Source of the DNA: a virus
Direction: 5' to 3' (one strand)
DNA length: 44,663 nucleotides
Virus record (IMG/VR): IMGVR_UViG_3300043395_001765
Coordinates: 1 to 44,663 of that record
Translations under genes and position numbers: made by a program
Part shown: one piece after another, positions 1 to 44,663 of the stretch
Numbering within the stretch: the stretch's first letter is position 1
How the letters are laid out: each line of letters begins with the position of its first letter
Notes under the pieces: model-generated
Database searches by the model: none
What the model was told of the DNA's origin: nothing
Seen by the model: the letters and a program-made list of their open reading frames with translations, nothing else

Positions 1-1493
1 GGTGTAGGAATACGAAGAACACTGGCATACTCTTGAGCCGCATTATTCGCAATCTTATTCAACTCCTGCAAGAACATCGCCAATGGATATTGCAACAAAC
101 TACCGTCTGAGTTTATAATTGGAACAAGTGCATCGACATCAGTTGAGTCAACTCCACACGCATCCAAAGCCTCCACATAGCCAGTGAATGAAACGCCAGT
201 CAAGCGGTCCCGCTTCTGCACTTCATCCCAATGGGGAAGTTCAAGTGTTACCGTGGTCATACGAAGACCAATACGAGTAGCCAAGATGATTGCATTTGCC
301 AACGCATTAAAGTCAATTTTACCGTGCTTAACGTAACCAGCCATGTTAATTTCTGAGAGATTACACACGCCATTGTCGGCAAGGAGAATCTCCGCACATG
401 GGTTGGTACCTGCATAGTATGGGCGACGTTTAGATGCGGCTTCAGCATTAATAAAACCTGGCTCACCATTGTTCGCAATACGTTCAAAAATATCCTTGAG
501 TTGTTCTCGGGTTGGCTTCTTTTGGAAGTAAACCGAGTTATTACTCATAGAGCGATAACGGAACTCTTCTTTCTTTGGGTCACTCCAAAGATTGGTCTTG
601 GCATCAAGAATATTATCATCGGTAATATCGAACAAGGTAATCTCGCTTGAACGACGAACACCGCCAACAACTACGCATGAGCCAATAATATTCATAATGT
701 CCATCGCCTGCACAGTGTTCAACTGGGCATTACCACGACACATGACACGGTGAATCTGCTTGAACATATCACGCAGTGCGGTATGACCTGAAGCACGACC
801 ACCAAATGTTTTAAGAATCTCACCTTGTTGGCGAACATTGTCGTAGTTAATCATAATCGACTCAACATACTTGTCAGAGCGCATTGTCTGGAAGTAAGCG
901 TCTAACGCACTAACCCAGCCCTCTTTCGAGTCACCAACAATAATATAAACACCGCCGGAATCTTCATAAACTTGAGTTTCTTCAATACGCTGGTCAGGCT
1001 TCTTTGGATGATACGGCTTGTGTGCCACAACTACATTGGTTTTAATCGCAGGTAGTCGATAAACATCTTGCGGAAGTACACGGAAACCAACCCCTGTACC
1101 AAGCATCATCAAATAAAAGGCATCAACAAACGCATCAAATGAATCAACTACAGTAAATGAACAATTGAAATTTGACAGGGGGAACTTGCGTGCGGCTTCC
1201 GTTCCGCCAATCCACATAGTGCGACCCGCAGTAAACAGGCGCAAATTAAACATCTCGTCAAAGAAATGCTCTGCCTCTTGACGAAGCAGAGTCATATCAT
1301 TTGGACCAGAGTGAAGACTCATAGAATATTCTACGACACGACGACACGTTTCTTTCCAGTGTTCTCGGCGACCCAATTCAGGAAGAAACCGTGAATAGGT
1401 GCGAAGATAAACAAACTGCCCAAGAATGGAATTCCATTCGGGGTTATCATTATACTTACTCAAAAACTCGTCGCTCAAAAAACTACTCGGCAT
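1..1493 (-). CDS. nrdJ: Adenosylcobalamin-dependent ribonucleoside-triphosphate reductase (class II, monomeric), 3' part cut off by window edge
   Basis: This enzyme reduces ribonucleotides to deoxyribonucleotides with a B12-generated thiyl radical, feeding phage DNA synthesis. The reading frame stays open to base 1 and gives 497 codons; family members run to about 740 residues, so roughly the last third is missing. My translation shows the N-terminal block QFVYLRTYSRFLP, an NFNCS cysteine near residue 111 matching the first redox cysteine (C119) of Lactobacillus RTPR, and NPCAEILL with C366 and E368 matching the radical-site pair C408/E410. The start is the ATG at 1493, 10 bases behind an AAAGGAG site. 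The gene overlaps the end of the preceding gene by 11 bases, so the two are probably translationally coupled. It is last in a leftward four-gene operon. The C-terminal redox cysteines cannot be checked here. Confidence 0.93.
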   Translation of the reverse strand, partial: MPSSFLSDEFLSKYNDNPEWNSILGQFVYLRTYSRFLPELGRREHWKETCRRVVEYSMSLHSGPNDMTLLRQEAEHFFDEMFNLRLFTAGRTMWIGGTEAARKFPLSNFNCSFTVVDSFDAFVDAFYLMMLGTGVGFRVLPQDVYRLPAIKTNVVVAHKPYHPKKPDQRIEETQVYEDSGGVYIIVGDSKEGWVSALDAYFQTMRSDKYVESIMINYDNVRQQGEILKTFGGRASGHTALRDMFKQIHRVMCRGNAQLNTVQAMDIMNIIGSCVVVGGVRRSSEITLFDITDDNILDAKTNLWSDPKKEEFRYRSMSNNSVYFQKKPTREQLKDIFERIANNGEPGFINAEAASKRRPYYAGTNPCAEILLADNGVCNLSEINMAGYVKHGKIDFNALANAIILATRIGLRMTTVTLELPHWDEVQKRDRLTGVSFTGYVEALDACGVDSTDVDALVPIINSDGSLLQYPLAMFLQELNKIANNAAQEYASVLRIPT

Positions 1494-1803
1494 CAGTAGC
1501 ATCTCCTTTGTCATTCTCTGACTCTTGTTGTAAAATACTTGTAAAAGAAAAATCGGTCAAAATCTCACAAACTTCTTTAGAGCACAATTCTCGTTCTACA
1601 GTAAGAATCATCTTCTCTTGTAGATACTTTATGAACTTAGTAGAATCGGCTTCATAACAAATAGCCCGCAGACTATGTGTACTAAATTCTTCTGTATCTT
1701 GCGCACTACAGGTGAACTGAACAACATACTCATAAAAATCGTCGCCGTCAACTCGTGAGCAGGTAAATGCGACTACAGAAAATCTATACTTACCTGGTTT
1801 CAT
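1483..1803 (-). CDS. Hypothetical protein, 106 aa
   Basis: I do not recognise this protein. It has a mixed alpha/beta composition, seven cysteines without a clear CxxC pair, and an acidic C-terminus. Its ATG overlaps the stop of the MazG-like gene by one base (TAATG), and its own end overlaps the nrdJ start by 11 bases. It therefore belongs to the leftward nucleotide-metabolism operon, and a small role in dNTP metabolism is possible but only by association. Compact spacing on both sides supports it as a real gene. Confidence 0.75.
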   Translation of the reverse strand: MKPGKYRFSVVAFTCSRVDGDDFYEYVVQFTCSAQDTEEFSTHSLRAICYEADSTKFIKYLQEKMILTVERELCSKEVCEILTDFSFTSILQQESENDKGDATDAE

Positions 1804-2177
1804 TAGCGGTTATCTCCACTTCCCTTGATTACACCACGTTGAGCACGACTTTTAATCTTCATGAAGTTCTCATAAAATACATCACTAATAGAAATACCGA
1901 GGTCGTCTGCAACAGCAGTAACATACCAAAGCACATCACCCAATTCTGAAACAATGTCATTAAACCTTTCTTGAGTTAATTGACCATCGTCGTCACGCAT
2001 AAGTTTCTTAACCTTACCTGCAACTTCTCCTGCTTCATTGACAAGACCCAATACTGGGTAGATTAGATGGTGTTCTTCTGAGTACACCTTTGTACTTCGC
2101 ACAAACAACTGATAGTTATGTAGACTTTCTACACCCTCAGTTTCATTTTCAGTCTCTTGTTTAAAATCTTCAGTCAT
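1803..2177 (-). CDS. MazG-like nucleotide pyrophosphohydrolase
   Basis: MazG-family enzymes hydrolyse (d)NTPs to monophosphate and pyrophosphate. Phage copies are thought to adjust dNTP pools or alarmone levels. The 124-residue protein has the all-helical signature: NEAGEVAGKVKKLMRDD around residues 47-63 supplies the ExxE metal ligands, and ELGDVLWYV around 78-86 supplies the ExxD pair. The first 20 residues are acidic and probably disordered. The single-domain length is typical of phage and MazG-like proteins rather than two-domain bacterial MazG. The gene lies one base after the DUF1599-like gene and upstream of nrdJ. Substrate preference cannot be read from the sequence. Confidence 0.85.
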   Translation of the reverse strand: MTEDFKQETENETEGVESLHNYQLFVRSTKVYSEEHHLIYPVLGLVNEAGEVAGKVKKLMRDDDGQLTQERFNDIVSELGDVLWYVTAVADDLGISISDVFYENFMKIKSRAQRGVIKGSGDNR

Positions 2178-2178
2178 A

Positions 2179-2523
2179 CTACTTTCCCCATTTCCCTTTC
2201 AGTAAGATTAATGCAATTATAGCATAGTTAGCGAGGTCTGTCAAATTGTCCTCAATACTTTCAAATTTAGGTGACTTTGACCCTTTATACTCGCCTGTGG
2301 TAATATCAAATCCGTATAAGTTCATGAGTCTAGCAGTTTTATCCCAGATGCGTACAATTGCGCCTAGTTCACCAGTGCCTAACATATTCTGTGGCGAATA
2401 GTCATTCATCTTTTCTTTATGAATTTCGTACATAACATCAACAATGCGCTTAAATTCTGCGTATTGTTCGGGATATTTTGGATTTTCTACATTTTGCGGA
2501 TATGCAGTAGTCTTACTTAACAT
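2179..2523 (-). CDS. DUF1599 / nucleotide-modification-associated (Nmad1-like) protein
   Basis: This is the first gene of the leftward operon, 114 aa. The core HKEKMNDYSPQNM, then RIWDKTARLMNL, then ESIEDNLTDLANYAIIAL matches the helical pattern I associate with the DUF1599/Nmad1 family (K.DY, DK..RL, D.L.DLANYA). The family is found in phages and linked by genome context to nucleotide or DNA-base modification; no reaction is established that I know of. An AAAGGA site lies 7-12 bases before the ATG. The pairing with MazG, NrdJ and (distantly) ThyX suggests work on a nucleotide pool. The family call is from memory of the motif pattern. Confidence 0.72.
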   Translation of the reverse strand: MLSKTTAYPQNVENPKYPEQYAEFKRIVDVMYEIHKEKMNDYSPQNMLGTGELGAIVRIWDKTARLMNLYGFDITTGEYKGSKSPKFESIEDNLTDLANYAIIALILLKGKWGK

Positions 2524-2552
2524 AATCTTGTCCTTTACTTTATTATTAATAT

Positions 2553-2572
2553 AAGTTATTATTAAATAACTT
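2553..2572. repeat. Perfect inverted repeat in the A/T-only leader of the leftward operon
   Basis: AAGTTATT and AATAACTT form an 8-bp stem with a 4-base loop. It lies between the leftward promoter and the DUF1599-like gene. The stretch from 2573 to 2623 is almost pure A/T with repeated TATATTATA units, so the roughly 110-nt leader RNA is nearly all A/U. The element could be a weak RNA hairpin or a DNA operator; nothing decides between them. Confidence 0.5.
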
Positions 2573-2623
2573 AATTATATATCTATATTATATATTATAT
2601 ATTATATTATTATATATTATATT

Positions 2624-2634
2624 CCCCGCAGGGG
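2624..2634 (-). other. GC hairpin at the predicted 5' end of the leftward transcript
   Basis: CCCC-GCA-GGGG is a compact stem-loop embedded in A/T-only sequence. On the minus strand it begins within a base or two of the expected start site of the leftward promoter. A 5'-terminal stem-loop can protect mRNA from 5'-dependent decay. It has no T-run and sits between divergent genes, so a terminator role is unlikely. Confidence 0.5.
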
Positions 2635-2642
2635 GTAATAAG

Positions 2643-2671
2643 ATTATACCACACTTTTAAACTCTTGTCAA
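2643..2671 (-). promoter_or_regulatory. Sigma70-type promoter for the leftward operon
   Basis: Read on the minus strand, TTGACA (2671-2666) is followed by a 17-bp spacer and TATAAT (2648-2643), a perfect housekeeping consensus. The start site should fall near 2636. It drives the DUF1599-like, MazG, unknown and nrdJ genes. Its -35 lies 3 bp from the -35 of the rightward promoter. Confidence 0.85.
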
Positions 2672-2674
2672 ATC

Positions 2675-2703
2675 TTGACTTTTTCATTGGCGCATGGTAT
2701 AAT
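2675..2703 (+). promoter_or_regulatory. Sigma70-type promoter for the zinc-ribbon/HTH gene and probably the head genes
   Basis: TTGACT (2675-2680), a 17-bp spacer, then TATAAT (2698-2703). The start site should be near 2710, giving a leader of about 38 nt before the ATG at 2748. It is divergent from, and 3 bp away from, the leftward promoter, so one bound regulator could affect both. Confidence 0.85.
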
Positions 2704-2747
2704 TCTAGTGGGTAATAATATACCCTATTAATTTGTCAGAGGTACCT

Positions 2748-3119
2748 ATGAGTCAACTATGTTGTGTGTGTGACAACTTCGCCAAAAGAGGAAGTAGATT
2801 CTGCGCTGATTGTAAAATAATCTATTCCAGTGTTAATAAAGAACCGTGGTTTGAAGAATTATGTAATTTAATGAAACGTCAGCGCAAAATAGACGATATT
2901 GAAAAATATTCCATTTATGATAGTAACACAAAATCGCTCCAAAGTAAATACCAGAGAAGACGAGGAAGACCAACAACTTCTAAAGTTGTTCGTGAACTGG
3001 TAATGAGTTTGAAAGAAACTTCACCTAATGCGTCTATTCGTGATATTGAGTCATCTTGTGTTTCTGCGGGTGTAATTGTATCAAGAGAAACCATTCGCAG
3101 AATTTTGACACAAAAATAG
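2748..3119 (+). CDS. Zinc-ribbon and helix-turn-helix protein, possible phage transcription regulator
   Basis: This is a 123-aa basic protein. The N-terminus CCVCDNFAKRGSRFCADC carries two CxxC knuckles 12 residues apart, typical of a small treble-clef or zinc ribbon. A basic AT-hook-like stretch RRRGRP lies near residue 71, and the C-terminal SIRDIESSCVSAGVIVSRET has the shape of a resolvase/terminase-type helix-turn-helix. The ATG at 2748 is preferred over a TTG at 2733 because AGAGG sits 6 bases before it. It is first behind the divergent promoter, which suggests control of late genes or autoregulation. A terminase-small-subunit-like DNA-binding role is an alternative. Confidence 0.7.
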   Translation: MSQLCCVCDNFAKRGSRFCADCKIIYSSVNKEPWFEELCNLMKRQRKIDDIEKYSIYDSNTKSLQSKYQRRRGRPTTSKVVRELVMSLKETSPNASIRDIESSCVSAGVIVSRETIRRILTQK

Positions 3120-3121
3120 TA

Positions 3122-3127
3122 TATAAT
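3122..3127 (+). promoter_or_regulatory. Possible -10 element before the first structural gene
   Basis: TATAAT lies just after the HTH gene. A TTGACA at 3105-3110 is only 11 bp upstream, too close for a standard promoter, and no good -35 sits at 17 bp. It could be an activator-dependent late promoter. A nine-T run and a strong TAGGAGGG site follow before the ATG at 3159. Confidence 0.3.
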
Positions 3128-3158
3128 AATAGAGAGTAATTTTTTTTTAGGAGGGTCT

Positions 3159-3947
3159 ATGGGGATTCCTGTACCGAGTTCTACCGTAATCACTCTAGCT
3201 GCACAAACAATAAACAGTGAATATTACCAACAGCTTATGCTCAGTGATGAGAGCGGTAACGTACTTGGTGGTGCTAATCCTGTGAGTGTTGATGTGGCTG
3301 TGTCTGGTTACACTTCTACCGCTGCATCATATCAAGGAACTAGTTTTCCTATTGGTGGCGTTCATATTGCTGATTTAACTGGCACGGACTTTACTGAAAT
3401 GGCTGACGGTGAATTTGCTACCGTTCGCATTAATAATCGCCGTGCTTTAATGACCGCTACTGATGGTCAAGTTACAACTCTTGTTGAGTCGTTGCCCAAT
3501 AATTATCATGATACAGTAGTTTGTAGTGGTGCTGTTTTTACAACTGCACTTACACCTGCATATGCAGGATTCTTTGACTACACCGCACAGAATAACACAC
3601 GCTATGTGTATATTCCCTTGAGTAAGAGCGGTTGGAAACGAGCAACAATTTACATTCGTCACAATTTGATTAATGTATCGGACTCGCTTCCGTCTACGCT
3701 ACCAATTACGCTATGTGCTGACTTTGGTCAACTTGATGATGACTTTATTATTAAAACAGACAGCATTAGCGGTCTTGTTTCTGCATATTCGTCTAAAGCA
3801 TATACCTGCTATACATTTAGCGGGACTTCTAATGCTAAGGAATACATTCCAGAGTTAGACTCGCCCCTCGCTGGAATTATTGTTACTATTGCTCCTACGC
3901 AGTCAGTAACAGGTAACTATGAAATTTACGTTAGTAAGGGGGCTTAA
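3159..3947 (+). CDS. Putative virion structural protein, 262 aa
   Basis: I do not recognise the family. The protein is rich in Ser, Thr, Gly, Ala and Val with alternating beta-type segments and has no membrane segment, as in phage head or decoration proteins. It is first in a head operon, one base overlapping the next gene (TAATG), and has a very strong GGAGGG site 6 bases before the ATG, suggesting high expression. It might be a capsid accessory or head fibre protein; that rests on position and composition. Confidence 0.6.
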   Translation: MGIPVPSSTVITLAAQTINSEYYQQLMLSDESGNVLGGANPVSVDVAVSGYTSTAASYQGTSFPIGGVHIADLTGTDFTEMADGEFATVRINNRRALMTATDGQVTTLVESLPNNYHDTVVCSGAVFTTALTPAYAGFFDYTAQNNTRYVYIPLSKSGWKRATIYIRHNLINVSDSLPSTLPITLCADFGQLDDDFIIKTDSISGLVSAYSSKAYTCYTFSGTSNAKEYIPELDSPLAGIIVTIAPTQSVTGNYEIYVSKGA

Positions 3948-4501
3948 TGAAGACAGGTCAATTTGTCGAGTGGGATTCATCTGGTGGTTCTGCTCGTGGT
4001 AAAATTGTATCAATTGTTCGTAACGGTGACGTTCCAAACATTGACGCAAAAATTACAGGTACTCCAGAAGAACCGGCGGCAAGAATTCAGGTCTATCGAA
4101 AAGATAGCGATGGTAATTACGAAGCCACTGATACTTTCGTTGGTCACAAAATAACAGAACTTAGAGCAATTAAGTCACTTGCGTCTTTGGAAGAGTTTTC
4201 TCCTAGACAGCAATACTTAATTGAGTCTTATCTTAATACAGTTGAGATGTTTGGTCTCTTTTCAAAAGATACTACTTCAGAGGGTGCTCATTACATTGAT
4301 GCGTCGAAAAATGTGTTCGCTTCCGAGGGTCTTGCGTGTTACAATTGTGCTTTTTTCGCTGAAGATAGCGGTGCTTGCGCAATTGTGGCTGGACCAATTG
4401 AAGAAAACGCAGTTTGTAAACTCTGGATAATCGAAAATGAGTACATTGGAGGAGCACCAGACACCACTGACGACAATGAAGAAGAGGTAATGGATGATTA
4501 A
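3947..4501 (+). CDS. Tudor-like domain plus cysteine-cluster protein of the head module
   Basis: The N-terminal 75 residues (GQFVEWDSSGGSARGKIVSIVR ... FVGHKITELRAI) resemble the small SH3/Tudor-like fold of DUF2945/HVA1 proteins. After a helical linker, CYNCAFFAEDSGACAIV...AVCKLW gives four cysteines near residues 133-160, like the short iron-sulfur (HiPIP-like) or zinc motifs seen in phage proteins just before head proteases. The tail is very acidic. It overlaps the protease-scaffold gene by 8 bases, suggesting stoichiometric head-assembly use. Function is unknown, and the metal-site reading is inference. Confidence 0.6.
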   Translation: MKTGQFVEWDSSGGSARGKIVSIVRNGDVPNIDAKITGTPEEPAARIQVYRKDSDGNYEATDTFVGHKITELRAIKSLASLEEFSPRQQYLIESYLNTVEMFGLFSKDTTSEGAHYIDASKNVFASEGLACYNCAFFAEDSGACAIVAGPIEENAVCKLWIIENEYIGGAPDTTDDNEEEVMDD

Positions 4502-6071
4502 AAACTTTTCAGAGGGTCAGTGGAAAGTAGGAGGTTCAAGTAAACTACCTATTGCAAATGACGAGCAGTGGGATGGTCCAAGCGCACAGAATCAAATATT
4601 TTCTCTGGCTGGTTTCGACACCGATAACCCTAAAGTAGAAATTGCCCGACAGGGTTTTCTTGTGTATGATGCAAGTAATCCTACACTAAAAGGCTCATAT
4701 AAACTACCATTTGCTATTGTACGTGATGGTCGCTTATATGCCTCCACAGCGGGTCTAAGAGCCGCCGCACAACGTCTACCGCAGACTGACATACCTACCT
4801 CTGTTATGGAGAGCGCACAGCGAATCCTAGATATGTACAAGAGCAAGTCAGATTCTGCTGCTAAGTATGCTAACATTGACTTCTCTCCACCCGAGGGAGT
4901 TACATCCGCTGCAAAGCGTGGTCTGGAACTTCACGAAAAAGGTCTTAGTGGTTCTGGTCTTGAATCAGCCACAGTCCTTTGGGCACGAAAATATGCTAGT
5001 GGTGAATCAGTCAGTCCTGCACGAGCAAGAATGGGTAATCGCTTCTTTGGTAGAAATGCTCGCTTCGCTAATGCCCCGAAAGATTCTCCTGCTTGGGTTT
5101 CTTGGTTACTCTGGGGTGGCAGTGCCGGTAAAGCTTGGTTTTCAAAACTTGTTGCACAAATGGATGCGGCAGACAAAAAGACATCAGCAACTGTTCATGG
5201 ATTTATCAAAGTTGCCGAATTAAATAAACAAAATCCTTTTCTAAAAGAAGTTGAACTTATACTAACTGATTTTGAGCCTAACTCAAATCGTGAGGGTATT
5301 CCTCGCAGTGAAGCTCAAAACATAATTAAAACTGCGCTATATACTCCAATTAAAATTGCAATTTCAGAAACTGATTATGCTGGTCATAAAAATGCAGTTC
5401 CCATCGGACCAATTACAAGTGTTTACGAAGATACACACGATGGTAAGCCAGTAATCAAAGCAAAAGCAATTATTTGGACTGATGAGTACAGTGATGTTTA
5501 CGATATACTAAAAGCCCAGTCTAGCGAACGAGAATACATTGGGACTTCGTGGGAAATATACTACGAGTCAGCAACAGCAGAAAACGGCGTAAACTGGCTT
5601 AACAATGTCATATTTGCAGGAACTTGTATTGTTGATGTCCCTGCATATGGCGATAGAACTAAACTTCTAAGTAAGGTAGCAGAAAAACAAATGAATGAAC
5701 TAAATGACCAAATTGAGCAGTTGCAGACGCAACTGACAGAAAGGGAGAATGAGCTAAATGAACTACGGAAAGAAGTCGATGCCTACAAAGCAGAAGCCCA
5801 TGCAAAAGCCCAAGCCGAAAAGCGGCAAAATGTAGTTGCGAGACTACTAAAGGCTGGTTTCACACAGGCTGAGGCAGACGAAAAGATTGAATTCTACGTA
5901 AGTCTTGATGACGCTGTTTTTGACAAAATTGTCACTGACTTTGTACGAACTCGAACCGAAGCATCCAAGAACTTAAATCACGATACGGTGATTCCTGAAG
6001 TTGGTGGTTCGCATACTCCTTTGTCACCCAAACAACTTGCCCAAGAGTTTAAGAAACTCAAAGCTAAGTAA
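4494..6071 (+). CDS. Capsid maturation protease fused to scaffold
   Basis: The 525-aa protein has three parts. Residues 1-215 hold a phage head domain with the block LPFAIVRDGRLYASTAGLRAAAQRLP and a helical part ending in SPAWVSWLLWGGSAGKAW. Residues about 235-400 look like an S78/XkdF-type prohead protease: VHGFIKVAE carries the likely catalytic His, and REYIGTSWEIYYES is a serine-containing beta strand, followed by FAGTCIVDVPAYGDR. Residues about 400-470 form a strongly charged coiled coil typical of a scaffold. It comes directly before the decoration and capsid genes. Protease class and catalytic residues are assigned by pattern only. Confidence 0.75.
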   Translation: MIKNFSEGQWKVGGSSKLPIANDEQWDGPSAQNQIFSLAGFDTDNPKVEIARQGFLVYDASNPTLKGSYKLPFAIVRDGRLYASTAGLRAAAQRLPQTDIPTSVMESAQRILDMYKSKSDSAAKYANIDFSPPEGVTSAAKRGLELHEKGLSGSGLESATVLWARKYASGESVSPARARMGNRFFGRNARFANAPKDSPAWVSWLLWGGSAGKAWFSKLVAQMDAADKKTSATVHGFIKVAELNKQNPFLKEVELILTDFEPNSNREGIPRSEAQNIIKTALYTPIKIAISETDYAGHKNAVPIGPITSVYEDTHDGKPVIKAKAIIWTDEYSDVYDILKAQSSEREYIGTSWEIYYESATAENGVNWLNNVIFAGTCIVDVPAYGDRTKLLSKVAEKQMNELNDQIEQLQTQLTERENELNELRKEVDAYKAEAHAKAQAEKRQNVVARLLKAGFTQAEADEKIEFYVSLDDAVFDKIVTDFVRTRTEASKNLNHDTVIPEVGGSHTPLSPKQLAQEFKKLKAK

Positions 6072-6098
6072 TAACATTAAACGAGGTATAACAGAAAA

Positions 6099-6629
6099 AT
6101 GGCTGTACTAGTAACTACTCTACGTTCTCGCCAAGCCGTGGCTGGTTCGACTCTTATTGAGGGTCGTGCCGTGGTGGTTGGCGCAAGCGGCGTTCGAGAA
6201 GACCTTCCAATTGCGTCTTATGCAAGCGCAAACACAACTACAGGTGTTTATGTGGCGTTTTTCCCGCCCGATAATTTCCCCCGCCCAACATACGCCAGTA
6301 TGTACACTGCCCCATACAAGCAGACGTACAATCTAAACAATGATGCTATTTATGGTAGCCCCACATTTAACGAGTTGCAGTATCTTGTTCCTCGTAGCCA
6401 ATGGAAAGAGCCGTCAATTTACTCAGGTGAACTAGTTGCTCTCCACTGGGGTAGAGTTGGTATCACTGCTAACTGTTTCACAGATGAAGCAAACATTCGC
6501 GTTCCTGGTAACAAGGTTAAGGTTGGCTCAAATGGCTTGTTCATTCACGCCTCAAGTGGTACCAATGCCTGTGGTGAAATCGAAAGATACGACGCTGACA
6601 ATGGCGTGCTGTATATCATTCTTTACTAA
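6099..6629 (+). CDS. Putative capsid decoration / head stabilisation protein
   Basis: 176 aa, beta-rich, Gly/Ala/Val/Tyr-rich, no membrane segment. It lies between the protease-scaffold and the major capsid gene, the usual place for cement or decoration proteins. The stretch GNKVKVGSNGLFIHASSGTNACGEIERYDADNGVLYIILY resembles small beta-barrel head proteins (DUF2190-like) in outline. G+C rises here and in the capsid gene, consistent with codon selection for high expression. No specific family was confirmed. Confidence 0.65.
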   Translation: MAVLVTTLRSRQAVAGSTLIEGRAVVVGASGVREDLPIASYASANTTTGVYVAFFPPDNFPRPTYASMYTAPYKQTYNLNNDAIYGSPTFNELQYLVPRSQWKEPSIYSGELVALHWGRVGITANCFTDEANIRVPGNKVKVGSNGLFIHASSGTNACGEIERYDADNGVLYIILY

Positions 6630-6654
6630 TTAAACTGGAGATTATATAGAATAA

Positions 6655-7602
6655 ATGGATAACAAAGAACTACAAAAGGCGATTGCTGAGGCAGCTAAGA
6701 CTGCTGGTCAAAGTGCCACTAAGCGTTCGGCTTACGCTGAGTTGATGATTGAGCTTGTTGAGCCTAATCACCTAAGCTTGGAACTATTCCGAACATTCAT
6801 GCCAACACGCCAAGCCAATCTTGGTGATGTACCGGTAAAACGTGTTCGTCGTGGGCGATACCCTGTTCAGAGCATGGTGCCCAACACTGCCCATCTTGTT
6901 GCTAACCCACCCGATGTGCAGGACTACCACACGTTTATTTTCGACCGTTTGATTACAGGCGTTCGTGAATCAACATGGAACCTTGAAAACAACCCAATCA
7001 CGACTACCGAAAACATTAGAAACGGTATGCGTGCTGACTTGAGCGATGCTCTTATTGCTAAGGTTTTCTCGCTTCTGTCAACAACTTGGAACTCAACCGA
7101 TACACCATCGAACTACTCAACGACAGCTAACCTGACGTACACTCAACTGGACACCATGATTGAGAACGTTATGTACACCGCCGGTGATGTTAAGGCAATT
7201 ATCGGTACACGTCGTGCTGTGCGTGACATCTACGAGTTCGCTGGATTCCGTGAGTATGTGTACGCTTCAGGTGGTGTGAACAACATCGCCTATCCGGTGA
7301 ACCCATTCTTGCTTGAATACTTGAACACGAACAGAGTGTCATCGTATAAGGGTGTGCCAATTATCGAATTGCCACAGGTGTTCCGTAACAGATTGCCAAA
7401 CCTGCGTGAAGCCCTTATTCCCGAGGACAAGATTCTCGTGATTGGTGCCAACGCCGGTGAAATTATGATGTACGGTGACATCACATACCAAGACTACACT
7501 GATATGACTGTTCAGCCCGCAGACTACGTTCTGCATGGTTGGATGCAATACGGTATGGTTGTGGATATGCCAGAAAACATTGGTGTGATTAAACTCACCT
7601 AA
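6655..7602 (+). CDS. Major capsid protein (HK97 fold)
   Basis: 315 aa, the normal length for a processed or short HK97-type capsid subunit. Supporting segments are a helical N-terminus, NTAHLVANPPDVQDYHTFIFDRLITGVRES in the E-loop/spine-helix region, VMYTAGDVKAIIGTRRAVRDIYEFAGFREYV in the P-domain, and a C-terminal GEIMMYGDITYQDYTDMTVQPADYVLHGWMQYGMVVDMPENIGVIKL typical of phage capsid A-domain endings. Codon use is cleaner and G+C-richer than in its neighbours, as expected for the most abundant protein. It is followed after 15 bases by a strong hairpin. No chemical cross-linking residues could be assigned. Confidence 0.88.
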   Translation: MDNKELQKAIAEAAKTAGQSATKRSAYAELMIELVEPNHLSLELFRTFMPTRQANLGDVPVKRVRRGRYPVQSMVPNTAHLVANPPDVQDYHTFIFDRLITGVRESTWNLENNPITTTENIRNGMRADLSDALIAKVFSLLSTTWNSTDTPSNYSTTANLTYTQLDTMIENVMYTAGDVKAIIGTRRAVRDIYEFAGFREYVYASGGVNNIAYPVNPFLLEYLNTNRVSSYKGVPIIELPQVFRNRLPNLREALIPEDKILVIGANAGEIMMYGDITYQDYTDMTVQPADYVLHGWMQYGMVVDMPENIGVIKLT

Positions 7603-7617
7603 ACATATTGAAAGGAT

Positions 7618-7641
7618 GAGGGGGATAATATCCCCCTCTTT
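7618..7641 (+). terminator. Intrinsic terminator or attenuator after the capsid gene
   Basis: GAGGGGGA and TCCCCCTC form an 8-bp stem (7618-7625 with 7631-7638) with a TAATA loop, followed by only TTT. The short T-run suggests partial termination or a 3' mRNA stabiliser, leaving some read-through into the neck genes. The next gene's AAGGA site follows within a few bases. Confidence 0.75.
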
Positions 7642-7652
7642 AAGGATAATAT

Positions 7653-8156
7653 ATGTCAACAAACAATATTTACGTTGGTCTTGATAGCACTATCTACAAG
7701 AAATACGCAAAAGTTCCTGTCCACATGGTCGGGGGAATTCGTCTAAATCCTAATGACCTTACTCAAAAAGTTCCGTGGATTCTACAGACAAATCCTATGA
7801 ATTACGACCCACAGACAAAAAAAGTTACTTTTGATTATGAAGATGAAGTTCTCGAAATCTACTCAAAGAAAGAACACGACGCTTTTCTACGCCTGAACCA
7901 GTCACTGCTTGAGCAGGGTCTTCTTAAGGTATTTGAGGAAGAGCAGAGTCAAGTGAATGTAGAAAACACAATTCCTGATAGTGAATTAGAGAAAATCGCC
8001 GGACTTCGTTCCACATTTAGTGAGTCTGTAGATAAAATTACGAGTGTAGTCACGCTCGAACGTCTGAAAAAAATCGCTATAAATTCAGGGAAGTCAATTA
8101 AGAAAATTCAGTATATTGACGCTCGGATTGAGGCACTAACCGATGGGGATAGTTAA
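7653..8156 (+). CDS. Putative head-tail connection protein, 167 aa
   Basis: This is the first gene after the capsid hairpin. The N-terminal half is beta-like (IYVGLDSTIYKKYAKVPVHMVGGIRL), the middle is acidic, and the C-terminus LERLKKIAINSGKSIKKIQYIDARIEAL looks like a small SAP/LEM-type helical fold. It may be an adaptor or neck component because it precedes the head-closure protein and overlaps it by 14 bases. The family is not recognised; the role is positional inference. Confidence 0.55.
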   Translation: MSTNNIYVGLDSTIYKKYAKVPVHMVGGIRLNPNDLTQKVPWILQTNPMNYDPQTKKVTFDYEDEVLEIYSKKEHDAFLRLNQSLLEQGLLKVFEEEQSQVNVENTIPDSELEKIAGLRSTFSESVDKITSVVTLERLKKIAINSGKSIKKIQYIDARIEALTDGDS

Positions 8157-8523
8157 TCCAAACGATATTTTATTGATTCGTCAGAAAGCGGAAGATTTTC
8201 TTTTAAGCACCGCACAACTTGTTCGTTTTACAGGTGTCTCCTCAGTAAATGGGGAAATTACAAATACATATTCCGCCCCAGAATCTATTGCGTGTCGTAT
8301 TCTTAATCGCTCTGGTGACGTTACTTCTTCAGTAGCTGCACAATTTAGAGCGTTACAGCAAAGTACATCACGCCAACTTTATAGACTTCAAATACCGTAT
8401 GCACTTACGGTAACAACAAAAGATAAGATTATCTATAATAATCATACTTACTTAATTAAGTATGTTCCGATAAAACATGAAATGATGGGGGCACAAATTG
8501 TCTTCATCGAGGAACTTGACTAG
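8143..8523 (+). CDS. Putative head-closure (stopper) protein
   Basis: 126 aa, a usual size for head-closure proteins. The layout fits the small beta-barrel stoppers: STAQLVRFTG, then ACRILNR, then YRLQIPYALTVTTKDKIIYNNHTYLIKYVPIKHEMMGAQIVFIEEL. The 'polar reagent, then K-D-x-I-x-x-N-x-x-Y-x-I' ending is typical of these proteins. It lies between a connector-like gene and a gp10-like gene. Assignment is by pattern and synteny. Confidence 0.65.
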   Translation: MGIVNPNDILLIRQKAEDFLLSTAQLVRFTGVSSVNGEITNTYSAPESIACRILNRSGDVTSSVAAQFRALQQSTSRQLYRLQIPYALTVTTKDKIIYNNHTYLIKYVPIKHEMMGAQIVFIEELD

Positions 8524-9455
8524 TGGCAACATTAACTATAAATGTCACTTCACGAGCAGGAAACATAAAAAATACGCAGGCAATTATACAGAACCTGTTT
8601 AAAATTATTCCCTCTGTTCTCAATACGTATGGTCAGTTGGCAAAAGCAGCTGCAATTGGTATTGCACCGTTTAGCTCAAAACAAAAACAGCGCAGTCAAA
8701 GAAGAGATTATACTTACCTTAAACCTAAGGGTCAAGGTCTTCGTGATGGTATCTTTTATAGAAAAACTGGCGACTTATCTCTGACATTAGGTGTTAGAGG
8801 TGAAGTCAAAGTTATCATGCAAGAGTACGGTTATCCGTATGATACAAGAGAAATAGTTGGTGTTGGAATTGATATGTACGGTGGTAAGCAAGTTGGCTTT
8901 GCTCCATATGAACCAAACCCAAAAAATGCGCCAAACTACCGAGGATTTCCTAACTCAAAAATAAGAAAAGTTGGTTATTTACGTGCCGGTCTTGTATCCG
9001 CATCAAAATACTTTCTTTACAGAAATTTTAATCCTGATAAACTTATTGGAGACATAGCGACCCAATATCCAATGGTAACTAAGGCAGAAGTATTAAATTA
9101 TCGAGCAGTAGTAACGCAGAATCTTAAAATAGGAATCAGTAGATTTATTACTGACTATGCTAAGGGTAAAATTAAATCACTGTCAGCACTTCCTGGGGCA
9201 CCCGCAAATAAAAAACTTATTGATAATCGAGTAGGAATTCCCCTTACTTCCGCAGATATGAGCGCAGTTGAATCATCATTAGTCGATGTTGAACCTATTT
9301 CTAAGTTTGCCAGTAAGTTTGGTTCAGTATCAATATCTTTTGACGACTTAAGTATAGCCACTGAAGAATTTGGTAAATTTAATACTGTCTCACTTGGCGG
9401 TGGTTTTAGCTTTACCGGTAGACCTAAAGAAAGTAAGAGAGATTTTCTCATTTAG
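8523..9455 (+). CDS. Putative neck / tail completion protein, 310 aa
   Basis: It starts with GTG overlapping the previous stop (TAGTG). The N-terminal 200 residues are basic with beta segments and a KKQRSQRRDYTYLKPKGQGLRDGIFYRKTGDLSLTL region reminiscent of HK97-gp10-type proteins that connect head closure and tail terminator. The C-terminal 100 residues are Ser/Asp-rich and unfamiliar. It is longer than the usual 110-150 residues of gp10-like proteins, so the extra C-terminus may be an added domain. Confidence 0.5.
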   Translation: MATLTINVTSRAGNIKNTQAIIQNLFKIIPSVLNTYGQLAKAAAIGIAPFSSKQKQRSQRRDYTYLKPKGQGLRDGIFYRKTGDLSLTLGVRGEVKVIMQEYGYPYDTREIVGVGIDMYGGKQVGFAPYEPNPKNAPNYRGFPNSKIRKVGYLRAGLVSASKYFLYRNFNPDKLIGDIATQYPMVTKAEVLNYRAVVTQNLKIGISRFITDYAKGKIKSLSALPGAPANKKLIDNRVGIPLTSADMSAVESSLVDVEPISKFASKFGSVSISFDDLSIATEEFGKFNTVSLGGGFSFTGRPKESKRDFLI

Positions 9456-9463
9456 GAAAATAA

Positions 9464-9895
9464 ATGTACGACCCCAAACTATACGCAAACATATGGCAAT
9501 TTATTGGGCGTTCGTTGAGCGGCGTATATCCAATATATAGTGGGCGAGTGTATTATCAAGCCGCCCCAATTAACACAGAATTTCCCATTCTTGTGTATCA
9601 GCCAGTTATGAATCAATCCTACGCTAACTTAATGCTTAATGATAGCTACTGGGAGGGCATGATTACTTTCCGCTCAATTGGAACTAGTTTTATAGACGCT
9701 CAACAAAAACTTACACAAGTTGTTGACTCATTATCAACAGTAAAAACAATAACAGTGAGTGGTGTAAATGTACCTCATACAGTAACGTACTGCGTTGTTG
9801 ACGTTCCCAGTTTTCCTGTAGAACGACTCAGCGAGGGTTATATTTATACAGCCGCTGTTACTATGGAATCTTATATATTCCCAACTGATTACTAG
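9464..9895 (+). CDS. Tail terminator protein
   Basis: 143 aa. The pattern fits the DUF3168-like tail terminators: an N-terminal helix with a short pore region, FPILVYQPVMNQSYANLMLNDSYWEGMITFRSIGTSFIDAQQKLTQVVDSL with a beta strand and the central helix, and a C-terminal strand pair. Such proteins form a hexameric ring that stops tail-tube growth and binds the neck. It lies immediately before the tail-tube gene, the normal order in siphoviruses. Confidence 0.75.
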   Translation: MYDPKLYANIWQFIGRSLSGVYPIYSGRVYYQAAPINTEFPILVYQPVMNQSYANLMLNDSYWEGMITFRSIGTSFIDAQQKLTQVVDSLSTVKTITVSGVNVPHTVTYCVVDVPSFPVERLSEGYIYTAAVTMESYIFPTDY

Positions 9896-9908
9896 GAGAA
9901 TCACAGAA

Positions 9909-10349
9909 ATGACAATAATTAAGGGTCTAGACGGGTGGTTGAAGATTAAGGTAAGCGCAACTGGTTACGAAAATGCACGCTTCGTTTCACAGTGGCAAGC
10001 AAGCCTAGCCGCTACGTCTGTTGACGCAGGACCGTTCCTCAATGATGATGGTAAGATTTATTCGTTCACAACATCAAAGAGAATTACTGGTTCATTTGAC
10101 GTAACACTACCAACAAACAGAACAGATATTCACACGGCACTGATTAACTGTGCTAATAGTGGTATCGAAGTTGGTATGAGACTTATTTCTAAAGGTGGGT
10201 ACACTTGGGATGTTCCGAGTGGTATTCTGAGCGGTTACAATGTAACAAACGCCGCAGGGGGAGCCGTTACGATGTCGTTTAACTTCACGGACAACGGTGG
10301 ATTCACGGTCTATAACACAACAACTACTAACTCGAATACCGAGAACTAG
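9909..10349 (+). CDS. Major tail tube protein
   Basis: 146 aa, Ser/Thr/Gly/Asn-rich and beta-dominated, with a core GKIYSFTTSKRITGSFDVTLPTNRTDIHTAL then GGAVTMSFNFTDNGGF. This is the size and composition of siphovirus tail-tube subunits, between tail terminator and tail assembly chaperones. A TAGGAGAA site lies upstream. A strong hairpin follows 15 bases after the stop, as it does for the capsid gene. Confidence 0.82.
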   Translation: MTIIKGLDGWLKIKVSATGYENARFVSQWQASLAATSVDAGPFLNDDGKIYSFTTSKRITGSFDVTLPTNRTDIHTALINCANSGIEVGMRLISKGGYTWDVPSGILSGYNVTNAAGGAVTMSFNFTDNGGFTVYNTTTTNSNTEN

Positions 10350-10364
10350 TTTGGTGATATTTAG

Positions 10365-10388
10365 CCCCCCATTATTAATGGGGGGTTA
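10365..10388 (+). terminator. Intrinsic terminator or attenuator after the tail-tube gene
   Basis: CCCCCCATT (10365-10373) and AATGGGGGG (10377-10385) form a 9-bp stem with a 3-base loop, followed by TTATTATC. The interrupted T-run suggests partial termination. It parallels the hairpin after the capsid gene. Confidence 0.75.
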
Positions 10389-10410
10389 TTATCTATTATA
10401 AGGAGAACAT

Positions 10411-10815
10411 ATGATTGATTTTGCCATTGGGTCAGGAGACTACTACGAGGATATTAATGAATTTCTCAAGGATGACCCTACTATTGAAACCGACATTACC
10501 ATTGTTGGTATGAATAAGCGACTACGGATTCGTGCTCTTTCTTTTGTGCAGATGGAACGAATTAATAAGCTCGCCACTAATTCCGAGGGTGTTATTGATA
10601 ACACTGAGTTTGTACTACACACTATTGTAGAGGGGGTCGTGCGACCTAAGTTGAACTATGCTCAAGCACAAGCACTTACAAATGCGCACGGAGAGACGGT
10701 GAAAACTCTTGCAGAAAATATTTGGCAAATTGGAAAAATTTCAAAGTCCACATTCCAAGAATATATCAAATCAGTACAGGACCTTAAAGCCGTACCGGAT
10801 GTTGAAAAAGACTAA
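10411..10815 (+). CDS. Tail assembly chaperone, upstream (gpG-like) protein
   Basis: 134 aa, acidic and helical, with RIRALSFVQMERINKLA and VEGVVRPKLNYAQAQALTNAHGETVKTLAENIWQIGKIS, a pattern common to tail assembly chaperones that bind the tape measure protein before tube assembly. It lies exactly between the tail-tube gene and the tape measure gene. An AAGGAG site lies 8 bases before the ATG. The 3' end carries a five-A run (10805-10809) next to the stop and overlaps an open frame downstream, so part of the product may be a frameshifted fusion. Confidence 0.82.
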   Translation: MIDFAIGSGDYYEDINEFLKDDPTIETDITIVGMNKRLRIRALSFVQMERINKLATNSEGVIDNTEFVLHTIVEGVVRPKLNYAQAQALTNAHGETVKTLAENIWQIGKISKSTFQEYIKSVQDLKAVPDVEKD

Positions 10816-11086
10816 CGGTCTCCACTTAACTATCGAGTACGCTTCCTATGTTTTTGATGAGGTCTGTAGATGGATTGCCTTTTTTACGGAAGATGAAAAG
10901 GTAAATACCTTACACGCCCAGCGTCTAGGAAAACTATCCGCCCTAGATGTAGATGTACTTCTTGCTATCACAACACGTATTAATCAATATAAAACAAATC
11001 GTAAAAAACAAGCACTTGAACAGCAAGAGCAAAAGGAACTACAGGAAGAGGAGATGCTGGTTAAGTCGTTGCTAACGGAGAATTAA
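10799..11086 (+). CDS. Tail assembly chaperone, downstream (T / GT extension) segment
   Basis: This frame encodes LHLTIEYASYVFDEVCRWIAFFTEDEKVN... and a very charged, Gln/Glu/Lys-rich C-terminus. It is the usual partner of gpG, normally made as a G-T fusion by ribosomal frameshift. It is in the +1 (equivalently -2) frame relative to gpG, not the classic -1 frame. The open frame extends upstream to at least 10709. An ATG at 10799 could start it alone, but no good Shine-Dalgarno site precedes it, which favours frameshift expression. The coordinates given use that ATG. Confidence 0.72.
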   Translation: MLKKTNGLHLTIEYASYVFDEVCRWIAFFTEDEKVNTLHAQRLGKLSALDVDVLLAITTRINQYKTNRKKQALEQQEQKELQEEEMLVKSLLTEN

Positions 11087-11090
11087 AAAC

Positions 11091-14000
11091 ATGACTGGCA
11101 TAGATGTCCCAATTAGTTTTACAGTTGTTGGAAAAAGCGAAGTCCAGAGTGCCCTAAAGTCTATTGTGTCAGAGCTAGACAAACTAGCTCAAACAAAAAA
11201 TAAAACAGCAGTTAGAGAATCTGTAACTAAATCACTTTTTCCCTCAGGTTCTGGTGTAGACTCGCTTGGTGACAATAAAGAATTACGTAACCTAGTGTCA
11301 CAGGCACAAAAGCGTGTTCTTAACGCAGAATCTTTGGCTAAACTTCAACAATTTTCTCAATCAAAAGATTTTGAAAGTAATGCAGCTTTATCTGCGTTAG
11401 TAGCAAAACAACAATCTCCTCTTGCTTCTTTTATTAGACAAGCTGATGCTGCTGGTCTTGGAGTACAAAATTCAAAAGGCGAGTTAAACACTAAAAATCT
11501 TGCAAAAGCAGTAAAAGATAACATAACTTCTTTACTAGAAAGAGGAAGACTTACTAGTAAACAATTAGCAGAAATAGAAAAACTAATTGAAAAAGGTGAT
11601 TTTGAGAAACTTGCTCAAAAACTGCAATATCACGAATCTAAACAGACTAATGCTACCAAAATAAAAGAAGATGTTAAAAAAGCTGCAAGTAATGCAATAA
11701 ATAATGTAACAGCATTAACAAATGTTGCAAATGCAGCCGGTACTGCCGCTCAACAGGTACAAACACAGTTAAACAACGCAACGTCTCCTCAAAATTTTGG
11801 CACTAACCCAGCTGCATGGGCAGCTCAAGCTGCTGCTGCTTTAGCAAATACACAGGCTGTTCCTACAGCTGCTACTGGCGGTATGGGTACTGGCGGTGGT
11901 GGCACTGCTGGTGGTTTAGGTGGAGGTGGTATTGGGGGTATGACAGGAGTTCCTGGTGCCCCAGACCCTATTGATGAATACTTAAGCGCACTTAGTAGAA
12001 GATTTTCCACAATATCAACAAGTTTTCTTAAAGTAAACGAAGTTGCTAGAGGAAGTTTACGCTCGCTTACTCCACAAAGCGTAGAAAATTTTTTAAATCA
12101 ATTTGGAACTACTCTTGAAGAGTTTAGAACTGAAACTGCTAAAATATTAGAGCAAGAGGGCGCACAAATTGGAATGACCCCCGCAGAAAATGCTGCGTTG
12201 GGTCAAATGATTTTTGGTACTTCTAGGACTCTTTCTGGACCAGAATTCGCTAATCTTAATGAAGCCGAAATTGCTCAACAAGCTAGACTTCTTGGTGCAG
12301 GGGATATTGCTACTGCCTTTCCAAATATGACTGACGAGCAACGTGAAAAGGCGTTGCGTATTTTTACTACTCAGGTAGCACAAACAACAAAAGCATATAA
12401 GCTTCTTGCTGAGACTGTAGAAAACATTAATGTTAAGTTAGGTCAGTTAAATCGTGAAGAAGCTAACGTAATTATTTCTCGTATTAGAACTGAAAGAAAT
12501 CCTGAATTAGCCCAGCAAGCTATGGAGCAACTTAACCGAAGAAGAGTAATTTTTGCTGGTCAGGATTTACAATACAGAGAAAGTGAATATGGTAATCTAA
12601 GTCCTGCTGAACTGGCTTCTTTATCTCCAAGTGTAGCAAACGATATAGAAGAAAATCGTAATTCTGTAAAAAGAAACGCAAATCAAGCACTTGGGGCACC
12701 TAGAACAGCATTTGAACAATTAGCTACTTTAGGTGGTAGAATAGCTGCTATTTTCTCTTTAATACAATTTACAGTTGGGACTACAATCCAAACTTTACAA
12801 CAATTTTTAGAGCAAGCAAATAGACTTGAAAAAGTATCTGCTACAGTTAATGCACTATCAGGAAACTTTGATACCTACTCAAAATCACTTACACTAGCTG
12901 CAACCCAACAACGAAAGTTTGGAGGAACTCTTGAAGAAAACTTACAAGGTCTTTCTTCACTTATTCCTGTATCTAAACGATATAATGCAGACTTACAGCA
13001 ACTAGATAATATTGCCCGTCGTCTTGCTATTGTTGACCCTTTGCAAGGATTCAGCGGTGCGGCTATTGCACTTAAAGAATTCTTTTCAGGTGATATTACT
13101 TCACTTTCGAGAAGATTTGAAATTGACCGTGCTACACTTAATAGTATTAAAGAAGCTGGAGATAAAACTGCTCAACTTCAAAAACTTGACCAAGTTCTCA
13201 ATGATTTAGGTATTTCAAATGAAGTTTTAAATGCCCGCACTAAAACTTCGGCAGCAACATTTGATAAATTCGGGGCAACAATTTCAAATATTACCACAGC
13301 TTTTGGTGCTTTTATTCAAGACGCTCTTAGACCAACTGTGGAGCAACTCGATAATTTTTTAAGTGTATTTAATTCAACTATAACTTTTGTAGAAAATAAT
13401 CGTGCTATAAACTTAGATATTTCATCTAACTTCGCAAAATTAGCACCCACAGTTAACTCAATTATTAATCTACAAAATCAAGTTGCAAACAATACTGAAC
13501 TTTTAAGCAATAAAGACTCGCAGTTATCACAAAAATTTGTTGATAATGCAGATAATAGAGCACAGAAACTAAAAGAAATTGCGCAGTTGCAAAATCAGTT
13601 AACTAGAGAAGTTTCAAGCACTACTTTGGAAGTTAATAATTTAATTCGGCAGTTTAACGAAGCAAACAATGTTCAGGCTCAATTTATTACTGATAAAGAG
13701 ACCGCAGTACAATTTGCCAAAGCCGCTTCCACTGGAGATGTTAACGCACTTGTTCGTGGTTTACGAGAGCCCAATATATTAGGAATACCTAGATATGAAT
13801 CTGCTAATCGTGCCGACCAATCTCTTAATAATCTACTTGGTAACATAACTGGATTCAAATCACCACTTACTCCGTTTGTACTACAAGGAGATAGAGGCGG
13901 AACACAAGCGCAATTATCTATTTTAGCAGACTTATTAGACCAGATAATAGAAAAAAGAAGCCAACTTGATAGAGTTGGTCAAGAAGCTTTAGTTAGAGAT

Positions 14001-15824
14001 GTAGCAGATGCAAATAACGCTTTTGTATATGCTAATTTAAGTGCAAAAGAATTTATTGACTTACTTATACAAATAAATGATAAATCTTATACTTTTGGTC
14101 AGTCAACTATTGTTATTTCAGACGCTCTAAATGCACTATCAGAAGCACAAAAAAGACAAGCTGCTAATTTAGCCGCACTTAATAAACCTATTCTAAGTAC
14201 CGAAGTAAGCCTTGAAATAGTAAAAGGTACTATTGAACAAATAAATGAGTTTACTAAAAAACAAACTCAGACCCAATTAGAACAGTATGCACTGGCACAA
14301 CGTCTCGGAGACCAATACTCTGAACAGGCTAAAGCAAAAAATGATGAATTTAAGGCTAATAGACAACTATTAGCATCCGACGAATTTGACCGTAATGACT
14401 ACCTGGCTAAGTTTGGTCAGTCAATTACACTACAGGCTAGATTAGCATTAGAACAAGAAAAATCAATTGGAATCATTGGGTTGATGCGAGATGGTCTTCT
14501 TGGTTATAATGTTACCTTAACCGAAGCCGTAGGTTTAGCTAAAGAACTTCAAAATTCTTTTAGAGGATTAGCAACTGGTAGCTTACTATCTGCACTCCCT
14601 GTCGGACAGCAACTTCAGTTTCAACAAGGTGTGCTTAGTGGCAGTGGTCCATTTGCGGCACGTAATCAAAATGAAGCCTTTGGTGCTGTCACTAATATAA
14701 TCGGTCTTGAAATGAAACGCTCTGATATGCAGCGTCAGGTAGGACAAAGACTAACAGATATTGCAAAAGATGATGCTGATAAACGACAAAAACTTCAGGA
14801 AGATTATAATAAAGACTTGCTTAAAATGCAAGAAGACTACGAAAAAAGAAAACTGGAACTTTTGAAAAAGAGTGAGGTTGATAAACGTCAAGGTAAAGTT
14901 GACTTCTATAGCTCGTTAATGAACGCTGATAATCTTACTCCAGAACAACAAAAGATGTTGTCTGGTAAGTATGAAACTCTTTTTGGTCAAGTAAGTGAAC
15001 TGCGTAATCAAGGTCAGTTTGATAAGGCTACTGCTGTATTAGAAGCTGGTACTACTCAGATTACAAATGAGATGAATTATCTTCAGGAAGTAGCTAATCA
15101 AAAAGAAAATATCAAAGAAGCCGACAAAGATATTGCTAAACTTCAAGAAGACTATAATAAAGCAGATTCAGCAGATTCACGTAAATCAATACTTGACAAA
15201 ATTGAACAACGTCGCCAAGATAAAGATACCGCAGAAAATCGTATTAAGCAACTCGATGAAATTAGAACATTACAAACTGATGCCGATAATGAACGAGTAA
15301 AAACTGCTACCGAGGCAGAAGACAAAATTACGGATGACTACAATAAACAAGTAGATGAACGTAAGAAAGCATATCTTGATGCCCTTAAAGAACAAGATGC
15401 AGCATATAAAAAGTCCGTTGATGATGCAAAAAAGCAATCACAGGAACTTTATGACCAGAATATTACTAGTCTTAACTTTCTGACTGCTCTAGGTGTATTT
15501 TCCGAAACTATTCCAAATTTATTTAAGCAGATGTTAAGTGCTGGGAGAGACCCAGAGGGTTTAGACCGTATTGACGCAAAAATCAGTGAGGCTGAGAGAA
15601 CATTACTTGAGGCTACTCCAGCAACACTGCGTCCTACAATTAGTGCTTTAATTACTACTCTTGAAAAACTTAACGCAGGTCCCAGTCAGACACAAATAAA
15701 CCCAGAAGACCCACTGCCAACTGCTCTGGATAAAGTTGCTACAAGCACAGATGAATTAAAGACATCAATTGATGTACTTAATAGCACTCTTAAAACATAC
15801 ATGGCGGGCGGATATTATAGATAG
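11091..15824 (+). CDS. Tape measure protein
   Basis: At 1577 aa it is by far the longest gene and follows the tail chaperones. Such proteins set tail length and take part in DNA delivery. The N-terminal third is helical with KSIVSELDKLAQ-type repeats. A Gly-rich linker (about residues 263-283) separates it from the central part. A hydrophobic, possibly membrane-active segment IAAIFSLIQFTVG lies near 555-567. Long charged coiled coils fill about 1220-1460. By the common rule of about 0.15 nm per residue, the tail would be about 235 nm long. No lysozyme or peptidase motif was found. Confidence 0.92.
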   Translation: MTGIDVPISFTVVGKSEVQSALKSIVSELDKLAQTKNKTAVRESVTKSLFPSGSGVDSLGDNKELRNLVSQAQKRVLNAESLAKLQQFSQSKDFESNAALSALVAKQQSPLASFIRQADAAGLGVQNSKGELNTKNLAKAVKDNITSLLERGRLTSKQLAEIEKLIEKGDFEKLAQKLQYHESKQTNATKIKEDVKKAASNAINNVTALTNVANAAGTAAQQVQTQLNNATSPQNFGTNPAAWAAQAAAALANTQAVPTAATGGMGTGGGGTAGGLGGGGIGGMTGVPGAPDPIDEYLSALSRRFSTISTSFLKVNEVARGSLRSLTPQSVENFLNQFGTTLEEFRTETAKILEQEGAQIGMTPAENAALGQMIFGTSRTLSGPEFANLNEAEIAQQARLLGAGDIATAFPNMTDEQREKALRIFTTQVAQTTKAYKLLAETVENINVKLGQLNREEANVIISRIRTERNPELAQQAMEQLNRRRVIFAGQDLQYRESEYGNLSPAELASLSPSVANDIEENRNSVKRNANQALGAPRTAFEQLATLGGRIAAIFSLIQFTVGTTIQTLQQFLEQANRLEKVSATVNALSGNFDTYSKSLTLAATQQRKFGGTLEENLQGLSSLIPVSKRYNADLQQLDNIARRLAIVDPLQGFSGAAIALKEFFSGDITSLSRRFEIDRATLNSIKEAGDKTAQLQKLDQVLNDLGISNEVLNARTKTSAATFDKFGATISNITTAFGAFIQDALRPTVEQLDNFLSVFNSTITFVENNRAINLDISSNFAKLAPTVNSIINLQNQVANNTELLSNKDSQLSQKFVDNADNRAQKLKEIAQLQNQLTREVSSTTLEVNNLIRQFNEANNVQAQFITDKETAVQFAKAASTGDVNALVRGLREPNILGIPRYESANRADQSLNNLLGNITGFKSPLTPFVLQGDRGGTQAQLSILADLLDQIIEKRSQLDRVGQEALVRDVADANNAFVYANLSAKEFIDLLIQINDKSYTFGQSTIVISDALNALSEAQKRQAANLAALNKPILSTEVSLEIVKGTIEQINEFTKKQTQTQLEQYALAQRLGDQYSEQAKAKNDEFKANRQLLASDEFDRNDYLAKFGQSITLQARLALEQEKSIGIIGLMRDGLLGYNVTLTEAVGLAKELQNSFRGLATGSLLSALPVGQQLQFQQGVLSGSGPFAARNQNEAFGAVTNIIGLEMKRSDMQRQVGQRLTDIAKDDADKRQKLQEDYNKDLLKMQEDYEKRKLELLKKSEVDKRQGKVDFYSSLMNADNLTPEQQKMLSGKYETLFGQVSELRNQGQFDKATAVLEAGTTQITNEMNYLQEVANQKENIKEADKDIAKLQEDYNKADSADSRKSILDKIEQRRQDKDTAENRIKQLDEIRTLQTDADNERVKTATEAEDKITDDYNKQVDERKKAYLDALKEQDAAYKKSVDDAKKQSQELYDQNITSLNFLTALGVFSETIPNLFKQMLSAGRDPEGLDRIDAKISEAERTLLEATPATLRPTISALITTLEKLNAGPSQTQINPEDPLPTALDKVATSTDELKTSIDVLNSTLKTYMAGGYYR

Positions 15825-15832
15825 GAGTATAA

Positions 15833-16228
15833 ATGGCAACGATTAGAATTAGCGGGTATCTTGCGGATGATACAACTGCTTTTAGTTATGAAATCCGCCC
15901 AAATGATATTCAGAGTAATATTAAAAACTACACTGAAGATATTCATGGACTTGATGGAACTTTCCACAGATTTCATAGAGCGTACAAGCATAACTTTAAG
16001 TTGACATTTAACAACGTACAATCTGGTATTGCTAATACTCTCTATACAATATTTACTACACCGAATCAAATGGTTTTTCAAAATATAGACGGGATTAATT
16101 ACACTGTGATGACAGATGCAGATTCTTTCTCATCAACCATAGCTGGGAATTCTGTAGCCTTACGTAAAGACTCAAACGGAGAAAGAATTAAACTCTACAC
16201 AGTGTCACTTAATTTGGTAGAAAAATGA
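15833..16228 (+). CDS. Minor tail protein, 131 aa
   Basis: A small beta-rich protein directly after the tape measure gene. HGLDGTFHRFHRAYKHNFKLTFNNVQSGIANTLYTIFTTPNQMVFQNIDG resembles short baseplate proteins that wrap the tube end, possibly a reduced distal-tail-like protein. It overlaps the next gene by 4 bases (ATGA). The distal-tail assignment is positional. Confidence 0.55.
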   Translation: MATIRISGYLADDTTAFSYEIRPNDIQSNIKNYTEDIHGLDGTFHRFHRAYKHNFKLTFNNVQSGIANTLYTIFTTPNQMVFQNIDGINYTVMTDADSFSSTIAGNSVALRKDSNGERIKLYTVSLNLVEK

Positions 16229-17922
16229 ACACAATACAGAATAAAGTATACATAACTAATAAAAGTAACGTAGAGATTACAATTCCGCAATCGTATGTTA
16301 CAGTTCTTGACGGAAGTTATAGTCTAGATTTTGAATCAACTCAGCAATTTGCACTGGGGCTTGCACAACCACAAACGTGTAAAATAACATTAGTCAAACC
16401 AAAGTCAGGGCAGTTTTCTGCCCTGACAACCATACTAAACAGAGACTATGACTGGCGTATGATGAATGTTACCCTGACTACATCTGTTAATGGTGGTGCA
16501 GAGTCTGTGACATTCAAAGGCTTGACTTTCCAACGAAGCGAGAGCATGAATACGGTCTCCTTTATTTGTCGTGGTTTTTTAGACTTGTTAAACATCACAA
16601 AAATACAGACTCCGCTGTTTCGTAATAGAAAAGTGGCTACTTCTATCGCAGATATACCTAATGGCTCAACAAATGCGCAGATTTATACACTACTATCTAA
16701 CCAGAATCCCACAACAATAAGTGGTTCTTCCGTAGGTATCATTAATAGCATACTTTGGCTACTTGGTGGTAGACCATCAAAATATTCCACGCTGTACACA
16801 CAGCAGTACACTCCAGTATCTGGAGAATATCCTAAATTTTACTTTGACTGTGATAATTCAGTTATTAACCCAGAATGGGCATGGTTTAACTACGAAAACT
16901 TAACTAGTGATTTATCACAACTTTGTAAAGCCGCCGGTGGTATTTTGAAACAAGACGCAGATGGCATTGTACGTTTTTCTAATGTATATTCCATAAGAAA
17001 AGCGTGGAATGGTTTTACAATTACTGATTCAAACTGCACAGAAATGCAACTTGGTGAATCAGAAACCGAGCCTTATTCAAAAATAGTTATGACATTCACG
17101 CCACGTTACCTAACTGGTAGTAAAGAAATCTATAAACAAAATCTAGAAGAATTTATTCAACCTGGGCAGAGTGTTGAACGTGAGATACAATTTAGTCAGC
17201 CAGTATACTCGTTGCTTAACAAAACAACATCCGGACAACTATCGGACAGTATTGTTAATAGTCAGTTTAACTCGGTAAAAGACTTTATTTCCGCCCTTGA
17301 TGTTAAGGGTACAAAGAGAATTATTCAAGCAAGAATAAAACCATATAGTGGTCTTTATATCCCAAAATATGTAGCATCTGGAGAACTAGGTAACTTTACT
17401 ATTGTTCAAAATACAAATGCTGTTCCTAGTCAGTCAATTAACCTTATTGTGTCTAACTCTGGGCTAGCAGGTTCACCCACATTATTTATTGCGGATGTAA
17501 CTCTGTTCGGAAGAACACTTGAAGCTGCAAAAACCGAGAATTATATATCAGATATTAATCAATATCCATCTGTATCTGGATTTAAACAATTGAGTCTTCC
17601 TAATAATCCATATGTTCAAAATAAGGATGACGCCAAGCGTGTTGTTGACTTAACAAAATACCTTATGCAAACACCCCGACTGAAAATCACTGTTAACGAA
17701 GTCCCATACACTAGTCAAATAAAACTAGGTGATACGGTGTATGTTAACAGTACCGCAAATAATGTTACTGGTTACTTTAAAGTAACCAATTTATCATACA
17801 CAAGAAACGGTGCGGCAATAAACTTAGGTCTTGTTTCTGTTTCTGGGCTATACGAGCCTACGGATGTCTTTACTGTTGGCACAACGTATAATCCAACAGA
17901 TACTAAGAGGTTATCATTCTAA
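16225..17922 (+). CDS. Putative baseplate hub / tail-associated protein, 565 aa
   Basis: It has phage-hub-like features: ITIPQSYVTVLDGSYSLDFE and KITLVKPKSGQFSALTTIL at the N-terminus, a central ADGIVRFSNVYSIRKAWNGF segment, and a late RLKITVNEVPYTSQIKLGDTVYVNST...GYFKVTNLSYTRNGAAINLGLVSVSGLY that matches the 'R.Kitv...l.lGD.V.v' ending of hub proteins. It follows tape measure and distal-tail-like genes. Hub proteins cap the tube and anchor fibres. No protease or lysozyme domain was seen. Confidence 0.65.
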   Translation: MNTIQNKVYITNKSNVEITIPQSYVTVLDGSYSLDFESTQQFALGLAQPQTCKITLVKPKSGQFSALTTILNRDYDWRMMNVTLTTSVNGGAESVTFKGLTFQRSESMNTVSFICRGFLDLLNITKIQTPLFRNRKVATSIADIPNGSTNAQIYTLLSNQNPTTISGSSVGIINSILWLLGGRPSKYSTLYTQQYTPVSGEYPKFYFDCDNSVINPEWAWFNYENLTSDLSQLCKAAGGILKQDADGIVRFSNVYSIRKAWNGFTITDSNCTEMQLGESETEPYSKIVMTFTPRYLTGSKEIYKQNLEEFIQPGQSVEREIQFSQPVYSLLNKTTSGQLSDSIVNSQFNSVKDFISALDVKGTKRIIQARIKPYSGLYIPKYVASGELGNFTIVQNTNAVPSQSINLIVSNSGLAGSPTLFIADVTLFGRTLEAAKTENYISDINQYPSVSGFKQLSLPNNPYVQNKDDAKRVVDLTKYLMQTPRLKITVNEVPYTSQIKLGDTVYVNSTANNVTGYFKVTNLSYTRNGAAINLGLVSVSGLYEPTDVFTVGTTYNPTDTKRLSF

Positions 17923-17931
17923 GAGGTCAAA

Positions 17932-20277
17932 ATGCAGTTTACATTCGATTATCCAACAAGGTTTGAAGATGGTCAGGCTATATCTGCCTATGACATCAAT
18001 AAATACCGCACGAATAATGCCCTTATTCGTAAACTTCTCTACAGTCCGCAACAACTACCAATGGACTCAAGCATATACAGTCCTAAGGCTACACCTATTG
18101 GATATTTATCTATTGATAAAAAGGTTGAGGATGTAGTCTGGAAAGGTTCATTTTTGTACCGTTCTGGAATGAAAAAAGCCTATCTTGGTATGAGCATATC
18201 CCTTGAAAATGCAGTTTCTAAATTTGACCCAATATCAATTAGTTATTTTCAAAATACTACTTTAGGTAGCAACACAGCACTTGCTGTTATTATCAAGCAT
18301 ACAGAACTTGCGTATAAAGACATAAAAGTAAAGACTGGCTATGAGGGATACTGGGATGCTGTAGACATTCTTTCATCTATAAATGCAGGAACATCTATTA
18401 GCAACGGCAAGGGTATTTCATTCCGCATAAAAAATGGTAAAGCAGATGCAAGTTATACATACCCAGGTACATCATGGGCTACTATTGACGGTTCAAAAAG
18501 AATTACAACTATTGAAATAGACCTCGAGGGTTATAATAGACAGTTTCAAGATGGAGAGATTGTTCCTATTAGTATTCTTATTCTTCCAAATAAAGATGAT
18601 ACTACTAAAACGTTCTCGTCAATTCAAGTTGATAGAGGTAATTTATCAGACCTAGATTTTTACCCATACATAAAACATACGATGCTTTATGCCGAGACTG
18701 ACGGCGACTTATCCTACAGTACAAACTGGGCAAATATACCCACAGTGACAACAACTGGTAATAATGTTTTATCAAAAACAAATTTAAATGCAATAAGTGA
18801 TAAACAAACTTATTTAATTGAACGACTGTCTAATCGCCCAAGTATTCTTACTGGTTCTGTTATGTACTACTCTGTTTGGGGTGGCACTATGGCACAGCGA
18901 TATATTAACTATGATTACGAAAACTTTAAGGATTACTTTGATGCGGCAAATCTATCTGTTCAAGTGTCTCGCACAGCAATAACAAACGCAGAAACATCGT
19001 TGGCTACTTTTGCATGGAACCCATATCTTGATACATATCCACAATTACTTCTCAACTATAAATTTTATGGTAATACAGACACAAAGCAGTTTATGGTTGT
19101 TGAAGTTCCAAATGGTCCTACTACTTTACCGACTATTCGCCAGACTGACCGCACATTCACTAATACTTTATTTGGTGGTGGTAAGTACATAAAAAATGGC
19201 GAAAAATTTAGCCAAGAAGATAAACTATGGTCGTATGCGTCTTCTTTTATAAAAAATTTATACGCCGCTTTTTATACAGAGGCTACTACAACTAATGCAA
19301 AATATAAACTGTTTCCATTTCAAATTAGAATACCCTCATACTCTACTCCAGTCTTTAGTGTGGAAGATAATGAGTATAAGTCGGATATATTCTTTAGAAA
19401 AGGATTCTACCAAGATACAACTGCGATAACCTTTACTTCTGGGCAAATATCTGGTAACTACAAAAGATGGAAACTTCCTAAAGTTTATGATGAAACTTCT
19501 GGTAATACGTATACATCTCAAATAGGATTAGTTGCAGAAATACCATCAGGTGAATTACCTAGTGCGCTTAGAGTTGACTACGAATATAATCAAGTTGGTA
19601 ACTACAATAAAGATGATTGGGCGTGGGTTGCTAAATCTGGCGAGCCTGCTGGTCATCGTCAAGTTTTTGTTAATCTTTATGACCATACAAAATCTACGAT
19701 GATAAATAAAGCAAACTATATCTCATTTGTACACCTTATTAGTGCTTCAGTATTTAATTCCGCTAATGTAACATATACAGTTGATACTGACTTAGAGGGA
19801 AATACTACAACAACCTATTCAGGATTACGAACTACTATATCCGGAATCAACTCAGACCTAGATTCATTCTACACAAATCTTTTTGATAAGAACCCACAAT
19901 TTAATCGTTATCAAATGTTTTGGGGTATGCCTCAAAGTTTTGTAAATGACCAGAAAGTAATCCAAGAATACAATAAAAAGTTTTTTATGTTTACTCAATG
20001 TAGAAAAGGTGACATTCTAATCGTTCGTGGTAGAAATGTAACTCTGAACTATGGAGAACTCACCGAAATAACTCGTAGTGGTAATCCAGCAGGGTCATTT
20101 ATTCAAGTAGGTGATGTTGGAGTATCATTTGAAAATACACAGGGATTAATCAATGGTGATACAGAGCAAACAATTATATTTAACTTAAGTAATGCTGATG
20201 GTCTTGCATATGGTCAACAGTATTATCTGACAGGAGACGTTATTTACGCCGCCGAGTTTTTTGAGGAGCCATCATGA
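17932..20277 (+). CDS. Minor tail / baseplate protein, 781 aa
   Basis: A large protein without a recognised family. It opens with FTFDYPTRFEDGQAISAYDINKYRTNNALIRKLL, a pattern seen at the N-terminus of baseplate or fibre proteins that attach to the hub. The rest is beta-rich and aromatic with many Tyr and Asn, as in carbohydrate-contacting tail proteins. The last 80 residues carry GDILIVRGRNVTLNYGELTEI and SFENTQGLINGDTEQTIIFNL. It overlaps the next gene by 4 bases. The call comes from position and composition. Confidence 0.55.
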   Translation: MQFTFDYPTRFEDGQAISAYDINKYRTNNALIRKLLYSPQQLPMDSSIYSPKATPIGYLSIDKKVEDVVWKGSFLYRSGMKKAYLGMSISLENAVSKFDPISISYFQNTTLGSNTALAVIIKHTELAYKDIKVKTGYEGYWDAVDILSSINAGTSISNGKGISFRIKNGKADASYTYPGTSWATIDGSKRITTIEIDLEGYNRQFQDGEIVPISILILPNKDDTTKTFSSIQVDRGNLSDLDFYPYIKHTMLYAETDGDLSYSTNWANIPTVTTTGNNVLSKTNLNAISDKQTYLIERLSNRPSILTGSVMYYSVWGGTMAQRYINYDYENFKDYFDAANLSVQVSRTAITNAETSLATFAWNPYLDTYPQLLLNYKFYGNTDTKQFMVVEVPNGPTTLPTIRQTDRTFTNTLFGGGKYIKNGEKFSQEDKLWSYASSFIKNLYAAFYTEATTTNAKYKLFPFQIRIPSYSTPVFSVEDNEYKSDIFFRKGFYQDTTAITFTSGQISGNYKRWKLPKVYDETSGNTYTSQIGLVAEIPSGELPSALRVDYEYNQVGNYNKDDWAWVAKSGEPAGHRQVFVNLYDHTKSTMINKANYISFVHLISASVFNSANVTYTVDTDLEGNTTTTYSGLRTTISGINSDLDSFYTNLFDKNPQFNRYQMFWGMPQSFVNDQKVIQEYNKKFFMFTQCRKGDILIVRGRNVTLNYGELTEITRSGNPAGSFIQVGDVGVSFENTQGLINGDTEQTIIFNLSNADGLAYGQQYYLTGDVIYAAEFFEEPS

Positions 20278-22121
20278 CCGACATAAAAAATAAACCGCTA
20301 TCTGTAATTGATGCTTCTCTAGATAGAGACGTAGCATATCCTCCAACAGATACATCAATATTTAACCCATATACAGGTGGAATTATTCGCCAAAAATCAA
20401 TTGACTCTCTTGCTTCTGCTTTTTCTATTGCTACTGGTAAGACATCGAGCAATAGAACAGTTCTTTCAAAAGACAGAGTACAGTTTATTTTTGGTATACC
20501 ATCATTAATTATAAAGATGCTTAAACCAAATACTCTATATTACAAATTTAGAATTTTTTTAAGTTTATCCGAGGACGACTTTGCTGTTGGTAAGGAAACT
20601 TATTTTGACGTTAACTTATTTACTGATGTTACAGGAACTAACACTAGCACAACCGCAGGATTTGTTTCACAAACAGAAGCTGACGCAACTAGCGCAATTA
20701 CACTACTTTTTAATCAGTACACTGTAGATGAAATAATTCAAAGAATAGAACCTATAAAAAATGTTACCTACGCTAATGTGAATGAAAAAAGAGCCGCTAT
20801 TTACGCTAATCTAATCTTTTTACAAGTATATGCACAAATATCTCCAATTACAATTAGCCCTAATGTTGCTGGAGTATCAGCAGAGTATCATAACATCTAT
20901 AGGGAACCTACTATTTCTGCGTGTAACTTTACAATAATTGATTCTGCATTATCTTTCACGTCAGACCCTATATTAACTGCAAGCCAAATAAAGTTTTCTT
21001 TAAAAATAAAAAATATTAAATCGCTAAAGTTAAAAATAAGCTTTGGAGATAGTACAGGAAATCAGGCATCATATTTGGACGCTGTTACCCGCACATTCGC
21101 ACTAGATGTAATAACTGATTATGTAACCCTTACTACTACTGATGATGGTTATTTTACAGCCTCAATTAATTATCCATTAAATAATCTACGGTATGCAGAA
21201 TTAGACGGCGGTATATTATTCAATGATACTAAGCTAGTTAATGCTTTTAATTCTCAATTTGATGGTATAGAAATTAATTCTTTTGCCGATAATCTTAATA
21301 AATTAAGAAATATTATTGTTGAATTTGTAAGTGTTGACACGATGGGCGGTATTGTGTTGACTGATTTACTTCCATATTTAAATAATAAAGTAAAGTACGT
21401 GTTATCATTAAATACACTTAATGCAGTTACCGCAGTAAATAAACCTAGTATAGTACCACAGAGAAACTCAAATTTTACTTATGTTTCAATCTCATCTCCA
21501 ACCACAAAAGGTGCAGCAGCTTTAAAATTTGTAATCAATAGCAGTACAAATAAAGATAATTTTATTGGTTTTTTAATTGTAACTAAAAACACTATTGGAA
21601 CTCTTAATTATGCCAGGTTATTTTTAACTTCTGAAATGACTGCCACTAATCCAACAGCAAATCAGATAACATATTCTGTTAATTTTCCCCTTAATACTGC
21701 CGTAGTTTATCAGAATAATGCACTTATTTACGGAATTAGTAGTATGTATTCACTATCTAGTGAGCTTAGTGTTCTTTTACCAAAATTAGATTTAAGTAAA
21801 CTAATACTACGTTCTTCTAACTTAAGTTATACATCCAACACGACAACTCTTAAATTTACATCTTTTGCGGCTAATCTAGCATTTGAGGGAGACGCTTTTA
21901 TAAAAGTTACATACAAGCCATCTGGGAACATAATAAGAAATCCAGTTACACTGGGATTTTCTATTTTACCTAACAGAACTTTTTTTGTAAGCAACATTAA
22001 TTCTCAACCTACTTTAGTAGTTTACTTAGAAAAAGACGCAACTATTTCGTTTACTACGCAGACAAACAGTTATTCAAGTTCATTCATTACTACAAATAAT
22101 TTAGGGAGTATAACGTGGTGA
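20274..22121 (+). CDS. Minor tail / fibre-region protein, 615 aa
   Basis: No family is recognised. It is unusually rich in Asn, Ser, Thr, Ile and Leu with repeated beta-type segments, and its base composition is more A+T-rich than the genes before it. NFTIIDSALSFTSDPILTASQIKFSLKIKNIKSLKLKISFGD and similar blocks suggest several Ig- or jelly-roll-like modules. It sits between two tail proteins and overlaps both (4 and 7 bases), so it is probably a virion component near the receptor-binding tip. Confidence 0.5.
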   Translation: MTDIKNKPLSVIDASLDRDVAYPPTDTSIFNPYTGGIIRQKSIDSLASAFSIATGKTSSNRTVLSKDRVQFIFGIPSLIIKMLKPNTLYYKFRIFLSLSEDDFAVGKETYFDVNLFTDVTGTNTSTTAGFVSQTEADATSAITLLFNQYTVDEIIQRIEPIKNVTYANVNEKRAAIYANLIFLQVYAQISPITISPNVAGVSAEYHNIYREPTISACNFTIIDSALSFTSDPILTASQIKFSLKIKNIKSLKLKISFGDSTGNQASYLDAVTRTFALDVITDYVTLTTTDDGYFTASINYPLNNLRYAELDGGILFNDTKLVNAFNSQFDGIEINSFADNLNKLRNIIVEFVSVDTMGGIVLTDLLPYLNNKVKYVLSLNTLNAVTAVNKPSIVPQRNSNFTYVSISSPTTKGAAALKFVINSSTNKDNFIGFLIVTKNTIGTLNYARLFLTSEMTATNPTANQITYSVNFPLNTAVVYQNNALIYGISSMYSLSSELSVLLPKLDLSKLILRSSNLSYTSNTTTLKFTSFAANLAFEGDAFIKVTYKPSGNIIRNPVTLGFSILPNRTFFVSNINSQPTLVVYLEKDATISFTTQTNSYSSSFITTNNLGSITW

Positions 22122-24214
22122 CAGACCCAAATATTTATATACCAAGCGAATCGCCAGAGCGGGAGTTTATTTATAATAATGAAACTCAAGAACTAATCTA
22201 TCAGGTACCAGTTGCATTTACTCGATATAACATAAAAAAGAACGCCGACGATTTATACACTGATGACCCTACTAAATACTTTACATATAGCGGTGGTTGG
22301 AATGTAACTACTGTAGCAAAAGAAAAAGATGGTAGATATAAGAACGTAAGTTTAAAGGCTTACTCTGGCGACTCATTCAAATTTTATTTCAATGTGGGGG
22401 ACTCTATAGCAGAGTCCGGTATTTACCTTAGTGGTCCGGTTACGACATCTGGGGTTTATAAAACGTTCACCGCATATTCAGGTGAAGCATCTGCGCTAGC
22501 AAATGCTATTACATTTAGCGCACCCACAGATAACTCAAGCGTATTTACTATGCCGTCAGTAGAAACACTCCGCTATATGCGTCTGTATCACACTCCTGCT
22601 ACTTCTGGAACTACTTATCGCCTGTATCAATTTCTCCCAAGAACATTGATTCAGGTAGATGACTTAGAAGCAGATGTAATTGATACGGTTACTTTGCGTG
22701 TTTCTGACAGTATTGTAATTGGTCCAAATCTTATTGGCGATAAAACAATTCTTGGTCAAAAGATTGTTGATGGTACAGTGAGCGGTGTTCTCATCACAGA
22801 TGGTACAATTACAGGAAGTAAAGTAGTCGCCCGCACTATTAGTGGCGTGCTTATTACCGCAGGTACCATTAAAGGTGAGAATATTGAAGCTGCTACAATT
22901 AGTGGTACGCTAATTACTGCGGGTACTATTACCGGTGACAAGATTCAAGCAAACACAATTTCTGGTGTACTCATAACTGCTAGTTCAATAACTTCAGAAA
23001 GATTATTTATATCCCAATTAGATGCAATAGCAGGTAAAATGGGTACACTTACGGTTAACAGCGGTATCAGTGTTGATACTAACGGTAAAATTACTGCCGG
23101 AAAAACTGTTATAGACAATACTGGAATTACAGTCGGTAATTTTTCAACTGCAACCGTTGGAAATACAGATGCTATTCAAATTATCGGTTCTGGTACTTCA
23201 GGAAATATTGTCGGATTAGCTATGTATAATGCGGACTTTAGTACCAATTTGAATAATCCGTTAGCGAGTATTCGCATTGACGGCACTAATGCAATTGAAA
23301 TAGATAATAACAATGGTACTAATAATGCAGTAACTAATTTTAATTTTGCTGATAACTCTACAGGGGCGTTAAACATCTATAATGCGGACTTAAATATGTA
23401 CCGTAAACCAAGTAATGTTCCATCAGGAAATGTAGTTCCTGGTGCTATTCGTGGTTATGATGATGGTGGTGACCTTATATATGAACTTGGTTATGATTGG
23501 TTTGCACTGCTCACTGAGAGCGGTCGAGATGTATTTCGTATATCTGCTACTACAGGCGATACAAGTGTTTCCGGCACAATGACCGTAGCAGGAGTAGCAA
23601 ACTTCGCAGATAATTTTAATATAAACACTAATAAGTTTTCAGTTACGGCAGCTAACGGAAACACAGATATCAGAGGTAACGTTACAGTTAGTGGTGGACT
23701 TACTGTAGCAGGTGTAACAAATATTGCTAGCGATGTTAATGTTAACACTAATAAAGTATCTATCACAGCATCCACTGGTGACACAGATATTCGTGGTAAT
23801 GTTACTGTGAGCGGTTCTATCTCACATAGGGATATCGGATTTATATCCAGAACAACTAACCAATCAGTTAATGCAGGTACTTCAGCACAAATGCAGTTAA
23901 ATGTTGCTAACACGGGTAATATCACTGGTAATACTTCTACATATAATGTAACTGTATTAAATACTGGATTTTTCCTAGTGAACGCTTCGGTATCATCAGC
24001 AACAACTAACTTACCGTGGAGAGTAAATCAAAACGGCAGTAGTTATACAACAGGCACTACGGTACTTGCTAACTTAACATTTAGTGATGGTCGTGAAGTT
24101 GGTTCTCGCATTGTGTATCTTACTTCAGGTAATACACTAGGGCTATACATAAATAATACAAGTGCAGGTGCCGTTAATTTTACAGGAACTTTACGTGTGG
24201 CGAGGTTGACTTAA
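22115..24214 (+). CDS. Receptor-binding tail protein with tandem repeats and C1q-like tip
   Basis: It starts at GTG, 7 bases after an AGGGAG site. Residues 1-200 form an attachment region with a beta-sandwich. Residues about 221-300 are four tandem 20-residue repeats of the type T[IV]SG.LIT.GTI.G.KI, ready to form a trimeric beta-prism or helix. Further repeats with TDIRGNVTVSG and NTNK lie at about 480-570. The last 120 residues (NTGFFLVNASVSS ... LTSGNTLGLYINNTSAGAVNFTGTLRVARL) look like a C1q/TNF-type jelly roll, a common receptor-binding tip. It is the last tail gene before a fibre-chaperone-like gene, which supports a host-recognition role. Confidence 0.75.
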   Translation: MVTDPNIYIPSESPEREFIYNNETQELIYQVPVAFTRYNIKKNADDLYTDDPTKYFTYSGGWNVTTVAKEKDGRYKNVSLKAYSGDSFKFYFNVGDSIAESGIYLSGPVTTSGVYKTFTAYSGEASALANAITFSAPTDNSSVFTMPSVETLRYMRLYHTPATSGTTYRLYQFLPRTLIQVDDLEADVIDTVTLRVSDSIVIGPNLIGDKTILGQKIVDGTVSGVLITDGTITGSKVVARTISGVLITAGTIKGENIEAATISGTLITAGTITGDKIQANTISGVLITASSITSERLFISQLDAIAGKMGTLTVNSGISVDTNGKITAGKTVIDNTGITVGNFSTATVGNTDAIQIIGSGTSGNIVGLAMYNADFSTNLNNPLASIRIDGTNAIEIDNNNGTNNAVTNFNFADNSTGALNIYNADLNMYRKPSNVPSGNVVPGAIRGYDDGGDLIYELGYDWFALLTESGRDVFRISATTGDTSVSGTMTVAGVANFADNFNINTNKFSVTAANGNTDIRGNVTVSGGLTVAGVTNIASDVNVNTNKVSITASTGDTDIRGNVTVSGSISHRDIGFISRTTNQSVNAGTSAQMQLNVANTGNITGNTSTYNVTVLNTGFFLVNASVSSATTNLPWRVNQNGSSYTTGTTVLANLTFSDGREVGSRIVYLTSGNTLGLYINNTSAGAVNFTGTLRVARLT
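22775..23014 (+). repeat. Four tandem 60-bp coding repeats
   Basis: Units begin at 22775, 22835, 22895 and 22955 with exactly 60-base period, each encoding a variant of TISGVLITAGTITGDKI. Third positions differ between units, so the repeat is old and kept at the protein level rather than freshly copied. Unit number could change by recombination and alter fibre length. Confidence 0.9.
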
Positions 24215-24489
24215 TGAAGATAATAGAAATTTTTCCAGTAGTACGCTGGATTGAAATTGAAGCAGACCCAAGTACAGAACGTATTGAACCTCATGAACAG
24301 TGGGCTATTGATACGATTAGAAAAGAACGCAACCGCTTGCTAGCAGAATCAGACTGGAGAGTTCTTCCGGACTCTCCAATAGAAAATAAAGAAGCGTGGT
24401 ATGCTTACCGACAGTCACTTCGAGATTTTCCTGAAGTAGTCCTAGCAAATAATTTTAATAATATTCCGTGGGCAATACCACCTAGTTGA
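24214..24489 (+). CDS. Phage tail (fibre) assembly chaperone-like protein
   Basis: 91 aa. RKERNRLLAESDWRVLPDSPIENKEAWYAYRQSLRDFPE matches the characteristic 'R..LL..SDW..lpD.p......W..YR..LRd.p' core of the phage tail assembly chaperone family (PF16778 type). These small proteins help fold or assemble tail fibres and usually follow the fibre gene, as here. The N-terminal 40 residues are a distinct beta-containing part. Its ATG follows the receptor-binding gene's stop (TTAATG). Confidence 0.75.
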   Translation: MKIIEIFPVVRWIEIEADPSTERIEPHEQWAIDTIRKERNRLLAESDWRVLPDSPIENKEAWYAYRQSLRDFPEVVLANNFNNIPWAIPPS

Positions 24490-24514
24490 CAAATACTAAA
24501 ATAACAGGTATAAT
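24486..24514 (+). promoter_or_regulatory. Consensus sigma70 promoter abutting the next start codon
   Basis: TTGACA (24486-24491), 17-bp spacer, TATAAT (24509-24514). The expected start site (about 24521) is only about three bases before the ATG at 24524, so this promoter would give a nearly leaderless mRNA. The -35 overlaps the stop codon of the upstream gene. Confidence 0.85.
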
Positions 24515-24523
24515 GAGGAAAGA

Positions 24524-25099
24524 ATGATTACAACAGCAACAAATATGGACTACTTCATTGATGCAGTCCGTTTGCGTCTTGGTGACTTCGATGGTACAGC
24601 GTATTCCGATGCGTTAATTCGCACGGCTATAATTAGTGCGGTCAAGTTTCTACAAAAACAATGGAGAAGTAAGTACCAAGTGGTTGCCTCTGGTACGTAT
24701 GTGGTTGGTCATGAAGCACCGGCAGGATATACGTATGCGTCTACAGTAAATGGGTTTGCATTTATTCCCTCTGGATTAAGTGTAAATGATGTATTTCGCA
24801 ATCCATATATTGAGTTCAGTCAGCCAGAACCACCGTTGATTGAGCAGAATGATGAAGATGCTATTGTTCTCGCCACGGCGTACATTGTGCATCTGGCTAA
24901 ACTCACAAACTCGTCGTCAGCGTTTGTATCGTGGAGTACCGAAGATATTCGCTTCACAAATACAACCGCCGCAAATACTATGAAATCAGTGCTGGAAACA
25001 TTTCAAAAAGAACTGGATGTTATGTTTAAAACACGTATCGCTCTACCAGTTGTTAGTCGCCAGCCACTAAATATTATCACAGGTACAAAAGTGTACTAA
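24524..25099 (+). CDS. Putative virion connector-like protein, 191 aa
   Basis: MDYFIDAVRLRLGDFDGTAYSDALIRTAIISAVKFLQKQW resembles the N-terminal helices of head-tail adaptor proteins ('lr.rLgD......d..l...i..a'). The middle (SLSVNDVFRNPYIEFSQPEPPLIEQNDEDAIVLATAYIVHLAKL) fits a helical bundle. It lies after the fibre genes, far from the neck genes, under its own promoter. It could be an adaptor that has moved in gene order, or an unrelated structural protein. A GAGGAAAG site precedes the ATG for read-through mRNA. Confidence 0.5.
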   Translation: MITTATNMDYFIDAVRLRLGDFDGTAYSDALIRTAIISAVKFLQKQWRSKYQVVASGTYVVGHEAPAGYTYASTVNGFAFIPSGLSVNDVFRNPYIEFSQPEPPLIEQNDEDAIVLATAYIVHLAKLTNSSSAFVSWSTEDIRFTNTTAANTMKSVLETFQKELDVMFKTRIALPVVSRQPLNIITGTKVY

Positions 25100-25113
25100 T
25101 TAAAGGAGAATGT

Positions 25114-26298
25114 ATGGCAAGGAAAGTACAAAAAATGTTGTATGTGGGGGATTTTCCAGTTCCAACTGGGTTTGGGGTAGTTTCAAAAAATTTAGTGTCT
25201 CATTTCAAAAAGCACTATGATATGCACATTATTGGCATAAACTACTATGGAGATTATGACCCTGAAATTGAGGGTTTGAAAGTATATCCAGCCTCGGCAG
25301 GTAACGGTGACGTTTTTGGTGTAGATAAGTTTTACCAGATTCTACAACAAGTTCGCCCCGACGTGTGTTTTATTTTAAATGATGTCTGGATTGGTATGGA
25401 ATATGGGGCTAAGATTGCAGAATTTAAAAATAATAATCCTGACTCCACTACAAAGTTTGTACTCTACACACCCATTGATGCAGAAAACATTAAACCAATG
25501 TTTATCGAGGGAATTGGGATGTATGACAAGGTTGTTACTTACACGGAATTTGGTAAGAACCAACTTGTACTTGGCGGGTATAGTAAATTTCACATTGACG
25601 TAGTACCACACGGCGTAAACACAAAGGTATTTAAACCTTTGAATAAGGCTGAGGTTCGTAAAGCCATGAATATCGGGGTTGATGACTACATTGTACTTAA
25701 TGTGAGCAGAAATCAACCACGCAAAAAACTTGACCTTTACTTCTATATTTTTTCGGAGTGGGTTAAGCGATATAGTTTGCCTAAAAATGTACGTGTGTAT
25801 TATCACGGCGCACTTCGTGATGTTGGTATCGACATTATGCAGTGGTGTGAGTATTTGGGAATTCAAGACCGGCTTGTTATTTCAAGTCCTGAACTAACTG
25901 CAAACAGAGGTCTTACTGAAGATAATATGAACATGGTCTACAATTCAGCAGACGTGTTCTTTACAACTACAGCGGCTGAGGGTTGGGGATTGCCTATTGC
26001 CGAGGCTATGGCTACTGGCGTTCCGGCAATTCTTCCGAATCATTCAGCACTTCCAGAATGGACCGGTGGTAATGCTCACTTCGTTCCATGCTATCCATTC
26101 CCAAGTCTAACTGACCGAGGTCTTAACACTATTCATCACATTATTAATGTCGATGAAGCAGTTAAGTCACTTCAGTTTATGTACGCAAATAAGGAAGCAA
26201 GATTAAAACTTGGTGAGGATGCCTATGCTCACATGATAAGAGATGAGTTTAATTGGGCTAAAATTGCCGACCGGTTTATGGAGATTTTTAAGAGATGA
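25114..26298 (+). CDS. Glycosyltransferase family 4 (GT-B fold)
   Basis: 394 aa, two Rossmann-like halves. The N-terminus is MLYVGDFPVPTGFGVVSKNLV with the G-x-G-x loop. The C-terminal half has DVVPHGVNTKVFKP, VLNVSRNQPRKKLDLYF, VYYHGALRD, and the donor-site signature AAEGWGLPIAEAMATGVPAIL, i.e. the E-x7-E motif around residues 289-297. It would move a sugar from an activated nucleotide donor to an unknown acceptor such as virion protein, host surface glycan or modified DNA. An AAAGGAG site precedes the ATG. A second, GT2-type, transferase lies at 40682-41323. The acceptor cannot be read from sequence. Confidence 0.88.
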   Translation: MARKVQKMLYVGDFPVPTGFGVVSKNLVSHFKKHYDMHIIGINYYGDYDPEIEGLKVYPASAGNGDVFGVDKFYQILQQVRPDVCFILNDVWIGMEYGAKIAEFKNNNPDSTTKFVLYTPIDAENIKPMFIEGIGMYDKVVTYTEFGKNQLVLGGYSKFHIDVVPHGVNTKVFKPLNKAEVRKAMNIGVDDYIVLNVSRNQPRKKLDLYFYIFSEWVKRYSLPKNVRVYYHGALRDVGIDIMQWCEYLGIQDRLVISSPELTANRGLTEDNMNMVYNSADVFFTTTAAEGWGLPIAEAMATGVPAILPNHSALPEWTGGNAHFVPCYPFPSLTDRGLNTIHHIINVDEAVKSLQFMYANKEARLKLGEDAYAHMIRDEFNWAKIADRFMEIFKR

Positions 26299-26453
26299 AT
26301 GATTACGATGGGATAACTAAGAAGTATGCAAGGAGGCTCTTGACAAAGCTTGAAGAACTTGGTATACTTACAAGTGTTGTAAGGAAGTACATTCTTGACG
26401 AGTTAAATAATCTCGCCAGAGAGTTGTCTTCTAACAATAAATCTAATAATTAA
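26295..26453 (+). CDS. Small hypothetical protein, 52 aa
   Basis: Its ATG overlaps the glycosyltransferase stop (ATGA). The sequence MNDYDGITKKYARRLLTKLEELG...VVRKYILDELNNLAREL is a clean amphipathic helical hairpin ending in an Asn/Ser-rich tail. No family is recognised. It hosts a consensus promoter inside the coding region. Coupling to the upstream gene is the main evidence for it. Confidence 0.55.
   Translation: MNDYDGITKKYARRLLTKLEELGILTSVVRKYILDELNNLARELSSNNKSNN
26340..26368 (+). promoter_or_regulatory. Sigma70 promoter for the replication module
   Basis: TTGACA (26340-26345), 17-bp spacer, TATACT (26363-26368), inside the 52-aa reading frame. A start near 26375 gives about a 100-nt leader for the SSB gene. 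It probably opens the replication operon. Confidence 0.8.
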
Positions 26454-26475
26454 TGTAAAGGAAGTATGTAACCGT

Positions 26476-27309
26476 ATGGGATTTGGTAAAATGTTGAACA
26501 ATGCTGTGACTGGAGCCTCAAGTAATGGCTCAAGCAATCGTATGCCTAATGCGTTTTTGGATGTCCGTGAGGGTAAGCGCACGTTTCGTTTTATTCCTGA
26601 CCCGAAGAATCCACAGGAGCCACTTCAGGGTGAAATTGTCTTGAGTCTTTGGATGCCAGTAAAGCGTTCGGAAGTTATGCAGGAACGTCGTATTTTCATT
26701 GACGACTCCATGCGTAAGTTGATTCCTGAGGCACTCAAGGAGAAGATTAAGCGTCGCTTCTTCCTCAATGTGTATGACCGCACTCGTGTAATTAAGTTGG
26801 ATGATGGTACAATTGTATATCCGAATCTGCAAAATGTCTATATGCACAAGGATAGTGCTACACAACAGATGAAGCAGATTACCGGTGTACAGCCCAAGCC
26901 GAACAACACAGTAATGGTTCTTGAGGGTAGCGTAAGTCTTCGCACTACGTCGGCTCGTGGTGGCTTGCTGAACGAGATTGACGACCTTAGTCGCACAATC
27001 TATAACGAAGATGGTACTTCACTCATTCCTATTACGAGTGTTGACATTGAAATGGTAACTCGTGGTACTGGTCTTGCTACGGCACGTTCAGTTCATCCTG
27101 GGATGAATCGTGAGCCATTTCCTGTGGACTCCGCAACGTTGCAGGTTTACGACTTAGCCAGTTACACTCGCCCCTATCCAGTAGATGCTATCAACGACTT
27201 GTTGAATGGTGTGGATTATAACGATGTTGTAAAAACTTACAATATTCCTATGATGCCCCAACTTATTTCAGCAGGTAAGCCCGATACTAACGATTCTATC
27301 TTCGACTAA
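26476..27309 (+). CDS. Single-stranded DNA-binding protein (gp32-like)
   Basis: 277 aa. The N-terminal NAFLDVREGKRTFRFIPDPKNPQEPLQGEIVL and the basic KEKIKRRFFLNVYDRTRVIKLDDGTIVYPNLQNVYMHK outline an OB-fold like T4-type SSBs. The extreme C-terminus DTNDSIFD is acidic with a terminal aromatic-Asp tip, the usual protein-interaction tail of SSBs. It precedes primase and helicase genes and ends in a hairpin. The AAAGGAAG site is 11 bases before the ATG. It coats ssDNA during replication and recruits partners. The zinc site of gp32 is absent. Confidence 0.78.
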   Translation: MGFGKMLNNAVTGASSNGSSNRMPNAFLDVREGKRTFRFIPDPKNPQEPLQGEIVLSLWMPVKRSEVMQERRIFIDDSMRKLIPEALKEKIKRRFFLNVYDRTRVIKLDDGTIVYPNLQNVYMHKDSATQQMKQITGVQPKPNNTVMVLEGSVSLRTTSARGGLLNEIDDLSRTIYNEDGTSLIPITSVDIEMVTRGTGLATARSVHPGMNREPFPVDSATLQVYDLASYTRPYPVDAINDLLNGVDYNDVVKTYNIPMMPQLISAGKPDTNDSIFD

Positions 27310-27323
27310 AAGGTTCATAGTCT

Positions 27324-27353
27324 GGGGTGCCTTAGGGCACCCCATCTATTTTA
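27324..27353 (+). terminator. Hairpin (terminator or stabiliser) after the SSB gene
   Basis: GGGGTGCC (27324-27331) pairs perfectly with GGCACCCC (27336-27343) around a TTAG loop, followed by ATCTATTTTATTT. The T-rich but interrupted tail suggests partial termination, leaving SSB mRNA in excess of the following replication genes. Confidence 0.75.
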
Positions 27354-27368
27354 TTTAAAGGAGTATTT

Positions 27369-28250
27369 GTGAGTTACAAGACTACTTGTCCAAAGTGTGG
27401 TGGTAACGACTTTTATGTTACACCTGCAAATGGTTTGTCATATTGTTTTCACTGCACCTATTCTGAAAAAGATGGTAGTAAATCACAGGATGAACGTAAG
27501 ATTGTAAATTCTATTGAGACTATACAGTCTTTTTATACAAGCATTACGGAATACTACCATTCTAATATCACACCACAAGTACGGGTCTACTTAAATAGTC
27601 GAGGGTACGATGACGGCATGATATCAAAACTGAAACTTGGGTATATTCCAAGTGAGTCAGTTCCTTACGTCAACCAAGAATTACTTCGTGATAGCGGGTT
27701 GTACGTGTATGAACGGGCTGTACTTGGCGATAGAATTTCGTTTCCGTACATTGTCGATGGTAAAGTAACCGACATTCGTGGTCGGTCTATGGATAAGAAT
27801 GAACCCACACGGTATAAATCACCGCTCGGTACAGCATCTAATAGAGGTGCTATCTATCCATATAACTTTAGTGATTCCATAGGTGAGCATATTATCACCG
27901 AGGGAGAAATTAAGGCTGGTATTGCAAGTCAGTTTGGGTTTAAGTGTGTAGCGTTGCCAGGTATTGCGTCGTGGAGGCAGATGACCGCTAACTCTACATC
28001 TAAGCAAACTATTGTGTTTGATTCTGCTCGAAACAGAGCAAGTCGAGAGCATACATTACGTGCAATTGACAACTTGGCTAAAAAACTGTATAATCCATAT
28101 GTAGCGATGCTTCCTCTAGGGAAAGAAGACAAGATGGATATAGACACATTCATTCTGTTAAAAGGTCCTGATGAGTTTCGTACAATTATCAATAATGCCT
28201 TACCATATAACGAGTGGGCAAAAATACAGAGGAGAATAAATGTATACTGA
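27369..28250 (+). CDS. DNA primase (DnaG/TOPRIM type)
   Basis: 293 aa, GTG start after AAAGGAG. Residues 7-29 hold a zinc ribbon (CPKCGG...CFHC). Residues about 85-150 correspond to the catalytic N-terminal part (ISFPYIVDGKVTDIRGRSMD). The TOPRIM core follows: HIITEGEIKAGIASQFGFKCVALPG has the catalytic Glu, and TIVFDSARNRA is where the DxD motif should be, but its second Asp is Ala. DKMDIDTF is a further acidic site. It makes RNA primers for lagging-strand synthesis. It overlaps the helicase gene by 11 bases and is much shorter than bacterial DnaG because the helicase-binding domain is missing. Confidence 0.85.
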   Translation: MSYKTTCPKCGGNDFYVTPANGLSYCFHCTYSEKDGSKSQDERKIVNSIETIQSFYTSITEYYHSNITPQVRVYLNSRGYDDGMISKLKLGYIPSESVPYVNQELLRDSGLYVYERAVLGDRISFPYIVDGKVTDIRGRSMDKNEPTRYKSPLGTASNRGAIYPYNFSDSIGEHIITEGEIKAGIASQFGFKCVALPGIASWRQMTANSTSKQTIVFDSARNRASREHTLRAIDNLAKKLYNPYVAMLPLGKEDKMDIDTFILLKGPDEFRTIINNALPYNEWAKIQRRINVY

Positions 28251-29433
28251 TACGATTGCAGAGTGGCGACTTCTTTCGAGTTTTATTGACAGCCCTGATT
28301 TTATTCATAAGGTAACTGAAGAAATTTTTACTGAGGAGCGCAAAGACATCCTCAACGCCATGAAGCAGACTTACATCAAGTACGGTGAGCTTACGTATGA
28401 GGGTCTCCGTATTGCACTCAATGGTGAAGTTCCGCCACAACTTACTAGTGGTGTTGTAGTAAACCAACAAGCGGTTGTTGATGAGCTAGTGCTTATCGCA
28501 CGTCGTAGACAGCTGAAGTCGGCTTCGCTTATTCTCGATGAGCAAAGTAAGAAGTTTGCTCCAAACGAAACTGAAGTGCAACAGGCACTCACATTTGAGC
28601 CATTGGCACCATCGTCTGACACAACTATTATCCCAGGTGCCCAGAAGATGCTTGGCGACTTGTTTCAAAAAGTACATGGCAAGTACCAGTTTGTTCACAC
28701 AGGGATAAAATTTCTCGACACAATGATGGGCGGGGAATGGATGCCGAAGACCCTTACGGTAATTATGGCAAAGCCAGGTACAGGAAAGACCGCCCTCGTT
28801 GGACAGTCAATGTACGAGATGTCAAGTAAGTACGGTATTCCGTCACTGCTTATTTCTCTTGAAATGGCTAAAGAACAGTTAGTTATGCGTTGGGTTTCGT
28901 ATATGTTAGAAATTGACTCAAGCCACTTGCTTGTTGGTAGGATTACAGCGGAGCAGGGCAAAAAGGTAGAAGACGCAGTAGTTAGACTACAGCAACTTCC
29001 CTTGCGAGTTATTGATACCCCATCGCTTCGTCTCGACCAGATTAAGAAAGAGATTAAAGACTTCGCATATTCTGGTGGTAAGGTTGTGTTTCTAGACTAT
29101 TTGCAAATAGTCAACCATGTTAATACTGGTATACGTAACTATGACCTCGGTGAAGTTGCACAAGCACTGAAAGAGAGTGCTAAAGAAAATGATATTGCGG
29201 TAGTTGCGTTATCACAGATGAATAAAGGTGGCGAGGGTTTGGACTCTATTCGTGACTCTGGAGAAATTGCCCAGATTGCGGATTCAGTATTAGAACTTTG
29301 CCCAATTGACGAATTTGTTGATGACACGGGTATGCGTGGTATCTCTATTAAGTTTCACAAAAATCGTAATGGGAGACTTGGAACTACTTCGGTTGCCTTT
29401 AATGGTGCGTTCCAAAAGTTTATTAGTTCATGA
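28240..29433 (+). CDS. Replicative DNA helicase (DnaB type)
   Basis: 397 aa. The N-terminal 110 residues form a short DnaB-N-like helical domain. The RecA-like motor follows: Walker A AKPGTGKTA (residues 177-185), LLISLEMAKEQLVMRW (H1a region with the catalytic Glu), Walker B VVFLDYLQIV (about 273-282), and VVALSQMNKGG (H3). It unwinds the fork as a hexamer and works with the adjacent primase. Overlaps of 11 and 4 bases with its neighbours place it in one operon with primase and nuclease. No helicase loader gene was recognised. Confidence 0.92.
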   Translation: MYTDTIAEWRLLSSFIDSPDFIHKVTEEIFTEERKDILNAMKQTYIKYGELTYEGLRIALNGEVPPQLTSGVVVNQQAVVDELVLIARRRQLKSASLILDEQSKKFAPNETEVQQALTFEPLAPSSDTTIIPGAQKMLGDLFQKVHGKYQFVHTGIKFLDTMMGGEWMPKTLTVIMAKPGTGKTALVGQSMYEMSSKYGIPSLLISLEMAKEQLVMRWVSYMLEIDSSHLLVGRITAEQGKKVEDAVVRLQQLPLRVIDTPSLRLDQIKKEIKDFAYSGGKVVFLDYLQIVNHVNTGIRNYDLGEVAQALKESAKENDIAVVALSQMNKGGEGLDSIRDSGEIAQIADSVLELCPIDEFVDDTGMRGISIKFHKNRNGRLGTTSVAFNGAFQKFISS

Positions 29434-30038
29434 GAAAAGTGTTTCATCAGCCCGTACCAATAACTAGTCCTGCAAAATTCAAGGAGATTGATAACCGCAG
29501 GAAAGAAATTAATCGTTTGAATCGACAACGTGCGAAAGCTATGGAAAAGCGAGTAGCACGTTATCTTGATGGAACCCAGACTCCCCAGTCTGGGGCTGGT
29601 TCTGCAAAGGGTGATATTCTAATTGATTTTACTAATCGCCCTGGAAAGTATATGATTGAGTGTAAAATGAGCGCAGTACGTGATAAGGGAGTTCCAATGA
29701 TGCAACTCCTAAAGAAGTGGATTCCTAAGATGAACAAAGATGCAAGTGCTATGCGGGCACAGTTTCCTATCTTGGTTATTCACTACCATGAGGTGTCTGG
29801 AGATTGGGTTATTGTAGAAATGCCCCACCTACATAAGATTGGTGTGTTTCCGGCTGTTATCGACCCAACTGAACCACAGGTATTTCACTACGACACACTT
29901 GCTAAAGCGGCTAAGATTCACCTGCCCCAAGCAAAACAAGCAAATAACCGCCCGTACTACTCTTTACTTTCCATTGATTCTGTGTTATACTACTTTATGA
30001 CGTTAGAATACTTTAAGGACATAATGAAAGAGATTTAA
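29430..30038 (+). CDS. PD-(D/E)XK nuclease, Holliday-junction-resolvase-like
   Basis: 202 aa. AMEKRVARYLDG (Glu39), SGAGSAKGDILIDF (Asp62), and YMIECKMS (Glu77, Lys79) give the E-D-ExK constellation of archaeal Hjc-like resolvases and VRR-type nucleases. It probably resolves recombination or replication intermediates before packaging. The remaining C-terminal half is unfamiliar. It overlaps the helicase stop by 4 bases (ATGA). A different PD-(D/E)XK substrate class cannot be excluded. Confidence 0.75.
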   Translation: MRKVFHQPVPITSPAKFKEIDNRRKEINRLNRQRAKAMEKRVARYLDGTQTPQSGAGSAKGDILIDFTNRPGKYMIECKMSAVRDKGVPMMQLLKKWIPKMNKDASAMRAQFPILVIHYHEVSGDWVIVEMPHLHKIGVFPAVIDPTEPQVFHYDTLAKAAKIHLPQAKQANNRPYYSLLSIDSVLYYFMTLEYFKDIMKEI

Positions 30039-30039
30039 C

Positions 30040-30381
30040 ATGAGCAAAGTAACCGAGAACGAGATTACACTTCTCAAGACGATGTTTGAGCCTTGTATGG
30101 GACTACCAGTGGTCGTGACTATTACAGATGCAGAGCGAGGCGAAGTTGCTAAATTCGATAATGTCTCGCTGACTGGTATCGAAGTACAGAAGTCAACTGG
30201 GATGAAAAATGCCCCAAACAAGAGAACTAAGGATGGTAAATCATATACACCGCCAATGTTTGCATTGGTCTTTGGTAATAACCGGCTAGTTTTTGTCAAT
30301 GAGGACACAACCGCTTGCGTTGTCTACAACGGTGTAAAACTCATACTTGACAATACTACAGTAAGTGTGGTAAAATTATAG
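30040..30381 (+). CDS. Hypothetical protein, 113 aa
   Basis: Unrecognised. It is beta-rich with the basic stretch MKNAPNKRTKDGK (about 60-72) and two strands at the C-terminus, like small OB- or SH3-type nucleic-acid-binding folds. It sits between the resolvase-like nuclease and DNA polymerase, one base after the former, so a role in replication is likely. A promoter for the polymerase overlaps its 3' end. Confidence 0.6.
   Translation: MSKVTENEITLLKTMFEPCMGLPVVVTITDAERGEVAKFDNVSLTGIEVQKSTGMKNAPNKRTKDGKSYTPPMFALVFGNNRLVFVNEDTTACVVYNGVKLILDNTTVSVVKL
30347..30376 (+). promoter_or_regulatory. Promoter abutting the polymerase start codon
   Basis: TTGACA (30347-30352), 18-bp spacer, TAAAAT (30371-30376). 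The expected start site is about 30383, which is the ATG itself, so the mRNA would be leaderless. The polymerase gene has no convincing Shine-Dalgarno site, which fits. Confidence 0.6.
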
Positions 30382-30382
30382 T

Positions 30383-32317
30383 ATGAACTATGAATTAATT
30401 ACAACTAAAAGTCATCTCGATTCAGCAGTCTCTCGGTTGCTGAACTCTTCCGTGGTGTATGTTGACACCGAAACAACTAGCCTTGACCCACATCAGGCTA
30501 AACTGCTTACTGTCCAGATTCATGCAGACACAGCAACAGTGGTTATTGACTGCACTAAAGGTATGGACTTGACACCGCTTACTGCAATCTGGGACTCAGA
30601 AAACATTATAAAAGTTTTTCATAATGCTTCGTATGACCTCAAAATTATCTACAAATTTTTTGGCACATTAATACGAAACGTGTATGACACAATGGTTACA
30701 GAACGCATGATTACTGCGGGCTATAGTAAGTTACAAGGGCAAAGTTCTTTACAGGCAGTTGCGGAGCGTAGACTTGGCATAAAATTAGATAAAAGTGTAA
30801 GAGCAACTTTTACGGCGAGCGAAATTGTGCAGTTAACAACTGAGCAAATTGAGTATGCTGTTAATGACGTTCTGGTTCTTCCTGATATTCGGACACAACA
30901 ATTACAAGAAATATCAGACCACTCATTAAGTGCAGTTCACAACTTAGAGATGCAGTTGTGTCCAGTTGTGGCACTGATTGAGTATACTGGTATGCCATTT
31001 GATGCTAGTCATTTAATTGAACTTGAGCCTAAGTTCCTGCGCATTATCAAAGAAGCCGAGCGAGTATTTCAGGATATGTTTATTAACGCCGGAGTATGTA
31101 ATCAGATAGTGTTCAGCAAAGATGGTTACAGTGCATTTAATCCTGCCTCGAATCAACAGATGGTAGAGATGTTTAATGCTGTGGGTATCGACATTCCGAG
31201 TCTTAATGCACGTATCGTAATGCAGTGGGATTTTAAGAATCGTCGTAAGGCTAAGAACTTCGAGGTTGATTTCTCTGAGTTGAGTGACGACGCTGATATT
31301 AGCGACGCAATTGATAAGTTTGGTAGTTTCGAGAACAAGTACATTCAGGCATATTCATTCCTAAGTGCTGTTCGCAAGATTTACAATACGTATGTAAAGT
31401 CGTTGCCCACAATGGAGAATCCGGTAACAAAACGTATTCACTGTTCGTTTAACCAGTACGGTACTGCTACGGGTCGTTTCTCAAGTTCCTCACCGAACTT
31501 ACAGAATATTCCGTCAGACCAGAAAATGCGCAACATTGGTGTTGAGTCAAGTATTCGCCACTCATTCAAGGTTAAGGACGGGCGCAAACTTATTATCGCT
31601 GACTATTCTACTATCGAGTTGGTTATCATCGCCGATGCTAGCGGTGATAAAGGTCTTATTGAGAATATGGATGATTTGCATACATACGTTGCTCGTGAAG
31701 TTCTTGGCGTTAAGGACATCACAAACAAGAACAAAAAAGAGCATCCATACAAGATATGGCGTGACGTAGCAAAGATGGTTAATTACTCTATTGCATATAA
31801 TGTGGGTGGTGACAGTTTGGGTAAGCAGATGAGTATTGCTCTATCACCTTTAGGTGTCAAGGTCGATGCACAGAAAGCGGATAAGATTATTGAGGATTGG
31901 AAAGGGAGATTCCCCCAAGCCGCATCTTGGCTTAAGAATAGTGCCCGCTCTGTAATTCTTTACGGTTTTGTTACCGATAGTTTTGGTCGTAAACGCTTCT
32001 GGGATAGAGACGAGTTTCATAATAAGTGGAAGCGTGCTTCTGCTGAACGAGAGGCTATGAACTTCCCTATTCAAGCGTTATCAGCGACAATGGTTAAGAT
32101 GGCTCTTATCAATACGTTTAATCGTCTTGATTCTAAAAGGGCACGGATTGTTTCTACTGTGCATGACGAAATCATTGTTGAAAGCAGTGAACTTTATGCA
32201 CCAGTCGCTAGTCAGATTTTAAAGGAAGAGATGGAAAAAGCTGCACAAAGCGTTCTACCTAATCTAGGTAATACTGTTATTGTAGAGCCAGCCATCTCGG
32301 ATAAATACGATAAATAA
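30383..32317 (+). CDS. DNA polymerase, family A, with 3'-5' exonuclease
   Basis: 644 aa. The proofreading domain is complete: YVDTETTSLD (Exo I), KVFHNASYDLKII (Exo II), and YAVNDVLVLPDI (Exo III). The polymerase domain has ATGRFSSSSPNLQNIP, motif A ADYSTIELVIIADASGD, motif B RDVAKMVNYSIAYNVGG, and motif C IVSTVHDEIIVES. It lacks the N-terminal 5' nuclease of bacterial Pol I, as usual in phages. It copies the phage genome with the helicase, primase and SSB encoded just upstream. Motif B reads NYSIAYNVGG instead of the more common NYG..YG.s, a visible but tolerable deviation. Confidence 0.94.
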   Translation: MNYELITTKSHLDSAVSRLLNSSVVYVDTETTSLDPHQAKLLTVQIHADTATVVIDCTKGMDLTPLTAIWDSENIIKVFHNASYDLKIIYKFFGTLIRNVYDTMVTERMITAGYSKLQGQSSLQAVAERRLGIKLDKSVRATFTASEIVQLTTEQIEYAVNDVLVLPDIRTQQLQEISDHSLSAVHNLEMQLCPVVALIEYTGMPFDASHLIELEPKFLRIIKEAERVFQDMFINAGVCNQIVFSKDGYSAFNPASNQQMVEMFNAVGIDIPSLNARIVMQWDFKNRRKAKNFEVDFSELSDDADISDAIDKFGSFENKYIQAYSFLSAVRKIYNTYVKSLPTMENPVTKRIHCSFNQYGTATGRFSSSSPNLQNIPSDQKMRNIGVESSIRHSFKVKDGRKLIIADYSTIELVIIADASGDKGLIENMDDLHTYVAREVLGVKDITNKNKKEHPYKIWRDVAKMVNYSIAYNVGGDSLGKQMSIALSPLGVKVDAQKADKIIEDWKGRFPQAASWLKNSARSVILYGFVTDSFGRKRFWDRDEFHNKWKRASAEREAMNFPIQALSATMVKMALINTFNRLDSKRARIVSTVHDEIIVESSELYAPVASQILKEEMEKAAQSVLPNLGNTVIVEPAISDKYDK

Positions 32318-32326
32318 GGAGTGTGT

Positions 32327-33289
32327 ATGGCTAAGGCTGTTACTTTTGAGGGATTGACAATGGGGACATTCAGTAAGGACCACACTTACTTCCCATCAAG
32401 TATGCCGTCAGTAAATCGGGCACTTGGGAATATGCAGGGAATTCAGGGCGGTAGTATTGTTCAGTTGCTTGCAGAGCCAGGTCATGGTAAGACTACTCTG
32501 GCACTGGACTTTATTGCCCAAGCACAAAAATCAGGAGTACGTTCGATTACTATCAAAATGGGTAAAGTCGAGCAAGAGATAAACGCTGTTTTCGTAGACC
32601 TTGAACGTACATTTGACCCAGACTATGCACAGCGTATCGGTGTAGACCTGAATAAACTCGCAGTCTATAAGCCAGACTTTGCAGAGAAAGCACTTCCGAC
32701 ATTGGAACATTTGCTTGAACAGGGTCTACAGTTAGTTGTCTTCGACTCAGTTCCTGCGATGATTACTAAGGATGAGTTCGAGAAAGATGTTGATGAACCG
32801 GCACGTATGGCAGGTAGCGCAAATATTCTCTCACGTTGGTTGATTCGCTTGATTGGTTTAGTGGATAATTCAGACGCACTGTTTATCTTCATTAATCAGT
32901 ATCGAGCAAACCTTAGCCCTATGGCACGAAGTGAGAAGAAGCCGTTCGGTCCACGAGCACTTCGCTACTTCTGTAAAATAATCTTGGAATTAGTCAAGAT
33001 AAAATCTGAAGATGACCGCTCGACCATCCAACTTACGGTAAGTAAGAACAAACAAGCGGCTGAGGGTATGAAAGTAGAGTACCTCATGCTTAAGGGTAAA
33101 GGATGCTCACAAGCCCACGATATTTTCTACCTAGCTGTGGAGATGGGCATTGTAGCAAAAAGTGGTTCATGGTATGAGTACAAAGGACAAAAATCACAGG
33201 GGATTGATTCTGCAATAGCAACATTCCCAATGGATGAGATAAAGGCTAAAGTAGAACAGGAGTTAGAGAATGAACTTCGCCCACGATAA
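32327..33289 (+). CDS. RecA/UvsX-like recombinase
   Basis: 320 aa. Walker A EPGHGKTT (residues 50-57), EINAVFVDLERTFDPDYAQRIGVDLNKL (RecA-type catalytic Glu strand and following helix), Walker B LQLVVFDSVPAM, and ALFIFINQYRANL (the strand carrying the Gln switch). KKPFGPRALRYFCKIILEL fits loop L2. It catalyses strand exchange and supports recombination-dependent replication. The ATG at 32327 is chosen because AAGGAG lies 5 bases upstream; a GTG six bases earlier lacks this. It overlaps the next gene by 20 bases. Confidence 0.88.
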   Translation: MAKAVTFEGLTMGTFSKDHTYFPSSMPSVNRALGNMQGIQGGSIVQLLAEPGHGKTTLALDFIAQAQKSGVRSITIKMGKVEQEINAVFVDLERTFDPDYAQRIGVDLNKLAVYKPDFAEKALPTLEHLLEQGLQLVVFDSVPAMITKDEFEKDVDEPARMAGSANILSRWLIRLIGLVDNSDALFIFINQYRANLSPMARSEKKPFGPRALRYFCKIILELVKIKSEDDRSTIQLTVSKNKQAAEGMKVEYLMLKGKGCSQAHDIFYLAVEMGIVAKSGSWYEYKGQKSQGIDSAIATFPMDEIKAKVEQELENELRPR

Positions 33290-33641
33290 TACTGAGGGAC
33301 ATAAGGCTGATGCGTGGATTGATAACGTACCAGACTATTATGATATGACTTCTGCATATGAAAAACTTGCTCATGTTAAGGCGCAGATAATTCGTGTTAA
33401 GCGTAGTATCGAGCGTGTTGAAGAGCAAATTGCTGTAGATGCTGACCGACCCCGTTCTAACGAGACACGGCAAAAGCGATTACAAGCGACACAGACACTT
33501 AAAGATGAACTGGCTGAATACGAAAGTGACCTAGCATACGCTGAGTCATCAGTTAAGATTCTTGAGTACAAGAAGTCAATGTTCGCATCAGTATCTTATG
33601 CTACAAAATTACGATTCGAATCAATAGGGAGAGAACTATGA
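33270..33641 (+). CDS. Coiled-coil hypothetical protein, 123 aa
   Basis: Residues about 28-105 form a long charged coiled coil (EKLAHVKAQIIRVKRSIERVEEQI ... LKDELAEYESDLAYAE). It overlaps the RecA-like gene by 20 bases and the Cas4-like nuclease by 4, with AGGAG ahead of its ATG, so it is a real operon member. It could be a mediator or partner of the recombinase or nuclease. No family is recognised. Confidence 0.6.
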   Translation: MNFAHDNTEGHKADAWIDNVPDYYDMTSAYEKLAHVKAQIIRVKRSIERVEEQIAVDADRPRSNETRQKRLQATQTLKDELAEYESDLAYAESSVKILEYKKSMFASVSYATKLRFESIGREL

Positions 33642-34378
33642 GTAAAGACGCGTTTAGTGCTTCTCGCATCACCACCTATAAAACCTGTCCCAGGCTATAC
33701 CACTATCAGTACATAGAACGTATCGAGGAGCCTAAGCACGTTTTAACTATCATGGGAAGTGCATTACATAAAGCAATAGAAATGCACTATAAAAATGGTG
33801 CCAATGTTCAGGCAGTGTTCAGTAAGGAATTCTACAACGGAGTTAGTTTTGCTGAATCCAAGTTAGGTATCCGTGGTAAGGAATCTCCGGTTCAGGTTGC
33901 CCTAATCGGAGAGGCTATTCTTAAGGGAGTTGACTGGTCGCTAAAACCACTAGAAATCGAAAAGTCATTCTCGCTTCCGTTTCCATCAAAAGAAAACCCC
34001 GTGTGTATCATGCGGGGTATCATTGACATGGTAGTTGATGGAGGAATCATTATAGACCACAAGTCTACAAAGACCAAACCTACCAAGAAAAAGTTGGCTG
34101 AAAACTATCAATTTGCCATATACGCATGGGCGCACCGAGAACTTTTTGGTGAATTACCTGACAAAGTTTATTGGCATCATTTGAGAACTGGGGAATTAAT
34201 TGAAGCAGATGTTCTTACAAATTTAGATAAAACAATCGAATTAATTGCCTCTGATATTTTGACAATTATTTCCGATAAGGAATTTAAAAAGATAGAGCAA
34301 AATGGTTTTTGTAAAAATGTTTGTAATTTTTACGAGAGATGTTGGGGTGGAGGTTCAAATGTCGAAACTAGTGGTTAG
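33638..34378 (+). CDS. Cas4/RecB-like PD-(D/E)XK exonuclease with iron-sulfur cysteines
   Basis: 246 aa. FSASRITTYKTCPRLYHYQY is the typical start of PF12705-type nucleases, with Cys17. H44, D130 (RGIIDMV), D140 and K142 (IIDHKST), and the later YQFAIYAWA give the RecB motifs. Cys225, Cys229 and Cys235 in FCKNVCNFYERC complete a four-cysteine set as in AddB and Cas4. It probably resects DNA ends to feed the upstream RecA-like protein. No CRISPR array or other cas gene is nearby, so a CRISPR role is not implied. Confidence 0.87.
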   Translation: MSKDAFSASRITTYKTCPRLYHYQYIERIEEPKHVLTIMGSALHKAIEMHYKNGANVQAVFSKEFYNGVSFAESKLGIRGKESPVQVALIGEAILKGVDWSLKPLEIEKSFSLPFPSKENPVCIMRGIIDMVVDGGIIIDHKSTKTKPTKKKLAENYQFAIYAWAHRELFGELPDKVYWHHLRTGELIEADVLTNLDKTIELIASDILTIISDKEFKKIEQNGFCKNVCNFYERCWGGGSNVETSG

Positions 34379-34721
34379 AGAGAAGTTGCGAGACTTTTGT
34401 AAAAATCGCCTCAGTTTTGAAGAGGCGTTAGAGATAAAGGATGCTTATGAGTCTTTGTACGGATTATTGTTGGACTGTCATTTATTTGCACCGGCAATTC
34501 TCACAAGATACTCAGAGGGTTATTCTATCGAGGAACTAAGTACCATGTATGGTCTAGAGCAGGAAGAAATTATTACAATACTGCATACTTGTTTCTCGCT
34601 GATTGGGGAGGTTTTACAACTGGATGATGCGCTAATTGTACGCAGAGTACAGAAGCCACTACAAGATTCAGCAAAAAATCTTCTATCAAGGATGTATAAA
34701 GAACTAACGGAGATAGATTGA
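34359..34721 (+). CDS. Helix-turn-helix protein, 120 aa
   Basis: The ATG at 34359 follows a TGGAGG site and overlaps the nuclease end by 20 bases. A longer reading starting at 34302 would run through the nuclease's Cys-rich coding end and lacks a binding site. AILTRYSEGYSIEELSTMYGLEQEEIITILHTCF is a sigma-region-4-like HTH, and the C-terminus is helical. It may bind DNA as a regulator; its target is unknown. Its stop overlaps the next start (TGATG-type). Confidence 0.6.
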   Translation: MSKLVVREKLRDFCKNRLSFEEALEIKDAYESLYGLLLDCHLFAPAILTRYSEGYSIEELSTMYGLEQEEIITILHTCFSLIGEVLQLDDALIVRRVQKPLQDSAKNLLSRMYKELTEID

Positions 34722-35704
34722 TGACTGAACAATTTGTAATTACAAAAGAAATAATTGACCAAGTTGCGAGGGAACGAGCAGAAAACCCTCGCATAACATA
34801 TCGTCAAGTTTCTGCAAAGTTATTTGGCACAGAAGATTATGCAACAATTCTTAAAAAGTCTATAATGGACTCATATAGAGAAGCCGAGGTAGCTGCACAG
34901 TCAAGAATACGCCGGAATATTATTCCCGCTCCGTATACAGGTAAGGCAAGTTTACCACCACAGTATAATCTTAAACTAGCAGACGTGACACAGGTAGACA
35001 CCAAAAGTGCAATTATACTTTCTGACTTGCATCTTCCGCATATAGATAGAGGTCTTGTTGAACACATCATGGAATCGTCTAGGGTTAAAAACATCGAAAC
35101 TCTTATCCTTGCGGGTGACCTGCTTGATGGGCAGTTTACTGGTCGTCATAAGAATCCAGCACAGTATGTTGCGTCTGCCACAGATGAACTAAAGTATTTT
35201 CAAGACTATTTGATGTTCTTTGAACAGAACTTCCAAGAAGTTGTGGTAATGCCAGGTAATCATGACGAGTGGGTTATGGACTACTTCGAGTGTTCTTTTG
35301 CGGATTTAATTGGCTTTGTTGCTCCTGATGTTAAGTTGACCGTATCAGAATATTCTTATGTATTTGTTAATGATAACCTAGTCATTGGTCACCTAGAAGA
35401 GTGGAATGAAGTTCCAGGGTATTTGGCTTGGAAAATCGGCAACGTATATAATCGAAACGCTCTCGTAGGTCATGACCATATTCGAGGAGTGTACACTGAG
35501 AACAAATCTCCTATCTGGGGAGCATCCATTGGAGCTAGTTTGGTCTCAGATAACATTTACTACAAGCGAGCCGCATTTAACTCATTTCCTGCTATCCAGT
35601 GCGGATATGCGGAACTTCTAGATAAAAACGAGATTACTCTTTATGCTTGGGATGGAACCCATGCAAAGCCCGAAAATATTCTGACTGCTAAGGTGCTAAA
35701 ATGA
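34721..35704 (+). CDS. Calcineurin-like metallophosphoesterase
   Basis: 327 aa. The five metal motifs are visible: SDLHLP (101-106), AGDLLDG (131-137), PGNHDEW (about 178-184), VIGHLEEW (about 224-231) and VGHDH (about 252-256). The N-terminal 90 residues contain an HTH-like helical part (PRITYRQVSAKLFG). Phage members are often nucleases or phosphatases of the MRE11/SbcD/lambda-phosphatase superfamily; here the neighbours are recombination genes. The ATG at 34721 is preferred over a TTG three bases earlier. Confidence 0.82.
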   Translation: MTEQFVITKEIIDQVARERAENPRITYRQVSAKLFGTEDYATILKKSIMDSYREAEVAAQSRIRRNIIPAPYTGKASLPPQYNLKLADVTQVDTKSAIILSDLHLPHIDRGLVEHIMESSRVKNIETLILAGDLLDGQFTGRHKNPAQYVASATDELKYFQDYLMFFEQNFQEVVVMPGNHDEWVMDYFECSFADLIGFVAPDVKLTVSEYSYVFVNDNLVIGHLEEWNEVPGYLAWKIGNVYNRNALVGHDHIRGVYTENKSPIWGASIGASLVSDNIYYKRAAFNSFPAIQCGYAELLDKNEITLYAWDGTHAKPENILTAKVLK

Positions 35705-36225
35705 TAGATTACGCAAGTTACTTGATTTTGTCAAATACAAATATTAGTTCTAGTAGATTATACAATGTACTGCTAGAAAAGAAAATCGCCGATGATATGG
35801 CTAGTGAAATAGCCTCGGCTTACACAGTTTATGGTAAGATTACTGGCATTGGGAATTTGCTTCCATTTGCACAGGCTATTCACGAGACGGGGTGGTTTAC
35901 ATCTCGTCGTTGGGTAGAGAACTATAATCCAGCGGGAATTGGTGCCACGAATGATGGTGCCGAGGGTGGTATCTGGAAGTCACCTAGTGAGGGTATATTT
36001 GCACAGTATACTCACTTGCTAGCATACACAGTACCAGAAAACTCACCAGACACGATTAAGAGAACGCTTGGTCAGCTATCTCCAAGATACGCAGTGCTAA
36101 AGCGTGTAGGGATGCTTGGTATTGCAAAATACTGGGTAGACTTAAATGGTCGGTGGGCTTTCCCAGGAAAAACATATGCTCAGAAAATATCACAAATTGC
36201 GAATGTCTTGACAAAGACTTCATAA
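35701..36225 (+). CDS. Endolysin, glucosaminidase-like domain
   Basis: 174 aa without a signal peptide. LLPFAQAIHETGWFTSRRWVENYNPAGIG has the catalytic Glu62 of the beta-N-acetylglucosaminidase/lysozyme-like fold, then GIWKSPSEGIFAQYTHLLAYT is the typical second half. It should cleave peptidoglycan glycan strands at lysis. The gene overlaps the phosphoesterase by 4 bases and is followed by a promoter. No holin with obvious membrane segments was found next to it. Confidence 0.75.
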   Translation: MIDYASYLILSNTNISSSRLYNVLLEKKIADDMASEIASAYTVYGKITGIGNLLPFAQAIHETGWFTSRRWVENYNPAGIGATNDGAEGGIWKSPSEGIFAQYTHLLAYTVPENSPDTIKRTLGQLSPRYAVLKRVGMLGIAKYWVDLNGRWAFPGKTYAQKISQIANVLTKTS

Positions 36226-36236
36226 TCTGATATAAT
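36208..36236 (+). promoter_or_regulatory. Consensus sigma70 promoter after the endolysin gene
   Basis: TTGACA (36208-36213), 17-bp spacer, TATAAT (36231-36236). A start near 36243 gives a 23-nt leader with TAGGAGA ahead of the TTG start at 36266. The -35 overlaps the last codons of the endolysin gene. Confidence 0.88.
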
Positions 36237-36265
36237 TCTAGAGTAATAACTTTTTAGGAGACGTT

Positions 36266-36697
36266 TTGATTAAACTATTACTTATTGCAAGCCTTTGGTG
36301 CTACAATGGTATGTGTCTATCTCCAGAAGCGACTGCGGTTGCAACGTGTGAATCTGGAGACACTGTTACTTTAGGAACGATGGACTGGCAAGCGGTTAAT
36401 GTTAATGTTGACGGAACAAAAGATACGGGGGCATTTCAGTTTAATTCTTACTGGGTATGGAGTTCTGAAAACAGATGGGCTATCATACCTGTTGCAAACA
36501 ATGTATACGACATCTCATCAAGAGATTTTGTTCGCTTATATCCAGATGCAACAAAAGCCCCGCCGTCAGTTCAATACGAGATGTTTAAGAACTTGTGGGA
36601 TAATGGTTATGGTTGGCAACACTGGTCAGCCAGTAAACCATGTTGGGATAAATGGATGACAATAAAAAACGGTAAAGCAGTGTTTACTGGAGACTAA
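36266..36697 (+). CDS. Secreted lysozyme / transglycosylase-like protein
   Basis: 143 aa, TTG start after TAGGAGA. MIKLLLIASLWCYNGMC is a short hydrophobic signal-like segment. ATCESGDTVTLGTMDWQAVNVNVDGTKDTGAFQFNSYWVW fits the lysozyme-like transglycosylase (Rpf/SLT-like) core, with Glu29 as the probable catalytic residue and D-x-G-x-F-Q-F as the second motif. QHWSASKPCW is the ending. It likely acts on the wall from outside the membrane, complementing the unsignalled endolysin. Five cysteines suggest disulfides, which may relate to the thioredoxin-like neighbour. Confidence 0.65.
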   Translation: MIKLLLIASLWCYNGMCLSPEATAVATCESGDTVTLGTMDWQAVNVNVDGTKDTGAFQFNSYWVWSSENRWAIIPVANNVYDISSRDFVRLYPDATKAPPSVQYEMFKNLWDNGYGWQHWSASKPCWDKWMTIKNGKAVFTGD

Positions 36698-36698
36698 A

Positions 36699-36965
36699 AT
36701 GCTAGAGAAAACAATGTACATGGTTACTGCCTCTTGGTGTAGTTCATGTAAGATGATTAAACCTAAGGTAGAGGCAACTGCGCTACGGTATAACATACCG
36801 CTCGTAATGCTAGATATTGATACCAAAGAAGTCAGAGACTTTGCTGAGGTCAATTTTATTATGGCAGTTCCGCAGTTGGTTTTTATTATGGGTGACCATT
36901 TCGAGATACGAAGCCCTCTTGAAAACGGTGCAATTGAACAGGCGTTCAAGGACTTGGCTTCGTAA
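36699..36965 (+). CDS. Thioredoxin/glutaredoxin-like protein
   Basis: 88 aa. WCSSCKMIKP carries the redox CxxC, ALRYNIPLVMLDID is the following strand-helix, and MAVPQLVFI has the cis-proline loop. This is a compact thioredoxin fold close to NrdH or glutaredoxin size. It could reduce ribonucleotide reductase (nrdJ at the window's left end) or act on disulfides of the secreted neighbour. GGAG lies 8 bases before the ATG. It is followed by a hairpin and tRNA genes. Confidence 0.82.
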   Translation: MLEKTMYMVTASWCSSCKMIKPKVEATALRYNIPLVMLDIDTKEVRDFAEVNFIMAVPQLVFIMGDHFEIRSPLENGAIEQAFKDLAS

Positions 36966-36969
36966 AAAT

Positions 36970-36983
36970 CCCCCGCAAGGGGG
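36970..36983 (+). terminator. GCAA-loop hairpin between the thioredoxin-like gene and tRNA cluster
   Basis: CCCCC-GCAA-GGGGG, preceded by AAAAAT and followed by TTAT. It begins five bases after the stop codon and ends four bases before tRNA-Leu. The stable GNRA loop and absence of a long T-run suit a processing signal or mRNA 3' stabiliser as much as a terminator. Confidence 0.6.
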
Positions 36984-36987
36984 TTAT

Positions 36988-37072
36988 GCCGAGGTGGTGA
37001 AATTAGCAAACACGCTAGCCTTAGAAGCTAGTAGAGAAATCTTTGGGGGTGCAAGTCCCTTCCTCGGTACCA
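36988..37072 (+). tRNA. tRNA-Leu(TAG)
   Basis: The 85-nt cloverleaf folds with acceptor GCCGAGG against CCTCGGT (one G-T pair), anticodon arm CTAGC-CTTAGAA-GCTAG (anticodon TAG), a long class II variable arm, T-arm with TGCAAGT loop, and encoded CCA. It would read CUA and probably other CUN codons. Confidence 0.93.
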
Positions 37073-37074
37073 AC

Positions 37075-37160
37075 GGAGAGATGACAGAGTGGCTTAATGT
37101 ACCTGCTTGCTAAACAGGAAGTCTATTGACTCGTGGGTTCAAATCCCACTCTCTCCTCCA
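37075..37160 (+). tRNA. tRNA-Ser(GCT)
   Basis: An 86-nt class II tRNA: acceptor GGAGAGA/TCTCTCC, anticodon loop TTGCTAA (anticodon GCT, codons AGC/AGU), variable arm with AGTC/GACT pairing, T-loop TTCAAAT, and encoded CCA. The anticodon stem has a C-A mismatch next to the loop, and the discriminator base is T, where bacterial serine tRNAs usually have G. Confidence 0.9.
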
Positions 37161-37161
37161 A

Positions 37162-37275
37162 TGGGCTGGCTACGCTATAAAATCATTACAGACTTCTAAG
37201 TGGTTCGACTCCACAATGCTTTGCAAATTCGGAAATGATTTCTGTTGATAGGGGTGCAATTCCCCTACAGCCCAC
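37162..37275 (+). ncRNA. Unusual 114-nt tRNA-like RNA with two T-arm-like hairpins
   Basis: TGGGCTG (37162-37168) pairs perfectly with CAGCCCA (37268-37274) as an acceptor stem. Next to it, AGGGG-TGCAATT-CCCCT is a normal T-arm. The D-arm is missing and the anticodon arm is replaced by a long extension. AAATCATT (37180-37187) pairs with AATGATTT (37234-37241); alternatively ACAGA (37188-37192) pairs with TCTGT (37241-37245) around CTTCTAA, a perfect Arg(TCT) anticodon loop. Inside sits GTGG-TTCGACT-CCAC (37200-37214), a second canonical T-arm. It could be an interrupted tRNA, a mosaic of two tRNAs, or a new tRNA-like RNA. Confidence 0.6.
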
Positions 37276-37277
37276 TA

Positions 37278-37343
37278 CAATTTGTGGAGCGTAAATTGAG
37301 TTTTATTATCTACAAACTATTTTGTTGCTAACGGACACTCCAC
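37278..37343 (+). other. Second structured element after the tRNA cluster
   Basis: GTGGAG (37284-37289) pairs with CTCCAC (37338-37343), closing a 60-nt stretch with an inner hairpin AGTTT/AAACT (37299-37303 with 37314-37318, 10-base loop). CAATTT/AAATTG (37278-37283 with 37293-37298) is an alternative local stem. Both this and the preceding element end in CCACTAC. It resembles a degenerate tRNA but has no T-loop. It lies just upstream of a gene and could also be a leader element. Confidence 0.35.
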
Positions 37344-37365
37344 TACGATATGAAAGGAATTGCAA

Positions 37366-37707
37366 ATGGACAATGCACGTAAAGAAATACTGCGCTATGT
37401 AGATAAATCTGATATTCTCTGTGCAGAAATACGCCACGAGAAATTTACGTGGGGCGAAAAACTTGAACCACAACACTATTCTATGAAAATTGGTGACAAT
37501 GTTACCGAGTTTTTAAAGCAACTTGACTTTAATTATGACGATGGGTATGGTCTACAGGAGTTGTTTGGCACTGTTTGGTTGAAAGATGGTACTTGGCTTG
37601 AGCGCAGGGAATATGACGGTAGTGAGTGGTGGGTTCATCAAGTCATGCCCTCAATTCCAGACTACTTAAAAATGGGAGAAGTAAATGCGAATACAGTTCA
37701 CGAGTAA
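37366..37707 (+). CDS. Hypothetical protein, 113 aa
   Basis: Unrecognised. The ATG at 37366 follows AAAGGA; a TTG two codons earlier is less likely. It is acidic, with a Trp/Tyr-rich C-terminal half (TVWLKDGTWLERREYDGSEWWVHQVMPSIPDYL). It overlaps the next gene by 23 bases. No membrane segment. It lies between tRNA clusters among phage-specific small genes. Confidence 0.65.
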   Translation: MDNARKEILRYVDKSDILCAEIRHEKFTWGEKLEPQHYSMKIGDNVTEFLKQLDFNYDDGYGLQELFGTVWLKDGTWLERREYDGSEWWVHQVMPSIPDYLKMGEVNANTVHE

Positions 37708-37993
37708 GGATGGAAGTGCAGTACAAGGATGGATTGAAAGTGATACGCCGTTTATCAAAAACGTGTTTAGAATTTTCTTTGCAGTAACTCTGGACGCAGA
37801 AACTCCAAAGGGCTGTCCATTCTCGTACTCATTCTACACATCGTACAATGACGAAGAAGACCCTTATTTTGTATCTGGCGCATCCTATACAGAGCGTCTT
37901 GATTGGCTACCATATGATTTGTTTTTTGAATTTCGTAAGTGCTATAATGTTGCGCCGGATGTTATCACTACGAATTGGGTAAATTTTAAATAG
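37685..37993 (+). CDS. Hypothetical protein, 102 aa
   Basis: Unrecognised. It starts inside the end of the previous gene, with GGGAGAAG ahead of the ATG. It is beta-rich and aromatic (FRIFFAVTLDAETPKGCPFSYSFYTSYN), probably a small globular cytoplasmic protein. The 23-base overlap suggests it is co-made with its upstream neighbour. Confidence 0.6.
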   Translation: MRIQFTSKDGSAVQGWIESDTPFIKNVFRIFFAVTLDAETPKGCPFSYSFYTSYNDEEDPYFVSGASYTERLDWLPYDLFFEFRKCYNVAPDVITTNWVNFK

Positions 37994-38001
37994 GAGTATC
38001 T

Positions 38002-39168
38002 ATGAGTAAAAAATTGTTGTTAGTTTTACTGATTGTTTTAGTGGGAATTGCTTCGTTTGCTGTTAACCCTGAGGTTAAGGCTAAGACAAGAACACCTACA
38101 AAAACTAAAAAAGTGCAGACAAGAACACCTACAAAAACTAAAGTTAGTACAGAGTGGGCTCCCCGAAAAGTTGAGGCAACATTACGTGGTTCTGGTGCGT
38201 CGTTTCCCAACCCACTTTACCAAGTCTGGATTTCGGTCTACACGAAGAATATTATGCCCAGCGTAAAGATAAGTTATCAAAGTGTTGGTTCTGGTCAAGG
38301 GCAAAAAGATTTTATTGCGTATTTGACTGACTTCGGTGGAAGTGACTCGGCAATTTCATCAAATCGTGTTTCTACTGAAGCCCCTGACGCAATTCATGTA
38401 CCAATGGTAATGGGTGGTGTCCTGCCTACTTACAACTTACCGAGTGTGAAAGCACCACTGCGATTCACGCCAGAAATTTTGGTCGGCATCTACTATGGTG
38501 CTATCACTAAGTGGAACGACACTCGTATTGCAAATGCCAATCCAGATGTCAAACTACCGAGTACAGATATTACCGTCGTCTACCGCTCAGACTCATCGGG
38601 TACGACCTCGATTTGGACCGATTACCTGTCAAAGGTGAGTGGTGAGTGGAAGACAAACGTTGGCTCGGGCAACACCGTAAAGTGGCGTACAGGTATCGGT
38701 GCCCCAGGAAATGCGGGTGTCTCAAGCACTGTACAAAAGACCGAAGGTGCCATCGGCTACGTGGAAGTCGCCTATGCTCTTGGTGCTGGATTGCCGATGC
38801 CGTATGTACAAAACTCATCAGGTAATTTTGTTCAACCATTACTAGCGAATGTATCTGCGTCGGCTTCAAATCTCGTAATTTCGGAAGATACCCAAAAGTT
38901 GGCTAGTTCAATTACTAATGGAAGCGACCCGCAAGCATATCCGATTTCTGCGTTTACGTATATTTTAATTAGAAAAGATACTTACACAGATGTAAACAAA
39001 GCAAAGGCACTAACTGACTACCTTTACTGGTGTCTAACTGAGGGTCAGGGAGCAGCTAATCGTTTAGGTTATGCACCACTCCCTGAAAATGTTCGTAAAG
39101 CATCTATGCGTGCCTTAATGACAGTCAATGTAAAAAATGAGCAAATTTTAAATGCTCCCATAAAATAG
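38002..39168 (+). CDS. pstS: Phosphate-binding protein PstS-like, auxiliary metabolic gene
   Basis: 388 aa. Residues 1-22 are a signal peptide (KKLLLVLLIVLVGIASFAV) without a lipobox cysteine. A basic linker with an exactly repeated TRTPTKTK unit follows (about 29-47). The PstS fold starts at EATLRGSGASFPNPLYQVW, with QSVGSGQGQKDF, GGSDSAIS, YYGAITKWNDTRIA and YRSDSSGTTSIWTDYLSK; these are the phosphate-contacting loops of the family. It would capture phosphate outside the membrane for the host Pst importer during infection. The middle of the gene is visibly G+C-richer than its neighbours, suggesting capture from a bacterium. The stop codon lies inside a hairpin. Confidence 0.92.
   Translation: MSKKLLLVLLIVLVGIASFAVNPEVKAKTRTPTKTKKVQTRTPTKTKVSTEWAPRKVEATLRGSGASFPNPLYQVWISVYTKNIMPSVKISYQSVGSGQGQKDFIAYLTDFGGSDSAISSNRVSTEAPDAIHVPMVMGGVLPTYNLPSVKAPLRFTPEILVGIYYGAITKWNDTRIANANPDVKLPSTDITVVYRSDSSGTTSIWTDYLSKVSGEWKTNVGSGNTVKWRTGIGAPGNAGVSSTVQKTEGAIGYVEVAYALGAGLPMPYVQNSSGNFVQPLLANVSASASNLVISEDTQKLASSITNGSDPQAYPISAFTYILIRKDTYTDVNKAKALTDYLYWCLTEGQGAANRLGYAPLPENVRKASMRALMTVNVKNEQILNAPIK
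38085..38142 (+). repeat. Exact 25-bp direct repeat in the pstS linker
   Basis: Copies at 38085-38109 and 38118-38142 are identical, with a 33-bp (11-codon) period. They encode the repeated TRTPTKTK linker between signal peptide and domain. Identity at every base suggests a recent duplication. Confidence 0.9.
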
Positions 39169-39181
39169 CCCGCAAGGGCTA
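39166..39181 (+). terminator. GCAA-loop hairpin after pstS
   Basis: TAGCCC-GCAA-GGGCTA, one base before tRNA-Thr; the pstS stop codon TAG is the first triplet of the stem. It has the same loop and position (gene end, then tRNA) as the hairpin at 36970-36983. No T-run follows. Confidence 0.6.
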
Positions 39182-39182
39182 C

Positions 39183-39257
39183 GCCTCTATCGTATAACGG
39201 TCATTACAACTGTTTTGTAAACAGTAGATTGCAGTTCGATTCTGCACAGAGGCTCCA
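39183..39257 (+). tRNA. tRNA-Thr(TGT)
   Basis: A 75-nt cloverleaf: acceptor GCCTCTA/CAGAGGC (one mismatch at the base of the stem), anticodon arm ACTGT-TTTGTAA-ACAGT (anticodon TGT, codon ACA), T-arm TGCAG-TTCGATT-CTGCA, and encoded CCA. Confidence 0.92.
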
Positions 39258-39258
39258 T

Positions 39259-39334
39259 GCCAACATAGCTCAGGGGATAGAGCAACTGTCTTCTAAACAG
39301 TGGGTCGTAGGTTCAATTCCTACTGTTGGTACCA
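39259..39334 (+). tRNA. tRNA-Arg(TCT)
   Basis: A 76-nt cloverleaf: acceptor GCCAACA/TGTTGGT, D-arm AGCTC-AGGGGATA-GAGC, anticodon arm ACTGT-CTTCTAA-ACAGT (anticodon TCT, codons AGA/AGG), T-loop TTCAATT, and encoded CCA. AGA codons are frequent in the phage genes but often rare in bacteria. Confidence 0.95.
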
Positions 39335-39363
39335 AACTGCTCAATTTATAGTAAAGGAAACGT

Positions 39364-40032
39364 ATGAACAAGGTAAAGATTGTTGCGATTACACAGCCAG
39401 AAAACCCAGAGTTAACTATCGAAGATTTTCTTGCATTTGTAGCTCGTGTGTCTAATCCAGAGAACCAGATAAACAAACTGACTTCTGCGAAACTGCTGAA
39501 GTATCTGGCAACACACAAGCATTGGAGTCCTTTTGAGATGGTGAACGTAGTGATGGAAATTGAAACTCCGAGAGATATTGCCCGCCAAATTTTACGGCAT
39601 CGCAGTTTCTCATTCCAAGAGTTTAGTCAGCGTTATGCAGACCCAACCGCTTCGCTAGGATTTACACACAGAGAGGCTCGTCTTCAGGATATTAAAAATC
39701 GTCAGAACAGTATTGAACTAGGTCCAGAAACAGAACACCAATACTTATTCTATCAGTGGGATGCTATGCAGGATGAACTTCTGCAAAAAACGCAGACTGC
39801 ATACAAGTGGGCAATAGACCACGGTATTGCGAAAGAAGTCGCCCGCACAATTCTTCCTGAGGGTCTTACAATGTCTCGTATGTATGTCAATGGTAATCTT
39901 CGCTCATGGCTACATTACTGCGAACTACGGCGAGCAAATGGTACACAAAAAGAACATCAAGACGTGGCAATTAAGTGCTGGGATTTAATCGCACAGCGAT
40001 TCCCAAGTCTAGCCGCATCAATTATAGATTAG
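39364..40032 (+). CDS. thyX: Flavin-dependent thymidylate synthase
   Basis: 222 aa. RHRSFSFQEFSQRY (residues 78-91) is the ThyX signature RHRxxSxxxxSxR. Further support comes from WSPFEMVNVVMEIETPRDIARQILRH upstream, and ARTILPEGLTMSRMYVNGNLRSWLHYCELR with the substrate-binding Arg residues downstream. It methylates dUMP to dTMP using FAD, NADPH and methylene-THF. With NrdJ and MazG it tunes the dNTP pool. GTAAAGGAAACG gives the ribosome site. ThyX needs no separate dihydrofolate reductase, and none was seen. Confidence 0.95.
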   Translation: MNKVKIVAITQPENPELTIEDFLAFVARVSNPENQINKLTSAKLLKYLATHKHWSPFEMVNVVMEIETPRDIARQILRHRSFSFQEFSQRYADPTASLGFTHREARLQDIKNRQNSIELGPETEHQYLFYQWDAMQDELLQKTQTAYKWAIDHGIAKEVARTILPEGLTMSRMYVNGNLRSWLHYCELRRANGTQKEHQDVAIKCWDLIAQRFPSLAASIID

Positions 40033-40040
40033 GAGATAAT

Positions 40041-40685
40041 ATGACAGAAGAGATTCGTATTCCAGAAATTGCCCCAAGTTATCCTGCGGGTAGCTGTAAG
40101 TTTACTGTTGACAAAACCGGTACACTATTCTTTTTCCACGTAGGAAGACTTATTAAGGATGGTCCGTGGGGGTATCGGTTGTATCGTGTTCCATCTGGGG
40201 GTAATCCAGAACTTGTATGGTTTGGTCAGGACTGCAACGCAGATATTTCGATTTTCAATAATCAACTATGGGTTGGATATTGTAACAACGGTTGGAAGCA
40301 GAGAACCGTGCGTATTCCTGGGTACATTGGTTGGGGAGATTCTCCAAGTGGTCAGATTGTGAAAGTAGACGAGTCTGCGCTCGCTTCAGTTCGTGCCAGT
40401 ATTGCCGTTACAAATAGAATTGCTGAAAATGGTAATAGTTCTGCTACTACTGCTCATACACGAATTGATGCCCTTACTAAGAAAATTTCCGAACTTGAGA
40501 ATAGACTTGCAGGAATTCAGGCAAATATGCTTAGTCGTTCTACTGTGGAAGATATTGTGTGGAGTAAGATTTGGGACATTAACTATCTTATCCGTATGGG
40601 ATTCATTGAGGGTAAATCGTCTATTCAGCAAGTACAAGATTACTTGAATGACTTGACTACGTTCATTAAGCGAGTGATTAAATGA
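40041..40685 (+). CDS. Hypothetical beta-rich and coiled-coil protein, 214 aa
   Basis: The ATG at 40041 follows TAGGAGAT; a longer frame from 39975 overlaps thyX and lacks a site. Residues 1-120 have repeated 'G.L.FF.V' and 'LW.GY' strands like part of a beta-propeller or sugar-binding fold. Residues about 125-170 form a coiled coil (AHTRIDALTKKISELENRLAGIQANM), and the C-terminus is helical. It might be a virion or glycan-contacting accessory protein, given the transferase genes next to it. It overlaps the GT2-type gene by 4 bases. Confidence 0.5.
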   Translation: MTEEIRIPEIAPSYPAGSCKFTVDKTGTLFFFHVGRLIKDGPWGYRLYRVPSGGNPELVWFGQDCNADISIFNNQLWVGYCNNGWKQRTVRIPGYIGWGDSPSGQIVKVDESALASVRASIAVTNRIAENGNSSATTAHTRIDALTKKISELENRLAGIQANMLSRSTVEDIVWSKIWDINYLIRMGFIEGKSSIQQVQDYLNDLTTFIKRVIK

Positions 40686-41323
40686 ATGAGCCGCACTTTA
40701 TACCATATGTAAATTCGTATGACTTACTAGAGAAAGCATATCAGTCATCAAAGCACTACAAATATACGACTATCATTGATAACCGTGAGCGCAATAAGAA
40801 TGAGCCAAGCCCTCGTGGTTTGCCTGGTGTTGGGAGAATTATGGAAATGCCCACGCACCAGTCAACTGCACAGATTATGAACATTATGGCTTGGCACACT
40901 GCATCAATGAATCTAAAATACTTTACGTGGCAACATTGTGATGCTCACTTTAATCCACGGGTATTTGACAAGTTTAAAGAGTTTGTCGATACTCGTAAAG
41001 GAACCGATTGGGGTATTATGTACACATACTATGATACATTAGCCGCATATAATGTTGAGGCAATTAACGCAGTAGGTGGTTGGGATTCTTTACGATTTCC
41101 GTGGTACTTTCTTGACAATGATATTGCTGTCAGACTACACAAGGCAGGATTTAAAATAGTGCAAGCACCAGATAATGGACATATTTTTCATGAACACTCT
41201 AGTACAATACGCAGAGATTCTGAGAGAAACCAAATAAATTCTGTAATGTTTGCAGCTTCAGAAGTATTATACAAAGCAAAGCACGCAGATACTGACGTGC
41301 CTACAACTAAGGAGTATGAATGA
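40682..41323 (+). CDS. Glycosyltransferase family 2-like (GT-A fold)
   Basis: 213 aa. FTWQHCDAHFNPRVFDKF holds the DxH/DxD-like metal and donor site. YNVEAINAVGGWDSLRFPWYFLDNDIAVRLHKAGF is the typical acceptor-side pattern with the catalytic ED/ND-like acidic pair. It is shorter than usual (about 250-300 aa) because the N-terminal Rossmann part is reduced. It overlaps the methyltransferase gene by 4 bases, so the two probably act on one product, for example a methylated glycan. The acceptor is unknown. Confidence 0.72.
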   Translation: MNEPHFIPYVNSYDLLEKAYQSSKHYKYTTIIDNRERNKNEPSPRGLPGVGRIMEMPTHQSTAQIMNIMAWHTASMNLKYFTWQHCDAHFNPRVFDKFKEFVDTRKGTDWGIMYTYYDTLAAYNVEAINAVGGWDSLRFPWYFLDNDIAVRLHKAGFKIVQAPDNGHIFHEHSSTIRRDSERNQINSVMFAASEVLYKAKHADTDVPTTKEYE

Positions 41324-41874
41324 ACCATTTTTATGAATCAATTCCTGGTTGGTTTAATCCTCAAACGTATAGTTTAATGGTTAAAACAGCCAAGTCAGGT
41401 AGTACATTTGTTGAAGTTGGGGTGTTTAAGGGTCGCTCAGCCGCTTTTATGGCTACAGAAATTGTTAACAGTGGCAAAGACATAAAATTCTACGCAGTTG
41501 ACCACTTTGAGGGTTCCCCAGAGCATGGTAACATTAAAGATACTTTGTTTACGGAAGCGATGAACAACTTACAACCGGTCATTGACGCTGGTGCAGTTAC
41601 AGTTATACCACTACCAAGTTTGGAGGCAGTTAATTCATTCGAAGATGAGTCTGTTGACTTTGTATTTATTGACGCTGCTCATGACTATGAATCAGTTAAA
41701 GCAGATATTTACGCATGGTGGAGCAAAGTAAAATCCGGCGGAATTCTCGCAGGAGACGATTATCAACCATCATGGCAAGGTGTCATTCAAGCAGTTAACG
41801 AGTTTTCCTCGGCAACTGAACTTCCAGTTTTGCATACACATGATACTTGCCACTGGCTAATTATTAAGCCTTGA
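41320..41874 (+). CDS. Class I SAM-dependent methyltransferase
   Basis: 184 aa. TFVEVGVFKGRSAAFMATEI is motif I (SAM-binding E/D-x-G-x-x-x-G), IKFYAVDHFEGS is motif II with the ribose-binding Asp, and VDFVFIDAAHDYESVKADIYAWWSKVKSGGILAGDDY is motif IV and beyond, as in Methyltransf_24-type enzymes that act on sugars or small molecules. It follows the GT2-like gene with a 4-base overlap. There are no DNA-recognition regions, so a DNA methylase role is unlikely. Confidence 0.85.
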   Translation: MNHFYESIPGWFNPQTYSLMVKTAKSGSTFVEVGVFKGRSAAFMATEIVNSGKDIKFYAVDHFEGSPEHGNIKDTLFTEAMNNLQPVIDAGAVTVIPLPSLEAVNSFEDESVDFVFIDAAHDYESVKADIYAWWSKVKSGGILAGDDYQPSWQGVIQAVNEFSSATELPVLHTHDTCHWLIIKP

Positions 41875-41899
41875 CATAGAGTCTAGCATATGGTAGAAT
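41871..41899 (+). promoter_or_regulatory. Sigma70 promoter for the DNA-repair gene
   Basis: TTGACA (41871-41876), 17-bp spacer, TAGAAT (41894-41899). The start site near 41906 gives a short leader with CAAGGAG before the ATG at 41918. The -35 overlaps the methyltransferase stop codon. Confidence 0.8.
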
Positions 41900-41917
41900 A
41901 CAAGCAAGGAGAAAATC

Positions 41918-42325
41918 ATGCAAACATTTCTACCATATGCTGACTTTAAACAATCTATGCAAGTGCTAGACTACCGTCGGCTAGGTAAACAGCGTGTCGA
42001 GGCTATGCAAATTATTAAGGCTATTGAGAGTACACCACGTCTTGATGGTAAGCCCTACAAGGGTTGGGTAAATCACCCTGCCACGAAGATGTGGTCTAAC
42101 TACGTAGATGCACTTAAGTTGTATCATAACGAAGCAATCATTGAGTGGATTCGTCGAGGCTACAAGAATACTATGCAACTCTATGAGATTGACCTCGTGG
42201 TTTACCCACACTGGCTGGGTAACGAGAATATCCATCGTTCGCACCAGTCTAACTTGTACCATAAATCGCCCGCAGACTATCCACAGTTTGAGATGGAATT
42301 TATACCTTATGTTTGGAGTATCTAA
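41918..42325 (+). CDS. Pyrimidine-dimer DNA glycosylase-like protein (MSMEG_6728 type)
   Basis: 135 aa. The opening MQTFLPYADFKQSMQVLDYRRLGKQRVEAMQI, then GWVNHPATKMWSNYVDALKLYHNEAIIEWIRRGYKN, closely follows the MSMEG_6728/pyrimidine-dimer-glycosylase family I know mainly from actinobacteria, related to T4 DenV. It would nick DNA at UV-induced dimers, useful for a virus in sunlit water. It stands under its own promoter. Function is by family resemblance; activity has rarely been tested for this branch. Confidence 0.8.
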   Translation: MQTFLPYADFKQSMQVLDYRRLGKQRVEAMQIIKAIESTPRLDGKPYKGWVNHPATKMWSNYVDALKLYHNEAIIEWIRRGYKNTMQLYEIDLVVYPHWLGNENIHRSHQSNLYHKSPADYPQFEMEFIPYVWSI

Positions 42326-42453
42326 TGAAGAAGAAGTTGTCTGAGCAGTATAAGTATGCAAAGCCAAAAGAAAAACGCCCTATTACTCGTGAAGAGAAAA
42401 TACAGCGTAAGTACAAGTCATATCTTAAGGTAGAATCAGAGGAGACAGAATAG
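42325..42453 (+). CDS. Small basic hypothetical protein, 42 aa
   Basis: The ATG overlaps the previous stop (TAATG). The sequence is very lysine-rich (MKKKLSEQYKYAKPKEKRP ... EEKIQRKYKSYLKVE), helical and charged, ending in an acidic tail. No family is recognised. Its stop overlaps the following GTG start (TAGTG), so it sits in a tight three-gene run, the main evidence that it is real. Confidence 0.6.
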   Translation: MKKKLSEQYKYAKPKEKRPITREEKIQRKYKSYLKVESEETE

Positions 42454-42779
42454 TGGACACATTTTCAGTAACTCCTATCATACCTCTTGTAGAAATAGCA
42501 GAGGATAGCGATATTGAGTTTATGTTTGATTTTCCGGATGGTGGTTCTCATTCGCTATTTATTGAAGATGACACTTTATATCTTATGTTGTCTGGTAACA
42601 CGAAGAATTCTACCAAGTTAGTTTCTGGTATCATTGTTAAAGAGGGAGAAAATATCCCCGCCGGATTTTCGGTTGTGTTTCCTTTACCAATATACAAAGA
42701 CGCAGAAGACCAAGAACCAGACTGGTACGCAGTTGCTCTTGATAAGGGAGTTAACTACGCATGGAAGAAGTCTTTTTGA
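42453..42779 (+). CDS. Hypothetical acidic protein, 108 aa
   Basis: GTG start preceded by GAGGAGACAG. The protein is acidic and beta-rich, with FMFDFPDGGSHSLFIEDDTLYLMLSGNTK and SGIIVKEGENIPAGFSVVFPLP. Acidic, beta-type small phage proteins are often inhibitors or decoys, but nothing identifies a target. The cytosine-poor T/G tract begins at its stop codon. Confidence 0.6.
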   Translation: MDTFSVTPIIPLVEIAEDSDIEFMFDFPDGGSHSLFIEDDTLYLMLSGNTKNSTKLVSGIIVKEGENIPAGFSVVFPLPIYKDAEDQEPDWYAVALDKGVNYAWKKSF

Positions 42780-42870
42780 TTTTCGAATTTTGGTTTTTAG
42801 ATTTTAAATTTTGGATTTTGGTTTTTGAATTTTGTTTTTGGATTTTTGGTTTATGGGTTATTTTTAAATA
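42777..42870 (+). repeat. Cytosine-depleted T/G-rich tract
   Basis: About 94 bases of degenerate TTTTTGG/GATTTTGG-like units containing a single C. It starts at the stop codon of the preceding gene and ends before ATAGCCCCGC. There is no coding potential. The RNA would be unstructured and U/G-rich; in DNA it gives strong strand asymmetry, which could suit a replication or unwinding site. Confidence 0.7.
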
Positions 42871-42911
42871 GCCCCGCTGTATTTACAGAAAGGAATACTA
42901 TACACTAAACA

Positions 42912-43382
42912 ATGAATAATGATACTAATCTTATCGCAAAGAGTTACGGAGCGGTGATTCTTCACTATCTACGCCAGGATAGTTGGTTTAACGTAGACGT
43001 GGTAAAGTTTGGTAAAGACCATGTGTTCTCTCCAGAACTCTACTGCTTAGGAAAGAAAACTCCTAATACTTCTGGTGGTCAGAACTACTGGAACCTATGG
43101 GTTGATTGTCGTGAGGATATTCTTCGCTTGCGGAACAGAGAACCTATTGTGTTCCCTATTCAGGTGGATAAAGTAAACCCGCCACACAATGTCCGATATT
43201 CAAATTACATACTCTCACTATTCAAATCAGGAATATGGAATACACTATCAGAGAATATAAAAGAATTCTATTACATAGACTACGTAAGAGAATTTGAAGC
43301 AGAGGCTAATTGGAATAATACAGATAAGATTGCGTATGATGGGTTGTTTACCGTGCGTCTGCAAGAATTGACTCGCCGATAA
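42912..43382 (+). CDS. Hypothetical protein, 156 aa
   Basis: Unrecognised. MNNDTNLIAKSYGAVILHYLRQDSWFNVDVVKFGKDHVFSPELYCLGKK is followed by aromatic and charged segments. No membrane segment. The AAAGGA site lies about 17 bases before the ATG, rather far, so translation may be modest. It stands alone between two non-coding stretches in the right-end accessory region. Confidence 0.6.
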   Translation: MNNDTNLIAKSYGAVILHYLRQDSWFNVDVVKFGKDHVFSPELYCLGKKTPNTSGGQNYWNLWVDCREDILRLRNREPIVFPIQVDKVNPPHNVRYSNYILSLFKSGIWNTLSENIKEFYYIDYVREFEAEANWNNTDKIAYDGLFTVRLQELTRR

Positions 43383-43428
43383 TATCATAGATAAAAATAC
43401 TCTATATAAGAATAACAAGAGAGTAGAA

Positions 43429-43481
43429 ACACTGTAGAAATGGTTCCTATTATTAAGAGGTTGTATACAGTGTCAAGGAAC
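43429..43481 (+). ncRNA. Possible RNA pseudoknot in the non-coding stretch 43383-43667
   Basis: ACACTGTA (43429-43436) pairs with TACAGTGT (43466-43473), and GTTCCT (43443-43448) pairs with AGGAAC (43476-43481). The two perfect stems interleave, the arrangement of an H-type pseudoknot. The inner linkers (17 and 2 bases) are not classic. As DNA, the 8-bp inverted repeat could instead be an operator. Confidence 0.35.
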
Positions 43482-43484
43482 TTT

Positions 43485-43510
43485 GGATAATGTGGGATAA
43501 TGTGGGATAT
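43485..43510 (+). repeat. Tandem decamer GGATAATGTG
   Basis: Two exact copies (43485-43494 and 43495-43504) are followed by a partial third, GGATAT. It lies between the pseudoknot-like element and a very strong Shine-Dalgarno sequence. Short direct repeats of this kind often serve as binding sites (iterons, operators). Confidence 0.7.
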
Positions 43511-43525
43511 TTAAAGGAGGGTAAT

Positions 43526-43705
43526 GTGAAGCTCCCTAGAGAAACTCTTCTCCTTTTTAAAAAAAAAGTTTCCCCATTTTTCACGGGTTACAGTCGGAAA
43601 TTCCGTGACCCGCATTATCTTAAGTGCCAGGGAAACTCTCGGGGTCCCGATATATTAAGTGCCAAGAGGACCGATAGCTCAATGGTCAGAGCAAATTGCT
43701 CATAA
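43526..43705 (+). CDS. Doubtful small basic protein, 59 aa, overlapping tRNA-Met
   Basis: A GTG start lies behind AAAGGAGGG, one of the best ribosome sites in the window, with ideal spacing. The same stretch reads ATGTGA, a start directly followed by a stop. The peptide begins VKLPRETLLLFKKKVSPFF, is basic, and ends inside the tRNA-Met gene, which is unusual. It may be a real micro-protein, or the site may regulate RNA decay or translation without making one. Confidence 0.25.
   Translation: MKLPRETLLLFKKKVSPFFTGYSRKFRDPHYLKCQGNSRGPDILSAKRTDSSMVRANCS
43584..43612 (+). other. Stem-loop in the non-coding stretch before tRNA-Met
   Basis: CGGGTTAC (43584-43591) pairs with GTGACCCG (43605-43612), one T-G wobble, with GGAA/TTCC further in. 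An A/T-rich hairpin GAAACT/AGTTTC (43541-43546 with 43567-43572) precedes it. The decamer TTAAGTGCCA follows at 43620-43629 and again at 43655-43664, the second ending just before tRNA-Met. A folded RNA or processing region is likely. Confidence 0.5.
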
Positions 43706-43743
43706 CAATCTGGTTGTAGGTTCGAATCCTACTCGGTCCACCA
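43668..43743 (+). tRNA. tRNA-Met(CAT), or Ile2 with modified CAT
   Basis: A 76-nt cloverleaf: acceptor GGACCGA/TCGGTCC, D-arm AGCTC-AATGGTCA-GAGC, anticodon loop CTCATAA, T-arm GTAGG-TTCGAAT-CCTAC, and encoded CCA. CAT can be elongator or initiator Met, or Ile2 if C34 is lysidinylated. The acceptor starts with a normal G-C pair, arguing against an initiator. Confidence 0.92.
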
Positions 43744-43778
43744 TTATAGAAAATGAGAACAAGATGAGAGAACTCGAT

Positions 43779-43808
43779 TTGACACGCTATATCATACTGT
43801 GTTATACT
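43779..43808 (+). promoter_or_regulatory. Sigma70-type promoter after tRNA-Met
   Basis: TTGACA (43779-43784), 18-bp spacer, TATACT (43803-43808). It would transcribe the small membrane-protein gene at 43845 and what follows. Confidence 0.75.
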
Positions 43809-43844
43809 GCGTAGGTAATCAAAAAGAAAGCAGGTGCCTATGAT

Positions 43845-43970
43845 ATGCGTGCTATGGATGCAACAACGCCTTTTCTCTTGTTTTTGTTTTGTGTTATTCC
43901 GCTCATCAAGTTGGTTTTTGCGGGTATTTACCTTTGGGATGCGGTAGAAAAAACACTTCGTCGGTATTGA
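43845..43970 (+). CDS. Small membrane protein, 41 aa
   Basis: The translation is MRAMDATTPFLLFLFCVIPL, then IKLVFAGIYLWDAVEKTLRRY: one long hydrophobic segment (about residues 8-32) with a basic C-terminus, a single-span membrane protein. Another ATG at 43840 in a different frame gives a 36-aa, less protein-like product. GCAGGTG precedes it. It lies between two promoters, and its last codons overlap the -35 of the second. Candidates are a small holin-like or superinfection protein; neither is shown. Confidence 0.5.
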   Translation: MRAMDATTPFLLFLFCVIPLIKLVFAGIYLWDAVEKTLRRY

Positions 43971-43995
43971 CAAGTCGGTAAAACTACGGTATAAT
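43967..43995 (+). promoter_or_regulatory. Consensus sigma70 promoter for the last two genes
   Basis: TTGACA (43967-43972), 17-bp spacer, TATAAT (43990-43995), a perfect match. The start site is near 44002, with GAGGAG ahead of the ATG at 44030. The -35 overlaps the stop codon of the small membrane-protein gene. Confidence 0.9.
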
Positions 43996-44029
43996 GTGTA
44001 TGTAATCGAATTATGAGGAGCAAACTTGT

Positions 44030-44347
44030 ATGAAACTTCGTACTGTGTGGTATGCGCTCGTGTCTACGATTGGTTATCCGGTCTTTACTCATGGAAAGTT
44101 TACGGTTTGGCATCAATGGAGCATCAGACACAAAATCTCGGTTTATGGTGTCGGTTATGACGGCAGGATGCCTATTCATTGGAACGGCTCAAGCGTACAT
44201 GATGCGTTGATGCGTGAACTAGAGCGCAAGTTGACTCTCTCGGTCGGTGTTGCTCATGCGTATCATAACGAAAAATTGCAGGCATCGTATCTTGGCTACT
44301 TGGATGAACTACGTAAAGCCATTACTATCGCTAGTGAGGCGAAATAA
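44030..44347 (+). CDS. Hypothetical protein, 105 aa
   Basis: Unrecognised. The N-terminal part is aromatic and basic (VWYALVSTIGYPVFTHGKFTVWHQWSIRHKISVYGVGYDGRMPIHWNGSS), and the C-terminal third is an amphipathic helix. G+C is higher than in the neighbouring genes. It is first behind a strong promoter, so early expression is plausible. Its stop overlaps the next start by one base (TAATG). Confidence 0.65.
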   Translation: MKLRTVWYALVSTIGYPVFTHGKFTVWHQWSIRHKISVYGVGYDGRMPIHWNGSSVHDALMRELERKLTLSVGVAHAYHNEKLQASYLGYLDELRKAITIASEAK

Positions 44348-44574
44348 TGGAGTACACACTTCTTCGCTTGGTGTCCGCTATTAATTCCCTCGGTGGTAAT
44401 GTGGTACTGAATACTTCATTCTACAATGAGAAGTATACCGGCGATATTGATTACTTCGAAATAATCACGCCGATAAGTACCACATATACCAACCATTACA
44501 GGAAAGCATACCAAATACTCAATAAGGAATACACACGGGCGTTTATTGAGAATGAGGAATGGAAAAGCGAATAA
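44347..44574 (+). CDS. Hypothetical protein, 75 aa
   Basis: Unrecognised small soluble protein, coupled to its upstream neighbour through a one-base TAATG overlap. It is acidic at the end and Tyr/Asn-rich (YNEKYTGDIDYFEIITPISTTYTNHYRKAYQILN). It is the last gene before the G-rich motif and terminator. Confidence 0.6.
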   Translation: MEYTLLRLVSAINSLGGNVVLNTSFYNEKYTGDIDYFEIITPISTTYTNHYRKAYQILNKEYTRAFIENEEWKSE

Positions 44575-44599
44575 TTCAAACGTCTACCTGGCTTCGGTC

Positions 44600-44616
44600 G
44601 GGTGGGCGGGCGAGGG
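44600..44616 (+). other. G-quadruplex motif upstream of the right-end terminator
   Basis: GGGTGGGCGGGCGAGGG has four G3 tracts with loops of 1, 1 and 3 bases, the kind of motif expected to fold very stably. It stands out in an A+T-rich genome and is followed three bases later by C-tracts (44620-44632) that could pair with it instead. Confidence 0.75.
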
Positions 44617-44624
44617 ACTCCCCC

Positions 44625-44663
44625 TCCCCCCCAGTCTGGCGACTGGAGGGGGGATTTTTTTTT
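44625..44663 (+). terminator. Strong intrinsic terminator at the window's right edge
   Basis: A C-tract plus CCAGTC (44625-44636) pairs with GACTGG-A-GGGGGG (44641-44653) around a TGGC loop. The single bulged A at 44647 interrupts an otherwise continuous stem of about 12 bp. A run of T (44655-44663) follows to the window end, the classic rho-independent form. It probably ends transcription from the 43967 promoter. Confidence 0.85.

Follow-up and report, generated by a model that had tools for sequence, protein, structure and literature searches.

A tRNA-like RNA with a second T-arm inside its anticodon-type stem, conserved between two related phages

The stretch of DNA analysed here (the window) is the complete IMG/VR virus record IMGVR_UViG_3300043395_001765, with a length of 44,663 bases. 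Positions 37163-37277 of its forward strand contain a real structured element, whose base pairing, as judged from comparison with a homologue in a related phage, is under selection. The element is probably a tRNA, with a tRNA-Gly(UCC) as the likely parent, into whose anticodon loop 41 nt were inserted, and it may well be a non-decoding, unspliced, stable RNA that is produced from the phage tRNA operon and serves as a tRNA mimic or decoy. Explanations of this family, a tRNA-like regulator or decoy, were among the options listed in the initial annotation of the window and are the most likely ones.

The genes examined in the window (DNA polymerase A, a RecA/UvsX-like protein, a DnaB-type helicase, ThyX and a phosphate-binding protein) fit a phage. 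Megablast of the right third of the window against 50,697 GenBank phage records gave no match. Five tRNAs were detected in the window with ARAGORN and Rfam, none of them at the element. Directly upstream lie, as initially annotated, a tRNA-Leu and then a tRNA-Ser:

36988-37072, forward strand: tRNA-Leu(TAG), upstream neighbour (ARAGORN, Rfam)
37075-37160, forward strand: tRNA-Ser(GCT), immediate upstream neighbour (ARAGORN, Rfam)

Between tRNA-Leu and tRNA-Thr, the window carries tRNA-Ser, the element, small genes and the gene for the phosphate-binding protein; in two phages of 89% identity (L082 and L085), this place is taken by another, shorter stretch. The tRNA-Leu(TAG) of the window shows A18 and G55 (TGCAAGT) as opposed to G18 and T55 (TTCAAGT) in L082 and L085, a paired change at the 18-55 elbow contact. 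G55 is likewise found in the outer T-loop of the element.

By itself, the window sequence was weak evidence for an RNA, because the folding of the element only moderately beats that of shuffled sequences (z-score of -2.2, with 7 of 200 shuffles as good). The element was missed by ARAGORN and Rfam RF00005, also with introns allowed or with relaxed thresholds, and was not recognised as a cloverleaf by tRNA models. Chance pairing in ordinary intergenic DNA would agree with the modest z-score and with the occurrence of loose descriptor matches in shuffled DNA as well (see below), but it is refuted by the homologue and its covariation.

A search with the DNA polymerase yielded six close relatives. 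The homologue of the element lies in L084 (IMGVR_UViG_3300012667_000859), at L084:17565-17674, and is 77% identical to the window copy; the DNA polymerase of this phage is 69% identical to that of the window. The window copy starts 2 nt after tRNA-Ser(GCT) and the L084 copy 2 nt after a tRNA-Ala(TGC), so that each begins 2 nt past the CCA of a tRNA; the surrounding tRNAs differ between the two phages. A covariance model built from both copies (R1) scored the window copy at 146.7 bits and the L084 copy at 137.1 bits, both being training sequences. The parts of the RNA are as follows (window coordinates):

37163-37277, forward strand: whole tRNA-like RNA, from G1 to the CCA-like end ACTA at 37274-37277 (model R1, covariation)
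37163-37168, forward strand: 5' strand of the acceptor stem, GGGCTG, pairing with CAGCCC at 37268-37273 (GGGTTG/CAACCC in L084, one double substitution)
37169-37187, forward strand: linker replacing the D-arm, without a D-stem; CTANGCTATAA conserved, L084 5 nt shorter (alignment)
37188-37192, forward strand: 5' strand of the anticodon-type stem, ACAGA, pairing with TCTGT at 37241-37245 (CCGAA/TTCGG in L084, three double substitutions)
37193-37199, forward strand: anticodon-loop-like heptamer CTTCTAA, ATTCCAA in L084 (aligned by R1 to CTTCCAA of T4 tRNA-Gly(UCC))
37200-37240, forward strand: 41-nt insert, of equal length in both phages (88% identical versus 73% outside, p 0.09)
37200-37214, forward strand: inner T-arm GTGG-TTCGACT-CCAC (all 19 nt shared with L084 when the flanks are included)
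37217-37225, forward strand: small hairpin TGC-TTT-GCA, CGC-TCG-GCG in L084 (one double substitution)
37226-37240, forward strand: possible D-arm-like hairpin AAT-TCGGAAATG-ATT with a conserved GG in its loop (pairs invariant between the copies)
37241-37245, forward strand: 3' strand of the anticodon-type stem, TCTGT (covariation with ACAGA)
37250-37266, forward strand: outer T-arm AGGGG-TGCAATT-CCCCT, with the same loop in L084 (double substitutions at two pairs, and G-C to G-U at one more)
37268-37273, forward strand: 3' strand of the acceptor stem, CAGCCC, followed by A37274 and CTA, in L084 by U and CCA (sequence comparison)

The proposed structure comprises six helices, and all 26 pairs are formed in both sequences. 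Seven pairs differ by double substitutions: one in the acceptor stem (C-G to U-A), two in the T-stem (A-U to G-C and G-C to U-A, with another pair changed from G-C to G-U), three in the anticodon-type helix (ACAGA/UCUGU to CCGAA/UUCGG) and one in the small hairpin (U-A to C-G). When the partners were slid by 1-3 columns, no double substitutions were left, and 1 of 500 shuffles reached the covariation values obtained from this single comparison of two members. The two copies are identical in both T-loops and over the 19 nt that make up the inner T-arm and its flanks. It was the L084 homologue with its compensated pairs that turned the evidence for the element strong. Folded alone, the L084 copy is energetically ordinary (z-score of -0.97). 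Minimum-energy folding reproduced neither the proposed core nor the inner cloverleaf discussed below. An AUCA/UGAU stem extension taken from the window fold was unconserved in L084 on inspection.

The initial annotation had proposed a search for homologues and a check for covariation, which yielded the L084 copy and covarying substitutions in the acceptor stem, the T-stem and the ACAGA/TCTGT helix. Its outer T-arm, with two double changes, its inner T-arm hairpin, identical in L084, and its pairing of ACAGA with TCTGT around CTTCTAA, with three double changes, were all recovered. The acceptor stem had been given as 7 bp (TGGGCTG/CAGCCCA); it pairs perfectly in the window, but its length is 6 bp in either copy: L084 has T-T in place of the seventh pair (T37162-A37274), whose bases make better sense as position -1 and the discriminator. 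The extent of 37162-37275 was revised, with G1 at 37163 and the 3' end ACTA at 37274-37277. A 62-nt arm closed by 8 bp (AAATCATT/AATGATTT) had to be abandoned, since a 5-nt deletion in L084 leaves three of the eight pairs.

From the outside inwards, the proposed structure has a 6-bp acceptor stem, a stemless D-linker containing CTANGCTATAA, the 5-bp anticodon-type helix, a 4-nt variable loop and the T-arm, with acceptor stem and T-arm both of tRNA type and both covarying. No convincing D-stem for a D-arm with G18G19 was found in either copy, and GG is missing from the window linker. Enclosed by the 5-bp helix are a 7-nt linker, the T-arm GTGG-TTCGACT-CCAC, AA, a 3-bp hairpin and the possible AAT/ATT hairpin. 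These inner elements follow one another as in a circularly permuted cloverleaf (the T-arm, then a capped short acceptor, then the D-arm-like hairpin), and we put forward the hypothesis that such a fold may form here, its D-arm-like pairs being invariant between the copies.

The probable tRNA ancestry is indicated by the results of running R1 on the T4 tRNA region. The model scored 36 bits on T4 tRNA-Gly(UCC), where it skipped the core exactly (...CAGA-CTTCCAA-[]-TCTG-ATGAT...), and 27 bits or less on other uninterrupted tRNAs. The initially suspected interruption of an anticodon loop by about 41 nt is borne out by this alignment, by the covarying stem and by the length of the insert, which is exactly 41 nt in both phages. 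After removal of the insert, the L084 copy, which has CCA and U73, passed as tRNA-Gly(tcc) in ARAGORN once the threshold was relaxed, and the window copy was rejected by bacterial ARAGORN because the D-arm is gone. The excised window copy was nearest to T4 tRNA-Gly in pairwise alignments with 94 tRNAs and gave only weak tRNA matches against phages. ARAGORN detected no uninterrupted tRNA-Gly in eleven related records (some covered in part). The Gly origin, based on one reference tRNA (that of T4) and the L084 anticodon, can be proposed with only moderate confidence, because the excised L084 copy aligned nearer to a tRNA-Leu than to T4 tRNA-Gly. The Arg(TCT) identity assigned initially does not hold, as the would-be anticodon is UCU in the window and UCC in L084 (loop ATTCCAA).

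The insert lies where tRNA introns do, at the 3' side of an anticodon loop closed by a paired stem, and both its constant length and the ARAGORN call for the excised L084 copy could point to an intron-containing tRNA, from which the 41 nt would be excised and the halves ligated into a tRNA-Gly or tRNA-Arg of 70-74 nt. In favour of this reading, a phage tRNA independent of the element was detected at L057:658-758 in intron mode only; its anticodon loop is enlarged and its D-arm intact. The exons, however, do not form a tRNA with a fixed anticodon (UCC versus UCU; relaxed threshold only in L084, no tRNA in the window), and conservation of the insert is no lower than that of the exons (88% versus 73%; Fisher p 0.09, suggestive only). 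The insert also includes its own covarying hairpin. By eye, a possible UUCY/GGAA helix leaves 1 and 6 unpaired nt, unlike the 3+3 of a bulge-helix-bulge. RtcB was not found in four phage records, with the control positive in 9 of 14 genomes, and a search for a T4-type ligase matched nothing, with no positive control either. Group I introns need far more than 41 nt, and no such Rfam match was obtained at the element. Excision of the insert, including the archaeal-type removal considered initially, would be unlikely, because the D-arm is lost, the anticodon drifts from UCC to UCU, conservation does not drop within the insert relative to its flanks, no bulge-helix-bulge was seen and no RtcB was found in the four phage records. 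As an observation on the L057 tRNA itself, ARAGORN in intron mode calls it Gly(acc) with 20 extra nt, and its D-arm and T-arm are intact.

The lack of a D-arm, G55 in the T-loop, CTA in place of CCA in the window and the restriction of the element to 2 of the 18 related records searched might also be taken as marks of a functionless mosaic of two tRNAs, an option raised in the initial annotation, or of a decaying tRNA pseudogene. Such a sequence is hard to reconcile with seven compensated pairs, none broken, and an identical insert length, which leaves this explanation very improbable and largely refuted.

Under the favoured explanation, a tRNA, most likely tRNA-Gly(UCC), would have lost its D-arm and acquired in its anticodon loop a domain of 41 nt, holding a second T-arm that is invariant, a small hairpin that covaries and a stretch with a conserved GG. 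The acceptor stem and outer T-arm would keep the look of a tRNA for RNase P and CCA repair, and the RNA would be matured and stabilised along with the neighbouring tRNAs; we infer this processing from the position in a tRNA operon, from the acceptor stem and T-arm and from established tRNA maturation. Having no ordinary anticodon loop, the presumably unspliced, full-length RNA would be unable to decode. In agreement with this, both copies have lost the D-arm, the would-be anticodon is not kept, and the window encodes a canonical tRNA-Arg(UCU) at another site, as do ten relatives of which all or nearly all the sequence was searched. A further point in favour is that the same phage group carries other RNAs in which an acceptor stem and T-arm go with an abnormal anticodon half. 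As a tRNA mimic, the RNA would most likely offer its two T-arm elbows to host factors that read the upper half of tRNAs, as a decoy for, or an inhibitor of, either a tRNA-handling enzyme or a defence nuclease aimed at tRNAs. Such decoy action is weakly suggested by analogy: there are proposals and reports of phage tRNAs by which defences that target tRNAs are evaded or countered (PMC10264068, PMC11555353), which makes it plausible rather than demonstrated.

A bolder and rather doubtful proposal is that two tRNA elbows are joined tail to tail via one anticodon-type stem, the outer formed by the acceptor stem and T-arm and the inner by a permuted mini-cloverleaf (T-arm, 3-bp capped acceptor, GG-bearing D-arm-like hairpin), and would act as a bivalent mimic against host tRNA-targeting factors, as part of a wider, unannotated set of upper-half RNAs. 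The location directly after a tRNA and before unrelated genes in both phages would also suit an element that acts in cis, or structurally, within the transcript of the tRNA operon, serving 3' processing, stability or insulation with no partner in trans. This is quite unlikely, however, given that the inner T-arm and both T-loops are conserved in sequence beyond mere structural need and that the close relatives L082 and L085 carry tRNA genes without the element.

In 18 related records, many of them fragments, R1 found the element only in the window and in L084's phage, and 40 further stretches from eleven relatives contained no copy beyond that of L084. BLAST with either copy detected no homologue among GenBank phages; a match in CcrColossus covers the T-arm within a tRNA-like stretch of a tRNA cluster, and a match in TIN2 had no hairpin. 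A pattern search for the inner T-arm on either strand of IMG/VR viral contigs returned only L230 and L231 and also missed the exactly matching L084 contig, so that its negatives are incomplete. The GTDB genomes gave no match in a pattern scan of the type that missed L084 in IMG/VR, and the phage marker protein had no relative there. Several further candidates were rejected. A PHROG 3972 gene downstream of the element had no match in the examined loci of close relatives, including L084, and its position is thus probably coincidental. A downstream sequence complementary to the inner T-arm (TTGTGGAG) is missing downstream of the L084 copy and likely due to chance, and the best candidate for a second insert copy in the window (24 of 41 matches) is noise.

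Other unusual tRNA-like RNAs were recorded alongside. The tRNA cluster of CcrColossus contains several CCA-ended tRNA-like stretches without tRNA annotation (L149:1261-1535 and 2072-2335). A scan of 781 kb with a descriptor for an acceptor stem and T-arm without an ARAGORN tRNA gave eight matches, two of them clearly poor, against four in shuffled sequence, so that the count alone proves little. Coherent matches were the window element, a 133-nt tmRNA-like RNA, a 162-nt RNA and an RNA whose anticodon stem has 10 bp. The 133-nt RNA was found in three records by descriptor and in five after a model search (102-154 bits):

G001:23689-23821, reverse strand: 133-nt tmRNA-like RNA (model search)
G002 = L269:10028-10160, reverse strand: 133-nt tmRNA-like RNA (model search)
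G003 = L274:1791-1923, forward strand: 133-nt tmRNA-like RNA in L084's phage (model search)
G004 = L277:6052-6184, reverse strand: 133-nt tmRNA-like RNA (model search)
G005:32277-32408, reverse strand: 133-nt tmRNA-like RNA (model search)

It matches Rfam RF00023 at 79 bits with about 288 model positions missing, and has a G3-U70 wobble in three aligned copies, a CCA end and 18 pairs with double changes; no consistent tag frame was found in it. In L084's phage, this mini-tmRNA is followed by the 162-nt RNA (L274:1925-2086), with an acceptor stem, T-arm, CCA and a long branched arm, and next in tandem by a tRNA whose anticodon arm is only CCC-GTGA-GGG (L274:2090-2162). The same phage carries two tandem tRNA-like RNAs (L273:13842-13926 and about 13930-14015), both missed by ARAGORN, with D-arm and T-arm, anticodon stems of 8-11 bp, a common TTCTAGA loop and a promoter-like TTGACT-17-TATAAT ahead. 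A second RNA with two T-arms occurs at L230:9299-9395, L231:about 1158-1256 and L266:about 1488-1602 (Pseudomonas phage Marin, OR683406); it has a long outer stem and further hairpins, with 16 double-change pairs among the three sequences. Its inner T-arm, GTGGTTCGACTCCAC, is invariant and the same as that of the element, a likeness that partly reflects selection bias, because L230 and L231 were found by that very sequence, and for which homology is not claimed. Phage Marin has a further T-arm-bearing, CCA-ended stretch without an annotated tRNA (L266:1330-1414).

The element escapes standard tRNA finders and Rfam though its pairing is clearly selected, which, together with the other unusual tRNA-like RNAs of this phage group, suggests that phage tRNA regions may hide a layer of non-decoding RNAs, like the species RNAs of T4, and bears on the question of why phages keep tRNA genes. 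Compared with known systems, it aligns with phage tRNA-Gly(UCC), such as that of T4, in the acceptor stem, anticodon-type stem, loop and T-arm (36 bits), but differs by the 41-nt insert in the anticodon loop, the absence of a D-arm, G55 in the T-loop and an anticodon that is not kept. With the tRNA introns of archaea and eukaryotes (reviewed in PMC4090602), it has in common that a short stretch is inserted 3' in the anticodon loop, whereas no bulge-helix-bulge was seen, the insert is conserved and structured, the exon body is abnormal and the carrier is a phage with a presumably bacterial host. Like the tRNA-like domain of tmRNA, it combines an acceptor stem and T-arm with a stemless D-region and a helix at the anticodon position that leads into an inserted domain; unlike tmRNA, it has no tag, no pseudoknots and no G3-U70 pair, and the Rfam tmRNA models gave nothing above threshold on the window (best tmRNA-type score of 8.8 bits, T-arm only). 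The stable RNAs species 1 and 2 of T4 (rnaC, 139 nt; rnaD, 119 nt), whose biological role is reported as unknown (PMC3014915, PMC9697503), show no sequence relation to the element, neither being matched by R1 in the T4 region. In rnaC, a long variable arm is present and no second T-arm lies inside an anticodon-type stem; like the element, however, it has a T-arm and a long arm replacing the D and anticodon arms. Both T4 RNAs resemble the element in size and lie in a phage tRNA cluster beside a tRNA, and by place, size and shape they are its nearest known analogues.
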